Of a stretch of DNA of 64,000 nucleotides, positions 1-64,000 are shown piece by piece. Each line of letters opens with the position of its first letter. Positions within the stretch are counted from its first letter, which is position 1. The notes under the pieces are model-generated. The model saw nothing but the letters and a program-made list of their open reading frames with translations. It searched no databases and was not told the DNA's origin. Source of the stretch: Chloroflexus sp. Y-396-1 (GTDB lineage Bacteria > Chloroflexota > Chloroflexia > Chloroflexales > Chloroflexaceae); assembly GCF_000516515.1 (NCBI RefSeq), contig NZ_KI911784.1, positions 2,016,881 through 2,080,880 on the forward strand, read 5' to 3'. The translations under genes were made by a program, and so were the position numbers.

Positions 1-623
1 TCAATGATGGCGAATTCTTTTGTCTCGTGTACAAAAAAGGCGGAGATCAGCAGCCCAGCCAATGCAAATATGATACCAAGCCAGAAAGGAGCTAGCCGTA
101 AATTGGTGATTGCTGCCAGATAGCTAGCACTAAATGAAGCTACCGCAACTGCTAGATAACCGGCTGCCTCGTTTAAGCCCATTGCGAGACCACGACGCAT
201 CGGGCCTACCAGATCGATCTTCATAACAGTCGTTGACCAGCATAATCCCTGGTTGATGCCAAGCAAGACATTCGCGAACATGATCCAACTCCAATCAGGA
301 GCGAGCATGATGATCAACGGTACGGGGAGGCCGATGATCCAGCCGACAACGAGCGTTCGTTTACGCCCAGCCCATTCGCTCATTGCTCCGGCGAATAAGT
401 TCGTGATAGCTTTCACGAGACCAAAACTGACGATAAAACTAAGCGTAGCCGAATACGAGACCAATCCGAATTCTTCCCCGGCCAATAGCGGTAAAACGGT
501 ACGCTCGATCCCGACCATACCGCCGACAAAGGCGTTGACGAGTACCAATAAAGCAAATTGCGACCAGTTTTCACGTAAACCGAGAGTACGATGGGGAGAT
601 GGGATAGACTGAGATGGAATCAT
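1..623 (-). CDS. MFS transporter, N-terminal part (runs off the left edge)
   Basis: Reading the minus strand from the ATG at 623 gives an open frame of about 207 residues that is still open at position 1. It starts MIPSQSIPSPHRTL and contains several hydrophobic segments. After the second segment comes the MFS motif-A-like loop AMSEWAGRKRTLVVGW, and further on a helix reading NVLLGINQGLCWSTTV. This is the N-terminal half of a 12-TM major facilitator. The substrate cannot be told. It lies downstream of, and on the same strand as, the ArsR-rhodanese gene, so it is a plausible regulated target, although a repeat element now fills the gap. The 3' end is outside the window. Confidence 0.85.
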   Translation of the reverse strand, partial: MIPSQSIPSPHRTLGLRENWSQFALLVLVNAFVGGMVGIERTVLPLLAGEEFGLVSYSATLSFIVSFGLVKAITNLFAGAMSEWAGRKRTLVVGWIIGLPVPLIIMLAPDWSWIMFANVLLGINQGLCWSTTVMKIDLVGPMRRGLAMGLNEAAGYLAVAVASFSASYLAAITNLRLAPFWLGIIFALAGLLISAFFVHETKEFAII

Positions 624-675
624 ACGCAATGATCCTATGCCCTGGAATAAAGTGCCTACGGCAATGCTCTTAGAG

Positions 676-973
676 CCTGATCAAAAAACCCAGATTTCTC
701 ATCGGGCACGTACCGTACTCGTGCGACCATTGCGTGAGGGATTATTCTTTCGCTTCAACCACCCCACGTTCCCCCTTCCTCTCCTCCCACGGGGAAAGGA
801 AGGGGGCTGGAGGGAAAGTGAGGGTCGCAAAGCGTGCTCCACAGCACCGGCGCTGAACCCGTTGCAACCCGTTTCTCTCGCGTCGCGGAGACGCATGCGT
901 TGCCCGTCACCGTTCTCCTAACCATTATGAAGATTCCTGATCGAGCCTCATCACAAGCTTAGGTTTTTGATCA
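676..973. repeat. MITE-like intergenic element with terminal inverted repeats
   Basis: The left end TGATCAAAAAACC (678-690) matches the right end GGTTTTTGATCA (962-973) as an inverted repeat with one extra A. Inside are a 23-bp core (693-715) that recurs inverted at 44852-44874, and a CT/GA hairpin (771-780 with 797-806). There is no credible coding frame. This accounts for the whole gap between the MFS and ArsR genes. Confidence 0.5.
771..806. repeat. CT/GA-rich hairpin (family A, copy 1)
   Basis: A perfect 10-bp inverted repeat, CCCCCTTCCT (771-780) and AGGAAGGGGG (797-806), with a 16-nt loop. It is followed by purine-rich sequence with GTGAGGG. Similar C/T-arm, G/A-arm hairpins occur near 2961, 38935 and 44761. 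Confidence 0.6.
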
Positions 974-978
974 TTCTC

Positions 979-1644
979 TTACCACAACGTCGGTACGACC
1001 GGATACCCTGCCAACCGCCACTCGGCGATTCCCTCTTCCAAACGTGCACCGCGACGACCACTGGCTATGATGAACGATAGCGCTTCATCGGCATAACTAC
1101 AGAGTGGGCCACGACAGTAGGCCACTATCAGCTTATCGACCGGTAACTCATCGATTCGGGCCGGTAGTTCGCTAAGGGGGATCGAAATTGCAGCGGGGAG
1201 ATGTGCGGCAACAAACTCCTCGGCCGGACGGACGTCGAGCAAAACGATTTCACCCTGCTTCATGCTTGCTTGTAACTCCGCCATCGTAATTACTGGAAAT
1301 TGCTGACGCTTCGGTCGGTACCGTTCGAGTGCTCGTTCGACGCCGGCAAGTTGCTGGACGGCAATGGTTCGTACTTCATTCCAGAGACGGATGACTGCTG
1401 GATCGGCTAGACGGTAGCGGATCGTCGTTCCTTGCCGTTCACCAATCACGAGTCCACCCTGTTTCAGGCGTTGTAAGTGCTGTGAGGTGTTCGCCACACT
1501 CATTCCCGTGGCATGCGCAAGCTGTTCGACGGTGCGTGGAGCTTGGACGAGGAGGTCGAGCAGTTCGAGGCGATGGGGGTTCGCCATTGCCTGAGTCACT
1601 AAGGCGATCTGTTGAAAGAGGTGCGCTTTTATCGTTCGGTTCAT
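979..1644 (-). CDS. ArsR-family transcriptional regulator fused to a rhodanese domain
   Basis: A 221-residue protein. Residues 5-100 form an ArsR winged helix (ANPHRLELLDLL, then recognition helix SVANTSQHLQRL). Residues 115-220 form a rhodanese domain with the active-site loop YCRGPLC, Cys177 and Cys182. The HTH part has no cysteine, so metal sensing of the ArsR alpha-3 type is unlikely; redox or persulfide sensing through the rhodanese cysteine is inferred. This fused architecture is a known subfamily. An 18-bp palindrome lies 10 bp upstream of the start (1654-1671), fitting autorepression. The MFS gene at 1-623 follows on the same strand. Confidence 0.9.
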   Translation of the reverse strand: MNRTIKAHLFQQIALVTQAMANPHRLELLDLLVQAPRTVEQLAHATGMSVANTSQHLQRLKQGGLVIGERQGTTIRYRLADPAVIRLWNEVRTIAVQQLAGVERALERYRPKRQQFPVITMAELQASMKQGEIVLLDVRPAEEFVAAHLPAAISIPLSELPARIDELPVDKLIVAYCRGPLCSYADEALSFIIASGRRGARLEEGIAEWRLAGYPVVPTLW

Positions 1645-2085
1645 ATTTTAGTTTTCAATAGATTTATTGAATATTTGTACGTAACTATACCGGATAAACC
1701 TTGATCGGTCAAGTAATCGTCAAGGTTCTTTGTGCCATCCGTCTTGCCCCTACCATCGCTTGTGCAGGAAGGCTCATCGCATTCAAGGGCCGTGCACCTT
1801 CTACTGGCCTCTTTCTCGCCCGTAAGGCAGCGGGAAAGGCGCGACGACATAGACAACTGTCAGGCGGAGACGATACCGTCATCTGTGCAGACGCTCGCTG
1901 TTGTAAATGAGGAGTTGTCTGTCGTGTAATGCGGCGCTATGTGGCATAGTGCTGGCAAACCTTTCAGATTTCAGATAACAAAATTTCCATCCTACAACAG
2001 CGCGGGCTTGCTATCATGCGAAGAAAGCTCGAGCGATGCGGTACGCTTCTCTACGTTTGACCGATTTGAACATTGGGGGCAATCG
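1645..2085. other. Intergenic region between divergent genes
   Basis: About 440 bp separate the ArsR-rhodanese gene and the CAP-domain gene. Apart from the operator at 1654-1671 nothing is recognised; short open frames on both strands lack ribosome sites and family features. Confidence 0.5.
1654..1671. promoter_or_regulatory. Palindromic operator upstream of the ArsR-rhodanese gene
   Basis: A perfect 7-bp inverted repeat, TTCAATA-GATT-TATTGAA, centred about 18 bp upstream of the start codon at 1644. Size, AT-richness and position fit an ArsR dimer operator. Binding by this protein is inference. Confidence 0.6.
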
Positions 2086-2880
2086 ATGCAGAACCACTCT
2101 TTCTATCTGCTGGGCATATTGCTCTGTCTCACGCTGACGCTTTCAGTTTCACCATCGCAGACCAAACCACTATTGGCCCAGACCGATCCAATGCAACGAG
2201 TGATCGAACTAACTAATCAGATACGGATGGCAAATGGCCTGTCGCCGCTGAAGCGTAACGATACCTTGCAGCAGGCGGCGATATTCATTGTTGAAGACAA
2301 TGCTAGTCGGAATACACTGTCGCATTTCGACAGTCTTGGCCGTGGTATAGGGCAAAGACTTACCGATTTCGGTTACGCCTATTCGCTTGCCGCCGAGAAT
2401 CTGGCAGCCGGCTACTCATCGCCTGAAGCTGTCTTAGACGGATGGATGAGTAGCTCCGGGCATCGGGCGAACATATTGCGGAATGGTTTGTGCGAGATGG
2501 GCGCCGGTTATACCTATCGTAGTGGCACGACCTATGGTCATTTCTGGTCACAAACCTTTGGCTGCCGCTGGAATACGTATCCGGTCGTGATCAACGGTGA
2601 AGCGGCGACTACCACCTCGCCGATGGTGAGTCTGTACATTTATGGGGCTGGTTGGGCAGAGCAGATGCGGCTGAGCAATGATAGTGTTAACTGGACGGCG
2701 TGGCTACCATATGTCACGAATTATACCTGGACACTGGCAGCAGGAAATGGTGAACGCACAGTGTTTGTGCAGCTTCGTCGGGGTGAGACTATCTACCAGA
2801 CCAGCGATACGATAGTGCTAAACGCGACTCCGACCACTCCTCAGCCGCTGCGTACCTACATTCCGCTGGTGATTCGGTGA
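2086..2880 (+). CDS. Secreted CAP/SCP-domain protein (PR-1/YkwD-like)
   Basis: A 264-residue protein. The ATG at 2086 is chosen because a GGGGG ribosome site precedes it and a signal peptide follows at once (MQNHSFYLLGILLCLTLTL); the upstream in-frame codons look non-coding. The CAP domain (residues 45-160) shows the family pattern: NQIRMANGLSPL, an SHFD-type histidine motif, and AENLAAGYSSPEAVLDGWMSSSGHRANIL. A C-terminal beta-rich extension follows, ending in YIPLVIR. That tail also ends the beta-helix protein at 29895. CAP proteins are extracellular; the ligand or activity here is unknown. Confidence 0.85.
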   Translation: MQNHSFYLLGILLCLTLTLSVSPSQTKPLLAQTDPMQRVIELTNQIRMANGLSPLKRNDTLQQAAIFIVEDNASRNTLSHFDSLGRGIGQRLTDFGYAYSLAAENLAAGYSSPEAVLDGWMSSSGHRANILRNGLCEMGAGYTYRSGTTYGHFWSQTFGCRWNTYPVVINGEAATTTSPMVSLYIYGAGWAEQMRLSNDSVNWTAWLPYVTNYTWTLAAGNGERTVFVQLRRGETIYQTSDTIVLNATPTTPQPLRTYIPLVIR

Positions 2881-2943
2881 AAAAGCTACGATCTGGCATC
2901 ACGGGCTTCTAAATCGCTTCCCGCGGTGCATAGCTGGCGCCCT

Positions 2944-3000
2944 TCACCTTCCTTCTATCACTCTTCCCAAACGGGAAGAGGCAGGGGGAGCGTGAGGTGA
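2944..3000. repeat. CT/GA-rich nested hairpin (family A, copy 2)
   Basis: Inner perfect stem CTCTTCCC-AAAC-GGGAAGAG (2961-2980) nested in an outer TCACCT/AGGTGA pair (2944-2949 with 2995-3000). It lies 60 bp downstream of the CAP gene and could act as a terminator, though there is no U-tract. Confidence 0.5.
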
Positions 3001-3300
3001 AGAGGAATTCTCGCCTACCAATGCGGTGACGAGCATACTCGGCGGGATGACAGGGGGATAACCGCTGATCACCGTCGGTGCGGGCAGCAATGGCCTTTCT
3101 CCCGCTTATTCCTCTCTCCTTTTCGCCTGTCGCGTTCCAAACCTACCCACCTGATGGTAGAACATTACTTGCAGTCGCGTTATCATGCGGCTGAGCAAAC
3201 CTCGTTCCCAACTAGGAGGAGCAGGTTTCTACAGATAGCAACTGATGTTGAGATTAGAACATTTGATCGAATAATTTTTAACACCCACTGTAACCCATGT

Positions 3301-3330
3301 GGGATAATGTGGGATAATGTGGGATAATGT
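3301..3330 (+). repeat. Three tandem copies of a 10-bp unit
   Basis: GGGATAATGT is repeated exactly three times, with a degenerate fourth copy (GCGATTAGGT) to 3340. The 10-bp period is close to one helical turn. It ends 37 bp before the TATAAT box of the MoxR gene, so stacked protein binding sites are possible. Confidence 0.7.
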
Positions 3331-3366
3331 GCGATTAGGTAGTGTCAACCGATTCTGCCAATTGGG

Positions 3367-3372
3367 TATAAT
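3367..3372 (+). promoter_or_regulatory. Candidate -10 box for the MoxR gene
   Basis: An exact TATAAT preceded by a poor -35. Initiation would be expected near 3379, giving about a 35-nt leader to the GTG at 3414, or almost none to the TTG at 3387. Confidence 0.4.
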
Positions 3373-3413
3373 CTGTATATCGGAGATTGCTTTTAGTTGA
3401 CGGACATCTTCCT

Positions 3414-4385
3414 GTGAGTGCGCAACGTTCTCCCTCGCTGAGTAATCTGCATCTACTTACCGATTTTGTCCAGCGCGTGCGGACAAATGTGGAACGGGTA
3501 ATCGTTGGAAAGACCGCTGCTGTCGATCTTTTGTTGATCGCACTCCTGTGTGGTGGTCATGTGTTAATCGAGGATGTTCCTGGGGTTGGAAAGACCATGC
3601 TGGCTCGTGCCCTGGCGCTGTCGTTAGGGCTACGTTTTCAGCGGGTGCAGTGTACACCTGACCTGTTGCCCAACGATCTTACCGGAGTGAGTGTTTACCG
3701 GCCTCAGAGCGGTCAGTTTGTATTCCAACCTGGCCCGTTGTTCAGTCATATTGTGCTGGTCGATGAGATCAATCGCGCCACGCCGCGCACGCAAAGCGCG
3801 TTGCTCGAAGCGATGGGAGAAGCACAGGTGAGTATCGATGGAGTGACCCATCGGTTACCAGAGCCGTTTCTGGTTATCGCAACTCAGAATCCAATTGAGT
3901 TTGAGGGCACCTTTCCTTTGCCGGAAGCACAGCTTGATCGGTTTCTGCTCCAAATACGCCTCGGTTATCCTTCGCCGGAAGAAGAATTGCAGATGTTGAC
4001 GCTGCTGATCGGTGAGCATCCTATTTCCCAGATTACGGCAGCAGTCGATGGTTCGCAGCTTCCCGATTTGCAACGGATGATCTATGCAGTGCGGGTGGCG
4101 CCATCGTTACGCGAATATCTGGTCCGCCTGGCTCATACCCTGCGTAATCACCCCGATCTGGCATTGGCAATGAGTCCACGTGCGACTCTGGCATTGTTTC
4201 GCGCCGGTCAGGCACGAGCAGTGTTGGCGGGACGTGATTATGTGCTGCCTGACGATTACAAGGCGTTGGCCGTGCCGGTTTTGCAACACCGATTGTTGGT
4301 ACGCCCGGCAGCGGCGTTGCGTGGTCGTACCAACGCCGATATACTGGCTGAGGTGTTAGAGAGTGTCGAATTACCCCTCGAGTAG
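3414..4385 (+). CDS. MoxR-family AAA+ ATPase
   Basis: About 323 residues from a GTG start; a TTG at 3387 in the same frame is an alternative, and neither has a strong ribosome site. The MoxR (AAA_3) core is complete: Walker A VPGVGKT near residues 55-61, Walker B IVLVDEINRA, and the diagnostic ATQNPIEFEGTFPLPEAQLDRF-type region, followed by the AAA lid. MoxR proteins are chaperone-like ATPases usually encoded beside DUF58, transglutaminase or von Willebrand A genes. None is present here: the next gene is a crotonase, so this copy is an orphan and its client is unknown. Confidence 0.92.
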   Translation: MSAQRSPSLSNLHLLTDFVQRVRTNVERVIVGKTAAVDLLLIALLCGGHVLIEDVPGVGKTMLARALALSLGLRFQRVQCTPDLLPNDLTGVSVYRPQSGQFVFQPGPLFSHIVLVDEINRATPRTQSALLEAMGEAQVSIDGVTHRLPEPFLVIATQNPIEFEGTFPLPEAQLDRFLLQIRLGYPSPEEELQMLTLLIGEHPISQITAAVDGSQLPDLQRMIYAVRVAPSLREYLVRLAHTLRNHPDLALAMSPRATLALFRAGQARAVLAGRDYVLPDDYKALAVPVLQHRLLVRPAAALRGRTNADILAEVLESVELPLE

Positions 4386-4547
4386 GTACTATTTTTGGGC
4401 TAAGGGAAGGATGCTGGCGAGTTGTGATAACTATCTTTGGGCTATTCCTTTTAGAAAGTTCTACCCACTCACGTCAGTATGCGGGTCAATAACCTGCACT
4501 GCGTATGTCGGTGAGGCGGTACTGGCAACAAAGGGAAAGGAATCGCT

Positions 4548-5330
4548 ATGGCAGTGCTAACACTTACCCGTGATGGACCGGTTGCGACCCTAACGTTACA
4601 ACGGCCAACAGTGCATAATGCGTTTAACCCTGAGATGATTGCTGGTATTACCGAAATCTGTACCGAGATTCGGGCCGATCCGGCGCTCCGTGTGCTCGTC
4701 GTGCAAGGTGAGGGCCCATCATTTTGTGCTGGGGCCGATCTAAACTGGATGCAGGCCAGTCTTGCCTATTCGCGTGAGGAAAACCTGGCTGATGCGTCGC
4801 GCCTCGATGACATGTTTACCGCCCTTGATACATTACCGCAGGCGGTTGTTGCGCGTGTGCATGGAGCCACCCTCGGCGGGGGTGTAGGGCTTGTCTGTTG
4901 TGCCGATTACGTTGTGGCCGCTGAAGAGGCGACGTTTGGTCTCACCGAGGTGCGATTGGGATTGCTGCCAGCAGTGATTGCCCGCTTTGTTACTGCAAAA
5001 ATTGGTTTGGGTCACGCTCGCGCTTTGTTTGTGACCGGGCGACGGATCAAAGCGGCTCAGGCGTTGGCTATTGGGTTGGTGCACGAGGTCGTTCCTGCCG
5101 GACAGCTTGATCAGGCGGTGGAACAGGTGGTCGGTGATCTGTTACGTGGCGGGCCACGGGCGATTGCGCTCAGTAAAGCTCTGTTACAGGTCGTTCGTAC
5201 TGGTTCCATCGAGGAAATACGTCGCTTGTCGGTTGAAGCAATTGCCACTGCTCGTACTGGCGCCGAAGGTCAGGCTGGTTTACGGGCGTTTCTCAACCGG
5301 CAATCACCACCGTGGGCGCCAGAGCAATAG
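4548..5330 (+). CDS. liuC: Enoyl-CoA hydratase/isomerase family protein, methylglutaconyl-CoA hydratase (LiuC)-like
   Basis: A 260-residue crotonase. It has the oxyanion-hole segment CAGADLNWM (60-68) and GGGVGL (110-115). The GADLNWM motif and TEVRLGLLPAVI block resemble LiuC, the methylglutaconyl-CoA hydratase of leucine degradation. The first catalytic glutamate of classical enoyl-CoA hydratases is replaced (Gly114) while the second is kept (Glu134), as I recall for LiuC-type sequences. AAAGGA precedes the ATG. No other leucine-catabolism gene is adjacent, so the exact substrate is uncertain and the gene symbol is tentative. Confidence 0.75.
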   Translation: MAVLTLTRDGPVATLTLQRPTVHNAFNPEMIAGITEICTEIRADPALRVLVVQGEGPSFCAGADLNWMQASLAYSREENLADASRLDDMFTALDTLPQAVVARVHGATLGGGVGLVCCADYVVAAEEATFGLTEVRLGLLPAVIARFVTAKIGLGHARALFVTGRRIKAAQALAIGLVHEVVPAGQLDQAVEQVVGDLLRGGPRAIALSKALLQVVRTGSIEEIRRLSVEAIATARTGAEGQAGLRAFLNRQSPPWAPEQ

Positions 5331-5374
5331 GTTCGATGTGAGTATTGTGAAATACGTTGAAGGTCTTTTATCAT

Positions 5375-5998
5375 ATGCCTGCTTTCACCGTTCGCCCTGC
5401 AACCAGCGCCGATATATCCGCACTGGCCCGACTGATTGTTGAGTTGTATCATGCCGAGTTACCCGGTTTACTCAGTGGCTCTCAACGTGGTCAGGAACAG
5501 CTATTGGCCTACACCCTGCGTGCAAACGGTGAAGTTGCGCTTAACAATCGGTTGGTCGTGTGCGATGAACAGCAGCATGTCGTTGGAACGGGCATGGTGC
5601 AGTTTCCCACCGAACCGGCTTACGAACGTGCACCGCAGGGAACTATCGCGGTTGCGCTGCGTGAGCTTGGGGTAGTACCAACGTTCAAGCTGGCGATGGC
5701 GGTGGTCTGTACCCTTTTCGGGATGTATCGCCATACGAACCCACACAGTGCGTTGATCCACTCAGTGGTCGTATCTGCGGCAGTGCGGGGCAATGGCGCC
5801 GGACAGCAGTTGATGAGCGCGCTGGAAGCTCAGATTCAGGCACGAGGACTGGAACGTTCGCGGCTGCAAGTGTTGCAGCATAATACTGCTGCCCAACGCT
5901 TTTATCAGCGGCTTGGCTACCGCGAAATCTGGCGCCTGGATGGCTGGCATGCCCGGTTGGGCTGGCCGAGTCTGGTGATGGAGAAGGAGCTGAGTTAA
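5375..5998 (+). CDS. GNAT-family N-acetyltransferase
   Basis: A 207-residue protein from the ATG at 5375, preceded by GAAGG; an in-frame TTG at 5357 is less likely. Acetyl-CoA-binding motif A is clear: HSVVVSAAVRGNGAGQQLM, with R-G-N-G-A-G forming the pyrophosphate loop. It is followed by the motif-B-like stretch LQVLQHNTAAQRFYQRLGY. The N-terminal half carries the usual alpha1/alpha2 region. The acceptor substrate is unknown. The gene converges on the ferredoxin gene with a 23-bp gap and may be co-transcribed with the crotonase upstream (44 bp). Confidence 0.88.
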   Translation: MPAFTVRPATSADISALARLIVELYHAELPGLLSGSQRGQEQLLAYTLRANGEVALNNRLVVCDEQQHVVGTGMVQFPTEPAYERAPQGTIAVALRELGVVPTFKLAMAVVCTLFGMYRHTNPHSALIHSVVVSAAVRGNGAGQQLMSALEAQIQARGLERSRLQVLQHNTAAQRFYQRLGYREIWRLDGWHARLGWPSLVMEKELS

Positions 5999-6021
5999 AT
6001 CGATGCGAGGCTTTTCTATAT

Positions 6022-6264
6022 TCAGCGTGCAGTTGTGTGGTAGAACGCAATGGTAAATGGACGTCCGATAGCTCCCTGTAGGCAATAACTCTCGCAGATC
6101 GGACAAAAGTTGCAGGCGTTGGCATCAACAATCACTGCATAACCATCGCGAAGGGCCACCGCCTGCGTCGGGCAGAGCGAAACACAGATACCGCAACCGT
6201 TACAACGATTACGGTCGATTTCTGGTAAAGGATGAAAGGTTGTTGATGGTCGTGTTTCTCTCAT
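6022..6264 (-). CDS. 2[4Fe-4S] ferredoxin
   Basis: An 80-residue protein from the ATG at 6264, chosen over an upstream GTG (6273) because AGGAG lies 9 bp before it. Two cluster motifs are visible: CNGCGICVSLCP (Cys 21, 24, 27, 31) and CNFCPICESYC (Cys 51, 54, 57, 61). The second motif lacks the usual proline after the last cysteine. It is a small electron carrier; the partner enzyme is not nearby. It is divergent from a Crp/Fnr regulator, and a palindrome lies between the two starts. Confidence 0.9.
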   Translation of the reverse strand: MRETRPSTTFHPLPEIDRNRCNGCGICVSLCPTQAVALRDGYAVIVDANACNFCPICESYCLQGAIGRPFTIAFYHTTAR

Positions 6265-6294
6265 CGTTATCACTCCTGTTTGTCGCTGCTGTTT

Positions 6295-6314
6295 TCACTA
6301 TAATGGAATAGTGA
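6295..6314. promoter_or_regulatory. Palindrome overlapping a -10 box, Crp gene promoter
   Basis: A perfect 7-bp inverted repeat, TCACTAT-AATGGA-ATAGTGA. It contains the plus-strand TATAAT (6299-6304), so a bound regulator would occlude RNA polymerase. Two direct GTGACA repeats follow before the TTG start at 6354. Confidence 0.5.
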
Positions 6315-6353
6315 GTTTGCGCGAAGTGACAATCGTGACAGGGTAGGTAGCAA

Positions 6354-7028
6354 TTGAACAACGAGCGAATTGTACAACTGCGACGGTTAAGTTTTTGTCG
6401 ACAGCTTCCTGATGATGTCGTGCGGACGCTAGCGCTTATTTCCCGCTTGCGTAGCTACCCTACCGGAGCATTAATCGTTCTGGCAGGTGAACCGCCGCAG
6501 GCTATGTATGCAATCGTTGCCGGACGGGTAAAACTTACCCGTATCGCGCCGAACGGGCGCGAGCAGATTATCAATGTGATGGGGCCTGGGCAGCATTTTA
6601 ATGCTGTACCGATTTTCGATGAAGGTCCGTGTCCGGTAAATGTTGAAGCAATCACTGATGTTGAGGTACTGGAATTACCAATCACGGCTATGCGACAGGT
6701 GTTAGCTGACCATCCCGCGCTGGCGATGGCACTCTTGCGTGAATTTGCCGGTCGTTTGCGTCACATGGTAAACCTAATCGACAACATTGCCCTGCATAGT
6801 GTCCAGGGGCGGTTGGCTCAATTATTGCTTAGTCGGGCAACAGCATCTGAAAAGGGAGAGCTGGTTGCCCCGCTTACTCAGGCCGAAATGGCAGCAATGA
6901 TTGGCACTGTGCGCGAGATGGTCAGTCGTACTCTGCATCAATTTGAGTTACAGGGATACATTCGTATTGAACGCGGCGCGATCACGATCTGTAATCGCAC
7001 CGCGCTGGAATCCTGTGCTGAGGCATAG
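6354..7028 (+). CDS. Crp/Fnr-family transcriptional regulator
   Basis: A 224-residue protein from a TTG start with GGTAGG upstream. Residues 15-125 form a cyclic-nucleotide-binding-type beta-roll (GEPPQAMYAIVAGRVKLTRIAPNGREQIINVMGPGQHF). Residues 150-215 carry a Crp-type HTH (LTQAEMAAMIGTVREMVSRTLHQFE). There is no N-terminal cysteine cluster of FNR type. The effector is unknown. The divergent ferredoxin gene and the shared palindromic region suggest that it regulates itself, the ferredoxin, or both. Confidence 0.9.
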   Translation: MNNERIVQLRRLSFCRQLPDDVVRTLALISRLRSYPTGALIVLAGEPPQAMYAIVAGRVKLTRIAPNGREQIINVMGPGQHFNAVPIFDEGPCPVNVEAITDVEVLELPITAMRQVLADHPALAMALLREFAGRLRHMVNLIDNIALHSVQGRLAQLLLSRATASEKGELVAPLTQAEMAAMIGTVREMVSRTLHQFELQGYIRIERGAITICNRTALESCAEA

Positions 7029-7038
7029 CTTTACTCAC

Positions 7039-7792
7039 CTAGCGGGCGACTTGGCGTAAGGCGGCAATCGCTCCGTGCGTGATCAAGTCACTGTCATTGA
7101 CGATAGTAATGAAGCGAAACCCCAGCGCAGCTAGGTCGGCAGCCCATTCTGGACCGGCGTAAATACCGGCAACCACGTTATGCTGCTGGCAAACTTCAAC
7201 GACGCGACTGAGAACGGCCCGGAAAGCGGGGGCCGAAAAATCAACCGGTACCGGCAGACCTAGGCTCAAGCTGAGATCGGCCGGTCCGACGTAGAGGCCG
7301 GTAATACCGGAGACAGCAGCAATCGCTTCAAGTTGATCAAAGGCACGGGCTGTCTCGATCATCGGCATGATGATTGGGATGCGCTCCACCATCGCTGGCT
7401 CGGCTACTCCGTGCACAACGCCAACCCGTACCGGCCCGTAGCTCCGAATACCTTCTGGGGGGAAGCGACAGGCAGCTACCAATGCCCGCACGTCATCTGG
7501 CCCGGTAATGAGGGGGGGCGATAATTCCTGTTGCACCACGATCGAGCGCACGCATAATTGCTGCCGGCTCGTTCCAGGCTAAGCGCACAAAAACCGGACA
7601 TTGCCGCTGGTCGATAGTGTGGAGAATCTGTAAAGCGGTGGGATCGTCGATCAGGCCGTGCTGGAGATCGATGGTTAGTGACGGAAATCCGGCTGCTACC
7701 AACAACTCGGCACTCCATGGACTAGGGATGGTGAGCCACGCATTATAAACTACTGTGTTAGCGGCCCAGCGTTGACGAAGTTGGTCCGTCAT
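7039..7792 (-). pseudogene. HpcH/HpaI-family aldolase, split by a +1 frameshift in a G7 run
   Basis: Two overlapping minus-strand frames together form a full-length HpcH/HpaI aldolase (class II pyruvate-type aldolase). The N-terminal part (7792 to about 7512) has IDLQHG (base His) and FVRLAW (Arg); the C-terminal part has MIETARAF (metal Glu) and YVGPADLSLSLG (metal Asp). The junction is a run of seven G on the plus strand at 7512-7518. With six G, the protein would read through as GIIAPLITGPDDVRALV, the expected family sequence. All catalytic residues are intact, so the break is very recent, a sequencing error, or a slippage site. The gene ends the minus-strand run that begins at 18071. Confidence 0.85.
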
Positions 7793-7840
7793 ACGTCTAT
7801 CTCCATCTCATTGTAGAACGGGTATCGAATGCACTGTTAT

Positions 7841-8875
7841 TCATTCCGGCTCGTCATTCACCGTTACGCCGAGTGCTCGCTCGATCCGATCAAGGCGGGC
7901 GCTAACGGTGCGTCGCCACGCTTCTTGTTCAACCAGATTCGCACGGGTACGGTAGAGTATCTCTTCCTGTAACCGACGAACGCCACCGATACGGTCGGCC
8001 AATAATCCGATCAGAAAAATGATCAACGCCATTAAAACCAGTACGCTCCCGACCAACAACGACTGGTCGTTAGAAGCTGATAACACACCCAGACGGCGAC
8101 CGATGAAAACCGTCGCTGCCCAGGCAAGAAGAAGAATTCCGGGAACAGCGAAGAAGAGTGCAATATAACTGAATACTTTCAGCGGTTCGTAGGTTGTGTA
8201 GGTGCGGGCAATGATGGCAGCCTGCCGTTTGACAAAATTCCAGTTACCGCGATGGAGGCGCGAGGGTCGTTGCACAGGGTTAGTTTTTATCGGTACCGCG
8301 ACAATCGTGAGCCGACGTTTGCCAGCCTGAATCAGATTTTCTACGGTGTATGAAAAATCCGAGGTGACGAAGGTACGAAGCGCAGCTTCACGGGAGAGTG
8401 CACGAAATCCGGAAACAGTATCGGGGACGTTGGTCTCGGAAGCCCAACGCACCACCGCACTTCCGACGTGTTGAAGCACCTTTTTCAATGGGGAGAAGTG
8501 TTCGATTTGATGTACCTGCCGATCACCGATGACAATATCGGCTTTTCCGGCCAGGATCGGGGCGATCAGGTGTGGAATCTCATTCCCAGGATACTGGTTA
8601 TCGGCATCGGTGTTGACAATAATGTCAGCCCCAAGGCGTAATGCAGTATCAATCCCGGTCTGATAGGCAGTTGCCAACCCTTTGTTGGCGGTGTGGCGCA
8701 CAACATGATCGGCACCAGCGCTCAGCGCGACTGCAACGGTGTCGTCGGTGCAACCATCATCGATAACAAGTACCTCAACCTGATCCACGCCGGGAATCTG
8801 ACGGGGAATGGCGCGAATGACATCGCCGATAGTATCACGTTCATTGAGGGCTGGAATCTGGACGATCAGTTTCAT
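7841..8875 (-). CDS. Membrane-associated family 2 glycosyltransferase (polyprenyl-phosphate glycosyltransferase-like)
   Basis: A 344-residue protein from the ATG at 8875 (AGG 8 bp upstream). The GT2 catalytic domain occupies residues 1-220: VQIPALNERDTIGDVI, VLVIDDGCTDDTVAVA, and the DXD motif NTDADNQY. Two hydrophobic segments follow (VFSYIALFFAVPGILLLAWA and a VGSVLVLMALIIFLIGLLA-type helix), then a cytoplasmic tail. This is the layout of dolichol/undecaprenyl-phosphate sugar transferases. It lies 86 bp downstream of ino1 on the same strand, so a shared role in inositol-lipid or glycolipid synthesis is possible but inferred. Confidence 0.88.
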   Translation of the reverse strand: MKLIVQIPALNERDTIGDVIRAIPRQIPGVDQVEVLVIDDGCTDDTVAVALSAGADHVVRHTANKGLATAYQTGIDTALRLGADIIVNTDADNQYPGNEIPHLIAPILAGKADIVIGDRQVHQIEHFSPLKKVLQHVGSAVVRWASETNVPDTVSGFRALSREAALRTFVTSDFSYTVENLIQAGKRRLTIVAVPIKTNPVQRPSRLHRGNWNFVKRQAAIIARTYTTYEPLKVFSYIALFFAVPGILLLAWAATVFIGRRLGVLSASNDQSLLVGSVLVLMALIIFLIGLLADRIGGVRRLQEEILYRTRANLVEQEAWRRTVSARLDRIERALGVTVNDEPE

Positions 8876-8961
8876 GCCCATCCTGCTATCATCCTTGTTG
8901 CGGGGCAGCTCCCTACGCTGCCCCCTACCCTTGTGTGCGTCACAAAGGCTGCTGACTTCCC

Positions 8962-10047
8962 CTATTTGGCTCCGATTTCGCCACGGATGAAGCGTTCGGT
9001 CAGCTCACGCGCTTCGTAATCGGTGAACTGACGCGGTGGAGTCTTCATAAAGTAGCTACTCGGTCCATATAGCGCACCACCAATGCCACGGTCGAGCGCC
9101 AACTTGGCACAGCGGATGGCGTCGATCACCACTCCAGCCGAGTTTGGTGAATCCCAAACCTCTAGTTTTAATTCGAGGTTGATCGGCACGTCACCAAAGG
9201 TGGTGCCTTCCATACGGATGTAGCACCACTTACGGTCACCGAGCCAGGGTACGTAATCGCTCGGTCCGACATGCACATTCTCGGCGGGGAGTTCATAGCC
9301 CAACTGTGACGTTACGGCCTTGGTCTTGCTGATCTTCTTGCTCTCAAGCCGTTCACGTTCGAGCATATTGAGGAAGTCAGTATTCCCGCCGAAGTTCAAC
9401 TGATAGGTGCGATCAAGTCGCACACCCCGCTCTTTGAACAGCGTCGTCAAGACACGGTGAGTGATGGTTGCACCAACTTGACTCTTGATGTCATCGCCGA
9501 TAATCGGCAATCCCTTCTCTTCAAAGCGACGTCGCCAGTACTCCTGGCTGGCAATAAAGACCGGGATACAGTTGATAAATGCGCAACCGGCGTCAAGCAC
9601 TTGCTCAACATACCACTTTGTCGCCATTTCACTACCAACAGGGAGAAAATTGACGACGACGTCGGTTTTCGTTTCACGCAGAATCCGTACAATATCATCA
9701 GTATCACGCTTTGACTTTCGGATCACTGTGCTGAGATACTTCCCGATTCCATCATGAGTCATCCCGCGTGACACCGGTACTCCCAGTTTTGGTACATCGG
9801 CGAAACGGTAGGTATTGTTCGGTTCAGCGAAGATTGCCTCGGCCAGATCGCGATCAACCTTGGTATCGGCAATGTCAAACGCGGCCGAGAACTCGATGTC
9901 GCCAACGTGATACCCTCCCAGGTTCACATGCATCAGCCCGGGAATATCATCACCATCACGAGCATTTCGATAGTAATGAACACCCTGCACTAATGAAGAG
10001 GCGCAATTACCAACGCCAATAATCGCAACGCGGATCTTCTTGCTCAC
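8962..10047 (-). CDS. ino1: Inositol-3-phosphate synthase
   Basis: A 361-residue protein matching the short, prokaryotic type of myo-inositol-1(3)-phosphate synthase. It converts glucose-6-phosphate to inositol phosphate with NAD. Visible marks are the N-terminal Rossmann loop [14 protein letters not shown], the [10 protein letters not shown] segment, and the catalytic-domain stretches [26 protein letters not shown] and SKKISKT. It probably feeds phosphatidylinositol or inositol-derived polar lipids. It is followed by the GT2 gene (86-bp gap) and lies 107 bp downstream of cdaR. ATG start with AAGGAAAGAAGCGC upstream. Confidence 0.93.
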
Positions 10048-10154
10048 AGCGCTTCTTTCCTTTCAACATAGCTTCCTGAGGCGGTAGCCGCAACATGGCG
10101 GCGTGGATCAACACGCCATTGTACTCTTGTTACGGTACTTTGTAAAATGAGCCA

Positions 10155-11483
10155 TTATCCTCCTTCTGGTGTTGGGGTTGGCTCGGTTTCGGGTAATGGC
10201 TCAGGCGTTGGGGTCGGTGTGGGGGTTGGAGTCGGCACCGACACAATGGTGACGGTGACCTCTGGCGGTTCACCGACCAGCCGAACTCCATCGGGGAGGA
10301 GCGGCTGCACCCTGAACTGATAAACACCAACGCCTATCCCGTTTAAGTTAAGCGTTACCACGAGCGGAGTAGCAGCCAATGCATTCAATCGATCGCTGGT
10401 ACCGGCAAAGGTCATCTCAACCACATTTGGCGACACTACTGCCGTCAATCCACTATTTAGCCCGCTCAGTGTGACCTCAACCGGCAAACGTACCTGAAAT
10501 GGCAGTGGAATTGGTGTGATCTGAACGGTGACCCGTACTGCATTTGGTTCGTTTTGAGCCGGCGAGGTACCTGCTGGCACAACAAGCGGTACAATTCGTA
10601 CCACCGACTCGCGGGCATCGGCAATGTCGATCGCTTCCGTTGCCAAAAAACTGATAGCATCAAGCGGCCCAGAGCTACCGGTCAGCGTGATTAACGGCGG
10701 CTCAACGTTGATACCGGTGACGACAAAGCCCGGTGCCGGAGTGCCGATAATAACCGGTGATACCGGCACGAGCCGCAGGCCAACAACCGGGTTAATTGGG
10801 ATCGTGACGGTTACGGTTGCCGGTTGTACCTGTACCCCTTCAACCGGCTGATTACTAGCGTCAATCGGAGTCAGGTTGAGTGTTGCCACGTATGAAGCGC
10901 GGAGTTGGGCAATGTTGGCAACAGTGCGGGCCGCAGTAACCCGCATCACCCGACTCTGCGGGCCACTGACCGAGACCGTACTGATCGGGGCGCCGTTGTA
11001 GCGCACTTCTGGCTCACCCCGTTCAAAGCTAAACGGTGGCGAACCAACAATGTCTAGGTTAATCGGTACGTTCACCGTCTCGATTGGTTCGATCCGGATA
11101 TTGATAGCGGCAGGTTCAACGCCATTGGGCGGCACGCTAAACGAGAGATTACTACGGGTGGTTTGGACGTTAATCGGTACCACATGATCACCTGGCCCAA
11201 GCCTGCTTAGGTCGGCCACAACCCGAATATCAACCGGTCGTAGTTCCGAACGCTGACGGCGGTCGGTGCGAAGGGTGACATCAACTGAGGGGAAGATCGT
11301 CGTTGGCAGGCCATTGGCATCGACCACCACCATATCTTCGGCCAACCCAACAATTTGCAACGTTAAATCGTCGAAGCGCACCGTCTCTTCTGGATTTTCA
11401 CTAAACGAAACAAATGACCAGAGAGCGAAACTTAAGCCCACTGCCAATAAGGCTCGTAAGATGGCCGAACGCACACTACTCAT
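10155..11483 (-). CDS. cdaR: YbbR-domain protein, CdaA regulator (CdaR)
   Basis: A 442-residue protein. An N-terminal membrane anchor (AILRALLAVGLSFALWSFVS) is followed by about four YbbR repeats with the recurrent INVEPPLITLTG-type strand pattern. The C-terminal tail is low-complexity (PT repeats from about residue 415). Its start overlaps the cdaA stop by 4 bp. In Firmicutes, CdaR binds and modulates the membrane diadenylate cyclase CdaA; gene order here supports the same role. The PT-rich tail suggests a cell-wall-spanning or extended extracytoplasmic end. Confidence 0.9.
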   Translation of the reverse strand: MSSVRSAILRALLAVGLSFALWSFVSFSENPEETVRFDDLTLQIVGLAEDMVVVDANGLPTTIFPSVDVTLRTDRRQRSELRPVDIRVVADLSRLGPGDHVVPINVQTTRSNLSFSVPPNGVEPAAINIRIEPIETVNVPINLDIVGSPPFSFERGEPEVRYNGAPISTVSVSGPQSRVMRVTAARTVANIAQLRASYVATLNLTPIDASNQPVEGVQVQPATVTVTIPINPVVGLRLVPVSPVIIGTPAPGFVVTGINVEPPLITLTGSSGPLDAISFLATEAIDIADARESVVRIVPLVVPAGTSPAQNEPNAVRVTVQITPIPLPFQVRLPVEVTLSGLNSGLTAVVSPNVVEMTFAGTSDRLNALAATPLVVTLNLNGIGVGVYQFRVQPLLPDGVRLVGEPPEVTVTIVSVPTPTPTPTPTPEPLPETEPTPTPEGG

Positions 11484-12310
11484 GCCGCCCTCTTCGTCTC
11501 TGCATCAAGCGGCACCTGCATCAGATCGGCTAACATTGTTCGCAGACGTGCCTCAGTTAAATAACTTACGATGCGGCCATCGCTTACCAACGAGATCGCG
11601 CCGGTCTCTTCTGAGACGACGACCGCTAGCGCATCTGTCTGTTCAGTAATACCTTTCGCTGCTCGGTGACGGGTACCGTAGCGGCGTGGCCCGGCAATGT
11701 CTTCACTGAGCGGTAAGACTACATTGGCGGCCAGGATGCGGTTCCCGCGGATGATAACCGCCATATCGTGCAGAGGTGCATTCGGATAGAAAATATTGAG
11801 CAAGAGCGGTATCGAAATTCGTGAATCGAGGATTACGCCACGGTCGGCAAATTCTTGTAACTGAGTACGCCGCTCGACCACCATCAGAGCGCCGACCCCT
11901 TGCTGCGAGAGTTGGGCTGCGGCACGACTGATAACCTGGATGGTTTCCAGCAACTCTGAGCGGTTGGCTCCGCCGAATGGTCGGCCGAAGAGATCGCTTG
12001 AACGGCCTAAACTTTCGAGCGCACGTCGTAATTCAGGCTGAAAGAGCACTGGGATCGCGACAATCAACGCCGGCGAGATAACATTCACCACCAGCCAGTT
12101 GAGCAGTGTCAGGCGATCACTGGCAATGGATGGCATAAGAAAAGAGATCACCAGCAAAATACCAACGCCACGGAGTAATTGTACGGCCCGAGTGCCACGC
12201 ACAATCCCCAGCAGCCAGTAAAAGAATGCCGCAACAATGAGAATATCGATTAGCGTGAACGGCGAGGTAAACGGATTTAACCGCGCCCAGAGACGCTCAA
12301 GTTCTATCAT
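11480..12310 (-). CDS. cdaA: Membrane diadenylate cyclase, CdaA type
   Basis: A 276-residue protein. Three N-terminal TM helices (ILIVAAFFYWLLGIV, GVGILLVISFLM, VVNVISPALIVAIPVLF) precede the DisA_N domain (residues 100-260). The RHR motif (GTRHRAAKGITEQTDALAVVVSEETG) is intact, but the usual DGA motif reads PLHDMAVII, so Gly is replaced by Met (codon ATG). The enzyme makes cyclic di-AMP from two ATP. The gene starts 2 nt after the TPR gene stop and overlaps cdaR by 4 bp, so the three are one transcript. Whether the G-to-M change alters activity is unknown. Confidence 0.9.
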   Translation of the reverse strand: MIELERLWARLNPFTSPFTLIDILIVAAFFYWLLGIVRGTRAVQLLRGVGILLVISFLMPSIASDRLTLLNWLVVNVISPALIVAIPVLFQPELRRALESLGRSSDLFGRPFGGANRSELLETIQVISRAAAQLSQQGVGALMVVERRTQLQEFADRGVILDSRISIPLLLNIFYPNAPLHDMAVIIRGNRILAANVVLPLSEDIAGPRRYGTRHRAAKGITEQTDALAVVVSEETGAISLVSDGRIVSYLTEARLRTMLADLMQVPLDAETKRAA

Positions 12311-12312
12311 TG

Positions 12313-15300
12313 CTAACTCTGTGGCGGCGCCGGCTTGTGTTGTTCAAGCATACGATTGGCGGCGCTCAACATCGCTTCAACTCGTTCCGTTTCAACCCCT
12401 GGCATTTTGAGCATCCGCCGACAGAGCTGGCCTGCCTGACCGTATTCTTCGCGCCGCATCAGCATGTCGTACAGCATAAAGTAAGCTTCCATATCCTGTT
12501 GGTCGAGGGCTATGATCTGATGTAGCTCGGCGATAGCGTTATCGTAATCACGTTGTTGGGCGAAGATACGGGCAATCTGCTTTTTCTCGCTAATCGCTTC
12601 TTTTGTGCGACGGGCCAGGGTATGCATGAGTGCCAGCCACTGACGAGCATCAATATCGTTTGGCGCAATTTGCACGATACGATCATACATCTCGCGAGCA
12701 CGTTCGTGATCGCTGAGCATCCAGTACGTTTGGGCAACTTCTTGCAACGAAGCGACCGCATCTTTCAGTTGGCCAGCCCGTTTTTGTAATTCGCTGACGC
12801 GCACCAGTCCGGCTAATCCCTGATCGAGATACCCGCGACGCAGTTGCATTCGTGCCAGTCGATTACTCATACCGATGTGGTTTGGCGCCAGCCGTACTGC
12901 GTATTCGAGCATCTCAATTGCACGATCAAGTTGTTGTCGTTCTTCGTAGTAAGTAGCCATCTCATCAAGCTGAGCAAGTGACTCGGCCAGTTTGCCTTGT
13001 CGGAAGTATACTTCAGCCAGTTTGGTATAGATGGTGCGATCATACGGCAGGAGTCGTTTGGCTTCGAGCAAGGCCTGTTCAGCACCGGCCAGATCGTCAC
13101 TGATAGCATACGCTTCGGCCATCCGTCGAACCAACTCACCGCGCGACGGCGGCGTGGCAAAGGGATACCGTGTCGATGCTTCGGGAGAAGTCTGTTCAGC
13201 AACCGCCTGACCACGACGTAACTGTTCGAGTGCTGATTCAGCTTGACCGAGGGCAATATAACTATCGGCGGATGCACGATAGATCAACGCTGGTGGCAGC
13301 ATCGGATCGGGTTCGCTTGCCAACAAAATTTGGGCCTGTTCTAGCTCGAGTAGGGCGAGATGGTGCTGTTCGTGTTGCTGCTGGATGACTGCCAGTAGGT
13401 AATGTAGTAAGGCTCGATCGGCTATCAGCAAAGCGGCACGATACTCGGCTTGAACCGCTGCAAATTCGTTGGGATGTTTCTGCAATTGTGCCAGCACCGT
13501 TGCCAGTGAGTCCCAGATCACATTTGGCTGGTCACCCATCAATGCCAACGTAATGTTCAACCGGGCCAGGGCTACCGGATCATCGGGCGAACCTAACTCA
13601 AGCGCCTGACGAAATTCATCAAGCGCAGCTTCAAACCGTTCGAGTTTGAGGAGCGCTAACCCGTACTGGGCATGCACTTCACGGTGTTGAGGTGCCCATT
13701 GCAGCAAGCGCCGAAACTCTTCCAGAGCTTTATTCGTCTGCCCGAGGCGAAAGTAGGTGTTGGCAACTTGTAACAGTTGTTGAACTGCCTCTTCGATTCT
13801 TCCCGTCTGTTTGAGTAGTTCGGCCAGTTTCGATCGGGCGTTAACGGCATCGGGCGAGAGTTCGATGAAACGGAAGTAGACATCAATCGCCTTTTCCGAT
13901 TCACCACGTACGCGATAGGTTTCGATCAACAACTGATACTTCGCCAGCGCATCTTCGGGGCGCCCCTGCCGTTCGTAGATTTCACCCATACGCAGGTGGA
14001 TCGGGAGGTAATCGACATTGTGATGAATCACCTCCATACAGGCATCCAGCGCCGCATCGAGGAGGCCTTGAGCAAGGTAGGTGCCACTCAGTTCTAACCA
14101 TCCGGCAGCCACTTCATCGAGGCCGGTTGGATCGAGCGGGGTTGGTGGTGGAAATTCTGGCGTTGGTAATACCGTTGGTGCACTCATCCGTTCGAGCAAC
14201 GGTAGTTGTTCGATAGTTGTTGGTTCGGCTGCCGGTGTCTGATCGACATCAGGCACTCTTCCCGAACGGAGGAAGTCGGTGATCGGGCGAATCTTTCCCC
14301 AACGCCCGGTATCTATTTCGGGTGCGGCTGGTTCCGCAGGTGCAGAGGCAGTCTGAGGCTGCAAGACACCAGTGCCAATAGTACGGAGCTTGGCAAACAT
14401 GTTGCGGTCAGCAAGCTCTTTGGCTCGATTCTTATATTCAGCGGCCCGCTCGCGCCCCCACCGCTTACTGGCAAGAAAATCGGCCAGGGTTCCGTACAAT
14501 GAGGAAGCACGAGCCAGATCGCCTATTTGCTCGTAGATTGTGGCTGCACTCTCGTACATCGCGATCAGGTCATCAACTTCTGCTTTTCCAACCGTCTCTA
14601 AATCGACCAGACCGATGGTGAGTTCAAACTCTTGCGCAGCCTGGGGTAACTGACCAAGATCGCGGTAGACTTGTCCTAATGCAAAATGGGCTGAAAGTGC
14701 ATATTCAGGATCGGTCGCTGCACGTGTAAGCACACTTACTGCGGCTTTGAGATTACCATGGCTCTGGTACAGTAAACCAAGCGAATAGAGAACATCAGCC
14801 CGTTCGAGACCAGCCTGAAGAGCCTGTTCGTAAAGCGTGATGGCCCGTTCTTCATCACCTGCTTGCTGGCACGCAATTGCTTCGGCTACCAGTTGTTCGG
14901 GTTGCGAGGCGGCACCCCGGAGAGCACCGGTTGGATACGCAGGACGTAAACCACTCGTGCCGCGCATCGCAGGAGAAGCAACCGGTTGCCCACCGATTTG
15001 TTCACGGAGCCGGTTTACCAGTTCACGGGCAGTACGCTGGTTAGGGATAAGACGGAGTGCCCATTCCGCTTCCTGCAAGGCGGTGGCCAGATCGCCCTGG
15101 GCAATCAGACGCTGAGCAATTTCCAGATGCGTGTCGGCAGCTTCAGGCAATGCACCGATGTCTTCATAGAGCTGGGCCAGCCGCCGACGCTGATCATCGA
15201 GGTCGGGTTGAAGTGTAAGTAATTCGCGTAACGCCTCGGCAGCCTGCAAGGTACGCCGCTGCGCACTATGGAGATCGGCGAGCGCACGATAAGACTCAAC

Positions 15301-15600
15301 CGCAGACGCAACATTCCCTAATTGCCGATAACACTGTGCAATGTAGTTCAAGAAAAAGGCATTGGTGCGGTCTTTTTCGTATAAATCACGGAATGCCTGT
15401 AACGCCTTATCGAACCGGTTTGTCTGGTAAAGTGCAACGGCGGCTGCGGTCAGGGCCTCAATATCTTGCGGGAATTCTTGCAATGCCCGTGCTGCTGCCC
15501 GTAGCGCATCTTCCCAACGTCCCTGCGCCGATGCTTCCCGACACTGTTCTATCGCTCGATCAAAAATTGCCCGGTTGCCTGCCATAGCGTTTTTCCGCAT
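12313..15600 (-). CDS. Very large TPR-repeat protein
   Basis: A 1095-residue protein made almost wholly of tetratricopeptide repeats, for example ALRAAARALQEFPQDIEALT, AVSVLTRAATDPEYALSAHF and AIEMLEYAVRLAPNHIGMSN. A low-complexity proline-rich linker lies near residues 400-500, separating two TPR superhelices. There is no signal peptide or TM segment, so it is a cytoplasmic scaffold. The start may be 15600 or the ATG at 15585, which has a GGAAAA site. It sits between argF (11 bp upstream) and cdaA (2 bp downstream), so it is translationally linked to cyclic di-AMP synthesis. Partners are unknown. Confidence 0.88.
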   Translation of the reverse strand: MRKNAMAGNRAIFDRAIEQCREASAQGRWEDALRAAARALQEFPQDIEALTAAAVALYQTNRFDKALQAFRDLYEKDRTNAFFLNYIAQCYRQLGNVASAVESYRALADLHSAQRRTLQAAEALRELLTLQPDLDDQRRRLAQLYEDIGALPEAADTHLEIAQRLIAQGDLATALQEAEWALRLIPNQRTARELVNRLREQIGGQPVASPAMRGTSGLRPAYPTGALRGAASQPEQLVAEAIACQQAGDEERAITLYEQALQAGLERADVLYSLGLLYQSHGNLKAAVSVLTRAATDPEYALSAHFALGQVYRDLGQLPQAAQEFELTIGLVDLETVGKAEVDDLIAMYESAATIYEQIGDLARASSLYGTLADFLASKRWGRERAAEYKNRAKELADRNMFAKLRTIGTGVLQPQTASAPAEPAAPEIDTGRWGKIRPITDFLRSGRVPDVDQTPAAEPTTIEQLPLLERMSAPTVLPTPEFPPPTPLDPTGLDEVAAGWLELSGTYLAQGLLDAALDACMEVIHHNVDYLPIHLRMGEIYERQGRPEDALAKYQLLIETYRVRGESEKAIDVYFRFIELSPDAVNARSKLAELLKQTGRIEEAVQQLLQVANTYFRLGQTNKALEEFRRLLQWAPQHREVHAQYGLALLKLERFEAALDEFRQALELGSPDDPVALARLNITLALMGDQPNVIWDSLATVLAQLQKHPNEFAAVQAEYRAALLIADRALLHYLLAVIQQQHEQHHLALLELEQAQILLASEPDPMLPPALIYRASADSYIALGQAESALEQLRRGQAVAEQTSPEASTRYPFATPPSRGELVRRMAEAYAISDDLAGAEQALLEAKRLLPYDRTIYTKLAEVYFRQGKLAESLAQLDEMATYYEERQQLDRAIEMLEYAVRLAPNHIGMSNRLARMQLRRGYLDQGLAGLVRVSELQKRAGQLKDAVASLQEVAQTYWMLSDHERAREMYDRIVQIAPNDIDARQWLALMHTLARRTKEAISEKKQIARIFAQQRDYDNAIAELHQIIALDQQDMEAYFMLYDMLMRREEYGQAGQLCRRMLKMPGVETERVEAMLSAANRMLEQHKPAPPQS

Positions 15601-15610
15601 GTTATCGGCG

Positions 15611-16540
15611 CTACTTTCCTAATAAAAGCAGAATGAGCGCCTTCTGGACGTGGAGTCGGTTCTCGGCCTGTTCAAAAACCACCGATTGCGGCCCGTCGAT
15701 CACATCTGCCGTAATCTCTTCCCCACGATGGGCCGGCAAACAGTGCATTGCCAGCGCATGTGGTGCAGCGTGGGCCATCAGTGCTGCGTTGACCTGATAC
15801 GGTGTAAAGACAGGACGCCGACGAGCTGCCTCATGTTCTTGGCCCATCGATGCCCAGACATCAGTATACACTGCATCAGCACCGGTAACAGCCTCCTGTG
15901 GTGAGGCGGTAATAGTTACTGTTGCGCCATGCCTGTCGGCCAGTTGTTCTGCCAGTTCGACAATGTCAGGTGCGGGCCGGTAATCTGGCGGACAACCGAT
16001 TCGGACATTGACGCCCAGCGTGACTCCTAACAACATCAACGAATGACATACATTATTTCCGTCGCCGACATACGCTAGCGTCAGACCCTGTAAATGACCG
16101 AAGTGCTCGCGCAGGGTCAGCATATCGGCCAAGGCCTGACACGGGTGTTCTCGATCAGAGAGTGCATTGATAACCGGCACCGAGGCATAGCGGGCCAGTG
16201 TTTCGATTGTAGCATGTTTGAAGACACGAGCAGCAATAATCGCGACCCAACGACTCAAATTGCGTGCAACATCAGGGACACTCTCGCGCCCGCCCATATC
16301 GATGTCGTTGGCCGAGAGATAGGAAGGATGACCACCGAGCTGGGTCATTCCGGCCTCGAAGGCGACTCGTGTTCGTAGGGAAGGCTTTTCAAACACGAGA
16401 GCCAGCGTTTGTCCTATCAAAGGACGATCATCGTTCATTCCAGAGCGCCAGGCGGCCTTGAGAGCCGCAGCCCGGTCTAACAATGCCTCAACTTCCGTGC
16501 GGCTGAGATCGGCTGCAGAGAGAAAGTGTCGCAGTGTCAT
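15611..16540 (-). CDS. argF: Ornithine carbamoyltransferase
   Basis: About 309 residues. The ATG at 16540 gives the family-typical start MTLRHFLSAADLS; an in-frame ATG at 16567 is possible. Carbamoyl-phosphate-binding EKPSLRTRVAFE, then HPCQALADMLT, and the ornithine-loop HCLPAHRGEEI are all present. The enzyme makes citrulline from ornithine and carbamoyl phosphate in arginine synthesis. No other arg gene is adjacent. It is the first gene of the argF-TPR-cdaA-cdaR unit, and the next start is 11 bp after its stop. Confidence 0.95.
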   Translation of the reverse strand: MTLRHFLSAADLSRTEVEALLDRAAALKAAWRSGMNDDRPLIGQTLALVFEKPSLRTRVAFEAGMTQLGGHPSYLSANDIDMGGRESVPDVARNLSRWVAIIAARVFKHATIETLARYASVPVINALSDREHPCQALADMLTLREHFGHLQGLTLAYVGDGNNVCHSLMLLGVTLGVNVRIGCPPDYRPAPDIVELAEQLADRHGATVTITASPQEAVTGADAVYTDVWASMGQEHEAARRRPVFTPYQVNAALMAHAAPHALAMHCLPAHRGEEITADVIDGPQSVVFEQAENRLHVQKALILLLLGK

Positions 16541-16636
16541 GGGAATATCTTTCTGTTCGGAACTCATCGACCGGCTTATGGTTGTTGTTCAACATCGCTA
16601 CCGAAAACGTGTGTACTGTCCTATTCGCCCGGTGTA

Positions 16637-17473
16637 TTACGGACGAGGCGTATCGCGTCGGCGGCGGCGCGGATTGTAACGCTGTTCAAGGCTTAACCGG
16701 CGGTAATCACCTGCTTCAATCAAAATTCGTTCTCGGCAGATCGCAGCATCAAACATTCGCGAGAGAATCCGTGGATCAATGTCCTGCGGGTCACGATTAC
16801 TGGTGATCACCGTCGGTAGAGCATAATTATACCGATGGTTCATGATCTGGTAAAGTTTTTCCCGTGCCCAGGGTGTGGTATTCTCGGTGCCCAGATCATC
16901 GAGAATCAGCAGTGGTACGTCGCGCACCAGCTCAAAGCGTTCATCGTAGGCTGTTTCGGAGTTGGGACCAAATGTCGACCGCAGATGATCGAGCAGATCG
17001 GGCACAACCGTGAAAAGAACCGGTGTATGGCGGTTGAGGGCTTCGTTGGCGATAGCTGCTGCCAGATGGGTTTTGCCACAGCCGTAACCGCCAAACAAGA
17101 CCAGCCAGCCTTGAGGGCTTTGGGCGTACTCGTAAGCGCGGGCAAATGCGCGCTGCACACCCGGTACTGTGCGGTCGAAGGTGGCGAAGGTTTTATCGCG
17201 CAAGGGAGCTAGATTCGAGAGCCGTTCAAGCTCTTCATAGCGCCGCCGTTCCTTTTCAGCCTGTTTACACCGGCAGGTGATCAGCACGCCAAAGTTGGGA
17301 TCGCCATACGGTACGTCGAGCGTATAATAACCGGCGCCACGACAGATCGGACACACTGCTTCAGAGGTCGCTCTCGTCGCTTCCGCGGCGGAAGAGGTGT
17401 CCGAGTTGTCCGCTGGTATATTTTTCAATATCGATAGGTCGTCCGGTGTGATACGGCGCAGATTCTCGTCCAT
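16637..17473 (-). CDS. DnaI/DnaC-like helicase-loader ATPase
   Basis: A 278-residue protein. The start at 17473 (MDENLRRITPDD) is chosen because GGAGAGG lies just upstream; the open frame continues 108 bp further without a better start. Residues 40-75 hold a four-cysteine zinc-binding pattern (CPICRGAGYY ... CRC), as in DnaI-type loaders. An AAA+ core follows: Walker A GGYGCGKTHLAAA, Walker B LLILDDLG, sensor TSNRDP, and an arginine finger region ILSRMFD. It should load the replicative helicase. It overlaps the DnaD-like gene by 113 bp. Confidence 0.85.
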   Translation of the reverse strand: MDENLRRITPDDLSILKNIPADNSDTSSAAEATRATSEAVCPICRGAGYYTLDVPYGDPNFGVLITCRCKQAEKERRRYEELERLSNLAPLRDKTFATFDRTVPGVQRAFARAYEYAQSPQGWLVLFGGYGCGKTHLAAAIANEALNRHTPVLFTVVPDLLDHLRSTFGPNSETAYDERFELVRDVPLLILDDLGTENTTPWAREKLYQIMNHRYNYALPTVITSNRDPQDIDPRILSRMFDAAICRERILIEAGDYRRLSLEQRYNPRRRRRDTPRP

Positions 17474-18071
17474 TGGTGGCCCACCTCTCCAGCATGCGCT
17501 GAATATAACGCCACGAACGCACGTTAGCGCGAACTGCCTCGCGAATCGCATCTTCCAACCATTCCGCTGGATAGCGATCACTGGCAGCCCGCAGCTCTTC
17601 GAGCAGTAACGGCGTTACCAGACCAATGTTTTGTTCGTACAGCTCGATCAAGCTCGGTTGTTCTCCATTCAGTTCGTCAGTCGGCGGTACAATACCACTG
17701 GCCTTGACCTGTTCTGCCCAGGCCCGATTGGCCGAGGTATTGATAAGATACCAGTTGCGAACCCGACCATCTCGCGGTTCGACCAGATGTAACACTGTAC
17801 CCCGCCGTACTGCCGCTACCAGCCCTTCGTCGAGTAATTCTTCAAATGAGCGTAAGGTACTGAGCGCTTGTAATGACCGGCGGAGTACATCGTCGTTCAG
17901 CAAATCTTCCCAACTGAGTCGACGGGGACGGCTGCGAAGGCGACTGATCCGATAGAAAAGGTGCAAGGTGACTTTGAGTTCACTCGGCTTTGTGATCGCC
18001 GGTAACACTTCGGTGAAAAACTCTGGAGGGATACCGATCAGTCGTTCGGTTGTAAAGCCGCTGAACGTCAT
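17361..18071 (-). CDS. DnaD-domain primosome protein
   Basis: A 236-residue protein. The N-terminal 100 residues look like a winged-helix DnaD/DnaB N-domain (ITKPSELKVTLHLFYRI). The C-terminal DnaB_2/DnaD domain at residues 140-205 is clear (IELYEQNIGLVTPLLLEEL ... AIREAVRANVRSWRYIQRML). DnaD helps open origins and recruits the helicase loader, so pairing with the DnaI-like gene is the expected primosome arrangement of Gram-positive type. The last 113 bp encode a basic tail and, in another frame, the start of the loader. First gene of the long minus-strand run. Confidence 0.85.
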   Translation of the reverse strand: MTFSGFTTERLIGIPPEFFTEVLPAITKPSELKVTLHLFYRISRLRSRPRRLSWEDLLNDDVLRRSLQALSTLRSFEELLDEGLVAAVRRGTVLHLVEPRDGRVRNWYLINTSANRAWAEQVKASGIVPPTDELNGEQPSLIELYEQNIGLVTPLLLEELRAASDRYPAEWLEDAIREAVRANVRSWRYIQRMLERWATNGRESAPYHTGRPIDIEKYTSGQLGHLFRRGSDESDL

Positions 18072-18175
18072 AGTCTACCTACCGCCAGGTTACGTCCGGT
18101 CGTGATGTTGCGTTTCATGATACATCCTGGTCGTTCACTGCGCACTCAGTGCTTGACTTTCTGGCGTCAGGATTA

Positions 18176-18300
18176 GTTCGATGTCTGGTGCAAGACCCTA
18201 CGACCACAATGGTGTACCGATACTGGTAATCCATGGTACCACATCTCGACGGTGTTCAGACATCGAACCTGCCTTGCAACAGGTTGTTCGATGTTTCTGG
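18176..18300. repeat. Three copies of a GTTCGATGTCTG motif
   Basis: GTTCGATGTCTG at 18176-18187 is exactly inverted as CAGACATCGAAC at 18257-18268. A near copy, GTTCGATGTTTCTGG, follows at 18286-18300. They may be regulator sites or a long hairpin. Confidence 0.5.
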
Positions 18301-18454
18301 CTTTCGGTCGCATTCGCTAGTCAATGGTAAGCGCATACAATAGCAATCTCTCTTCCACACGCTCTCCCTAAGAGCGCGGGCCTCTGGCCCGCATTGTGCG
18401 GTGCGCCGCTGGAAGCCATTCTTCTTCAAATCTGGACAAAATCTGTGCAATGTA

Positions 18455-18483
18455 TTGACAAAAGCTGTGAAAGGTCATATAAT
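18455..18483 (+). promoter_or_regulatory. Consensus sigma-70-type promoter of the MFS gene
   Basis: TTGACA (18455-18460), a 17-bp spacer, and TATAAT (18478-18483): a perfect match to the housekeeping consensus. Transcription would start near 18490. Confidence 0.85.
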
Positions 18484-18543
18484 TTGCGTAGTTAACCTTT
18501 TGGGTTGCAATCTATCTCATCGAAAAGAATGGGACCATATCCT

Positions 18544-19827
18544 ATGAAATCACGTTCGTCATTAACGTTTATCTTCCTGACAATTTTCATTGACCTACTC
18601 GGCATCGGTATCGTGCTACCGTTGCTGCCCGAATATGTCAAAATTGTTGAACGATCAACATGGCCATGGCTGGCTGAAAATCGCGCCTTGATCGTTGGCG
18701 CCCTGACGGCTTCGTATGCGTTAATGCAGTTTCTCTTTGCCCCAGTTTTAGGTGCCCTCAGTGACCGGTTTGGCCGCCGACCGGTACTGCTGCTCAGCCT
18801 GATGGGTACCGGTTTGAGTTATCTGGTTTTTGCCCTCGCCGAAAATCTGACGTTTCTCGGTGTGGAAACGGTCATCGGCTTGCTGTTTCTAGCCCGTATA
18901 GTTGCCGGTATTATGGGGGCGAGTATCAGTACGGCGCAGGCCTACATTGCCGACGTCACACCACCGAATGAGCGCGCTCGTGGTTTGGGTATGATCGGTG
19001 CAGCTTTCGGCCTCGGTTTTATGCTCGGCCCTGCGTTGGGCGGTCTGCTGGCTAATGTAAGTCTACAGGCTCCTGCTCTTTTCGCGGCGCTGCTCAGCTT
19101 TGCGAATGTGACATTCGGTTTCTTCCGCCTGCCCGAGTCGCTTCCGGCTGACAAGCGGTCACAGGCGCAGAAGCGCAATCTTAACCCAATTAGTCGTCTG
19201 GTGGCAGTTGCCGGTGATGCTCGTGTGCAGCCGTTCATTCTGGGGAGTGTTCTGTTCAACCTGGCCTTCGCCGGTTTACAGAGCAATTTCCCGGTCTATA
19301 GCGATGTGCGGTTTAATTTTAGCCCGCAGCAAAATGCCTTCATTTTCGCTTTCATCGGTCTAATCGCAGTCATTGTTCAGGGTTTTCTCATCAGAAAGCT
19401 GGTCGCTCGTTTTGGCGAAGCCCGCCTGACCATCACCGGTTTAAGTCTGATGGCCATCGGCTTTGCTGCAACCGGACTTGCTACTGCGGGTTGGATGCTC
19501 TTCCCAGCAATCGGTCTGGTAGCATTGGGAAGCGGCATGGTCACCCCCTCACTTACCAGTCTGGTTTCGCAGTCGGTAATGGCTACCGAGCAAGGCTCCA
19601 TCCTAGGTGGGGTACAATCCTTCAACAGCTTGATGATGGTGGTCGGTCCGCTCCTGGCAGGCTTACTGTTTGACCTTCTAGGGCCTGGTGCGCCGTACAT
19701 ATTTGGCGCTGGACTACTAACCGCAGCACTGGTTGTTTTGTTCAGCGCACTGCGCGAGCGGTTCAGTGGACGGTCACAACCAGAAGTTGCAACCATATCT
19801 ACTGAGTCTATGGTAAATGCTGAGTAG
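18544..19827 (+). CDS. MFS transporter, TetA/DHA1-like
   Basis: About 427 residues from the ATG at 18544; ATG 18529 and TTG 18505 are in-frame alternatives. It has twelve hydrophobic segments and the canonical motif A GALSDRFGRRPVLLLSLMG after TM2. The first helix reads FLTIFIDLLGIGIVLPLLPEY, and motif C-like glycine-rich GMIGAAFGLGFMLGPALGG lies in TM5. Drug/proton antiport of the TetA type is the closest description, but the substrate is unknown. It has an exceptionally strong promoter and is followed by an AGGGGCG-type hairpin. It is divergent from the primosome genes. Confidence 0.88.
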   Translation: MKSRSSLTFIFLTIFIDLLGIGIVLPLLPEYVKIVERSTWPWLAENRALIVGALTASYALMQFLFAPVLGALSDRFGRRPVLLLSLMGTGLSYLVFALAENLTFLGVETVIGLLFLARIVAGIMGASISTAQAYIADVTPPNERARGLGMIGAAFGLGFMLGPALGGLLANVSLQAPALFAALLSFANVTFGFFRLPESLPADKRSQAQKRNLNPISRLVAVAGDARVQPFILGSVLFNLAFAGLQSNFPVYSDVRFNFSPQQNAFIFAFIGLIAVIVQGFLIRKLVARFGEARLTITGLSLMAIGFAATGLATAGWMLFPAIGLVALGSGMVTPSLTSLVSQSVMATEQGSILGGVQSFNSLMMVVGPLLAGLLFDLLGPGAPYIFGAGLLTAALVVLFSALRERFSGRSQPEVATISTESMVNAE

Positions 19828-19902
19828 CCTTAACGCTCATGTTGGGGCAAGTAAGCATTGCGTTCCTCTCATGATTACAAGGTTATAGAAGACTGTAGTG
19901 AC

Positions 19903-19930
19903 ATCGGGGCGCACGGTAGTGCGCCCCGAT
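19903..19930. terminator. AGGGGCG-type hairpin (family B, copy 1)
   Basis: A perfect 12-bp stem, ATCGGGGCGCAC-GGTA-GTGCGCCCCGAT, between the convergent MFS and ssb genes. No U-run follows. It is a likely bidirectional terminator and one of four related hairpins in the window. Confidence 0.65.
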
Positions 19931-19997
19931 ACAATTAGGAATGGTCTGACTCGCTCACTGTAGGATGCACGTCAGGAGCTCATTATGTTTCACTGCC

Positions 19998-20384
19998 TTA
20001 CTCATCCTCCTGCTCGTTATCCTGTCTGCCGTTCCCTCCATCAAGGAAGATAACCTCCTCGGCCCGCACGTAAGTCCGTGAGCGAGGTTGACCACTCTCT
20101 TTATCTTGCCAGTTATCTGTCCGTAGACTTCCCATCACCATCACACGTCGCCCCTTTTGCAAATAATTTCCACATACTTCCGCCAACCGCTCCCACGCTT
20201 CCACAGTTGTCCATTCAGTTTCGCTCAGCCGTTTGCCCTGCTCATCAATGCCTGCCGGTCGATTGGTAGCCAGGTTGAAGCGGCAAACGGTGACGCCATT
20301 ACCCACTTGCCGTACCTCTGGATCGGCCCCCAGACGCCCGATCAGCTCTACCCGATTGACCGTACCCCGAAAGCTGCGCATCAT
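19998..20384 (-). CDS. ssb: Single-stranded DNA-binding protein
   Basis: A 128-residue protein with one OB fold: NRVELIGRLGADPEVRQVGNG, FNLATNRP, TEWTTVEAWERLAEVCGNYLQKGRRVMVMGSL. It starts with AGGAGG 3 bp before the ATG. The tail is short and acidic (QDNEQEDE) but lacks the hydrophobic DDIPF-type tip that bacterial SSB proteins use to recruit partners. It may therefore be a second, specialised SSB. It is monocistronic, between an MFS gene (convergent) and the hybrid kinase (divergent). Confidence 0.92.
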   Translation of the reverse strand: MMRSFRGTVNRVELIGRLGADPEVRQVGNGVTVCRFNLATNRPAGIDEQGKRLSETEWTTVEAWERLAEVCGNYLQKGRRVMVMGSLRTDNWQDKESGQPRSRTYVRAEEVIFLDGGNGRQDNEQEDE

Positions 20385-20508
20385 TGTCCTCCTTCATCTA
20401 CGACTTGCCCAATCAATTGCTGGTGTCATAAATAAATCGTAGATAGCGGCCAAAAGTTACACGATCTGTGAGAAAAATTTAAAAACACCCGAAAAGCGCT
20501 GCGCTGAG

Positions 20509-20514
20509 TATAAT
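20509..20514 (+). promoter_or_regulatory. Candidate -10 box overlapping the kinase start region
   Basis: An exact TATAAT whose last two bases are the start of an in-frame ATG (20513). Initiation would fall near 20521, beside the next ATG (20522), suggesting a leaderless mRNA. No good -35 is seen. Confidence 0.35.
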
Positions 20515-20521
20515 GAGAATC

Positions 20522-23500
20522 ATGACGAACCTGTCTGAGTCAACCAATCCGAGCGGACATCCTGGCCTGACATCACCAATTGCGACGATTCTTGCTCTGA
20601 GCAAGACAGTCCTCTCGTCGCTTGATTTAGGTGATGTTTTGCAGCGCGTGCTGGCTGCCACTCGTGAGCTGAGCGAAGCCGATGTGGTCTCGATCTGGTT
20701 GCTCGATGAGCAAGGCGAATGGTTGACAACAGCGGCAACGTTGGGTCTTGAAAGCCGGACGGATTATGAGCGAACTTTCCGCCTGCGGCTTGGCGAAGGG
20801 GTGGCTGGCTGGGCTGTTGCCAATCGCCAGATTCTCCAGCTCACCGATCCGGCGAATGATCCTCGTTACGTACAGCAGCTTGACCGGCATCCATCAGCGA
20901 TTCTGGCTATTCCTCTGATTGTGCGCGATCGTTGCTGCGGTGCGCTCAGTCTGGCTCGGTTTACAGGGGCAGAACCGTTCAGCCAGGAACTGATTGAGAC
21001 AATCTCGATCTTTGCCGATCAGGCAGCGATTGCCATCGATAACGCCAATACTGCCCAGATTCTGCGTCGGGCAACGACCCGCGAACGGATTTTGCTCGCC
21101 AGTATGACCAGTAATGATCCTATTGCTGGCATACAACACGAGCTGACCGCCGTTTTGGGTGTTAGGCCGCAACTGATTACCAGCGCCGCCAATGGTGCAA
21201 TGTTCGATGATACCGGTCACCCTGTCACCGCTCAGGACTTTGAGCGTTGGCGGCGCGATGGCGCGTTGATCGTAGATATGCGCTTCGATGGCTTACCGGC
21301 CTGGCTGGTAGCATCGATTCCAGGTCACTACTGGACTCACGGCGACGCCGATCTGCTGGCGTTTGCTGCCGGTCAGATAATGTATGCCCGTCAGCGGGTA
21401 TACGAACGGCGGCTACAGATTCGATCTGAAGCGTTGCACCGCCTGGTGGCACTGACCAATGCTCGTATCGATCAGGTCAGTGTTCTCGATGAAATACTCG
21501 TGGAACTTCAGCGTTTTATCAATTTCGATTCCGCCTGTATTTTCGTCGTTCATGATGAAGAATATGTGCGCTTACTTGCCCAGCGTGGTCTACGGTCGAA
21601 CTTCGATCAAGTAGCCCTTTACGCCGGACCGGGTTCGCTGATCAACGAACTGCGGCGTTTAGGAACAGCAATGTACCATCCTGACGTGCAAAAGCTGCCG
21701 AACTGGCAAAAGGTGCCCGATAGTGACATCATTCGTTCGTGGATTGGGGTTCCTCTGCAAGTCGATCAGGCAACGATTGGAGTGCTAACGATTGACAAAT
21801 GGACGCCTGACGCCTTTACAGCGGAAGATATTGCCACTGCGCAGATGTTTGGTGAACAGATTGCAGTAGTAATTAATAATGTCCGGCTACTGCGTGAAGC
21901 TCAAGAGCGTGCACGTCAGTTTCAGGTTCTCCAGCAATTTACCGTGCGAATTGGTACGCTACGCGAGATCGATCAGTTGCTCCAGGAGGCAGCCCAACTC
22001 TTGCACGAATCGTTCGGTTATTATCAGGTCTTGATCTGTGTTATCGTCGAAAATTCCCTGGAAGTGCGTGCAGCCTGTGGTCAGCTCAGGCTCGATCCAC
22101 AGACGTTTCCCCCGCGACCGGTGACGGTTGGCATTAGTGGTTGGGTTATTCAGCATCGTCAACCCGCTATTGTGAACGACGTTAAACGTGATTCGCGATA
22201 TGTCCATCATCCTAGCTTACCGGCTACGGCTGCCGAAATGATCGTACCCATCCTGGTTGACGAGCATGTCTTTGGGATCATCATCATTGAGAGTGCTGTA
22301 AGGGGTATCTTTGGTCAGGGCGATCTTGAACTGGTGATGGCGATGGCGCATCTGATCGGTGTCACTATCACCAATCTCGCCCATGACGCTGAATTACAGC
22401 GAGTCCGTGAACAATTAATTGAACGTGATCGATTGCGTGCACTTGGTGAATTGTCGAGTGGTGTGGCTCACGATTTCAATAATTTACTGACGAGTATCCT
22501 CGGTCATGTTCAATTACTGCTCGATGAAACCGATGATCCTCATCTCGAAGAAGGTTTGCGTGCGATAGAATTAGCTGCGCTTGATGGCACTGCCACCGTC
22601 AGACGGTTGCAAGGCTTTGCCCAAACCAGTCGCTCGACGCCGGACAGTGCGGTTGATCTGAATCGGGTCGTCGAAGAGAGTCTGGCGCTCACCCGACCAC
22701 GTTGGCGTGATGAGGCGCAGAGCCGTGGTAAGCTTATCGCGGTGCATACCGAGCTAGACCCGCTGCCGTTAATTGCCGGTGATGCACCGGCGCTACGTGA
22801 ACTGGTGATCAACCTCATCCTGAACGCAATTGATGCCATGCCGGATGGTGGCGCGATCACGCTGCGCACAGCGCTCGCTCCAGCACGATTGTTAGGTGAA
22901 GCCGCCGTTATGCTGGAAGTGCAAGATAACGGTATCGGTATTGATCCATCCCTTCACGAGAAAATCTTTGCGCCGTTCTTCTCGACCAAAGGTGCCCGCG
23001 GTACTGGAATGGGATTGGCAATTGTACGTGGTATTGTACAGCAACACGGTGGGCGGATCGAGCTAGAGAGTGCACCTGGCGCAGGAGCACGCTTTCGGGT
23101 TTTGTTGCCGATTGGTACACCACCGGTAGTTGAGCAGACGCAACGACCGTCTACCAGCGCATCGACCCTTCGCATTCTAGTCATTGATGATGAGGACGCA
23201 GTTCGTACCGTGTTGGTGCGCATTTTGCAACGGATCGGCCACCATGTTGATGCTTTTGCCTCCGGTGAGGATGCGCTGGCGGGGTTCAACGCCGGTCAGT
23301 ATCAGCTTGTCTGTGCCGATCTTGGGATGCCAGGTCTATCGGGATGGGACGTTGCTGCCCAGATTCGCCGCATTGATCCGTTGGTACGCATTGTGCTGGT
23401 AACCGGCTGGAGTGAGCAGATTGATCGTCATGAAGCGCGCTTGCGCGGGATTGATGCGATATTATCGAAACCGTTTACCATTCAACAAGTACAGACCCTG

Positions 23501-23530
23501 TTAGCCGAATTATTTCATAGCGAGCACTAG
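20522..23530 (+). CDS. Hybrid sensor histidine kinase with three GAF domains and a C-terminal receiver
   Basis: About 1002 residues, no TM segment. GAF1 lies near 20-185, GAF2 near 300-460, and GAF3 near 475-635. The HisKA domain follows with H-box ELSSGVAHDFNNLL (His about 650). The HATPase has N-box LILNAIDAM, G1 DNGIGID, and G2 GTGMGLAIV. The receiver domain (about 885-1000) has DDE and phospho-acceptor Asp about 933 in CADLGMPG. It should autophosphorylate and pass phosphate to its own receiver. There is no separate output regulator nearby. Neither candidate ATG (20513, 20522) has a ribosome site; see the -10 box. Only 3 bp separate its stop from the next gene. Confidence 0.9.
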   Translation: MTNLSESTNPSGHPGLTSPIATILALSKTVLSSLDLGDVLQRVLAATRELSEADVVSIWLLDEQGEWLTTAATLGLESRTDYERTFRLRLGEGVAGWAVANRQILQLTDPANDPRYVQQLDRHPSAILAIPLIVRDRCCGALSLARFTGAEPFSQELIETISIFADQAAIAIDNANTAQILRRATTRERILLASMTSNDPIAGIQHELTAVLGVRPQLITSAANGAMFDDTGHPVTAQDFERWRRDGALIVDMRFDGLPAWLVASIPGHYWTHGDADLLAFAAGQIMYARQRVYERRLQIRSEALHRLVALTNARIDQVSVLDEILVELQRFINFDSACIFVVHDEEYVRLLAQRGLRSNFDQVALYAGPGSLINELRRLGTAMYHPDVQKLPNWQKVPDSDIIRSWIGVPLQVDQATIGVLTIDKWTPDAFTAEDIATAQMFGEQIAVVINNVRLLREAQERARQFQVLQQFTVRIGTLREIDQLLQEAAQLLHESFGYYQVLICVIVENSLEVRAACGQLRLDPQTFPPRPVTVGISGWVIQHRQPAIVNDVKRDSRYVHHPSLPATAAEMIVPILVDEHVFGIIIIESAVRGIFGQGDLELVMAMAHLIGVTITNLAHDAELQRVREQLIERDRLRALGELSSGVAHDFNNLLTSILGHVQLLLDETDDPHLEEGLRAIELAALDGTATVRRLQGFAQTSRSTPDSAVDLNRVVEESLALTRPRWRDEAQSRGKLIAVHTELDPLPLIAGDAPALRELVINLILNAIDAMPDGGAITLRTALAPARLLGEAAVMLEVQDNGIGIDPSLHEKIFAPFFSTKGARGTGMGLAIVRGIVQQHGGRIELESAPGAGARFRVLLPIGTPPVVEQTQRPSTSASTLRILVIDDEDAVRTVLVRILQRIGHHVDAFASGEDALAGFNAGQYQLVCADLGMPGLSGWDVAAQIRRIDPLVRIVLVTGWSEQIDRHEARLRGIDAILSKPFTIQQVQTLLAELFHSEH

Positions 23531-23533
23531 TCC

Positions 23534-24040
23534 ATGATCCGATGGTTCTGGAAATCTTGCGTCTCTTTGTTCGGTTGGCTGGTCAGTATGGGGGGGATCG
23601 TGGGTGCGGCAACCCTATGGGCAACCGCACAACCATTACCGGAGTCGACCGTTCTGAGCGCTGATGCTTTGATAATCGCCGCCGCTGGTATCGATGTGGA
23701 AACGATAGCGCAAGTGCGCGATTTGTTAGCGGCTGAGGCAGTGAGGTATGCCTACCTGGCCGGATCGCAAGCGAACCTAGTGGCTACAGACCTCATCCAT
23801 AACGGTGTTGTTGCTGAACGACTACGGCTCCTCGACAACTCAGCGACATTGTTAGCGACAGCTCGCGCCGATGGATGCCGGCGTCTGATTGTGGTGGCTC
23901 CGTATGGGCAGCAACTGGCCCTAGTTCGTCAGGCTCAAACAATGGGCTTCACGGTGATGGCCCTTACAGGTGATCGATCACCCCAGCCTGGCGAATGGCT
24001 GTGGGCAACAGTTATGTACTGGCAGACATTGCTGCACTGA
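23534..24040 (+). CDS. Membrane-anchored hypothetical protein
   Basis: A 168-residue protein not recognised as a known family. The N-terminus is a signal anchor (CVSLFGWLVSMGGIVGAATLW). The rest is a soluble alpha/beta-looking domain with ADALIIAAAGIDVETIAQVRDLL and CRRLIVVAPYGQQLALV, faintly like DUF218/YdcF but without its key residues. It starts 3 bp after the kinase stop, so it is translated with it, and could supply an extracytoplasmic input. Function unknown. Confidence 0.6.
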   Translation: MIRWFWKSCVSLFGWLVSMGGIVGAATLWATAQPLPESTVLSADALIIAAAGIDVETIAQVRDLLAAEAVRYAYLAGSQANLVATDLIHNGVVAERLRLLDNSATLLATARADGCRRLIVVAPYGQQLALVRQAQTMGFTVMALTGDRSPQPGEWLWATVMYWQTLLH

Positions 24041-24244
24041 ACGTGCGTATCAGCTTCCTACACTGTATCTGATAAATACCTGTCTGGCAGAATACGCGCC
24101 GGTAACAGATAACGATAGGCATATTCTTTGTCGGAATGTATTTTTTTTCTGCGGAACGTTTAACACTCAAACATCAGTTCATGGTTTTACGTAAGCGATA
24201 TTTCGCATAATAGAGCAACAAATTGGTGTGCTTGTTGATAGTTC

Positions 24245-24273
24245 TTGACAAATAGCGAAAGATATATTACTAT
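24245..24273 (+). promoter_or_regulatory. Promoter of the NlpC/P60 gene
   Basis: TTGACA (24245-24250), 17-bp spacer, TACTAT (24268-24273). Start expected near 24280, leaving a leader of about 210 nt. Confidence 0.6.
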
Positions 24274-24403
24274 TTCGATACCTTTGCGACGCTACGCTGT
24301 GCTACTGCATATGTTCTACGACACAGTGTGAACGCCGATAAGAAGCTGAAGTGTGACTGATACATTGCTGATAAGGCCCATTCAGTCGGCTTCGCTTCCT
24401 AAC

Positions 24404-24470
24404 CTGCCAATCTCCAGTACCACCAGGTGCGTGGTCGTGGTGCAAAACCCGTACACTGGCCGGTTGGCAG
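24404..24470 (+). promoter_or_regulatory. Nested stem structure in the leader of the NlpC/P60 gene
   Basis: Three nested pairings in order: CTGCCAA (24404-24410) with TTGGCAG (24464-24470), CCAG (24414-24417) with CTGG (24456-24459), and ACCAC (24419-24423) with GTGGT (24437-24441). The structure ends just before the ribosome site (GAGGAAAG). It is a candidate cis-regulatory RNA. I could not match it to the ydaO (cyclic di-AMP) riboswitch. Confidence 0.35.
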
Positions 24471-24492
24471 CGAGAAAGAGGAAAGACGCTCC

Positions 24493-26100
24493 ATGATTGA
24501 GCTAAAACAAGATCGCTCGGCTGACCTACTCCCATTGGAACTTCAACGTCTTCGCGAACGTGCAGTTCACTATCGGAGTAGGTATATACGACAGTCGCGA
24601 CCGTTTGCGACCATCGCTTCCCTAATCCCTTCTGCATCAGAGCTTCAAAGCAGGTTTCGCCAGCTTCCTACCCGCTATCTCCTTCATGCAGTGGTAATAC
24701 TCCTCTTTCCGGTTGCTTTGTTGTTAGGGCAATTGCCATTACGACCGGTAAAACCAGCCGTGATGGCACCGACAAGAGCACCGGCAGAAATTAGTGGTGC
24801 GGTACCGATCATTATTCCCGGTCCACTCAATCTTGATAGACGCCGAGATGGTGAGGTGGTGGGCGATCCACCACTTGACGTCGATGAGGCATTACCGGTA
24901 CCGCTCACCATCCTCTCGCGCAGTGAAATCAATGCACCGCTCATCGTGCCGGCAACCGTAACCGCCGATATTGCAAAAGTTCGGAACGGTCCTGGTTTGA
25001 ATTACGATGATATAGCGCGCCTTCCGGCTGGTACCACGATTGAGGTCGTCGGTCGTTATGGGGAATGGTTGCGCTTCCGTACTACCGATGATCCCACGCT
25101 GCGCTGGATTGCGGCCGAGCTGGTTGATCTGCCTGAAGCGGTTTTTTACAACCTCAAACCGGTCGCCGAGGCCGATATTCCACCGCCGCCGCCGCCGCGC
25201 GTGGCGACCGTGCAGGAAGATGGGCTGAACCTTCGTGATGGCCCTGGTACCAATTACGTGAGTATGAAGAAGCTCTCTGCCGGGCAGGAGCTGAATCTGG
25301 TCGAGCAGTATAACGGCTGGTTCCTGGTTGAGACCGGCGGCTTATACGGTTGGGTGACCTCAGAGTTCCTCGCTATCGCGCCGGGTGTGGTTGAACGAGT
25401 TCCGGTTGCGGCCTCTATTCCCGATCCTAACCCACCGCTCGTCGGCGCCGTGCTGGAAAATTCGGTCAATTTGCGTAAAGGTCCTGGTTCTGCCTATGAG
25501 CGTATTGGTGCCGTTAATGCCGGTACCGAGGTAAAACTGCTTGCCCGACATAAGGACTGGTATCGGGTTGAGCTGGCCAACGGTACGAAAGCTTGGATCT
25601 ACGCCGAACTGTTAAAGGTCACACCAATGGCAGCCCGGCGGGTTCCATACACCAACGACATTCCGGCTTTACCGAATCGCAGTCGATTGGCGAACACCGG
25701 TCCGGTCAATATCCCGGCTAGTGGGGATGTGGCTAGCTATGCGGTTCAGTTCGTTGGTTATCGCTACGTATGGGGAGGCGCCAGTCCGCGTACTGGTTTC
25801 GATTGCAGCGGTCTCACTTCGTATGTCTACCGACAGTTTGGTGTGAATTTACCGCGTACTGCTGCTTCTCAGTTTAATACTCGTTATGGAGCGGTGATTA
25901 GTAGTTTGAACAATCTGGCGCCTGGCGATCTGTTGTTCTACGCAACCGGCAGGTCGCGTGGAATTTCTCATGTGGCGATTTACATCGGCAATGGTCAGAT
26001 GGTGCATGCGATGTCACCAGCCTATGGTGTGCAGATCTCCAGTATTTGGGGGTCTTACTGGACGAGTCGTTTTGTTGGTGCGCTCAGACCATACCGCTAG
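24493..26100 (+). CDS. Secreted cell-wall hydrolase: three SH3b domains plus NlpC/P60
   Basis: A 535-residue protein from the ATG at 24493 (GAGGAAAG upstream). A single TM/signal anchor (LHAVVILLFPVALLLGQLPL, about residues 60-80) leads to three SH3b repeats near 155-215, 238-295 and 315-375, each with an (L/V)RxGPGxxY motif. The C-terminal NlpC/P60 domain (about 405-535) has FDCSGLTSYVY with catalytic Cys438, SHVAIYIGNG (His), and MVHAMS. It should cut peptide stems of peptidoglycan (gamma-D-Glu-diamino acid bond). A long structured leader suggests post-transcriptional control. Confidence 0.92.
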   Translation: MIELKQDRSADLLPLELQRLRERAVHYRSRYIRQSRPFATIASLIPSASELQSRFRQLPTRYLLHAVVILLFPVALLLGQLPLRPVKPAVMAPTRAPAEISGAVPIIIPGPLNLDRRRDGEVVGDPPLDVDEALPVPLTILSRSEINAPLIVPATVTADIAKVRNGPGLNYDDIARLPAGTTIEVVGRYGEWLRFRTTDDPTLRWIAAELVDLPEAVFYNLKPVAEADIPPPPPPRVATVQEDGLNLRDGPGTNYVSMKKLSAGQELNLVEQYNGWFLVETGGLYGWVTSEFLAIAPGVVERVPVAASIPDPNPPLVGAVLENSVNLRKGPGSAYERIGAVNAGTEVKLLARHKDWYRVELANGTKAWIYAELLKVTPMAARRVPYTNDIPALPNRSRLANTGPVNIPASGDVASYAVQFVGYRYVWGGASPRTGFDCSGLTSYVYRQFGVNLPRTAASQFNTRYGAVISSLNNLAPGDLLFYATGRSRGISHVAIYIGNGQMVHAMSPAYGVQISSIWGSYWTSRFVGALRPYR

Positions 26101-26127
26101 GTGCACATAACCGATGCCGAGATGATG

Positions 26128-26158
26128 AATAGGGGCGGGTTTCGGACCCGCCCCTATT
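26128..26158. terminator. AGGGGCG-type hairpin (family B, copy 2)
   Basis: A perfect 13-bp stem, AATAGGGGCGGGT-TTCGG-ACCCGCCCCTATT, 28 bp after the NlpC/P60 stop. The loop is TTCGG, giving a very stable hairpin. Likely terminator; no U-tract follows. Confidence 0.75.
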
Positions 26159-26367
26159 GTGTTCTGAAACCCCTGATCATGAGAAGTATCATTCTCAAGC
26201 TAGCCCCCTACAAGTGGGGGTAGAACCTGCCTCTCCCCTCACGCCTCTTTCCTTCATCACCACTGCTAAGGAGTGAAAGAAGGTTGAACAGCCTTGCATG
26301 TGGCATTTGTGTGAACCGGATCAATCCTCCTACGCCGGGTTTCTAACCGATGAGGAGTGGAATCCTA

Positions 26368-26631
26368 TCAGCGGGCGCGAGTTCGGCCACGCACGCCAAT
26401 GAGTAGCAGCGCGGCAAGTAGGACTGTCGAAATCCCAATGAAGAGAGCTGCTGTATCGATAGTGAGGATACCGGTGCGCACAAATGTCCCCAAACCGGGA
26501 ATCATCCAGACCAGCCAGCTACAGACGATCACGGCGCGTTGTTCGATTGCTGATAGTCGTCGTGCACCAATCGCCAGTATTGCCGTTGCCGCCCACCCGA
26601 TTAACCCTATCAAAAAGCCTTGTAGTTCCAT
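26368..26631 (-). CDS. Small membrane protein
   Basis: An 87-residue protein from the ATG at 26631, which has GGAGG at 7 bp. It has three hydrophobic helices (FLIGLIGWAATAILAIG, AVIVCSWLVWMIPGLGTFV, AALFIGISTVLLAALLLIG) and a basic tail RGRTRAR. It is not recognised as a named family. It is followed by a low-complexity gap and converges on the NlpC/P60 gene. Function unknown; a good ribosome site and clean topology support it as real. Confidence 0.6.
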   Translation of the reverse strand: MELQGFLIGLIGWAATAILAIGARRLSAIEQRAVIVCSWLVWMIPGLGTFVRTGILTIDTAALFIGISTVLLAALLLIGVRGRTRAR

Positions 26632-26787
26632 CGTGGCCTCCGCGCTGCTGCACTGCAATACCCGATCAGCTCTTCATTGAACCTGAGGGTAGCCATCGCC
26701 TGATGGCCATCTGCTTGCATCATAGCAGAAGGTTTGGATGATTTCAACAACTAAAACCGGAAATATTTTGTGCAAAATGTCTAAATC

Positions 26788-27075
26788 TTACAACCGAATA
26801 TAGCGAATGAGGAGCGCCATTGCTGTAATCAGAATCACCAGCAGCAACGAGAAGCGTCGGATGGTCAATAAGATTGGATCGGCGCGAACAATTTCCTCGG
26901 CGTCGGGAAAGAATTGTGCCAAATGGAGCAAACCAAGCACGATAATGATCAGGGTCAGGACCACGCTTCCGGTTAGCAGCCAAGCAAAGCAGAGCAGTAA
27001 TGTCATCCCAATAATGCTCCAGTAGGTGAGATGATTCCCCATATCTGGGCCGTTATGTCGCTGCGGTTGTTCCAT
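26788..27075 (-). CDS. Small membrane protein
   Basis: A 95-residue protein from the ATG at 27075, with AGGAG 7 bp upstream. The upstream in-frame extension to 27165 lacks a ribosome site. It has hydrophobic helices SIIGMTLLLCFAWLLTG, VVLTLIIIVLGLLHLA and LLLVILITAMALLIRYI. The family is not recognised. It is on the same strand as, and 156 bp upstream of, the other small membrane gene. Confidence 0.6.
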   Translation of the reverse strand: MEQPQRHNGPDMGNHLTYWSIIGMTLLLCFAWLLTGSVVLTLIIIVLGLLHLAQFFPDAEEIVRADPILLTIRRFSLLLVILITAMALLIRYIRL

Positions 27076-27261
27076 CGTGAACTCCTTTTGAGTGAGGGTA
27101 TGAGATACTTTCAGTATAGCGTGAGTCTGGAGTGGGTGTCGATGCGAAATGTTGTAGCCGGTCATGCAAGCAACTGCGGGTAATGCGCTGGTAACGCTGT
27201 CTCTTTACTATATCATGTAAATGTCTAACAATCAGCTTGGTGAGACAACGAAGGAGGCTTG

Positions 27262-29895
27262 ATGAGACACATCTCTCCTACAATCGTTGCAGTGTTGTTC
27301 GCATTAGCCATTAGTACGTTGCCGTATACTTCCACTCACGCAGCTCCTAGCGTCATTGTTGTGAGTGGCAACATTAGCGTTAGTACAACTTGGACGAGTG
27401 GTAACATTTACTACGTGACCAGTGATACGACCGTTGTTGCTGGAGTTACGCTCAGGATAGAACCTGGCGTGATTGTTAAGTTTCGGTCGAATTCCGGTCT
27501 AATAATTGACGGCAAACTGGAAGCGATGGGCACAGCCAGTCAGCCGATCTACTTCACGTCATATCGTGATGATAGCGCAGGCGGCGATACCGACGGCGGT
27601 GGCAGCAGCAGCGGGGCGAAAGGCGACTGGAACTGGATACAGTTCAACGCAATCAGCGACGATGCGTCGCTCATCGAGTACGCCGTCATTCGCTACGGCG
27701 GCGGCAAGTCGTCTTTCAGTTACCGAGGCGTCTATGGCAATGTGTACCTGCGCGATGCCTCACCGACTATTCGCCACTCCACCCTGGAGCATAGTGAGGG
27801 GGCTGGGGTCTATCTTGAGTCCACGGCGGCGGGGAGTTCGGCGCCTGTCATCAGTAACAATCGGTTTAGCAACAACGCCTCCAGCATCAGCACCGATGTC
27901 ACGTCTCGCCCTACGCTTACGAACAACACATCATCTGCCAACAGTACGAACGGTTTGCTGGTCAGAGGGGGGACAATCAACAGCAACACGAACTGGGATC
28001 AACTGGATATGGTCTATCGGGTGGCCGGCGACATCACGGTAGCAAGCGGCGCAACCCTGACAGTTGCGCCAGGGATGATTATCAAGTTCAATTCTAACGT
28101 GACATTATTCGTTGACGGCAAACTGGAAGCGATGGGCACAGCCAGTCAGCCGATCTACTTCACGTCATATCGTGATGATAGCGCAGGCGGCGATACCGAC
28201 GGCGGTGGCAGCAGCAGCGGGGCGAAAGGCGACTGGAACTGGATACAGTTCAACGCAATCAGCGACGATGCGTCGCTCATCGAGTACGCCGTCATTCGCT
28301 ACGGCGGCGGCAAGTCGTCTTTCAGTTACCGAGGCGTCTATGGCAATGTGTACCTGCGCGATGCCTCACCGACTATTCGCCACTCCACCCTGGAGCATAG
28401 TGAGGGGGCTGGGGTCTATCTTGAGTCCACGGCGGCGGGGAGTTCGGCGCCTGTCATCAGTAACAATCGGTTTAGCAACAACGCCTCCAGCATCAGCACC
28501 GATGTCACGTCTCGCCCTACGCTTACGAACAACACATCATCTGCCAACAGTACGAACGGTTTGCTGGTCAGAGGGGGGACAATCAACAGCAACACGAACT
28601 GGGATCAACTGGATATGGTCTATCGGGTGGCCGGCGACATCACGGTGGCAAGCGGCGCAACTCTGACGATCGCGCCGGGGATGATTATCAAGTTCAATTC
28701 TAACGTGACATTATTTGTTGACGGCAAATTGGAAGCGATGGGCACAGCCAATCAGCCGATCTACTTCACGTCATATCGTGATGACAGCGTAGGCGGCGAC
28801 ACCAACGGCGACAGCAGCAGCGGGGCGAAAGGCGACTGGAACTGGATACAGTTCAACGCAATCAGCGACGATACGTCGCTCATCGAGCACGCCGTCATTC
28901 GCTACGGCGGCGGCAAGTCGTCTTTCAGTTACCGAGGCGTCTATGGCAATGTGTACCTGCGCGATGCCTCGCCGACTATTCGCCACTCCACCCTGGCGCA
29001 TAGTGAGGGAGCTGGGGTCTATCTTGAGTCCACGGCGGCGGGGAGTTCGGCGCCTGTCATCAGTAACAATCGGTTTAGCAACAACAACTCTAGCATCAAC
29101 ACCGATGTCACATCTCGCCCCACGCTTACGAATAACTCCTCATCTGCCAACGGTACGAACGGTTTGCTGGTCAGAGGGGGGACAATTAACAGCAACACGA
29201 ACTGGGATCAACTGGATATGGTCTATCGGGTGGCCGGCGACATCACGGTGGCAAGCGGCGCAACTCTGACGATCGCGCCGGGGATGATTATCAAGTTCAA
29301 TTCTAACGTGACATTATTTGTTGACGGCAAATTGGAAGCGATGGGCACAGCCAATCAGCCGATCTACTTCACGTCATATCGTGATGACAGCGTAGGCGGC
29401 GACACCGACGGCGGTGGCAGTAGCAGCGGGGCGAAAGGCGACTGGAACTGGATACAGTTCAATGCAATCAGCGACGATACGTCGCTCATCGAGCACGCCG
29501 TCATTCGCTACGGCGGCGGCAAGTCGTCTTTCAGTTACCGAGGCGTCTATGGCAATGTGTACCTGCGCGATGCCTCGCCGACTATTCGCCACTCCACCCT
29601 GGCGCATAGTGAGGGAGCTGGGATCTATGCCCAAAATGCAACGCCAACACTGATATGCAACGATATAATGAATAACGCTGCACTCGGTATACGTAATGCT
29701 TCACCGGACACTATCATCAGTGCTATCAACCAGTATTGGGGAGACCCTTCTGGTCCGAAACATGCTACTCTCAATCCTAATGGTCGGGGTAATGGTGTTA
29801 GTGACGGTGTAACTTTTGTTCCATGGCAAACTACGCCTTGTTGGATGCCATTATCTGGTTCATCTAGTTTGTTTATACCGCTAGTTGTACGGTGA
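27262..29895 (+). CDS. Secreted right-handed beta-helix protein with ~202-residue tandem repeats
   Basis: An 877-residue protein from the ATG at 27262 (GGAGG at 4 bp); the TTG at 27259 is less likely. A signal peptide (SPTIVAVLFALAISTLPYTS) is followed by about 3.5 copies of a 202-residue unit. Each unit contains GATLTVAPGMIIKFNSN, a TASQPIYFTSYRDD-type strand, GDWNWIQF and HSTLEHSEGAGVYLES, typical of parallel beta-helix coils. The C-terminus has YWGDPSGPKHATLNPNGRG and ends FIPLVVR. It is an extracellular or surface protein of unknown binding function. DNA repeats are 606 bp and nearly identical, so the number of copies may vary. Confidence 0.85.
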   Translation: MRHISPTIVAVLFALAISTLPYTSTHAAPSVIVVSGNISVSTTWTSGNIYYVTSDTTVVAGVTLRIEPGVIVKFRSNSGLIIDGKLEAMGTASQPIYFTSYRDDSAGGDTDGGGSSSGAKGDWNWIQFNAISDDASLIEYAVIRYGGGKSSFSYRGVYGNVYLRDASPTIRHSTLEHSEGAGVYLESTAAGSSAPVISNNRFSNNASSISTDVTSRPTLTNNTSSANSTNGLLVRGGTINSNTNWDQLDMVYRVAGDITVASGATLTVAPGMIIKFNSNVTLFVDGKLEAMGTASQPIYFTSYRDDSAGGDTDGGGSSSGAKGDWNWIQFNAISDDASLIEYAVIRYGGGKSSFSYRGVYGNVYLRDASPTIRHSTLEHSEGAGVYLESTAAGSSAPVISNNRFSNNASSISTDVTSRPTLTNNTSSANSTNGLLVRGGTINSNTNWDQLDMVYRVAGDITVASGATLTIAPGMIIKFNSNVTLFVDGKLEAMGTANQPIYFTSYRDDSVGGDTNGDSSSGAKGDWNWIQFNAISDDTSLIEHAVIRYGGGKSSFSYRGVYGNVYLRDASPTIRHSTLAHSEGAGVYLESTAAGSSAPVISNNRFSNNNSSINTDVTSRPTLTNNSSSANGTNGLLVRGGTINSNTNWDQLDMVYRVAGDITVASGATLTIAPGMIIKFNSNVTLFVDGKLEAMGTANQPIYFTSYRDDSVGGDTDGGGSSSGAKGDWNWIQFNAISDDTSLIEHAVIRYGGGKSSFSYRGVYGNVYLRDASPTIRHSTLAHSEGAGIYAQNATPTLICNDIMNNAALGIRNASPDTIISAINQYWGDPSGPKHATLNPNGRGNGVSDGVTFVPWQTTPCWMPLSGSSSLFIPLVVR
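27508..29630 (+). repeat. 606-bp in-frame tandem repeat array
   Basis: Units begin at 27508, 28114, 28720 and 29323 (last one partial). Units 1 and 2 are identical over about 540 bp, including synonymous positions. Unit 3 lost one codon (603 bp) and carries scattered changes shared with unit 4. This points to recent duplication or gene conversion. Confidence 0.9.
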
Positions 29896-30339
29896 TTTCT
29901 GCTTGTATGACTTTTCCAGCCCACATGTCTAAAAACGTGTGGGCTGACAAATTCTCGTAATTGGTTGATCTCCAGGATTATTTAGGATTTGAGGCGGCCG
30001 ATATTCTAGTTATTATTTATTGATCGCGAGTAAAGAACAATAAGCTCAGTTGCTTTTACTCGTTCATGCTTAAACATCTTCGTGTTAGAGGTATGCTTAC
30101 TGGTTCGAGTCGGAAAGGACTTATCAACCTGTGTAGAATGTTTGGAGAAAAAATGTTCAGATACCTTGTTACTCTGTCCGGATAATAATTCTCTTATTCA
30201 CGAGCATGTCTCTCTCATCCATTGCGTTCATTCACCCGCTACCGGTAATGGTTTCAAGCTACAATACAATTAGAGGCAAAACCGGTCAGGTGTGTCGGTG
30301 GCCTCATAACCCTGGTTTCAGTAGGTAGAATGAGTTCCC
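29896..30339. other. Intergenic region
   Basis: About 440 bp with a terminator hairpin (29918-29945) and a stem CGAGTAAA/TTTACTCG (30027-30062). No gene is recognised; a 63-codon frame at 30082 has no family features. Confidence 0.5.
29918..29945 (+). terminator. Terminator-like hairpin after the beta-helix gene
   Basis: AGCCCACATGT-CTAAAA-ACGTGTGGGCT, an 11-bp stem with one T-G pair, beginning 23 bp after the stop codon. Confidence 0.6.
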
Positions 30340-31287
30340 ATGATCGAAGCGATTCATCTCGGTAAGCAATTCGGGGATTTTGTTGCGGTACGCGATCTGA
30401 ATCTGGTTGTGCAGCCAGGTGAGTTAGTGGCATTGCTGGGGCCAAACGGCGCCGGGAAAACGACAACGGTTCGAATGTTGGCTGCAATCTTACCGCCAGG
30501 GAGTGGTCAAGCCCGTATTTGTGGCTATGATGTCGTTCGCGATGCGCAACGGGTGCGGGGTATGGTCGGTTTATTGACCGAATATCCTGGCTTGTACGGA
30601 CGGATGGCAGCACTGGAATATCTGGCTTTCTTCGGGGCGTTGCTTGGCCTTGATGCAGTCCAGTGCCGCCAACGCAGTGAGATGCTCTTGCGCCAGTTTG
30701 GCTTGTGGGAGGTGCGTGACCGTCAGCTTGAAAGTTTTTCTAAAGGGATGCGCCAGAAGATGGCGCTGATTCGGGCAATGATCCACGATCCGCCAGTGCT
30801 CTTTCTCGACGAACCGACAACAGCGATGGATCCCCAGAGTGCGCGGACTGTGCGTGACGCAATTGGTGAGTTACGCGGTGCGAAACGGAGTATTCTGCTA
30901 ACCACGCATAATCTAAGTGAAGCAGAAGAGCTAGCTGACCGGATTGCGATCATTCGTGGCGGGCAGATTATTGCCTGTGGTTCATTTGCTGAGCTAAGCC
31001 AGCAGTTACTCGGTGATCCAATATTTGAACTTCGCCTGGTACACCCTGATGACCAGGAACGTGCGGTTGCAGTGGTACGCGATCTAGTGCATGTGCAAGT
31101 GATTGGCGCTGATCGGCTGAGTTGGCAAACTGCCGAACCTCAAGCGCTCAATCCGGCTATTCTCGAGCGATTGACGACAGCCGGGATTGGTGTGTACAGT
31201 CTGGCCGAGCAACCGCGTCGATTAGAAGACCTTTATTTGCGGATTGTAGCAGAAGATGAGGCTCCGCACGCCTCGCATTCCCGGTGA
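30340..31287 (+). CDS. ABC transporter ATP-binding protein (ABC-2 exporter type)
   Basis: A 315-residue ATPase. Walker A GPNGAGKTTT (34-43), signature SFSKGMRQKMALIRAM, Walker B VLFLDEPTTAMDP and H-loop LLTTHNLSEAEEL are intact. The C-terminal 90 residues form the extra domain seen in CcmA/NatA-like ATPases. Its stop overlaps the permease start (GTGA), so they form one exporter unit. The substrate is unknown. Confidence 0.93.
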   Translation: MIEAIHLGKQFGDFVAVRDLNLVVQPGELVALLGPNGAGKTTTVRMLAAILPPGSGQARICGYDVVRDAQRVRGMVGLLTEYPGLYGRMAALEYLAFFGALLGLDAVQCRQRSEMLLRQFGLWEVRDRQLESFSKGMRQKMALIRAMIHDPPVLFLDEPTTAMDPQSARTVRDAIGELRGAKRSILLTTHNLSEAEELADRIAIIRGGQIIACGSFAELSQQLLGDPIFELRLVHPDDQERAVAVVRDLVHVQVIGADRLSWQTAEPQALNPAILERLTTAGIGVYSLAEQPRRLEDLYLRIVAEDEAPHASHSR

Positions 31288-33560
31288 AAGTAATGAAACG
31301 ATTTTCCCTCACACGCTCGGTTATGCTCTTGCGTCCGCTCCGGCCACTCCCGGCGTGGTGGCTCATTACGCGCCGCGAATTGCGTGATACCCTGACCGAC
31401 TGGCGCTTACTGATCCCGCTCGGTCTGCTGGCGCTGGCACTCCCGTTTCTGGTTTCAGCAGCGGCCCTTGCGCTGATCCGATTTACCGAACAACTCGAAT
31501 TGGCTGTTCAGATTATTCCGTTCGCGATCTTGCTTGTCGGCTTTTTACCGGCGGGCTTTTCCCTCATTCTGGCTCTAGAGTCATTTGCCGGTGAGCGTGA
31601 GCGGAATACGCTTGAAACGCTGTTAGCAATGCCGCTGGGTGATCGTGAATTGTACCTGGCCAAGTTGATTGCAGCGCTGGCGCTTCCACTGATTGGCGCC
31701 CTGCTCAGTCAGGTGGTCTTTGGGACGATGATGCTCTTGTTTGCGCCCGATGTGGCGCTGGTTGCCTTCCACCCACTGCGTTTGCTGTTGTTGTTGGTGT
31801 TGGTGCTGACGATGGCAATGGTGATGGTGAGCGGGGCAGTGATCATTTCTTCGCATGTCACCACAGTGCGGGCTGCTAGTCTGCTCTCTAGCCTAATTTT
31901 GGTGCCGCTGGCGTTACTGGTACAGGTGATCGCCTTTCTCATCGTTGGCAATCGCTGGGACGGGGTTGTTGGTATCTGGTTGGGATTGAGTGGTCTCGTT
32001 GGTGTACTCATCCACGCGGGTATGCGGGCGTTTAGCCGCGAAGAGCTGCTGGCCCGTGAACAGATCCGCCGTCCATGGTTTAGGTGGCGGTACCGGCAAG
32101 CACGACGGCAGATAACGCACTTTAGCGGTCATCCGGTGTGGATTGTGGCTCGACGCGAAATGATTGAAATCACTCGCGACTGGCGTTCGCTAACGTTGCT
32201 CGGTTTTTTGGCAGTATTGATGCCGGTTGGCCTGAATGCAGCGATTACGGCCATCTTACCGCAGCTCGATGATCCCCTCGCACTGGCGCCACTGGTTCCG
32301 TTTGTCGGCGTACTGGCCGGCTTTGTACCAATGAGCTTTGCGCTAGTGGCTGCGCTTGAGTCGTTCGTTGGTGAACGTGAGCGTAACACGCTTGAGGCGC
32401 TCTGTGCCTTACCAATATCTGATCGACAACTCTTTTTGGGGAAACTGGTGGGAACGCTCCTGATTCCCCTGATCACTGCGCTGATAACGCAACATCTCTT
32501 CTACGCGCTAGTGGCGCTCAACGTTCCGACACTCTACGCCGATGGCATGTCACCAGCATTATTGGGTTTGATGAGTCTGTTGACGATCGCTGTGGCGGTT
32601 GGTCTGGTATCGGGCGCGGTGAGCTTTTCGATCCATGCTGGGAGTGTACGGGAAGCCTCAATGATGGCCTCGGCGGTCTTGCTCCCGACCACTGCTCTGT
32701 TGCAGGCGCAAGCGCCGTATTTTATTGCACGGCGGTTTGATGTTGTCTGGTTGGCGATACTAGCGATCGCGGTGGTAGCATTGGCCTTTTTGCGCAGTGG
32801 TATGCAAACATTTCAACGGGCAGCGATCTTTTCGCGGAACCGCGAAACGATGAGTTTACGACGGATATGGGTGACGTTTCGTCGTTTCTTCAGCGAGTAT
32901 CAGCCGGCGGGAACACCACTCTATGCCTATCGCGGACTACCATTCTCGCCGTGGCGCTTCTACCGTTATGAGTTTCCGGCCCTGCTCCACGAGTTACGTC
33001 TACCGCTGGCAGTCAGTGTGCTGGCCGCAGTGAGTGGAACCGTGTTTGGCCTTACCCTGTCACAAACGCTCGTGTTGCCACCGGTCGAACGGGCATTAAC
33101 AATGCTCGCATATGGCCCGGCGCCGTCTTTGCTCCTGGCCGGTTTTGTCTTCGCCAATAACTTGAGGGTATCAATCTTATCGAACCTGCTGGCGCCATTC
33201 AGCCTGGGTGTCTTTCCGTTTCTCGTCCCGGCAGTCGTTTTTGCGCAGATCGGTTATGTCAGCGGACGCATTCTCGCGCAGAGTGGAGCGACCATCCTCG
33301 ATCCGCTGCAATTCATGATCGCTTACTTGCTCCCGCATGGTGTGATCGAATTACCTACATTTCTGCTCAGTGCGGCGCTTGGTCTGCGGATGGGGGCTGC
33401 GCTGTTGAGCACGCCGGGCGATTTTACAGTCGGTGAGAATCTACTGTGGGCAGTAGCGCAAACGGTCAGGGTCTGGTTGCTGATCATTGCCCCGCTCGTG
33501 CTGGTAGCTGCTCTGATTGAAGGCTTGATCACACCACTGGTCATTATGTGGGTGTATTGA
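31284..33560 (+). CDS. Triple-fusion membrane protein: two ABC-2 permease modules plus a SpoIIM-like domain
   Basis: A 758-residue protein from a GTG overlapping the ATPase stop; the ATG at 31293 is an alternative. Two homologous ABC-2 halves follow each other, marked by the repeats SFAGERERNTLETLLAMP and SFVGERERNTLEALCALP. Each half has an N-terminal amphipathic RELRDT/REMIEITRDW element and about six TM segments. The third part (about 555-755) resembles SpoIIM/DUF95: FVFANNLRVSILSNLLAPFSLGVF and LLPHGVIELPTFLLSAALGLRMG. A single polypeptide could thus supply the whole membrane domain of the exporter. The 3' end overlaps the convergent DDN gene by 17 bp. Confidence 0.85.
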   Translation: MKVMKRFSLTRSVMLLRPLRPLPAWWLITRRELRDTLTDWRLLIPLGLLALALPFLVSAAALALIRFTEQLELAVQIIPFAILLVGFLPAGFSLILALESFAGERERNTLETLLAMPLGDRELYLAKLIAALALPLIGALLSQVVFGTMMLLFAPDVALVAFHPLRLLLLLVLVLTMAMVMVSGAVIISSHVTTVRAASLLSSLILVPLALLVQVIAFLIVGNRWDGVVGIWLGLSGLVGVLIHAGMRAFSREELLAREQIRRPWFRWRYRQARRQITHFSGHPVWIVARREMIEITRDWRSLTLLGFLAVLMPVGLNAAITAILPQLDDPLALAPLVPFVGVLAGFVPMSFALVAALESFVGERERNTLEALCALPISDRQLFLGKLVGTLLIPLITALITQHLFYALVALNVPTLYADGMSPALLGLMSLLTIAVAVGLVSGAVSFSIHAGSVREASMMASAVLLPTTALLQAQAPYFIARRFDVVWLAILAIAVVALAFLRSGMQTFQRAAIFSRNRETMSLRRIWVTFRRFFSEYQPAGTPLYAYRGLPFSPWRFYRYEFPALLHELRLPLAVSVLAAVSGTVFGLTLSQTLVLPPVERALTMLAYGPAPSLLLAGFVFANNLRVSILSNLLAPFSLGVFPFLVPAVVFAQIGYVSGRILAQSGATILDPLQFMIAYLLPHGVIELPTFLLSAALGLRMGAALLSTPGDFTVGENLLWAVAQTVRVWLLIIAPLVLVAALIEGLITPLVIMWVY

Positions 33561-34029
33561 GATCGAGTACGACGATCGGTACGGTACGCCCGGCCCGGCG
33601 AGCGTAGGTGGCAAAGCCGGGATAGTAACGCACGGCTCGCTCCCACAATTCCAGATACTCGATGCCGGAGGCTTCACGGGCCCGACAGGAGAAGGTGTGA
33701 CCGTAGATATTGACGTGTACCTGCGGGTTGGCCAGAACGTTGTAGTACCACCCCGGATGGTGCGGGCGCCCAAAATTGGATGCTACCAACACCAAGCGAC
33801 TTCCATCGGGAAAAAAGATGAGCGGGGTTCGGCGCTGCATCCCGCTACGAGCGCCTGTTGTGATCAGCACGAGCGTTGGATAAAACAGTGATACGATACC
33901 GAGTCGTCCACCACTGATCCAGAGTACACATCGGTCAAACGGCTGGATACACGTTCGGACAAACCAGGCGCCAGGGCGCGTGGCGGAAAGATGGGCGATC
34001 ATCAGTTGTAAACGGCGAAACATTTTCAT
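33544..34029 (-). CDS. DDN-family (F420H2-dependent) nitroreductase-like protein
   Basis: About 161 residues from the ATG at 34029; the frame is open to 34137 but without family-like sequence. The split beta-barrel DDN core is recognisable: LVLITTGARSGMQRRTPLIFFPDGSRLVLVASNFGRPHHPGWYYNVLANPQVHV-type signature, spread over residues 50-110. The family binds deazaflavin F420 and reduces quinones or nitro compounds in actinobacteria and some Chloroflexota. Its 3' end overlaps the convergent ABC permease gene. No F420 biosynthesis gene is in the window. Confidence 0.8.
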   Translation of the reverse strand: MKMFRRLQLMIAHLSATRPGAWFVRTCIQPFDRCVLWISGGRLGIVSLFYPTLVLITTGARSGMQRRTPLIFFPDGSRLVLVASNFGRPHHPGWYYNVLANPQVHVNIYGHTFSCRAREASGIEYLELWERAVRYYPGFATYARRAGRTVPIVVLDLNTPT

Positions 34030-34442
34030 AACCGTGGAACAGGTCTTTCTGCTTGGAATGCCATGTAGGAGATACTCCTCGTGAGATTCGGTTTCCCCGG
34101 TATGCAGCATCAGGGCATCAGGATGCTGTAGGCACACGTTCTCAACTCGCTTCTACCGCTACGGTGACGATCATTATTGGTGAGAAATGCCATCGGTCTT
34201 TTAGCATTAATACGCTTTTTGCTGAGATAACCTCTCTGTAGGGCACTATAACAGTGACAGTGCGGAAGAGCAGACAGACGGAACATCTGCTCTTACCTTC
34301 TTTTGTAGCAAAGATAATACCAGATTCGCCGCATTGTTCCTTCATGTGGTGATGTCGTGATTACAGTGCGATCATCGATACTTGACAAGACAAAAATCTC
34401 TTATAATACGCGCAGGAGTTTACTGGGCCAGGGAGCACTTTC
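34030..34442. other. Divergent intergenic region with an inverted repeat
   Basis: No gene is seen. It contains a 9-bp inverted repeat AAGAGCAGA/TCTGCTCTT (34266-34294, loop 11). It also has TTGACA (34382-34387) and TATAAT (34402-34407) upstream of the MFS gene, but their spacing is only 14 bp. Confidence 0.5.
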
Positions 34443-35699
34443 ATGCAGGAGTCTTCACTAAACCATGCCGTGGTGACGCGCCGGATTATCAGTGCCCTGT
34501 TTCTGGCGCAGAGTTTAGCCTCAGCCGCCTTTATTGCAAACATTGCAGTTAACGCGATTGTTGGCGCCCGTTTGAGTGGAAACGATGCTTTAGCTGGATT
34601 ACCTTCGACCCTTATGTTAGCTGGCGCCGCCATAGCCGCATATCCGGCTGGACGAGCGATGCAGCGGTTTGGCCGTCGTTCGGGGTTGATCATCGGCATG
34701 CTTCTTGGTCTGAGCGGCATGGTGATCGATGGGATTGCCGTCATCAGTCATTCCCTTACGCTCTTCTTAGTAGGGTTATTTCTGGTTGGTACCGCCCGCA
34801 GTATTACCGATCAGAGCCGCTATGCTGCCGCCGATGCAGTACCGTCTGACCGACGGGCCAGTGCTATCAGCACGGTGGTTTTTTCAGGGACAATAGGGGC
34901 GGTTGGCGGCCCGCTGCTCGTTGGACCACTCGGCCAGATTGCGCTTTCAAGCGGGTTGCCCGAACTGACCGGACCAATGTTTGGGGGTGCGCTCCTCTTT
35001 GGTCTGGCAGCGTTGATCTTGTTCCTATTCTTACGCCCTGATCCACGGTCATTAGCGCTCGCCCTGAAAGGTCACGTTACTTTTGGCACACAGCTACCAC
35101 CCTTGACAAGATCTCTATCTGCCACTTTCCGGCTCCCACTGGTGCGGACTGGTTTAATCAGCATGGTACTAGGACAAGTGGTCATGGTGTTGGTGATGAG
35201 TGTAACCTCACTCCATATGAGTCATCATCACCATGGACTTGATAGCATCTCACTGGTCATTGGTGCACACACCTTTGGGATGTTTGGCCTTTCGATGCTC
35301 ACCGGACGCCTTATCGATTGGCTGGGGCGACCGTTTACAATCATTGTAGGTACATGGCTTTTGATCGCTGGTGCGCTTATCGCACCAGCCTCACTCTTGA
35401 CGCCTTGGCTGGCATTAGGACTGTTTCTGGTTGGTCTGGGTTGGAACTTTTGCTATATTGCTGGCTCATCGCTGTTGGCAGATGCCACAACACCCGCTGA
35501 ACGAGGCGCAGTGCAGGGACTCAGCGATCTGCTGGTCAATCTTGGCTCAGCGTTTGGTAGCCTAAGTAGTGGGTTTATCCTGGCCGGGTTGGGCTATCTT
35601 GCCCTTTGTCTGATCGGTGCGTTCCTCTGTTTGGCGCCACTGAGTGCAGCGCTCTGGTGGGGGCAGGCGTTGCGTTCGGCTGTGAAGGGTATGGATTAA
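34443..35699 (+). CDS. MFS transporter
   Basis: A 418-residue protein with AGGGAG before the ATG. Twelve hydrophobic segments are visible. The TM2-3 loop reads YPAGRAMQRFGRRSGLIIGM (motif A, with the leading Gly changed). A histidine-rich stretch MSHHHHG at about residue 258 lies at a periplasmic or loop position in the second half and might bind metal, but this is only a guess. The substrate is unknown. Monocistronic, with a TATAAT box 36 bp upstream. Confidence 0.85.
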   Translation: MQESSLNHAVVTRRIISALFLAQSLASAAFIANIAVNAIVGARLSGNDALAGLPSTLMLAGAAIAAYPAGRAMQRFGRRSGLIIGMLLGLSGMVIDGIAVISHSLTLFLVGLFLVGTARSITDQSRYAAADAVPSDRRASAISTVVFSGTIGAVGGPLLVGPLGQIALSSGLPELTGPMFGGALLFGLAALILFLFLRPDPRSLALALKGHVTFGTQLPPLTRSLSATFRLPLVRTGLISMVLGQVVMVLVMSVTSLHMSHHHHGLDSISLVIGAHTFGMFGLSMLTGRLIDWLGRPFTIIVGTWLLIAGALIAPASLLTPWLALGLFLVGLGWNFCYIAGSSLLADATTPAERGAVQGLSDLLVNLGSAFGSLSSGFILAGLGYLALCLIGAFLCLAPLSAALWWGQALRSAVKGMD

Positions 35700-35781
35700 T
35701 CGTCATTTACATTGAGCAAATGATCCGGTGTACCCATCGCTTATACGGTGTTACGGTGTTACAGTGGAGAGGCAGAGCTGT

Positions 35782-36933
35782 TTAACACTTCATGTACGAC
35801 CGATACAGTTCGATATGAGCAGCACCAATCGCCTGCCAATCGAACCGCCGGGCGGCGGCGCGAGCCGCTTCACTTAATCGAGCGCGAGCAGTCGGATTGC
35901 TCAGCAGGCCCATAATTGCTGCGGTTAGCGCCTCTGGTCGGGCTGCGGTAAACTGTACAACACCGGTTAAGGCAGCAGCGGTTGCCGAAGAGGCTGGCGG
36001 AGTGGTAATCACCGCACAACCATGAGCTAGTGCGGCAAGTAAGCTACCACGTCGGAGTGAGGCACCGTCGCGAAATGGGAGAACAACCAGATCACATGCG
36101 CTCAAATGTGCAGATACCTGCCCGGCAGTAATATGACCGGTCACGATAACCCGGTCGCGTAAAGCAGGTATGCTTAGGCGTCGGTACACCTGTTCGGCAA
36201 ACGCACGATCGGTCACAGAAGTAGCCGTGCCGCCGATGATCAGTAAGTGCCACTGCGGATGATCGATCACAACGTCAATCAGGATATCGATCCCTTTACT
36301 CGGTGACAAGAGACCGAAATATCCGATCAACGCTTTATCACCGGTGACACCTAGTTCAGAACGCCATGCTGTGCGGTCATAGTCTGGCGGAAGTACCGGC
36401 TCGATATTTGCGCCAATGGGAATCAGGTGTGGTTGAATACCGCTTGTGCGTAATCTAGCTTCATCTTCGGGGTTGGTGACGATAACTGCCGTCGCTGTCC
36501 GTGCCGGCAGCAGAGTCGCCCATTCGCGCACCATACCTGCCTTTGGAAAGAGGTACGGCGGCAGCAGATCGTGGTAGGTGATCGCAGTGGCAATATTACT
36601 GTACCGCAAGATAATGGGTAGTACGTTCACCCCGATGCGCATCCCATAGGCGCCGGTTTGATACTGAATGTGACACCAGTCAGGCTGTAGTCGTCGTATG
36701 TGTCTAATGAGCGCCCCGATCCCGATCAGACCCCAACTGGCCATTCCAGGTGAGGATGCGAGTACTCGATCACCTGTAGGTGAAACGCTTACGATATGCC
36801 AGCGCTGCTGCGCGATTGTCAAGACCAGAATCTCATGCCCGGCATTTGCCAGAGTCTGGCCTAGTCGTTGGGTGTAATCTCCAACTCCGCCCGGCTGAGG
36901 AGGGTACTCACCGGTGATGAACAGGATTCGCAT
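35782..36933 (-). CDS. Family 4 glycosyltransferase
   Basis: A 383-residue protein from the ATG at 36933 (GTGGAGAG upstream). The N-terminal MRILFITGEYPPQPGGVGDYTQRL is the typical GT4 start with the glycine-rich donor loop. The C-terminal GT-B half has LIGYFGLLSPSKGIDIL, the VTGHITAGQVSAHLSACDLVVLPF region, then RRGSLLAALAHGCAVITT. The catalytic E-x7-E pair is degenerate. Acceptor and donor unknown; likely polysaccharide or glycolipid synthesis. Confidence 0.9.
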   Translation of the reverse strand: MRILFITGEYPPQPGGVGDYTQRLGQTLANAGHEILVLTIAQQRWHIVSVSPTGDRVLASSPGMASWGLIGIGALIRHIRRLQPDWCHIQYQTGAYGMRIGVNVLPIILRYSNIATAITYHDLLPPYLFPKAGMVREWATLLPARTATAVIVTNPEDEARLRTSGIQPHLIPIGANIEPVLPPDYDRTAWRSELGVTGDKALIGYFGLLSPSKGIDILIDVVIDHPQWHLLIIGGTATSVTDRAFAEQVYRRLSIPALRDRVIVTGHITAGQVSAHLSACDLVVLPFRDGASLRRGSLLAALAHGCAVITTPPASSATAAALTGVVQFTAARPEALTAAIMGLLSNPTARARLSEAARAAARRFDWQAIGAAHIELYRSYMKC

Positions 36934-37135
36934 ACGACTGCTCTCCACGTTTGTCAGGTCTGCCATACGATACCACAAGTGAGCAGCGAGAGGGGAAACC
37001 ACGAGTGAACCCTGATGCACAGACGGTTCACGAACCGCACATACCGATCTCTGCCGGCAACGGGTTATTTCAGATAGCGCTTACGCTCTGGACTGGCGGT
37101 CTGCGCTCTAGGCGTGCTGTGATCGATGCGCTCGT

Positions 37136-37148
37136 GTGACTTTGTCAC
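37136..37148. promoter_or_regulatory. Short palindrome upstream of the DUF2892 gene
   Basis: GTGAC-TTT-GTCAC, a perfect 5-bp inverted repeat 70 bp before the start. It resembles a half-turn operator; the binder is unknown. Confidence 0.3.
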
Positions 37149-37218
37149 TGATGATTGGCGAGCGTTCTGCTATTCTGAAATCAGACCTATCGGGCGAAAC
37201 ATTGATAAGGAGGGGACG

Positions 37219-37413
37219 ATGACACCGAATATGGGTAACATTGATCGCATTGTACGTGTGGTCGTGGCATTAGTGGTGGCAATCCTAATTTTTACGAATG
37301 TTCTGTCGGGTGTTTGGGCATGGATTGCTGGTATCCTGGCGGTAGTTTTCCTTGCTACCAGTGCAGTTGGTTTCTGCCCGCTGTATCTGCCGTTTCGGAT
37401 CAAAACTCGTTAA
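37219..37413 (+). CDS. DUF2892 (YgaP-like transmembrane) protein
   Basis: A 64-residue protein from the ATG at 37219, which follows AGGAGGGGACG. It matches the DUF2892 pattern: MGNIDRIVRVVVALVVA, then WAWIAGILAVVFLATSAVGFCPLY, with one conserved cysteine. Two TM helices. This domain is fused to rhodanese in YgaP; alone its role is unknown. It is followed by a strong hairpin. Confidence 0.85.
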   Translation: MTPNMGNIDRIVRVVVALVVAILIFTNVLSGVWAWIAGILAVVFLATSAVGFCPLYLPFRIKTR

Positions 37414-37963
37414 TCGGCTAGAGTTGGTTTAAGGCAGGAGGAGAAGGGGGGAACGAAGTTCTCCCCTTCTGCGATTGACGCGCAAGTCTTCCCCTCAGAT
37501 GTGTGGGCCAGCGGTTTGTGCGGTTGTGATGGCGAAGTCCTCTACCACGGGTAGGTTCCAATCTCCTGCTGGCAGAGGTAATGAGACGCTAATGAGCCAA
37601 CCGATGAGTTCAAGTGGAAGTTAGCGCACGTCACAGTGGCACGGCTGTACCACCTCACCCTTTCCTCTACCACTGTCCATTCCCACCAGGGGAGCGAAAG
37701 GGGACAATGGGGGAGTCTATCTCTCCCACTCAATCCTATTTCCATACTATTTTCTATCTTCTCTTTGCTCTTTCTTCTCTCCTTACCTCACTACCGCCGA
37801 GTAGGGTGAAAACTTTGAATAGTCTTGCCCCTGATGTTGGATGTGCGGGTTGATGCAGAAAGTCTTCATTCTCTTCTCGCAGCGACTACACAAGTTTTTC
37901 ACAATCCTCCGTCATACTGTGATGTAAGGATCACGCCAGACAATTTGATCGACGGAGGTTCCC
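37414..37963. other. Intergenic region with terminator and family-A-like sequence
   Basis: About 550 bp. It holds the hairpin at 37442-37470 and a CT/GA-rich stretch at 37650-37735 (CTCACCCTTTCC ... GGGGAGCGAAAGGGG). No gene is supported. Confidence 0.55.
37442..37470 (+). terminator. Terminator-like hairpin after the DUF2892 gene
   Basis: A 13-bp stem with one G-T pair, AGAAGGGGGGAAC-GAA-GTTCTCCCCTTCT, 28 bp after the stop. Confidence 0.7.
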
Positions 37964-38467
37964 ATGAAGATGAAGCAGAATTGGATCAACTTTTTGATCG
38001 ATGGGGCGATGTTTCTCGCCTTTTTAATCGCGACCGCTCCTCGTTTCAGCGGACTGGCGATTCATGAGTGGTTGAGTCTGTCACTCGCCGCAGCGATTAT
38101 CACGCATCTGCTCTTACACTGGACCTGGATTATCAGCATTGGCAAGCGGTTTTTCGCAAAAACAACCTGGCGTTCACGTTTGAATTACCTCCTCAACGCG
38201 CTTCTCTTCGTCTCTTTTACAGTGACAATCGCCACCGGCATTTTAATCTCACGTGAAGCCTTGCCGCTGCTTGGGCTGACAATGGCTCGTGATCGCACAC
38301 TAGAGTTTTTGCACCATCAAGCCTCCGATGTAACCGTACTCTTGTTGGGTCTTCATGTTGCGATCCACTGGAGTTGGATTGTGGGAATGCTGCGCCGAAT
38401 CATACCTGTCCGTCGTGTGAGTCGGTCGGTTGCAATATCGCGCCAAATGGAAGGAGCGAACCAATGA
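37964..38467 (+). CDS. DUF4405 (cytochrome b561-like) membrane protein
   Basis: A 167-residue protein with GGAGG 5 bp before the ATG. It has four TM helices with paired histidines: HEWLSLSLAAAIITHLLLHWTW and FLHHQASDVTVLLLGLHVAIHWSW. These His-x-n-His patterns are typical of DUF4405, a family related to membrane b-type cytochromes, so heme binding is likely. Its stop overlaps the next start (ATGA), so the two are co-translated. Confidence 0.85.
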   Translation: MKMKQNWINFLIDGAMFLAFLIATAPRFSGLAIHEWLSLSLAAAIITHLLLHWTWIISIGKRFFAKTTWRSRLNYLLNALLFVSFTVTIATGILISREALPLLGLTMARDRTLEFLHHQASDVTVLLLGLHVAIHWSWIVGMLRRIIPVRRVSRSVAISRQMEGANQ

Positions 38468-38820
38468 AGCTGATCGGACGGATACTCATTATTTTGGGTG
38501 TTACCTGGCTTATTGTGATGGGATTGAACTGGCTACGAATGCAAAACATGCTACCGATCAACCCTGATACCGCTCGTTCAGAGCGCTTTGTGGATGGGGA
38601 ACATCGTGAGGGGTTTATGCGCCCTGGAAGAGGCTTTGGTGAGTTTCGCGAACGTGGTGAGCGCCACTTTGAAAAACCATCTCTGGACGGTGTGGGCGAC
38701 ATGGTGGGTACCCTCATCAAGATCGGCATTATTACCGGAATCGGCGTGGTTATCGACCGTATCCTGCGCTTTACGAGCCAGCGTGTGCGTCGGTCAAGAT
38801 TGCCGGTGGGTCGTAGTTAA
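38464..38820 (+). CDS. Small membrane protein co-transcribed with DUF4405
   Basis: A 118-residue protein from the ATG at 38464, with AGGAG upstream. An N-terminal helix (IGRILIILGVTWLIVMGLNW) and a second near residues 85-105 flank a charged, Arg/Gly/Phe-rich loop (REGFMRPGRGFGEFRERGER). Family not recognised. The 4-bp overlap with the DUF4405 gene suggests that it is an accessory subunit. Confidence 0.65.
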   Translation: MKLIGRILIILGVTWLIVMGLNWLRMQNMLPINPDTARSERFVDGEHREGFMRPGRGFGEFRERGERHFEKPSLDGVGDMVGTLIKIGIITGIGVVIDRILRFTSQRVRRSRLPVGRS

Positions 38821-38934
38821 TGTTGATAGCCATTGCCAGGTTACCACCGAGGAGACCAGCAAACGCGGTGATCCTCGGTGGGAATCAATGTCAGAGTCCG
38901 TGCTGCGAATGACACCTCTCACCTTTCCCCAAAA

Positions 38935-38973
38935 CCTCTTTCGCATCTACAACAGCGAAGAGGAGGAAAGAGG
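38935..38973. repeat. CT/GA-rich hairpin (family A, copy 3)
   Basis: CCTCTTTC (38935-38942) pairs with GAAAGAGG (38966-38973). It is flanked by CCTCTCACCTTTCCCC and GGTCGGGGTGGGTC. It lies between the 38820 stop and the convergent GT2 gene. Confidence 0.5.
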
Positions 38974-39045
38974 TCGGGGTGGGTCTCCTACCCTGATCGT
39001 GTTTCCGCTCCCACTCTTCGCGTTCTGCCATGTCGGGTACCATGT

Positions 39046-40014
39046 CTACGTTCGTGCGCGCCATCGCTGCCACACGCCAACCGGATAACCTACCATCTTG
39101 GCCGTATCACCGGTCAGACGAATTAACGGCACGAGGCTCAATGCTATCAACCGTTCACCGAGCGAGCGACCGCCCAACCGTGACCAGAGCCGTCGGTAGG
39201 GGCCACGGGTATAGACCACCACGCCTGACCCGATCAACAGGCCAATGAATGCTCTGAGGTGTGGTCTGTGCAGCCCAATTGCCAGTAATCCGCTTAGAGT
39301 CGAATAGACGGCATAGCGCAGGAGATGGCGGTGTGTCCATAAGCCAGCCCGTCCATCACCCCGGGCGTAGGTGTAGTACTGTCGCAGGAAAGCGCGCAGG
39401 CTAGAACGAGGGGTAAAGTGAACTACTGCTTCGGGGACGAAGGTACGGCGGAAGCCGGCCCGTTCGACAGCCAAATCGAAGAGCAGATCTTCGCAGTGAC
39501 TGGCCCACTCTGGAAAGCCACCGACCATCTCCCATACCTCTTTGCGAAATGCCATTGATTTGCCGAAAGGCAGGAAAGCTGTCGGATTGATCTCATAACT
39601 ACGGCGGTAGTTCGTCTCGCCCACGGCCAGGGCGAAGAGCGAACGGGGGGTCGGATGAAAAAAACCACCGACCAGATCGGCTTCGCCGGTTTCGATAGGA
39701 GCGATGATGCGGGCCAACCAGTGGGGATCAAGGGTTAGACCGGCGTCGGTACTGGCGATGATCGTGCCACGGGCATGCCGAATAGCATTGTTGCGCCCTG
39801 AAGAAATGTTATGTCCGCCGCGCACCAGCCGAATTTGTGGGTACCGCGCTGCATAGGCGGCTATAATCGCTGGTGTTGCATCGACGCTCTGACAATCGTT
39901 CATCACGATCTCATCGGCGGCACGGGTCTGGGCAAGCATTGAATCGAGCAGTGCCGCAACATTGTCAGCTTCATCACGTACTGTACAGATAATCGAAACT
40001 GTAACCTGGTTCAT
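39046..40014 (-). CDS. Family 2 glycosyltransferase
   Basis: A 322-residue protein from the ATG at 40014; a GTG at 40023 is in frame. The GT-A fold starts VTVSIICTVRDEADNVAALL. The nucleotide-binding segment reads VMNDCQSVDATP where most GT2 enzymes have VDDGSTD. The DXD equivalent is STDAGLTLDP, and the acceptor-side motif CEDLLFDLAVERAG is kept. A TM helix lies near residues 235-270. Divergent from the M16C peptidase over a palindromic region. Confidence 0.88.
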   Translation of the reverse strand: MNQVTVSIICTVRDEADNVAALLDSMLAQTRAADEIVMNDCQSVDATPAIIAAYAARYPQIRLVRGGHNISSGRNNAIRHARGTIIASTDAGLTLDPHWLARIIAPIETGEADLVGGFFHPTPRSLFALAVGETNYRRSYEINPTAFLPFGKSMAFRKEVWEMVGGFPEWASHCEDLLFDLAVERAGFRRTFVPEAVVHFTPRSSLRAFLRQYYTYARGDGRAGLWTHRHLLRYAVYSTLSGLLAIGLHRPHLRAFIGLLIGSGVVVYTRGPYRRLWSRLGGRSLGERLIALSLVPLIRLTGDTAKMVGYPVGVWQRWRART

Positions 40015-40037
40015 AGTCGCCACACATCAACAGCTTC

Positions 40038-40080
40038 TGGTACAATACTTGTATGTACCAATATTGAGCGTATTGTACCA
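40038..40080. promoter_or_regulatory. Palindromic operator/promoter between GT2 and M16C genes
   Basis: A perfect 11-bp inverted repeat, TGGTACAATAC (40038-40048) and GTATTGTACCA (40070-40080), spacer 21 bp. A third half-site (TGTACCA) is in the spacer. Each arm contains a TACAAT -10-like hexamer pointing outward or inward by symmetry. It probably controls one or both divergent genes. Confidence 0.6.
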
Positions 40081-40092
40081 GACGAGGTAGTC

Positions 40093-43002
40093 ATGACAGA
40101 CGTGCACGGATTTGAATTGCTGCGCGACGAGTTCATTCCCGAATTGAACACACGCGCTCGTTTATATCGCCATATCAAAACTGGCGCCGAAGTTCTCTCA
40201 CTCGAAAATGACGATGAAAATAAATGCTTCGGTATCACCTTTCGTACTCCGCCCCGCGACTCAACCGGAGTTGCCCACATTCTCGAGCACTCGGTGCTCT
40301 GCGGCTCGCGCAAGTATCCGGTCAAAGACCCCTTCTTTACGCTGGTTAAGGGATCGGTGCATACGTTCCTGAATGCGATAACGTTTCCTGACAAAACATC
40401 GTATCCTGTGGCCAGTACCAATCTGAAAGATTTCTACAATCTGGTTGATGTCTATCTGGATGCGGTGTTTTTCCCGCGGATCACGCCCGAAATCCTCAAG
40501 CAAGAGGGCTGGCACTTCGAGCTACCGGCGCCTGATGCACCGCTGACGATTAAAGGGGTAGTGTACAACGAGATGAAAGGCGCTTACTCCTCGCCTGATG
40601 GGATGCTCTACCGCTACTCGCAGCAGTCGCTCTTCCCAGACACGACGTATGGTCATTCGTCAGGTGGCGATCCGCTGGTTATTCCCGATCTGACTTACGA
40701 GGCGTTTAAGCGTTTTCATGAGACGTTGTACCACCCCTCAAACGCCCGTATCTTCTTCTACGGTGATGATCCACCGGAGGAGCGGTTACGCATCCTCGAT
40801 GAGTATCTCAGTCAGTTTGAGCGGATCGATCCGCCATCGCAGATCGAGAAACAGGAGCGCTTCGATGCACCGCGGACACTTGAATACACCTTCAGTGCCG
40901 CTAACGAAGAGCAGCAGAAAGGGATGGTCATGCTCAACTGGCTGCTCGATGATAATCGCGACCCAACTCAGCTCATGGCGCGTGAACTGTTAAGCTATAT
41001 GTTGTTGGGCAATGCAGCCGCGCCCTTACGTAAGGCTCTGATCGATTCAGGTCTGGGCGAAGAGGTCTTGGGTGGTTATGAGAGTGATCTTCTCCAGCAT
41101 ACCTTTTCGGTAGGTATGAAAGGGATCGATCCGGCGCAGGCTGAACAGGTTGAGGCGTTAATTCTGCGCACACTGCACGAGCTGGCTGAACATGGGTTTG
41201 ATCCTGAAACAGTGGCTGCTGCATTCAACACCTTCGAGTTCAGCCTACGTGAAAATAATACCGGTAGCTTCCCACGAGGCCTGGTACTGATGATGCGGGC
41301 GTTGGGCACCTGGCTCTACGACGATGACCCGATTGCACCGTTGCGCTTTGAGGCGCCGCTGGCCGCAGTGCGCACTGCTGTTGCCAACGGTGAACGCCTC
41401 TTTGAGCGCATGATCCGTGAGCTACTGCTTGATAACCCGCACCGCACACGGGTTACGTTGCGTCCTGATCCTGAACATGCCGCTCGGCTGGCGGCTGCCG
41501 AGCAGGAACGGATCGAGGCGTTTGCCGCCACACTCGATGCCGAAAAACGGGCAGCGCTGGTCGCTGAGACCCAAGCTTTGGCTGAGTGGCAGCAGACCCC
41601 TGACCCGCCGGAAGCACTGGCGGCTATTCCGACGCTGCACCTCTCTGATCTTGACCGCCACGTAAAGCGTATTCCGACCGAGATAGATGAACTGGCCGGA
41701 GTACCTTTGCTGCGCCATCCACTGTTCACGAATGGCATTGTATATCTCGATCTAGCGTTCGATCTGCGTGCATTGCCACCACATCTCTTGCCTTACGTTC
41801 CACTCTTCGCCCGCGCTCTGACCGAGATGGGAACGGCTACCTCCGATTTTGTGCGGCTCTTACAGCGGATTGGCCGTGAAACTGGTGGTATTTCGGCAGG
41901 AACGATGACAGCCACTGATCTTGTCTCGGTTGAGCCGGTTGGTCGGCTGATAGTCCGTGGCAAGAGCACACTGGCACAGGCGTCGGAGCTGCTCAAGTTG
42001 TTGAGTGAGATTTTGCTCACTGTGAATCTCGACAATGCTGAGCGCTTCCGCCAGATTGTTTTGCGCGCTCGTGCCAATAAGGAATCGTCGTTGGTGCCGG
42101 CAGGAAACGCCTACGCTCGTCAGCGTTTGGCAGCACGTTTTGCGCCTGCGGAGTGGGCTGATGAACAGATGGGTGGTATTTCGGCGATCTTCTTCCTGCG
42201 CCAACTCGAGCAGCGGATAACCCAGGATTGGCCCGGCGTGTTGGCCGATCTGGAACAGGTGCGCTCGGCGTTGATCAACCGGCGTGGATTGGTTGCAAAT
42301 CTGACGCTTGATGCTGAAGGGCAAAAGACGGTATTGCCAATGTTGCAGGGCTTGCTCGCCGAACTGCCAGATCAACCGTACACGCCCGTCTCGTGGCCGA
42401 CGAGCAACACCGATGGTGGCGAAGGGCTGGTTATTCCGGCGCAGGTAAACTATGTCGCGAAGGGGGTTAATCTCCACGTCTACGGCATTCGTCCGAGTGG
42501 TTCAGCGATGGTGGTCTTACGCCATCTGCGGATCGATTACCTGCTTGACCGGATTCGGATTCAGGGTGGCGCTTATGGCGCCGGTGGTAGCTATGATCGC
42601 AGCAGCGGTCTTTTCATCACAACCTCGTACCGCGACCCCAACCTGCTGCGCACCCTGGATGTCTATGATGAGATGGCTACGTACCTGCAAACGGTGGCCC
42701 TCGATCCGGCAACGGTCGAACGAGCAATTATCGGAACAATTGGCGATATGGATGCCTATCAGTTACCGGATGCAAAAGGCTACACGGCGCTGGTACGTTA
42801 TCTGACCAGTGTCAGTGATGAGTATCGCCAGCAGATTCGTGATCAGGTATTAGCGACAACGCCTGCCGATTTTGTGGCCTTTGCTGAAGCTGCTGCGGCA
42901 CTGCGCGATCACGGTCAGGTGGCAGTGCTGGGATCGGCTGAAGCGATTGAGGCAGCCAATCGTGAACGACCTGGCCTGCTGACCCCGGTGAAGGTCTTGT
43001 AA
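40093..43002 (+). CDS. M16C-family zinc metallopeptidase (PreP-like)
   Basis: A 969-residue protein, the full length of the M16C family (presequence protease/insulinase). The inverted zinc motif HILEH (His62, Glu65, His66) is followed by SVLCGSRKYPVKDPFFTLVKG-type sequence and the distal zinc-ligand glutamate region (VYNEMKGAY). Two halves form the usual clam-shell. It should degrade short unstructured peptides in the cytoplasm; there is no signal peptide. ATG with GAGG upstream, 12 bp after the palindromic operator. A 15-bp hairpin ends the transcript. Confidence 0.93.
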   Translation: MTDVHGFELLRDEFIPELNTRARLYRHIKTGAEVLSLENDDENKCFGITFRTPPRDSTGVAHILEHSVLCGSRKYPVKDPFFTLVKGSVHTFLNAITFPDKTSYPVASTNLKDFYNLVDVYLDAVFFPRITPEILKQEGWHFELPAPDAPLTIKGVVYNEMKGAYSSPDGMLYRYSQQSLFPDTTYGHSSGGDPLVIPDLTYEAFKRFHETLYHPSNARIFFYGDDPPEERLRILDEYLSQFERIDPPSQIEKQERFDAPRTLEYTFSAANEEQQKGMVMLNWLLDDNRDPTQLMARELLSYMLLGNAAAPLRKALIDSGLGEEVLGGYESDLLQHTFSVGMKGIDPAQAEQVEALILRTLHELAEHGFDPETVAAAFNTFEFSLRENNTGSFPRGLVLMMRALGTWLYDDDPIAPLRFEAPLAAVRTAVANGERLFERMIRELLLDNPHRTRVTLRPDPEHAARLAAAEQERIEAFAATLDAEKRAALVAETQALAEWQQTPDPPEALAAIPTLHLSDLDRHVKRIPTEIDELAGVPLLRHPLFTNGIVYLDLAFDLRALPPHLLPYVPLFARALTEMGTATSDFVRLLQRIGRETGGISAGTMTATDLVSVEPVGRLIVRGKSTLAQASELLKLLSEILLTVNLDNAERFRQIVLRARANKESSLVPAGNAYARQRLAARFAPAEWADEQMGGISAIFFLRQLEQRITQDWPGVLADLEQVRSALINRRGLVANLTLDAEGQKTVLPMLQGLLAELPDQPYTPVSWPTSNTDGGEGLVIPAQVNYVAKGVNLHVYGIRPSGSAMVVLRHLRIDYLLDRIRIQGGAYGAGGSYDRSSGLFITTSYRDPNLLRTLDVYDEMATYLQTVALDPATVERAIIGTIGDMDAYQLPDAKGYTALVRYLTSVSDEYRQQIRDQVLATTPADFVAFAEAAAALRDHGQVAVLGSAEAIEAANRERPGLLTPVKVL

Positions 43003-43019
43003 TCGACTACTGCAATATC

Positions 43020-43061
43020 ACCCACTCGTCTATCTCATCAGCAGACGATAGACGAGTGGGT
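43020..43061 (+). terminator. Terminator-like hairpin after the M16C gene
   Basis: A perfect 15-bp stem: ACCCACTCGTCTATC (43020-43034) and GATAGACGAGTGGGT (43047-43061), loop 12 nt, 17 bp after the stop. No U-tract. Confidence 0.75.
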
Positions 43062-43110
43062 AGCGCAATTGCTTTACCGCCCTGCCCTTGATACTGCTCT
43101 GGAGGAGGCC

Positions 43111-44670
43111 ATGACGGTCAACGACCCGACCAGCTCAATTGGAACGGTAGCTTACGAAGCAACTATTGCCGATCTACAGGCAGCGATGGAAGCCGGTACC
43201 CTAACCGCAGAAGCGTTGACGATGGCCTGTCTCGAGCGGATTGCAGCACTTAATCGAGCCGGGCCGTGCCTCAACGCTCTGATTGAGGTCAGCCGGGCAG
43301 CGTTGGAAACGGCGATTGCACTTGATCAAGAACGTGCGATACATGGGCCGCGTAGTCCGTTGCACGGTATACCGATTGTGCTCAAGGACAACATTGACAC
43401 GCTAGATGACACCGCAACCACTGCCGGTTCATTAGCGCTGCTCGGCTCGCGTCCGGCCAGTGAAGCCACCGTTGCCGCTCGCTTACGGGCCGCCGGCGCT
43501 GTTATTCTCGGCAAAGCGAACTTGAGCGAGTGGGCGAATTTCCGCAGTACAACCTCGTCGAGCGGCTGGAGTGCTCGTGGCGGGCAGGCACGGAATCCGT
43601 ATGTGTTGACGCGCAGCCCATGCGGCTCGAGTTCGGGATCGGCGATTGCGGTGGCGGCCAGTCTCTGTGTCGCGGCAATCGGCACCGAGACTGACGGCTC
43701 GATCTCGTGTCCATCGGCATTATGTGGTGTGGTTGGCATCAAACCTACAGTTGGCTTAACCAGTCGTGCAGGCGTGATCCCGATCAGCTCAACGCAAGAT
43801 ACCGTTGGCCCGCATGCCCGTTGTGTGGCCGATGCGGCCACTGTGCTCGGCATCATTGCCGGCCTAGACCCTCGCGATCCGGCAACGGCGGCCGCTGCCG
43901 GTCATGCTCGTCCTGACTATCGTAGTTGTCTCCAGGCTGATGCACTACGCGGCGCACGGATCGGTGTTTTGCGCAGTGACCGCTTCGCCAGTTTTGGTCG
44001 TCACGTCGAACGTGCGTTCACAACGGCGCTGATGGTGATGCGTGAAGCGGGTGCGCATGTGGTTGATCCGGTCACGCTACCCGATGAAGTGCTGTCGTTT
44101 AATGATGCTGAGCTAACCGTGCTGATCTACGAATTCAAAGCCATGCTGAATCGTTATCTGGCGAGTCGTGTTCCTGATCCACAGGCATCTGTTTCTGCAC
44201 CACGTTCGCTAGCAGAATTGATCGACTTTAATGAACAACATGCTGATCAAGAATTGCGCTTCTTTGGGCAGGAATTGCTGATGCGGGCAGCGGCTGCTGG
44301 TGATCTGGATGATCCGGCGTATCAACAGGCCCTAACGGCCAGTCGTGATGCCAGCCGTCAGGCGCTCGACACCCTGCTTTATGAACAGCAACTTGATGCG
44401 CTGGTTGCACCGGCAACCGGTCTGGCCTGGCCGATTGATCTGATCGGCGGTGACCGTTACCCTGGTGGGAGTAGCTCACTCGCTGCCCGTGCCGGGTATC
44501 CGATGGTGACCGTGCCGGCGGGTATGGCGTTCGGTTTGCCGATCGCGATCAACTTCATCGGCACAGCGTGGTCGGAACCAATGCTGATCCGACTGGCATA
44601 CGCTTTTGAACAGGCCACGCGATTGCGACAACCACCAACGTATCGTCAGCGTATCGAGGGTGATGACTAG
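43111..44670 (+). CDS. Amidase-signature family amidase
   Basis: A 519-residue protein; the ATG at 43111 follows GGAGGAGGCC. The Ser-cisSer-Lys triad is visible: Lys92 in IVLKDNID, cis-Ser near 173 in SPCGSSSGSA, and nucleophile Ser197 in GTETDGSIS. Length and the N-terminal ATIADLQAAMEAGTLTAEAL fit secondary amidases rather than GatA, and no gatB/C is nearby. The substrate is unknown. Convergent on purF, with a composite repeat and a hairpin between. Confidence 0.9.
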   Translation: MTVNDPTSSIGTVAYEATIADLQAAMEAGTLTAEALTMACLERIAALNRAGPCLNALIEVSRAALETAIALDQERAIHGPRSPLHGIPIVLKDNIDTLDDTATTAGSLALLGSRPASEATVAARLRAAGAVILGKANLSEWANFRSTTSSSGWSARGGQARNPYVLTRSPCGSSSGSAIAVAASLCVAAIGTETDGSISCPSALCGVVGIKPTVGLTSRAGVIPISSTQDTVGPHARCVADAATVLGIIAGLDPRDPATAAAAGHARPDYRSCLQADALRGARIGVLRSDRFASFGRHVERAFTTALMVMREAGAHVVDPVTLPDEVLSFNDAELTVLIYEFKAMLNRYLASRVPDPQASVSAPRSLAELIDFNEQHADQELRFFGQELLMRAAAAGDLDDPAYQQALTASRDASRQALDTLLYEQQLDALVAPATGLAWPIDLIGGDRYPGGSSSLAARAGYPMVTVPAGMAFGLPIAINFIGTAWSEPMLIRLAYAFEQATRLRQPPTYRQRIEGDD

Positions 44671-44749
44671 GTGTGTATCTGAATACTCTGAGAGAATGAG
44701 TGGCAACGGTGTCGGTGTCTGTACTGCGGAGCGGCTGGCGGCTCTCGCC

Positions 44750-44896
44750 TTACCGCTGGCCCCCTGCCTCTCTCTCACGGGGAGTGGCAGGGGAAACGTG
44801 GGGTGCGGGAGCGCAAGAATGTTGGCAACTTTTCAAATAGTTGCCCAGGCGCGGTACGTGCCCGATGAGAAATCAGGGTTTTTAATCAGTTTCTGA
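44750..44896. repeat. Composite intergenic element, inverted relative to the 676-973 copy
   Basis: It contains the family-A hairpin CCCCTGCC/GGCAGGGG (44761-44793), a block matching ATTCTT-CGC-ACCCCACGTT of the first copy in reverse, and the 23-bp exact core (44852-44874). The end reads GGGTTTTTAATCAG, close to the other copy's TIR. Confidence 0.6.
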
Positions 44897-44902
44897 GACG
44901 GT

Positions 44903-44931
44903 GGACTGCTGAAACGATGCTTCAGCAGTCC
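44903..44931. terminator. Bidirectional terminator between amidase and purF
   Basis: A perfect 11-bp stem GGACTGCTGAA-ACGATGC-TTCAGCAGTCC, followed by ATATATCTT. Confidence 0.7.
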
Positions 44932-44970
44932 ATATATCTTAGCGGCGTGTCCCACACGGATGGGCTGCCT

Positions 44971-46443
44971 TCACCGCACCTCAAAAACCTCTTTATCAAC
45001 CAGCTCGACTTCAACCGGGTAATGTCCGGTGAAACAGCCGGTACAGAAGGTTGACGGATCACGACCGGTAGAACGGATGAGACCTTCAAGGCTCAGATAC
45101 GCCAGACTATCGGCGCCGAGGTGTTGCCGAATGCCTTCAATCGTCAGGCGGTGTGCGATCAATTCAGGGTAGGTTGCCATATCAACGCCCAGGAAGCAGG
45201 GATGGCGAATAGGTGGCGATGAGACGCGCACGTGTACTTCGCGTGCACCGGCTTCACGGAGCAAACGGACAATCGGCCCACTGGTATTCCCACGTACAAT
45301 GCTGTCGTCAACTAGGACTACCCGCTTGCCAGCAAGATTATCGGGAAGCGCATTAAACTTGAGCGCGATGCCCAGTTGACGGAGCCGGTCATCGGGTTGG
45401 ATAAATGTGCGACCGATATACCGATTCTTGATTAACCCTTCTGAATAGGGAATCCCTGACTCTTGGGCATAACCAATTGCTGCGGGTGTTGCACTATCAG
45501 GCACCGCTATCACCACATCGGCGTCACAAGGTGCTTCACGGGCCAGTTCGCGTCCCTGCGCCACCCGAATTGCGTGTAATACTTTACCATGAAGTATGCT
45601 GTCAGGTCGTGCGAAATAGATATACTCGAACAGACAGGCAGCAGTCCGCAACGATGGTTGAAGCGTAATCGTTTGTGGGCCATCGAGCGTAATCTTCACA
45701 ATCTCACCTGGCTCGATTTCGCGGACAAATGCTGCACCAATCGTACCGAGAGCACAGCTTTCTGAAGCCACCACCCAGCCTTGATCACTCAATTGCCCCA
45801 AACATAAGGGGTGCAGGCCCCACGGATCGCGCACCGCGTAGAGTGCATCGCGAGTCAGTACGGTTAGACAGTAGGCACCCTGGGCACGCACCATAAAGAC
45901 CTTTAACTTCTCTTCCCATGTGCGCCCTTCACCCCCGGCCAGCATCTGGGTAATAACTTCACTATCACTACTACTCGTCAGACCTACGCCGCGCTGTAGC
46001 AATTCGCGCCGTAGTACCGCTGCGTTGGTCAGGTTTCCGTTGTGTCCGACTGCCAGTGGGCCTAATGCGCTCTCGACCACAAACGGTTGCGCATTTTCAA
46101 GTTTTGATGAACCGGTGGTTGAATAGCGGGTATGACCAATCGCCATGTAGCCGCTCAGTGGACGTAACTTCTCCTCATCAAAGACCTGGGCTACAAGCCC
46201 CATGTTTTTGTAATAGCGAATACTACGACCGTTACTCACCGCAATGCCGGCACTTTCCTGACCGCGATGTTGGAGTGCGTAAAGACCAAAAAATGTCAGG
46301 CGGGCAACGTCAGCGTCAGCGGCAACAATTCCGAAAATGCCACATTCGTGAACTGGTTTATCGTCTGATACGTTGGGAATTGCAAACCCTTTAGCAATGG
46401 TATCATTACGATCAGGTACGCCGGTCAGCGATTGATCGTTCAT
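44971..46443 (-). CDS. purF: Amidophosphoribosyltransferase
   Basis: A 490-residue protein; first committed step of purine synthesis (PRPP plus glutamine to phosphoribosylamine). The Ntn nucleophile is Cys34 in HECGIFGIV, so a 33-residue propeptide must be removed. Glutaminase residues are seen in ALQHRGQESAG and GHNGNLTNA. The PRPP site is VVLVDDSIVRGNTSG. Cysteines in HPCFLG and FCTGCFTG fit the Bacillus-type enzyme with a 4Fe-4S cluster. AGGAGG precedes the ATG. No other pur gene is adjacent; divergent from the subtilase. Confidence 0.96.
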   Translation of the reverse strand: MNDQSLTGVPDRNDTIAKGFAIPNVSDDKPVHECGIFGIVAADADVARLTFFGLYALQHRGQESAGIAVSNGRSIRYYKNMGLVAQVFDEEKLRPLSGYMAIGHTRYSTTGSSKLENAQPFVVESALGPLAVGHNGNLTNAAVLRRELLQRGVGLTSSSDSEVITQMLAGGEGRTWEEKLKVFMVRAQGAYCLTVLTRDALYAVRDPWGLHPLCLGQLSDQGWVVASESCALGTIGAAFVREIEPGEIVKITLDGPQTITLQPSLRTAACLFEYIYFARPDSILHGKVLHAIRVAQGRELAREAPCDADVVIAVPDSATPAAIGYAQESGIPYSEGLIKNRYIGRTFIQPDDRLRQLGIALKFNALPDNLAGKRVVLVDDSIVRGNTSGPIVRLLREAGAREVHVRVSSPPIRHPCFLGVDMATYPELIAHRLTIEGIRQHLGADSLAYLSLEGLIRSTGRDPSTFCTGCFTGHYPVEVELVDKEVFEVR

Positions 46444-46518
46444 GGGAATGTATCCTCCTGCGCGCAGGTTTGGGGACAGGTTGCATCATTGCATGCTATA
46501 GAAAGTATATCACGGATT

Positions 46519-48846
46519 ATGGAACCTTCATTCAATCGTTCATTACCACCGCAGCAGCTTTCTTGGGCAGTTGGTTGCCTCCTGATGGCAATACTGACGA
46601 TTGGGTTAACGATCAATGGGTTCTTGCGTCTGGTAGAAATTGGCGTCAGTCTATTTGGTGCTGGTGGTGGAGGACGGCTGATCGTGATCTGGATCAGCCT
46701 TGCCGTTAGCGTGGTAATCTTCGCAATTTGGGTTGGCTTGACCAGAGGTGCAGTGCGTGATGTCGCGTTACGTTGGCTGGCAGCCTTGCCGCTGCCGGTA
46801 TTGCTGGCCGGTACCAGCCTTATCCCTTCTGTAGAGAGCCAGATTCAGCTATTAGTACAGCTCGCCGTGTGTTTATGCTATGCACTTGGGATCACCTTGC
46901 TTACTCGTCACCGACCCTTCCGCTGGTCCTGGCCAACATTTGGGTTGAGTACCGGCTTTCTCATCAGCCTACCATGGTTGGTTACCGGAGCACCGGGTTC
47001 ATGGTTTGATTTGTTGCTGGCCCTCTTGCTCGGTGGAATAGTTGGCTGGATCATTGGTCGATTACTGGTGTGGCGTCCACCACAGAGCTGGCAGCAACCG
47101 AACATAACTGGCTGGGTGTGGTTGGCTGAGGGGGCAGCACTTGGCTTGCTGCTCCTCGTAGTCAGCCGTGCATTGGGGCCGAACTATGCGGCGCTTATCT
47201 TTTTATTTAGCGTACCGGCAGCGGGTTGGCTCTTACTGGCACTGGGCAGGCGAGCAGGAATATCTTCGGTTACAGCAGTTTCAACACTCTTTGGTGTGTT
47301 CTGCTTCGGTATACCAATGGCTCTAACCGATCCAGACTCATTGAACACACTCTTACTCCTCAGCAGTTTTCCTGAAGGTTTTCATATTGCTGTGCTGACG
47401 GCAGTTGGTCAAGCAGTACTGACACTCCTTGCTATACCGTTGGTGTTTTATATCAGCGATCAACGGCTGCACGCCTTCGGCGCCGGGATCATTGCTTTGG
47501 TCGGGTTAGTCGTCTTTATAGCTGGTGGTCGAGCTGCACCGCATGGCGACCGTCTATTTGTAGTGTTGCGTGATCAGGCAGTGCTTAGCGGTCTGGAAAT
47601 GATTGCCGATTATAACGAACGGCGAACAGCGGTGTACCAGCAGCTCGTCAGTCACGCCACCCTGACCCAGGCTCCCTTATGGGCAACGCTTGATCGGCTA
47701 GGTATACGTTACACACCGTATTACTTAGTCAATGGGCTAGAGGTAGAAGCCGATTTGCCACTACGGCTATGGCTCCAGAGTCGGCCAGAAGTAGCTGAGG
47801 TTATGCCGGTGCCTTATCTGCGACCGCTGCCGATACATCCGCAAACGGCTGTAGGGCACGAACCGCCGCCGACAGAAACACCCTGGAATCTGATAGCCAT
47901 TGGCGCGCCGGAGGTGTGGGCTCGTGGGATTCGGGGAGCAGGGATCATTGTCGGTCAGGCTGACTCAGGCGTTGATTACACCCACCCGGAATTGATCGCT
48001 GCCTATGCTGGTCGTACAGCAAGCGGTATTGAGCATACCTATCACTGGCTTGATCCCTGGACAAATGCTCCGGCACCGTATGATGTGAGTGGCCATGGTA
48101 CTCACACACTGGCAACCGTGCTTGGTAAGCAGGTTGGGGTAGCCCCTGACGCCAAGTGGATCGGGTGCGTCAATCTTGCCCGTAACCTCGGCAATGCACC
48201 ACGCTATCTTGATTGCATGCAATTTCTCTTCGCGCCATACCCGTCTGGAGGTGATCCCTTTCGTGACGGGAATCCGACGCGCGGAGCGCATATTTTGAAC
48301 AATTCGTGGGGATGTCCTGCCGACTTAGAAGGCTGTACAGTTACCTCATTGCAACCGGCGGTGCGCGCATTACGCATCGCTGGTGTCTTTGTGGTAGCCA
48401 GTGCCGGTAACGATGGCCCAACCTGTGGCTCGCTCAATGCGCCACTTGCCATTTACGACGAGGTTATGACGGTTGGGGCCGTTGATGCTGAGGGTCGCCT
48501 GGCGATCTTCAGCAGTGTCGGTCCGGTGCAGGTTGATGAGAGTCTACGACCCAAACCCGATCTGGTTGCGCCAGGGGTTGACATTCTCTCTGCCTTTCCC
48601 AGGCAGAGTTACGCTAGCGCTGATGGAACCTCGATGGCTGGACCACATGTTACTGGCGCAGTTGCGCTCCTCTGGTCGGCAAATCCCGCCCTCATTGGTG
48701 ACATCGACACAACCACGCGCATCCTCAAGGAAACGGCCCTTCCTTACCTGCATAGCGACGGTGATCGCTGTGGAGTTGGAAACGGCGTTGGGGCCGGTTT
48801 ACTCGATGTGGCAGCAGCAGTGCGCCGAGCGTTAGGTGAGAAATAA
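46519..48846 (+). CDS. Polytopic membrane protein fused to an S8 subtilisin-like protease
   Basis: A 775-residue protein from the ATG at 46519; the frame opens at 46432 but that part looks non-coding. Residues 10-345 form about ten TM helices. An inhibitor-like linker (about 360-455, with YNERRTAVYQQLVSHA) leads to the S8 domain. The triad is Asp482 (QADSGVD), His526 (GHGTHTL) and Ser705 (GTSMAGPHV); the oxyanion Asn is in NNSWGC. The C-terminal S8 domain is probably outside the cell, anchored by the N-terminal bundle. The combination is unusual. Divergent from purF with a 75-bp gap. Confidence 0.88.
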   Translation: MEPSFNRSLPPQQLSWAVGCLLMAILTIGLTINGFLRLVEIGVSLFGAGGGGRLIVIWISLAVSVVIFAIWVGLTRGAVRDVALRWLAALPLPVLLAGTSLIPSVESQIQLLVQLAVCLCYALGITLLTRHRPFRWSWPTFGLSTGFLISLPWLVTGAPGSWFDLLLALLLGGIVGWIIGRLLVWRPPQSWQQPNITGWVWLAEGAALGLLLLVVSRALGPNYAALIFLFSVPAAGWLLLALGRRAGISSVTAVSTLFGVFCFGIPMALTDPDSLNTLLLLSSFPEGFHIAVLTAVGQAVLTLLAIPLVFYISDQRLHAFGAGIIALVGLVVFIAGGRAAPHGDRLFVVLRDQAVLSGLEMIADYNERRTAVYQQLVSHATLTQAPLWATLDRLGIRYTPYYLVNGLEVEADLPLRLWLQSRPEVAEVMPVPYLRPLPIHPQTAVGHEPPPTETPWNLIAIGAPEVWARGIRGAGIIVGQADSGVDYTHPELIAAYAGRTASGIEHTYHWLDPWTNAPAPYDVSGHGTHTLATVLGKQVGVAPDAKWIGCVNLARNLGNAPRYLDCMQFLFAPYPSGGDPFRDGNPTRGAHILNNSWGCPADLEGCTVTSLQPAVRALRIAGVFVVASAGNDGPTCGSLNAPLAIYDEVMTVGAVDAEGRLAIFSSVGPVQVDESLRPKPDLVAPGVDILSAFPRQSYASADGTSMAGPHVTGAVALLWSANPALIGDIDTTTRILKETALPYLHSDGDRCGVGNGVGAGLLDVAAAVRRALGEK

Positions 48847-48966
48847 AAAAAGGGCTGGCGGCGTGTAGACGAAGGATGGATAGAGGCAGTGGCGTTAGGC
48901 GATGGTCCTTCGTCATTTCTGACAGAGTGCGGTAGAATGCAAAATGGTGACGAAAAGAGGTGGTAC

Positions 48967-50403
48967 GTGAATGAACGACGTAAGTGGTGGGCGTTGGCAG
49001 CAGTGGGTAGTGGCGTATTAGTTTCGACCATCGATGGCTCGATTGTCAATATTGCCCTTAATACCCTCGTGCAGGCATTTGCCAGCAATCTGAACATCGT
49101 GGAGTGGGTTGTCTTAGGTTATCTGCTGACCCTTGCATGCAGCCTCTTGATTATGGGGCGACTGGGAGATATGTACGGCAAGCGGCGGATATACCTGATC
49201 GGATTTGGCCTTTTTACCGTCGCTTCATTACTCTGCGCAACTGCTCCTTCGATAACAGCACTGATCGCCTTTCGAGTTCTGCAAGGTATTGGCGCCGCAA
49301 TGATCCAGGCCGTCGGTCCGGCTCTGCTGGTAACGGCTTTTCCTTCGCACGAACGTGGGCTGGCTCTGGGTGCCATTGGTTCATTTGTTGCTGCTGGTAT
49401 TCTCATTGGTCCCGCTTTAGGTGGTATTCTGCTGCGCTATGTTGGCTGGGAGGCGATCTTTTTCGTAAATTTGCCCATTGGTATTCTTGGCTGGTGGCTA
49501 ACGATGCGCGCGATTGCTTCCGATCAAACGACACGGTCCGGACAGCGGTTCGATCTGGGCGGGGCATTACTGATGGCGGCTACCCTGTTTTGTTTGTTGT
49601 TGGGACTTACCGAAGGGCCGTTATGGGGTTGGCGCGATGGACGAGTGATTGGCCTCTTTGGAGCAGCATTGATTGGCGGCATGCTCTTTATCATCTGGGA
49701 ATTGCGCTACCCGCAGCCGATGTTGCAATTGCGTATCTTCCGACGTTTAGCCTTTTCGCTTAATTTGCTGGCAGCTCTGGTACTCTTTCTGGGCATTTCA
49801 TTCAATTTACTACTCACCCCACTCTTTTTTCAGTTGGTGTACCAGTTCGATCTTCAACGCACTGGTTTTGTATTGATGTCCCTGCCCATAGCACTTTCGC
49901 TGACCTCGCCGATCAGTGGTCGGCTGTCAGATCGATTTGGTTCAAGAGTATTGACGATTGCTGGTCTGATCGTAACCGGACTGGCATTGTTGGGCTTAAG
50001 CTTCAGCACGCCAACAACGCCGCTTCCGCAGATGGTAGGCTTTCTGGTGTTGCTCGGGGTTGGAGTAGGCTTGTTTCAAAGTCCGAATAACAGTACGATA
50101 CTCGGAAATGCTCCTCCAGAAGCGTTAGGGGTCGCGAGTGGATTGCTGGCGGTGGTGCGTACTGTCGGCCAAACTGGTGGTATTGCTCTGGCTGGAGCGG
50201 TATGGGCTTCACAAATCTTTACCTTGAATGGTGGTCCAGTTGCCCCGATTACGGCTGCTCCGCCAACGATCCTGGCTGGTGGCTACGATGTGGCGATGCG
50301 TGTCGCCGCCCTGATCGCCGCTCTGGCAATTGTTCCATCGCTATTCGGTGGTCATGCGTTACAACGACAGATCGTGCCGGTGAAACAGCCGGTAGCCGAT
50401 TGA
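48967..50403 (+). CDS. MFS drug exporter, DHA2 (EmrB/QacA) family, 14 TM
   Basis: A 478-residue protein from the GTG at 48967 (AGAGGTGG upstream); ATG 48937 is an alternative. It has fourteen hydrophobic segments. TM1 carries the DHA2 motif VSTIDGSIVNIALNTL. Motif A is GRLGDMYGKRRIYLIG, and the motif C region reads GPALGGILLRYVGWEAIFFVNLPIG. Proton-driven export of drugs or amphiphiles is expected. The last codons (VKQPVAD, stop) lie inside the first unit of the 120-bp tandem repeat. Confidence 0.9.
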   Translation: MNERRKWWALAAVGSGVLVSTIDGSIVNIALNTLVQAFASNLNIVEWVVLGYLLTLACSLLIMGRLGDMYGKRRIYLIGFGLFTVASLLCATAPSITALIAFRVLQGIGAAMIQAVGPALLVTAFPSHERGLALGAIGSFVAAGILIGPALGGILLRYVGWEAIFFVNLPIGILGWWLTMRAIASDQTTRSGQRFDLGGALLMAATLFCLLLGLTEGPLWGWRDGRVIGLFGAALIGGMLFIIWELRYPQPMLQLRIFRRLAFSLNLLAALVLFLGISFNLLLTPLFFQLVYQFDLQRTGFVLMSLPIALSLTSPISGRLSDRFGSRVLTIAGLIVTGLALLGLSFSTPTTPLPQMVGFLVLLGVGVGLFQSPNNSTILGNAPPEALGVASGLLAVVRTVGQTGGIALAGAVWASQIFTLNGGPVAPITAAPPTILAGGYDVAMRVAALIAALAIVPSLFGGHALQRQIVPVKQPVAD

Positions 50404-50820
50404 GAAGTACGTAACGCAGACCCGGACGAAACATGAACTTTCTCCGTGGTCTCCGTGGTCTCTGTGGTAAAGATCATTACAGTACGGCAGTGCGTAGCGG
50501 TAAAGCAGCCGGTAGCCGATTGAGAAGTACGTAACGCAGACCCGGACGAAACATGAACTTTCTCCGTGGTCTCCGTGGTCTCTGTGGTAAAGATCATTAC
50601 AGTACGGCAGTGCGTAGCGGTAAAGCAGCCGGTAGCCGATCGAGAAGTACGTAACGCAGACCCGGACGAAACATGAACTTTCTCCGTGGTCTCTGTGGTA
50701 ATTGCAGTACGGCAGTGCGTAGCGGTAAAGCAGCCGGTAGCCGATTGAGAAGTACGTAACGCAGACCCGGACGAAACATGAACTTTCTCCGTGGTCTCTG
50801 TGGTAAAGATCATTACAGTA
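50384..50820 (+). repeat. 120-bp tandem repeat array derived from the 3' end of the MFS gene
   Basis: Copies begin at 50401, 50521, 50641 and 50746; the first two are identical, the third is shortened to 105 bp and the fourth is partial. Each unit repeats the MFS C-terminal codons and stop, plus two or three CTCCGTGGT sub-repeats of the CACAGAGA family. Fills the 457-bp gap to the lipoprotein gene. Confidence 0.92.
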
Positions 50821-50860
50821 ACGAGCACGTGATACAACTATTGGGTAAGGAGGATAACAG

Positions 50861-52099
50861 ATGATCGACATCGTGCGGCGTGCTACAGGCCTGCTCATTG
50901 TGATCGGCGGAATGACCCTGCTCTGGCTCACAATGCTTGGCCTAAGTGGATGTAGTGCGGCGCCATTGCTAGGAGAGGTTGTGGTAACTGCCGAACGTTA
51001 CAGGCCGGGGCGTGATGCTCCATTAGCGATCCAGTATCAGATCGGGCGAGCGGCTCTGGTCGATATTTACATCCTTGATGCTGCCGGTCAACGGTACGAC
51101 CTGCGTCAAGCACAACCACGAGCAGCAGCATCTGATCCCTACATATTGCGCTTCGATGGGAGCGTACCGACCGATGATCCCCAAGTCTTGCGCCGTTTGT
51201 TACCCCCAGGTCAATACACCCTGGTGGTGGCAGCGCGGGCCGCTGAAGGTACTGCCAGCGACGAGCGACGTCGTCCCCTGATCATCGATGGAGAACCAAT
51301 TGAACCACCTGAAATCGAAAATTTGATGGTCTGGCCACCGGTTATTTCTCCTAATGCCGATGCAATCGATGATGTCGCCGAATTTACCTACCGGCTACCT
51401 GTTAGTGCGACGATCAATATTGAGGTTATGGCACCAAATGGCGAGATCATTCCGGTTGTGACCCGCGAAGAGGAAGGCCCCTACGAGCAGCGTCATGTCT
51501 GGAACGGCAAGCGACCCAACGGTTCGTTGCTTGAGGCTGGTGTTTATACCTACACGGTACGGGCTGAAGACACCTTTGGGAATGTTGTCCAGCGCCAGGG
51601 CCAGATCACGCTGGTCGATGTTGGTCAACCAGAAGCACGGATCGTCTACTCGATGATTGCACCCCAGCGTGTAATGCTAGGCGAAGTCATTACCGTCACT
51701 ATTCGGGTGCGCAATACCGGTACCGTTCCTATTCGCACCTACGGGCCACCGAGCGGCTACGAATATACGACCGACGAAGTCTTCTCTTCGGTCGAAAATG
51801 GGATGTACGCTGCTCAGGCTGGTGGTTTCTGGCGTGTGGGAATGGATTGGGATGCCAACAGTGGTGGTGGCCCGAAGCGATACCCGTACCGCTGGGCTAT
51901 TTCACCCCGTCCACCCGAAGCGTGGGCGCAGCCCTTCGTGGAAGATTTTCTCTACCCTGGTGAGGAGGCGGAGGTTATTGGGCGAGTACGTATTTTACAG
52001 CGCGAAACCCGGATGGGGTTCTACGTCGGTCTAATTCAAGATGGAGTAGGCTTCTTTCAAGATCGGACCGGACGCACGATCATTGATGTTGGCTTCTGA
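50861..52099 (+). CDS. Putative lipoprotein with FlgD-type Ig-like domain
   Basis: A 412-residue protein; AAGGAGG precedes the ATG. The signal sequence ends in a lipobox LSGC (Cys about 30), so it should be lipid-anchored. Residues 30-145 form a beta domain. Residues 155-250 match a FlgD/CHU-C-like Ig fold (SPNADAIDDVAEFTYRL ... AGVYTYTVRAEDTFGN). The C-terminal part has RVRNTGTVPIRTYGPPSGYEY. Function unknown; a surface binding or structural role is inferred. Ends at a bidirectional terminator. Confidence 0.75.
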   Translation: MIDIVRRATGLLIVIGGMTLLWLTMLGLSGCSAAPLLGEVVVTAERYRPGRDAPLAIQYQIGRAALVDIYILDAAGQRYDLRQAQPRAAASDPYILRFDGSVPTDDPQVLRRLLPPGQYTLVVAARAAEGTASDERRRPLIIDGEPIEPPEIENLMVWPPVISPNADAIDDVAEFTYRLPVSATINIEVMAPNGEIIPVVTREEEGPYEQRHVWNGKRPNGSLLEAGVYTYTVRAEDTFGNVVQRQGQITLVDVGQPEARIVYSMIAPQRVMLGEVITVTIRVRNTGTVPIRTYGPPSGYEYTTDEVFSSVENGMYAAQAGGFWRVGMDWDANSGGGPKRYPYRWAISPRPPEAWAQPFVEDFLYPGEEAEVIGRVRILQRETRMGFYVGLIQDGVGFFQDRTGRTIIDVGF

Positions 52100-52111
52100 A
52101 ATTAAAAGAAC

Positions 52112-52140
52112 AGGACACCCTCCATCATGGAGGATGTCCT
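52112..52140. terminator. Bidirectional terminator between lipoprotein and FHA genes
   Basis: AGGACACCCTCC-ATCAT-GGAGGATGTCCT, a 12-bp stem with one mismatch. On the minus strand it is followed by a T-rich tract (GTTCTTTTAATTTC). Confidence 0.75.
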
Positions 52141-52160
52141 GTCGTATGAGGTGCTTCTGG

Positions 52161-52460
52161 TTAGCGGTCGGCAACTTTAAAGGTCGCGCTGCCTATCGAA
52201 AGTAGATCACCGTGGTTCAACCGTTGGCGAGAATTGATCCGTTGACCATTGAGTGCCACCAAGGCACCATGGTCGAGTGGCGTCACAAACCACCGCTCAA
52301 GGCTCTGGGCAATTTCAGCATGGCGCTCTAGCACTTGCCGATCATGGAGCACAATGTCACACTGACGGGCACTGCCAATCACCATGCTACGCCGATTGAC
52401 CACGATCTGCTGTCCGGTTCGTGACCCGGACACGCCGATGAGGGTAAGTTCTCGGCTCAT
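52161..52460 (-). CDS. FHA-domain protein, divergent phosphothreonine site
   Basis: A 99-residue single FHA domain; the ATG at 52460 has GGAGG at 5 bp. The fold pattern is clear (VIGSARQCDIVLHD ... RHAEI ... LNGQRI ... GDLLSIG). Two phosphothreonine-binding positions differ from the consensus: the GR pair is GS (29-30), and the serine of SRH is Glu45. It may therefore not bind phosphothreonine in the usual way. It is a stand-alone gene with no kinase nearby. Confidence 0.8.
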   Translation of the reverse strand: MSRELTLIGVSGSRTGQQIVVNRRSMVIGSARQCDIVLHDRQVLERHAEIAQSLERWFVTPLDHGALVALNGQRINSRQRLNHGDLLSIGSATFKVADR

Positions 52461-52644
52461 AGCAGCCTCCAATGAACATAACTAGTGCGATACAACAATA
52501 TAGTTTTATGATTCTCATTAAAATCTCATTTGTCAAGAGTGACCTTTTGGCTATTGCAGAATGTGTGTTATCGATCGCAATCGAGAACCCAGGGAACCTC
52601 GTTATGTCGGGAAATCTGCCATCCCATCAGGGAAGGAGCACACA

Positions 52645-53862
52645 ATGACGAAATCAGGAATCCAACGGGTGCGCATATACTTGAATGGCGAAGATTGGGC
52701 TGGTGATCGACCGTTATACACAGCAGTGCTTGCTATTTTGCGGCAGAGTGGCGCAACCGGCGCGACAGTGCTGGCTGCGTTGACCGGCTTTGGGCCACAA
52801 CGTCAGGTTGCGCCAGAAGCTGATCGTCAGCCGATTGTCATTGAGTGGGTTGATACTGGTGGGCGAATTAAACGTCTGTTACCGTATATCAGCGAGCTTG
52901 CACCTCGTGCACTAATAACGGTTGAGTCAGTTGAAATAGCGCAAGGCATCTTGCGCCCAAGTGGGCCATTCGATGTTGAGATGGTGTCCGATCTTATGCA
53001 GCAACCGGCCAAGACCATCACCCCAGCTACCCCCCTTATTGAGGTATTGGAGCATTTTGTGGCTGGTCGCAGCGAATTGTTACCGGTGATCGACAATGAT
53101 ACGGTGATTGGCATTATCTCTCCTCGTGAGCTGACGTGGCGGGCTGGGTTGCGATTTTCACCAGAACTGCTCAAGGCATTAGAACCGGACGAGGGCATGG
53201 AAGTGCTGGCGCCGTTGAAAGGCCGGACCGTTGGTGAGATTGTGAATCGTGATGTACGGGGCATTGCTCTAACTACGCCGATCTCACAGGCGTTGGCAGT
53301 GATGATCGAGTGGGGGTATACCCAGGTGCCGGTGGTTAATGAGCATGGTCGGCTTGTTGGTATGTTTGGTCACCAAGAAATCTTGCAGGCAGCGGCTCAG
53401 CAATCAACCTCCGCCGAGCAAGGTGAAGTGCGGGTACGCATGGTCATGCAGGCGGCCACTGCCCGAGTTGCGCTTGGTCAATCGCTGGCAGCAGCACTGG
53501 CGATCTTAATCACTGCACCCGGTCACATGATATTTGCGGTTGATGATCAGCAACGGCTGGTTGGGGTGTTACGACTCACGCGGGTGTTGTCGTATGTGCA
53601 AGGTGATGAACGGAAACTGCTGCTGGCGGTATTACGCCGTGCTCAACCAACGCCGGTCACTGCTCTGCCCGGTGCCCGACAAACGATAGATGAACTGGTA
53701 GAGCCGTCACTACCGGCAGTTGCACTTGATGCCGGGCTGAGCCTGGCTGCACAGCAATTGTTCATCCATCAGGCTGAACGACTGCCGGTGGTTGATCCCG
53801 CTGGCCGACTATCGGGTATAATCGCACGTGGGGCCTTAATCAGGGCCTTATTACAACAATAG
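52645..53862 (+). CDS. DUF190 domain fused to four CBS domains
   Basis: A 405-residue cytoplasmic protein from the ATG at 52645 (GGAAGGAG upstream). Residues 1-95 match DUF190 (VRIYLNGEDWAGDRPLYTAVLAILRQSGATGATVL ...). Then come two CBS pairs near 105-255 and 265-403, for example VSDLMQQPAKTITPATPLIEVL and VNEHGRLVGMFGHQEIL. CBS pairs bind adenine nucleotides; DUF190 resembles small PII-like folds, so a nucleotide-sensing switch is plausible. The epimerase gene starts 17 bp later. The target is unknown. Confidence 0.85.
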   Translation: MTKSGIQRVRIYLNGEDWAGDRPLYTAVLAILRQSGATGATVLAALTGFGPQRQVAPEADRQPIVIEWVDTGGRIKRLLPYISELAPRALITVESVEIAQGILRPSGPFDVEMVSDLMQQPAKTITPATPLIEVLEHFVAGRSELLPVIDNDTVIGIISPRELTWRAGLRFSPELLKALEPDEGMEVLAPLKGRTVGEIVNRDVRGIALTTPISQALAVMIEWGYTQVPVVNEHGRLVGMFGHQEILQAAAQQSTSAEQGEVRVRMVMQAATARVALGQSLAAALAILITAPGHMIFAVDDQQRLVGVLRLTRVLSYVQGDERKLLLAVLRRAQPTPVTALPGARQTIDELVEPSLPAVALDAGLSLAAQQLFIHQAERLPVVDPAGRLSGIIARGALIRALLQQ

Positions 53863-53879
53863 TTAGGAATGGTAAAGCT

Positions 53880-54920
53880 ATGGCTGATCGGGTTTTAATC
53901 ACTGGTGGCGCCGGTTTTCTAGGGATCAATCTCACCCGCTACTTACTGGCGCATGGGTATCTTGTGCGTTCGCTTGATATTGCTCCCTTCGATTATCCCG
54001 AACGCAATCAGATCGAAGAGCATACTGGTGATATTCGCGACCGGGCAGCGGTAGATCGGGCAATGAAAGATGTGCGCTTTGTGGTTCATACCGCAGCCGC
54101 TCTCCCGCTCTATTCACCGGCTGACATCTTCTCAACCGACATCGACGGTACACGCAATATCCTTGAGTCTGCGCGTGAGCATGGTGTCGAGCGAGTGGTT
54201 CACATCTCTTCAACGGCAGTGTATGGTATTCCCGATCATCATCCGCTGCTGGAGACCGATCCGCTCAGTGGTGTTGGCCCTTACGGTGAGGCGAAGGTCA
54301 AAGCCGAAGAGTTGTGTCTCGAATTTCGCCAGGCCGGAATGTGTGTTCCGATTCTCCGCCCGAAATCGTTCGTTGGCCCCGAACGATTAGGCATCTTCGC
54401 TATGCTGTACGACTGGGCGATGGATGGGCGGAACTTCCCCTTGCCGGGAAACGGCAAAAATCGCTATCAGTTGCTCGATGTTGAAGACCTCTGTGAAGCG
54501 ATTGTCCTTTGCCTACGCCTTGATCGCGATCGGGTCAACGATACGTTTAACATCGGTGCAAAAGAGTTCGGAACCATCAAAGAGGATTTTCAAGCAGTGC
54601 TCGATGCTGCGGGTTATGGCAAGAAGATTATTACCTTTCCGGCAGCACCAATGGTCTGGGCTTTGGCGATTCTAGAAAAACTGAAGTTATCGCCGGTCTA
54701 CAAATGGGCTTACGGTACCGTTACCGAAGACTCGTTTGTGTCGGTAGAAAAGGCCGAGCGGGTATTAGGCTTTACACCAAAATACTCAAACAAAGAGGCA
54801 CTGGTGCGTAATTTCAAATGGTATGTCGAAAATGCGCATAAATTCGGTCAGCAGACCGGTGTATCGCACCGTGTCCCCTGGAGTCAGGGTATCTTGCGCT
54901 TTGCAAAGCTGTTCTTCTAG
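53880..54920 (+). CDS. NAD-dependent epimerase/dehydratase (extended SDR)
   Basis: A 346-residue protein. Rossmann motif ITGGAGFLGINL at residues 6-17, the acidic residue D after the second strand, and HTAAALPLYSP follow. Catalytic Ser is in HISSTAVYG and Tyr-Lys in PYGEAK. The C-terminal third is basic and hydrophobic (SPVYKWAYGT, ILRFAKLFF), like 3-beta-HSD-type SDRs that act on lipids. The substrate is unknown. It is co-transcribed with the DUF190-CBS gene. A hairpin follows 40 bp after the stop. Confidence 0.88.
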   Translation: MADRVLITGGAGFLGINLTRYLLAHGYLVRSLDIAPFDYPERNQIEEHTGDIRDRAAVDRAMKDVRFVVHTAAALPLYSPADIFSTDIDGTRNILESAREHGVERVVHISSTAVYGIPDHHPLLETDPLSGVGPYGEAKVKAEELCLEFRQAGMCVPILRPKSFVGPERLGIFAMLYDWAMDGRNFPLPGNGKNRYQLLDVEDLCEAIVLCLRLDRDRVNDTFNIGAKEFGTIKEDFQAVLDAAGYGKKIITFPAAPMVWALAILEKLKLSPVYKWAYGTVTEDSFVSVEKAERVLGFTPKYSNKEALVRNFKWYVENAHKFGQQTGVSHRVPWSQGILRFAKLFF

Positions 54921-54960
54921 GAGTAGTGTCAAACGTCTCCCTGATGCGCTACCCAAACCG

Positions 54961-54981
54961 ACCGCTCTTTGCTAGAGCGGT
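54961..54981 (+). terminator. Terminator-like hairpin after the epimerase gene
   Basis: ACCGCTCT-TTGCT-AGAGCGGT, a perfect 8-bp stem. Confidence 0.6.
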
Positions 54982-55291
54982 TGCAGTAGCCCACGTTTCT
55001 TCCGTAGTTCAAGGCCAGCATGTGTGGCTGATGCACCGATGATAGAGAATGTTCTCATCCAGGTCTGGAAACCCTGACTAAAGGGTAGATGTTATCAACC
55101 CAACGGCTATGAAGCGCCTATCCGAAAAATCGATCATCAGTAGGGGCGAGGTGTCGCCTCGCTCCTCCAAGGTTCCACGACGATAGTCACGGAGCGCCTA
55201 TCCGACATCTCCTGTTGTAGTAGCGCTGCGCCCGTATATCCATTGATAGGTTGCATCCGTTGTACGGTGAGACCGATTATTCGGAACGGCA
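54982..55291. other. Intergenic region with direct repeats and a family-B hairpin
   Basis: It has AGCGCCTATCCGA at 55113-55125 and again at 55193-55205 (exactly 80 bp apart). Between them is an AGGGGCGAGG/CCTCGCTCCT hairpin (55142-55166). No gene. Confidence 0.6.
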
Positions 55292-56158
55292 CTAATACTG
55301 ACGTTCGTTGTCACGGTCGTTCCATCTGCTGCGCGTGATACCATTCATTGCCAGCGCAATTCCATCTTGCAACGTCGCACGAGTCGTGAAGACACGTAAA
55401 TCTGCGCCGAGACTGACCAGTGTTTGTGCGACTTCAGGGCTGATGCCCGTCAATACTACCTGAGCGCCGAGCAGCCGTACTGCCCGTGCTGCCCGAATCA
55501 GCGCATCAGCGATAAAGGTGTCAACTGTTGCCACACCGGTAATGTCAATAATGACAATCTCGGCCCCGCGATGTGCCACTCCTTCTAGCAACGTCTCAAT
55601 AATCATCCCGGCGCGACGCTGATCGATCGAACCCACCAGAGGGAGGGCCACTGCCCGATCACTGATCGGCACCAATGGCGTACTCAGCTCGCGCAGTGCC
55701 CGCTCTTGGGCAGCAATAATCTCTTCTTGCATCTGAAGGCGCTCAAACTCAATCGCCTTTATATCGCTGATGTTCTGCATCATCCCGATCATCCGGGCTG
55801 CCTTACCGTCAGGTCCGGCCAGAAAGTAGCCACGGTCGAGAATCCAGACATACGAACCATTTTTATGGGCAAAGCGATACTCAATATCGTATTCACTTAG
55901 ACTGGCTTCTGCCTTGCTCAACAGGTGAACAGCCCGTTCACGATCTTCAGGATGGATGAGTGCTTCCCATTGCGCAATTCCTCCATCAAGCTCGTTGATC
56001 GAGCGTCCACACACGTGTTCAGTTTCACCGCTCCAGGTAATGGTGCCGGTGGCGACATCATAGTCGTAAATCATTAGACGTAGCGCTCGCACGAGCATGG
56101 CATAACGGTGACGGAGATCGTTAAGTTCGCGGAATAGACCCTGAGTTTCCATGGACAT
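55292..56158 (-). CDS. PAS-STAS protein, RsbR-like
   Basis: About 288 residues from the ATG at 56158 (AGGAAGGGA upstream). PAS_3 fold at about 30-145 (TITWSGETEHVCGRSINEL ... YRFAHKNGSYVWILDRGYFLAGPDGKAARMIGMMQNISD-type). STAS domain about 165-275 with VIIDITGVATVDTFIADALI and LTGISPEVAQTLVSLGADL, close to RsbR co-antagonists of the stressosome. Thr residues in DITGV and AQTLV are candidate RsbT-type phosphosites. No RsbS, RsbT or phosphatase gene is adjacent, so it is an orphan. Confidence 0.88.
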   Translation of the reverse strand: MSMETQGLFRELNDLRHRYAMLVRALRLMIYDYDVATGTITWSGETEHVCGRSINELDGGIAQWEALIHPEDRERAVHLLSKAEASLSEYDIEYRFAHKNGSYVWILDRGYFLAGPDGKAARMIGMMQNISDIKAIEFERLQMQEEIIAAQERALRELSTPLVPISDRAVALPLVGSIDQRRAGMIIETLLEGVAHRGAEIVIIDITGVATVDTFIADALIRAARAVRLLGAQVVLTGISPEVAQTLVSLGADLRVFTTRATLQDGIALAMNGITRSRWNDRDNERQY

Positions 56159-56259
56159 AACCATTCCCTTCCTGGCACGGACGGACTGACGCCGTGGTCG
56201 TCGGGCAGCGCGGCTATGGCTGATTGTAGGAGAAGGTGTCGTCCATTGTCAACTTACTC

Positions 56260-56961
56260 CTACGCCTGCCCATACACCGGTATCGCTGCTCCGCTAATGA
56301 TTCTGGCGGCAGGGCTAACCAGAAAATGGATCACCTCGGCAATCTCGGCGGGTTTAACCCATACCTCATAATTTGCTTTTGGCATTGCTGCGCGATTAGC
56401 TGGTGTGTCGATCACGCTCGGTAAGACAGCGTTGACCGTGATATTGTGTGGACGTAACTCGACTGCCAGGGCTTCCGTTAATTGCAAGACAGCCCGTTTT
56501 GCTGTGGCATAAGCAGCCAGGTTGGCACCGGATTGCGTAGCAGTACGACTACTGACATTGACAATGGCGCCGCCGCCGCGAGCAATCAGGTGTGGAATGG
56601 CTGCCGCACACGAGATAACTGCCGTTTTCAGATTGATGTCGATTTGAGATTGCCAGAGTTCCCATGAGGTCTGATGTACCGGCTCACCACCGGCAAAGCC
56701 ACCGGCGGAGTTAACCAGAATATCAATGCCGCCATGAGCATTGGCAATCGTCGTATATGTAGAGCGTGTTGCTGTTTCGTCGGTGAGATCGAGCTGGACG
56801 CCAATCACCGTTGGCAATCGGGTTGCCAGACGTTGAAAGGCATCTTGATGCACGTAGGGGATTATAACAGTAGCACCAGCCGTCAGCAGACGCTCTACCA
56901 CCGCAACGCCTAAGCCGCCAGTGCCACCGGTAACAATCGCAACTTTTCCTACCAGATCCAT
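56260..56961 (-). CDS. Short-chain dehydrogenase/reductase
   Basis: A 233-residue classical SDR from the ATG at 56961. Cofactor motif TGGTGGLG (residues 10-17), NSAG (NNAG equivalent), catalytic Ser in VNVSSRTATQ, and YATAK (Tyr-x3-Lys). The second strand ends VIIPYVHQD, with no acidic NAD selector, so NADP(H) use is plausible. The substrate is unknown. Minus-strand neighbour of the PAS-STAS gene; a 101-bp gap separates them. Confidence 0.9.
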   Translation of the reverse strand: MDLVGKVAIVTGGTGGLGVAVVERLLTAGATVIIPYVHQDAFQRLATRLPTVIGVQLDLTDETATRSTYTTIANAHGGIDILVNSAGGFAGGEPVHQTSWELWQSQIDINLKTAVISCAAAIPHLIARGGGAIVNVSSRTATQSGANLAAYATAKRAVLQLTEALAVELRPHNITVNAVLPSVIDTPANRAAMPKANYEVWVKPAEIAEVIHFLVSPAARIISGAAIPVYGQA

Positions 56962-57083
56962 ATCGCTGCCTTTCGTGAATACAAACAACTCTGGCGCACA
57001 ACAACGCCAGAGTTGCCTCTATGCCCAGACAAACGGAGAGCATCCCCTGCCGGCAACCTCATCGTTACCCATTTCAGTATGCC

Positions 57084-57299
57084 TTACTGCATTAGCAGGT
57101 CGAAATGCGGTCGTCCATCATCGCCGCCTAGCCGACGCAGGCCACGTTGAATGGCGCGGGCAGCACCTTCACCGATCCAGAACGTCAGTACTGAACCGAC
57201 GAGCAGTCCTATTGCACTACCAAGCGCTGCCCCACTGGCAAACAGAACGAACCGTTTACGCCGCGACGCTGCTCTGCGCCGCGCAGTCTCCTTGCCCAT
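57084..57299 (-). CDS. Small basic membrane protein downstream of rsfS
   Basis: A 71-residue protein from the ATG at 57299 (GAGGAAAC upstream); an in-frame GTG at 57311 overlaps the rsfS stop. A very basic N-terminus (KETARRRAASRRKR) is followed by one or two TM helices rich in Gly/Ala (FASGAALGSAIGLLVGSVLTFWIG). Not recognised as a named family. Co-translated with rsfS. Confidence 0.6.
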   Translation of the reverse strand: MGKETARRRAASRRKRFVLFASGAALGSAIGLLVGSVLTFWIGEGAARAIQRGLRRLGGDDGRPHFDLLMQ

Positions 57300-57307
57300 A
57301 CGTTTCC

Positions 57308-57700
57308 TCACTGTACTACGACCACCGGTGTCGCTTTGCTCCAGAGACGCTCCAACCGGTAGTATTCACGCTGATACTGGCTAAAAATGTGTACCACAAT
57401 ATCGCGGTAGTCGAGCACAACCCAGCCAGTGTCAGCACTGCCTTCCATCCGCGGGTTTAGCCCATGCTCAATTGCAATCTTCTCGTCAACGTGGTCGATG
57501 ATCGCGCGCATTTGTCGGTCGTTATCGGCGGTGCAGATGATAAAATAATCGGCAATCGTTGTCTGCGAGCGAATGTCAAGCAGGATAATATCGTGTGCCT
57601 GCTTGTCTTCGACCAGCTCGACGATGCGGCGAGCAATCATTCCGGTCTCGATAGTTCTCTCCTCCTGTGTTCGTACATGTGTTTGCTTGAATCCTAACAT
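57308..57700 (-). CDS. rsfS: Ribosomal silencing factor RsfS (Iojap)
   Basis: A 130-residue protein, family-typical core from residue 21: MIARRIVELVEDKQAHDIILLDIRS, DYFIICTADNDRQMRAI, and GWVVLDYRDIVVHIFSQYQREYYRLERLW. It binds ribosomal protein L14 (uL14) and blocks subunit joining in starvation. Start 57700 has AAGGTG upstream; 57640 is possible. nadD, its usual partner, is not adjacent. Confidence 0.93.
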   Translation of the reverse strand: MLGFKQTHVRTQEERTIETGMIARRIVELVEDKQAHDIILLDIRSQTTIADYFIICTADNDRQMRAIIDHVDEKIAIEHGLNPRMEGSADTGWVVLDYRDIVVHIFSQYQREYYRLERLWSKATPVVVVQ

Positions 57701-58210
57701 ATTTGACGCACCTTGTAAAACTATTATACCAGGATCGTAAGGCTCATGGGTAAAATGGTGTCAAAATACCCGGCAGCGGTAAGGAGAAAAGGTGGCAGAG
57801 AAATGTGGGTAGAAGCGGCAGTTTCCTGTTTCGACCGTGGTCTGCGGCTAGGCCACTCGTTGGTGTGCCGATCGGTGTCGTCGGCGCACGGTAGGGGAGG
57901 GTTCTAATCTCCTTGCTCTCGCTTGTGGGATGAGTGCGCTTGCCGATGCCTCCCTGTCGCACCATATAACGCAGGTCGCCGGCTCACGTTCCCAGGATGA
58001 CGGCGGTCGTCGGTGGCATACTGAAGGTCTGGAAAATGTTCGTCGTGCGTGGCATGTCGTTCGGTTGCCGACAAAGAGCTTTCATGGCAAGCGGAAAGCT
58101 CCGCAAGTCTTTTACTTTTCCCCTTGCTCTCCCCTTGGGCAGAGCTAAAGGTTTTTCAGACACACGCTTCGGGGTAGGAGAGATGTGTACGTGTGGGAAG
58201 GAGGAACGGT
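57701..58210. other. Divergent intergenic region
   Basis: About 510 bp without a supported gene. An inverted repeat AGCTTTC/GAAAGCT (58077-58083 with 58094-58100) is the only structure noted. No tRNA- or SRP-like pattern was found. Confidence 0.5.
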
Positions 58211-58783
58211 ATGAACGATACTGTAGGATTGTCAATCGGTCGCTCACGGCTCGAATTAGTCGCGGGCGATATTGTGACCCAGCATGTTGATGTGATTGTG
58301 AATGCAGCGAACGAGCAGTTGCTACAGGGTGGTGGTGTGTGCGGCGCTATTTTCCGTGCTGCCGGTCCTGTTGATCTCCAACAGGCCTGCGCTGCGGTGG
58401 CGCCGTGTCCAACCGGTGAAGCCCGGATCACACCAGGATTTGCGCTCAAGGCCCGCTACATTATTCACGCGGTCGGGCCGATCTTCCAACACTATCCGCC
58501 AGAAGAGGCTGATCGATTGTTAATCAGTGCTTACCGCTCAAGTCTGGCCCTGGCTCGTCAGTATGGTCTGCAAAGTATTGCTTTTCCCAGTATCGCGACC
58601 GGTATTTATGGCTTTCCGGTTGATCGAGCCGCACCGCTGGTATTACGCGCAATGATCGATGATTTGCAAACGCATCAGACGCCAACGCTGGTGCGCATGG
58701 TGTTGTGGCACGATACGTTCCCGGTCTATCGCGATGCACTGATGCGGATTCGTGCTGCTATGCCGTCACAGGAGCAGGAGTAA
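58211..58783 (+). CDS. Macro-domain protein (ADP-ribose / O-acetyl-ADP-ribose hydrolase type)
   Basis: A 190-residue protein from the ATG at 58211 (AGGAGG upstream). It matches MacroD-like enzymes: GDIVTQHVDVIVNAANEQLLQGGGVCGAIFRAAG, then CPTGEARITPGFALKARYIIHAVGP, and FPSIATGIYGFPVDRAA. Asn and Asp positions for ADP-ribose binding are retained. It would remove ADP-ribose from O-acetyl-ADP-ribose or proteins. Monocistronic. Confidence 0.92.
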   Translation: MNDTVGLSIGRSRLELVAGDIVTQHVDVIVNAANEQLLQGGGVCGAIFRAAGPVDLQQACAAVAPCPTGEARITPGFALKARYIIHAVGPIFQHYPPEEADRLLISAYRSSLALARQYGLQSIAFPSIATGIYGFPVDRAAPLVLRAMIDDLQTHQTPTLVRMVLWHDTFPVYRDALMRIRAAMPSQEQE

Positions 58784-59006
58784 TTGGTGGCATAGTGACG
58801 ACTGTGCTCCCGACTATTTCTCTAGCAATGTGCGTATGACACCGACATCGCCCGCCCTCTGGACTGGCACATTCAGGAGACGTGATGTCATAGGGACATC
58901 TACGTTTTGCATCGCAGTCGAGGCTGCAACCATTTGGTAAAACTTTCGTCAAATTGACAGAATGAATAAACATACTCGCTGTGATCTGGCCGGAAGGAGC
59001 AGATAT

Positions 59007-59534
59007 ATGCAGACTCGACTAACACGTAGCAGCACCGATCGTATGATTGGTGGCGTCTGTGGCGGATTAGCGCGCTATTTTGCAGTTGATCCGGTGATTG
59101 TTCGCCTGATCTTTGTGCTAGTCTTCTTCATTAATGGGATTAGCCTGCCAATTTACCTAGTCTTATGGTTGATTATGCCGAAGGACACACCATCTACTCC
59201 GGCCACACCGACTGCTGCTGGTGCGATGCCGGTAAACCAGGAGGTCTTTGTTGATCAGAGTCAAGTGAGCGGTCAGGCGCGCGTTGGGTATGCGCCTAAT
59301 CCCTCGTATCGCTTTGACCCGCTTACTGGGCAGCCGATTGGCGGGCCGGCCACTGGCGAGACAATTCATCTTTCGCCACCGCCATCACGCCGTCGTAATT
59401 GGAGTTTGCTCGGTATGATTCTGATCGGGGTAGGTGGTATTATTCTACTGGAACAGTTGGGTGTCAACCTATCGCTGCTCTTCCCACTATTACTGATCGT
59501 TGCCGGGTTGGTTTTATTGCAACGGAGCCGCTGA
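59007..59534 (+). CDS. PspC-domain membrane protein
   Basis: A 175-residue protein from the ATG at 59007 (GGAAGGAG upstream). The PspC domain is at 1-60 (LTRSSTDRMIGGVCGGLARYF, VDPVIVRLIFVLVFF, PIYLVLWLIMPKD). A proline/threonine linker leads to a C-terminal pair of TM helices (LLGMILIGVGGIILLEQLG, LLFPLLLIVAGLVLL). PspC proteins sense envelope stress in some bacteria; no pspA is seen here. Followed by a family-B hairpin. Confidence 0.88.
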   Translation: MQTRLTRSSTDRMIGGVCGGLARYFAVDPVIVRLIFVLVFFINGISLPIYLVLWLIMPKDTPSTPATPTAAGAMPVNQEVFVDQSQVSGQARVGYAPNPSYRFDPLTGQPIGGPATGETIHLSPPPSRRRNWSLLGMILIGVGGIILLEQLGVNLSLLFPLLLIVAGLVLLQRSR

Positions 59535-59553
59535 GGGTGATGATGATGAGGTA

Positions 59554-59576
59554 GGGACGGGTTTTACACCCGTCCC
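59554..59576. terminator. AGGGGCG-type hairpin (family B, copy 4)
   Basis: GGGACGGGT-TTTAC-ACCCGTCCC, a perfect 9-bp stem 20 bp after the PspC stop, between convergent genes. Confidence 0.65.
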
Positions 59577-59663
59577 ATAGTTGTGCAGAGGCTGGGTAAC
59601 CATCGTTGCGAATGTTCGCCGCCGTGTGTCTGGCCGTGCGTCTGAAGGAACAGCGACTCCGGT

Positions 59664-60494
59664 TCAGAGCACACCAGCTAGGGCGGCAATGCCTATCGCG
59701 ATAACAGCGCCGCCTACTGAGCTGATCAAGTTGACCAGATCGTTGTCCATCCAGCGCCAGCCGCGGAGGAAGCGGTTAGGTGTTCCATCGCGGGCGATCC
59801 GCCGTTCGGTCTCACGTCCGTCGGGGTAGACATAAATAGCCTGTACCGTTGCGCCGAGCAGACTGTCAAACATTGCGCCGCCCAATCCACCGAGTATTCC
59901 TGCCACAATCATCCACCAGGGTAGGGGGGCGCCGGGTAAAGCCAACCAACTGAAAAGAAACATAGTAATACCGATCAACAACCCACCTGCAGCGGCTGCC
60001 GTTGTGCCCATTAGCGTCACTCCGCCTGATGTTCCTGGTGGGACGGGTTGGCGAGTCGTAATCAGGCGTGGCTGATGCGGGCTTAACACCCCTAGCTCGG
60101 TTGCCCACGTGTCAGCGGTTACCGTTGCCATCAGACCGACAAATGCCGCTAGGAGGGCTGGAGGCTGATTACCCAACGCATACGCAACTGCACATAACGC
60201 ACCCAGTCCACCATTGGCAATTGTCTGAAAAAAGTCGCGCCGTCCACCTTTAGCAAACTTTTCTGCTGCACGTCGTTCTTTAATCGATTCTTTGTAGTGT
60301 GAGAGGATACTGCTGCTGACGAAGAAGACGATGAGGGTCAGACCCCAGGGCCAACCGCCAAACCCAAACGTGAGTGTTCCAACCAGTATTGCACCCAACC
60401 AGCCACTTTCACTCAACGAACGGCGGGCAAAAGCAATTCCGCCGATCACAATGCTGAGCACGAACCCAAGACCGATCTGCATAAGGTCAATCAT
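59664..60494 (-). CDS. DUF92 membrane protein (VTE6-like polyprenol kinase family)
   Basis: A 276-residue protein from the ATG at 60494 (GGGGGAGACT upstream). About seven TM helices. DUF92 hallmarks: GGRRDFFQTIANGGLGAL, TADTWATELGVLSP, and GVTLMGTTAAAAGGLLIG. Plant VTE6, a phytyl-phosphate kinase, is in this family, so phytol or isoprenol salvage for chlorophyll-type pigments or quinones is plausible in a phototroph. That assignment is inference. Confidence 0.85.
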   Translation of the reverse strand: MIDLMQIGLGFVLSIVIGGIAFARRSLSESGWLGAILVGTLTFGFGGWPWGLTLIVFFVSSSILSHYKESIKERRAAEKFAKGGRRDFFQTIANGGLGALCAVAYALGNQPPALLAAFVGLMATVTADTWATELGVLSPHQPRLITTRQPVPPGTSGGVTLMGTTAAAAGGLLIGITMFLFSWLALPGAPLPWWMIVAGILGGLGGAMFDSLLGATVQAIYVYPDGRETERRIARDGTPNRFLRGWRWMDNDLVNLISSVGGAVIAIGIAALAGVL

Positions 60495-60594
60495 AGTCTC
60501 CCCCGACCTATCTGCCGGAGCGGTATAAAAAAGATCGCAGAGCACCTATGAGCAGGTACTCTGCGATTATACCAGAGATAGGGAGTTACAATGA

Positions 60595-61068
60595 TTACGC
60601 AGCGGCGCGTGCTAAAACTGTCTGCCGCGTCTGTCGGGCAACACCACGCAGTGCTGTTTCAAGATCGGAACCTAACATGTCTGCCACTGTCTTTTCTGGT
60701 ACAAATGCTGCCATTGCACCAAGAATTGGTTTCAGATCAATTCCCATCACTACCTGAACGTCTGTGCCGTTGATTGCCGGACTGATTACCCAGCGTGTCT
60801 CAACAGGCAGAGGCGTGCGAACGGTGAACACAATCTCGCGGTTATCTTGCCACGTTAAGTCGCCTTCGCAGCGAATGGTTCCGAACAGGCCACCCATCGA
60901 CATATGGGTGACAAGCTTTGCATGACGGGCAATATCGTCACGGTCGTATAACTCGGTCTTCTGAACACGCGGCAAAATTTGGCCGATGAGGGATGGATCA
61001 GAAAGTGTAGTAAATACTTGCTCAGGGGTTACACCTTCAATGTGGCAGCGCCGTCCTACTTTAATCAT
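60595..61068 (-). CDS. SRPBCC-family (CoxG-like) protein
   Basis: A 157-residue protein with AGGAG upstream. The SRPBCC/START-like fold shows VTPEQVFTTLSDPSLIGQILPRV at the start, mid-strands FTVRTPLPVETRWVISPAIN, and a long C-terminal helix. It probably binds a hydrophobic ligand or acts in coenzyme delivery. No CO dehydrogenase genes are nearby. Confidence 0.8.
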   Translation of the reverse strand: MIKVGRRCHIEGVTPEQVFTTLSDPSLIGQILPRVQKTELYDRDDIARHAKLVTHMSMGGLFGTIRCEGDLTWQDNREIVFTVRTPLPVETRWVISPAINGTDVQVVMGIDLKPILGAMAAFVPEKTVADMLGSDLETALRGVARQTRQTVLARAAA

Positions 61069-61556
61069 GAGATTCTCCTATCTCTGGTTTGTTAATGCTT
61101 TGCACAATCATCATACCATCTTTGCACAGCAATGTCAATAGTTTTATACATATCAGTTCTGCGAGCGATGATGTTCCTCGCAACTGGCTTGGTTCCTTCC
61201 ATAGACGAATGAAATAAGAGGCAACCATCACTGATGGTAGGCGTTTCGTGGCAGTAATGGCCGTCACCGTGCCGGTACGAGCGGTTATTCAACGATCTTC
61301 ATTCCACTACTGAAAAGTAGAGGAGGTACGGGGAGATGGCTCCTCTTCACAGTAGAGCAATGAAAACGCTGCAAACTCCTGTCCATCTTGAACACGGAAG
61401 AGGTTACAGCGAATGTATGTCTATAGACCGTGCTATGTGAATATCAATGTATGAGTGCAAACAGTTTGCACTCACTGCGGTGGATGATACTGATGCAGGG
61501 GGAGAGCATGCTGTACTTCTCTAACATATAGAATATACCACAGATCGGCGCGGCTG
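61069..61556. other. Intergenic region with an 11-bp palindrome
   Basis: It contains TGAGTGCAAAC-A-GTTTGCACTCA (61452-61474), a perfect 11-bp inverted repeat with a 1-nt centre. No gene; nothing else recognised. Confidence 0.6.
61452..61474. promoter_or_regulatory. 23-bp palindrome
   Basis: A perfect inverted repeat with a single central A. The symmetry suits a DNA-binding dimer more than an RNA terminator. It sits 83 bp beyond the stop of the Bcr/CflA gene and 384 bp upstream of the SRPBCC gene. Confidence 0.5.
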
Positions 61557-62798
61557 TCAAGGTTCCATTGGTTCAGAATCGGGGGTAGGAGCATGTTGCA
61601 TTCCTTCGACCCAATACATTAGGCCTAACGCGATGAGGCTCAGGACAGCAAAGCCGACCGCTAGCGGTGTTGTAGTGCCATTGTACGATTGGCCGATAAC
61701 TGCGCTCAGTGCAATAGCGACAAAGGTGGAAAGCGAACTCACAACGGCTGCGCCAACACCGGCAATGTGGCCGAGCGGTTCCATTGCCAGGGCGTTCATA
61801 TTGCCGAAAAGAATGCCCATACAGAAAAAGCATGGGATGAGATACGCCATCAACATCCATAGCTCCGGCTGTCCGTTGGTTACTAGTGTTGTGCCGGCAA
61901 AGAGAATAGTCAGTCCACACAGTGCAAAGAGTGCCATCTTTACCGGCAGGTGCATTCCGTATCGCATTACCAGCCGCCCGTTGACGAACGAGGCCAGACC
62001 TATTGCCAGGGCATTGATGGCAAAGAATAGCGGAAAGAGTGGCCCCAGTGCATACTGGATTTGAAATATCTGCTGTGCTGAGGCGAGGTAAGCCTGAAGC
62101 ATAGCTGCCACTGTTCCCGCCATCAGCGTATAACCGAGGGCGGTAGGATTGCGGATGACTTCGTGCAAGGCACGACTCATCCGCCTCACCGACAACGGCG
62201 CCCTTCGCTGCGGTGCGAGGGTCTCTGGCTGCCGTATCCCAAACCAGATCAGTGATACAACGCCTATCCCTAGCAGAAAGACGAAGATGGTTCGCCACGC
62301 GGCAACAAGTAGGATGGCCTGTCCCAATGCCGGGGCAATGATTGGTACTACGATGAATACGACCATCATAAATGACATCATGCGCGCCATTTCCCGTCCG
62401 GTAAAGCGGTCGCGGATCAGCGCGATAGAAACACCACGTGGTCCGGCTACACCTAATCCTTGTAGGAGACGCCCGGCTAACATCATAGGGAAATTGACCG
62501 CCAGAATCGTTAACAACGAACCTAGCCCAAAGACAGCATACCCCAGGTAGATCGCCGGTTTGCGTCCGGTGCTATCTGAAAGCGGGCCATATACCAGTTG
62601 ACCAATCGCTAATCCTGCAAACACCATTGTGACCACCAGTTGGTTGGCGTTTGCGTGTGGCGAACCGAGGTCGGTGCCAATATCGGTTAGGGCAGGAAGC
62701 ATTAAGTCGATGGATAGGGCAACCAATGATGTCATAAGCGCCATCATTGCAATGAATTCGCCAATGTGCGGCCCAGATTCTGGTTTGGGTGATGCCAT
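61557..62798 (-). CDS. Bcr/CflA-family MFS drug exporter
   Basis: A 413-residue protein with AAAGGA before the ATG. Bcr/CflA features: ALSIDLMLPALTDIGTDLG in TM1 and GQLVYGPLSDSTGRKPAIYLGYAVF (motif A). Next are LLQGLGVAGPRGVSIALIRDRF and VPIIAPALGQAIL. 12 TM. Export of chloramphenicol-type or sulfonamide-type drugs is known for the family; the substrate here is unknown. The promoter overlaps a TTGACAAGTCAA palindrome. Confidence 0.92.
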   Translation of the reverse strand: MASPKPESGPHIGEFIAMMALMTSLVALSIDLMLPALTDIGTDLGSPHANANQLVVTMVFAGLAIGQLVYGPLSDSTGRKPAIYLGYAVFGLGSLLTILAVNFPMMLAGRLLQGLGVAGPRGVSIALIRDRFTGREMARMMSFMMVVFIVVPIIAPALGQAILLVAAWRTIFVFLLGIGVVSLIWFGIRQPETLAPQRRAPLSVRRMSRALHEVIRNPTALGYTLMAGTVAAMLQAYLASAQQIFQIQYALGPLFPLFFAINALAIGLASFVNGRLVMRYGMHLPVKMALFALCGLTILFAGTTLVTNGQPELWMLMAYLIPCFFCMGILFGNMNALAMEPLGHIAGVGAAVVSSLSTFVAIALSAVIGQSYNGTTTPLAVGFAVLSLIALGLMYWVEGMQHAPTPDSEPMEP

Positions 62799-62833
62799 AA
62801 TCGAGAGTTCCTTTGCTTTGCTTCTTTTCGAGC

Positions 62834-62867
62834 ATTATCACATTTGTTCGTGATTTTGACAAGTCAA
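62834..62867 (-). promoter_or_regulatory. Promoter and palindrome of the Bcr/CflA gene
   Basis: On the minus strand TTGTCA (62862-62857), 17-bp spacer, GATAAT (62839-62834). The -35 overlaps the palindrome TTGAC-AA-GTCAA (62856-62867), a possible repressor site. Confidence 0.55.
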
Positions 62868-63003
62868 TTATTGGTTTGTCATTTGTCGTCAACCAAGATG
62901 AGGATAACGGGCATCACGTTGGCTTTTCGGCCATTGGCATACCTCAGCCACACTGTGTTCCAACGAAACAGAAATGACTCCACTGCAAAAAGGTGATCTT
63001 TCC

Positions 63004-63173
<170 letters not shown>

Positions 63174-63274
63174 CTCCCAGAAATGTTTTGGATGGACTGG
63201 AAGTCACTAGTATGGAAGGAGTTCTCTGGTACAATCTTCACAGCCGGGTTTACACGACTAGTCTCTGGAGTCTT

Positions 63275-63739
63275 ATGTCAGCAATTGAAATTGTTCGTGC
63301 GCAACCGCACGATGCCGCAACGCTCAAGCTTATTGCGGTAGCAGCAAAAAGTCACTGGGGTTATCCCGAACATCTTATTGCCGAATGGGCAGCTTCACCG
63401 ATTATCTCACCGATGGACATTGCCCATTCACCGGTCTACGTAGCTTATAGCGCTCAGCAAGCGATTGGATGGTATCGGTTGCTTACGGATCGTTCACCTG
63501 CGATCCTTGAAGACCTCTGGGTTATTTCGCCGTGGATCGGTCGCGGAATTGGACGAGCGTTGTTCGAGCACTCTATTGCGTACTGTCATGCTCACGGTGT
63601 CACCCAGATGGAACTGGATGCCGATCCGAATGCTGTGGGTTTCTATCTGCGGATGGGTGGTCGGGTTATTGGCGAACGTATCTCGGAGTGGCAGCGACCG
63701 GTACCACGAATACGCTTTGATCTAGCGCCGTTGCGATAG
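63275..63739 (+). CDS. GNAT-family N-acetyltransferase
   Basis: A 154-residue protein; the ATG at 63275 has TGGAG at 4 bp and begins the conserved region (MSAIEIVRAQPHDAATLKLI). Motif A reads EDLWVISPWIGRGIGRALFEH, giving the R/G-x-G-x-G/A acetyl-CoA loop; motif B reads DADPNAVGFYLRMGG. The upstream in-frame extension runs through the CACAGAGA repeat and is rejected. Acceptor unknown. Confidence 0.88.
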   Translation: MSAIEIVRAQPHDAATLKLIAVAAKSHWGYPEHLIAEWAASPIISPMDIAHSPVYVAYSAQQAIGWYRLLTDRSPAILEDLWVISPWIGRGIGRALFEHSIAYCHAHGVTQMELDADPNAVGFYLRMGGRVIGERISEWQRPVPRIRFDLAPLR

Positions 63740-63822
63740 CGTTCGCTCAGGTTGGGGGCGTCTTGGTCGGGATGGGCAAGTGTACTAGGAACCTTATGCG
63801 TCACGGCAAGGCAATGTTCTTC

Positions 63823-64000
63823 TCATTTCCCGAAAATCAGGTTGAGCAAGGGGCGTGTATGCGGCAATGGTTCCGGATCGGCGTACAGCCGTTCGAGATC
63901 GGCAAATGTATCAACATCGTACCACGGCGCAAGCAGGGTAGTACGCAGACCGAGTTGTTCGGCGATAACCAGCGTATCGTGCAATACCGTGGGTGTACTC
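63823..64000 (-). CDS. C-terminal end of a GT-A-type nucleotidyl/glycosyltransferase (DUF2064/TIGR04282-like), partial
   Basis: Reading the minus strand from the right edge gives an open frame ending at 63823. It reads STPTVLHDTLVIAEQLGL, then LLAPWYDVDTFADLERLYA, then a PLLNLIFGK tail. The LxPWYDVDTxxDLxRL pattern is typical of the C-terminus of DUF2064-type transferases. The start lies beyond the window. Only about 58 codons are visible, so the family call is moderate. Confidence 0.6.
   Translation of the reverse strand, partial: STPTVLHDTLVIAEQLGLRTTLLAPWYDVDTFADLERLYADPEPLPHTRPLLNLIFGK

Follow-up and report, generated by a model that had tools for sequence, protein, structure and literature searches.

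A tandem ABC-2 permease fused to a SpoIIM domain in Chloroflexus, and its relatives across the Chloroflexota

The permease gene and its surroundings

We analysed a 64,000-nucleotide stretch of the genome of Chloroflexus sp. Y-396-1 (the window; genome searched: 4.89 Mb, single contig), in which an ABC transporter ATPase gene is followed by the gene for an unusual permease (Table 1). The initial annotation had read the permease as two homologous ABC-2 modules, each with a GERERNTLE motif, joined to a SpoIIM-like third part in one protein of 758 residues whose gene overlaps that of its ATPase. Profile searches bore this out, with all three parts above the Pfam cut-offs: ABC2_membrane_2 (PF12679) matched in two stretches (64.3 bits, cut-off 27.2) and SpoIIM (PF01944) matched at residues 583-751 (64.1 bits, cut-off 26.9), spanning positions 6-163 of the 163 in the model. 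The overlap between the two open reading frames (ORFs) is 4 bases.

Table 1. Genes and protein modules at the locus, numbered by position in the window
Feature	Position	Strand	Remarks
NlpC/P60 gene	24427-26100		
Beta-helix protein	27259-29895	+	878 aa; Pfam Beta_helix, NosD
ABC ATPase, partner of permease	30340-31287	+	Pfam ABC_tran
ABC2-ABC2-SpoIIM fusion permease	31284-33560	+	GTG start; 758 aa
First ABC-2 module, residues 21-265	31344-32078	+	Interface helix, transmembrane helices, coupling-helix region
Second ABC-2 module, residues 276-520	32109-32843	+	
Linker and SpoIIM module, residues 521-758	32844-33557	+	Motif PHGVIE at residues 684-689

Aligned over 239 columns, the two ABC-2 modules share 39% identity and score 150 bits, against 40.4 bits for the highest-scoring of 500 shuffles of one module, and profiles built from first and second halves matched with 100% probability. 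GERERNTLE occurs at residues 103-111 and 363-371; in the predicted model the motif falls within the short helices that follow the second long helix in each module. Going by what is known of ABC-2 permeases, we take this region to be the coupling helix. Among tandem fusions of the same architecture, the string GERERN was found in 24 of 27 first modules and 22 of 27 second modules; it was rarer in fusions with a single ABC-2 module (10/40). The window ATPase has Walker A, signature, Walker B and H-loop motifs, and its best NCBIfam model was drrA (TIGR01188), at 274.1 bits, which does not reach the curated cut-off of 312.45 for membership of the DrrA subfamily.

The beta-helix protein encoded upstream has a signal-like start and long, near-identical repeats, as judged by eye. 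Its two flanking genes adjoin each other in all six genus-level loci, where the beta-helix gene is absent, and matches in seven other genomes of the genus were at most 43% identical, among the matches listed. On both counts we rejected it as a conserved NosD-like partner gene.

Two SpoIIM genes are present in the source genome, the window fusion and a free one of 316 aa. The SpoIIM family is best known from spore formation, and the source genome gave no matches to SpoIID or SpoIIP (PF07454, PF08486), both of which were detected in a B. subtilis control; these are the partners of SpoIIM in the sporulation DMP complex. The initial annotation had named MoxR and RDD genes as occasional neighbours of SpoIIM. 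Here the free gene adjoins amino-acid-kinase-family and UbiA prenyltransferase genes (L037, 6737-9450), a possible isoprenoid context, the rest of that stretch being judged by eye. Searches of plasmid records returned no match for the window protein; 60 records, mostly from Rhizobium, for the free SpoIIM; and seven for a single fusion (L098), none covering 80% of it, the best being an 813-base permease gene of Thermomicrobium roseum without SpoIIM annotation.

Distribution of the fusion, its ATPase and the origin of the tandem form

Copies of the window fusion 76-78% identical to it were found in two named records, from an uncultured Chloroflexus and a Chloroflexota metagenome-assembled genome. 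Single ABC2-SpoIIM proteins of about 440-570 aa are present in many Chloroflexota families, and the tandem ABC2-ABC2-SpoIIM form turned up in two families, here called f1 and f2, of the order to which the window belongs. In the class, 85 of 158 genomes had a SpoIIM match. By open-frame length, read by hand, SpoIIM lay in a frame of at least 700 aa in 36 of the 41 f1 genomes of the class sample; four of the other five had shorter frames (G009, G017, G018 and G029) and one had a free gene only (G025). Second SpoIIM frames in families f3, f4 and f5 were about 470-600 aa long.

In the phylum, a profile of the SpoIIM module matched 179 of 400 genomes, with at least 80 rows at E 2e-47 or better (counted by hand). 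Those 80 listed rows comprised five free frames of family f34 and 75 fusion candidates, of which 74 had a frame of at least 440 aa. Tandem-length frames (740-869 aa) occurred in 23/23 f1 and 7/7 f2 genomes of the phylum sample, among the matches listed, although those of G005 and G006 contain a stop codon within the reported stretch. Such frame lengths are only a proxy; domain content was checked in fetched loci, themselves chosen for matching the fusion. These held 42 single fusions, 28 tandem fusions (including L006) and 21 SpoIIM-only frames, counted as distinct ORFs. Both domains exceeded the Pfam cut-offs in L055 and in 7/7 further fusions from seven families, while an ordinary ABC-2 permease from the same genome as one of the checked fusions (L125) showed no SpoIIM. 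In six loci of family f31 one ORF covers both the ABC-2 and SpoIIM matches, and five of the six had been missed by the phmmer search of the phylum. A scan of genome contigs with short peptide patterns found two fusion loci, both from Chloroflexota. A Nocardia stretch (L126) carried no annotation and was left out of the analysis. In L120 (5604-7113) and L113 (63-1524) the fusion genes are split into overlapping frames, by frame breaks or assembly errors. The fusion is common in Chloroflexota, which is one half of what the initial annotation had said would refute its reading, namely a fusion both common and already described; as to the second half, we found no earlier description of it in the literature searched, as judged by titles and the beginnings of abstracts.

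The fused type of SpoIIM can also stand without an ABC-2 module, since in family f34 (L086-L090) it is a separate gene of about 242-244 aa, related to the fused type at 53-67 bits, and a search of these loci for an ABC-2 module beside it found none. In four of the five, an ORF resembling an ABC ATPase (170-179 bits) follows the free SpoIIM at a distance of 3.2-3.9 kb downstream. A different arrangement was seen in L067 (1518-4274), where SpoIIM occupies residues 149-328 of a 918-aa ORF whose long C-terminal region matches no Pfam family at E 1e-4.

The partnership with an ATPase proposed for the window pair extends across the fusions. An ATPase gene lies upstream on the same strand, within 400 bases, in 40/42 single fusions and in 23/27 tandem fusions (the latter omitting L006, which is a truncated copy of the window fusion), and 18 of those 23 share the 4-base overlap. 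The two single-fusion exceptions are at a contig start (L062) and behind a 462-base gap holding another ORF (L091). All four tandem exceptions (G024, G026, G027 and G040) keep an ATPase elsewhere that is 67-70% identical to the window's, on a par with two relatives whose gene pair is intact (68-70%); the next-best ATPase in those four genomes was at most 45% identical, among the matches listed. In G024 and G027 the separated ATPase and the fusion share a contig, about 25 kb apart. Three loci from three genomes of one genus (g11; L041, L042 and L074) have the fusion without an adjoining ATPase and a small-GTPase-like gene, MglA-like by eye, upstream of it. As a control, an ATPase lay just upstream of 0/21 SpoIIM-only ORFs, a weak comparison, since the flanking sequence in most of these loci is only about 1.2-1.5 kb long and one of the ORFs (L120) is a fragment of a broken fusion gene.

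Neighbour clustering of 67 loci found the ATPase to be the only widely shared neighbour (57 loci, against 11 for the next largest cluster), with some ATPases missed because a longer overlapping ORF was chosen. No conserved third operon gene was found in these loci. Downstream clusters c3 (metallo-beta-lactamase superfamily by Pfam), c12 (epimerase-like by eye) and c40 (hydrolase-like by eye) were considered for this place and rejected, each being limited to a few families.

We asked how the tandem form arose from trees of the ABC-2, SpoIIM and ATPase sequences. In the ABC-2 trees, the first and second halves of f1 are sisters (support 99/93; 95/94 in a reduced set) and adjoin single modules of f4, and the f2 halves fall outside that group. 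The SpoIIM tree groups f2 modules with f3 (98/96), and the ATPase tree places f1 with f4 (89/89), apart from f2. These placements of f1 and f2 favour two independent tandem duplications, although gene conversion or losses may also have shaped the trees. Topology tests, in which the clade groups were chosen after the first ABC-2 tree was known, rejected a single clade of all second halves (p-AU 0.005) and of the tandem-associated ATPases (p = 0.023), and did not reject one of all first halves (p = 0.057). The starred branches of the ATPase tree alone do not force two origins. Two sequences fit poorly, the second half of L047, which the first ABC-2 tree separates from the remaining second halves of f2, and the SpoIIM of an f1 row (L105), which falls with f4 single forms in the SpoIIM tree; the outgroup L125 has a very long branch in the first ABC-2 tree. 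In the SpoIIM tree, all 34 fused modules fall to the same side of one branch (support 92/89), which would fit a single fusion event.

Predicted structure and known relatives

The full-length model was of middling quality (pLDDT 77.7, pTM 0.67) and shows two ABC-2-like modules, the SpoIIM part and an amphipathic helix preceding it. A Foldseek search with this model gave nothing at E 0.001 or better; NosY headed the list (E 0.04, probability 1.00), whose top rows also included a tandem mycobacterial efflux pump (PDB 8k1m, 8k1n, 8k1o and 8k1p), presumably Rv1217c-Rv1218c. VIA-align on the Foldseek rows gave Z 19.9 for NosY (220 residues, 3.0 Å, one ABC-2 module) and Z 18.1 for the pump (8k1p_A; 438 residues, 5.1 Å, model residues 21-517), with unrelated MATE transporters at Z 8.2 or lower. 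A PDB search with the tandem profile likewise gave NosY, its only match with an E value of 0.01 or less. Together with the adjacent ATPase gene, the predicted fold, with its interface and coupling helices, is that of an ABC-2 permease, and the model has the two ABC-2 modules of the mycobacterial pump in one chain and in the same arrangement. The alignment with the pump, however, is confined to model residues 21-517 and contains no counterpart of the SpoIIM part. NosY of NosDFY shares the ABC-2 fold but matches one module only, and the NosD-like partner gene is not conserved around the window permease.

The SpoIIM module alone was predicted with high confidence (pLDDT 93.8, pTM 0.90). Its profile gave no matches to PDB sequences up to E 1, its model had no significant relative among solved structures in Foldseek or VIA-align, and the idea that it is a third ABC-2 module was rejected (hhalign probability at most 2.5%). 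With neither a profile relation to the ABC-2 modules nor a significant solved relative, its role cannot be read from its fold.

Other systems share single features with the window permease. SpoIIM of the Bacillus subtilis DMP complex has the PF01944 domain in common with it, but the window domain is fused to an exporter in a genome in which SpoIID and SpoIIP were not found. NCBIfam family NF041647, by name an ABC permease/CPBP protease fusion, also joins an ABC permease to another membrane domain, but a different one, and the window permease scored 49.8 bits against it, far under the cut-off of 435. In circular-bacteriocin loci, SpoIIM, transporter and precursor genes cluster (PMC8659200); SpoIIM/DUF95 is there encoded with transporter genes but as a separate protein, whereas the window's is fused, and the part of that paper available to us gives no role for it.

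A candidate exporter with a built-in SpoIIM domain

We lean towards reading the pair as a dedicated ABC-2 exporter whose transmembrane halves are joined in one polypeptide with a built-in SpoIIM partner domain. The two ABC-2 modules would form a pseudo-dimer, with two copies of the ATPase binding their coupling helices, and the SpoIIM domain would lie next to them in the membrane, a permanent partner helping to hand over, gate or release the substrate. Single ABC2-SpoIIM relatives would act as homodimers carrying two SpoIIM domains, the tandem form carrying one. The transporter part of this reading is well supported, and the exporter membrane domain proposed by the initial annotation agrees with the structural matches to the pump and NosY. 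We infer a role for SpoIIM in substrate hand-over, gating or envelope coupling, which leaves the accessory function claimed there as an inference too. Counting against the exporter reading are the middling full-length model, the absence of a significant match in Foldseek by itself, the weak SpoIIM-only control and the free SpoIIM of f34. Export is the direction expected from what is known of the family, and our guess at the substrate would be a peptide, a lipid or an envelope precursor.

More tentatively, and with less confidence than for the exporter itself, SpoIIM could be a true subunit of ABC-2 exporters, the partners being separate proteins in other bacteria, and the two duplications could have cut the number of SpoIIM domains per transporter from two to one.

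The pair might instead be a mechanotransmission or membrane-remodelling machine, in which ATP hydrolysis would drive an action of SpoIIM on envelope synthesis or membrane shape. NosDFY is an example of mechanotransmission, and NosY is the closest solved relative of the window permease. For archaeal relatives of SpoIIM, a part in remodelling membranes or forming vesicles has been predicted (PMC5898192). Envelope genes also occur near the pair: opposite-strand mreB in 5/9 f4 loci, with mreC and a penicillin-binding-protein gene beyond, and ftsK, a CDP-alcohol phosphatidyltransferase gene and lgt ahead of the pair in 8/10 f19/f51 loci (counts from neighbour clustering, with Pfam identities for L055, L093 and L095 only). 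Such neighbourhoods are, however, limited to these lineages, whereas the ATPase alone is widely shared, and the window has no mreB- or ftsK-type envelope cluster, its NlpC/P60 gene lying about 4 kb upstream. We consider this reading unlikely. An envelope-related substrate, as the initial annotation suggested, draws on the same neighbourhoods in other families.

It is more doubtful still that SpoIIM only serves passively to anchor the protein in the membrane, as a historical leftover that plays no part in the exporter cycle. The module has diverged strongly, about half of 66 other SpoIIM rows being only 22-32% identical to the window's, as such an anchor might; but P684 and H685 are invariant across 67 modules, N626, G642, G686, E689 and E746 are at least 90% conserved, and every f1 and f2 genome of the phylum sample has SpoIIM in a tandem-length frame, among the matches listed. 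Least probable of all is that SpoIIM is a remote type I importer transmembrane domain, giving three permease-like modules in one protein: many of its top Foldseek rows were type I importer permeases, several of them again in VIA-align, but at E 1.1 or worse and TM about 0.3, and the best VIA-align score (Z 5.2) was tied with that of cytochrome bo3 chain C and near those of other unrelated helical proteins.

SpoIIM/DUF95 is widespread and its function outside spore engulfment is described as unsettled in the part of PMC5898192 available to us. The exporter reading bears on this question, as a phylum-wide fusion, nearly always encoded with one ATPase, links the SpoIIM family with ABC-2 export and suggests that an ABC exporter can include a SpoIIM protein among its components. 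The fusion and its ATPase form a directly testable system, and the duplications, which appear to be independent, provide a natural experiment on the number of SpoIIM domains that an exporter needs.
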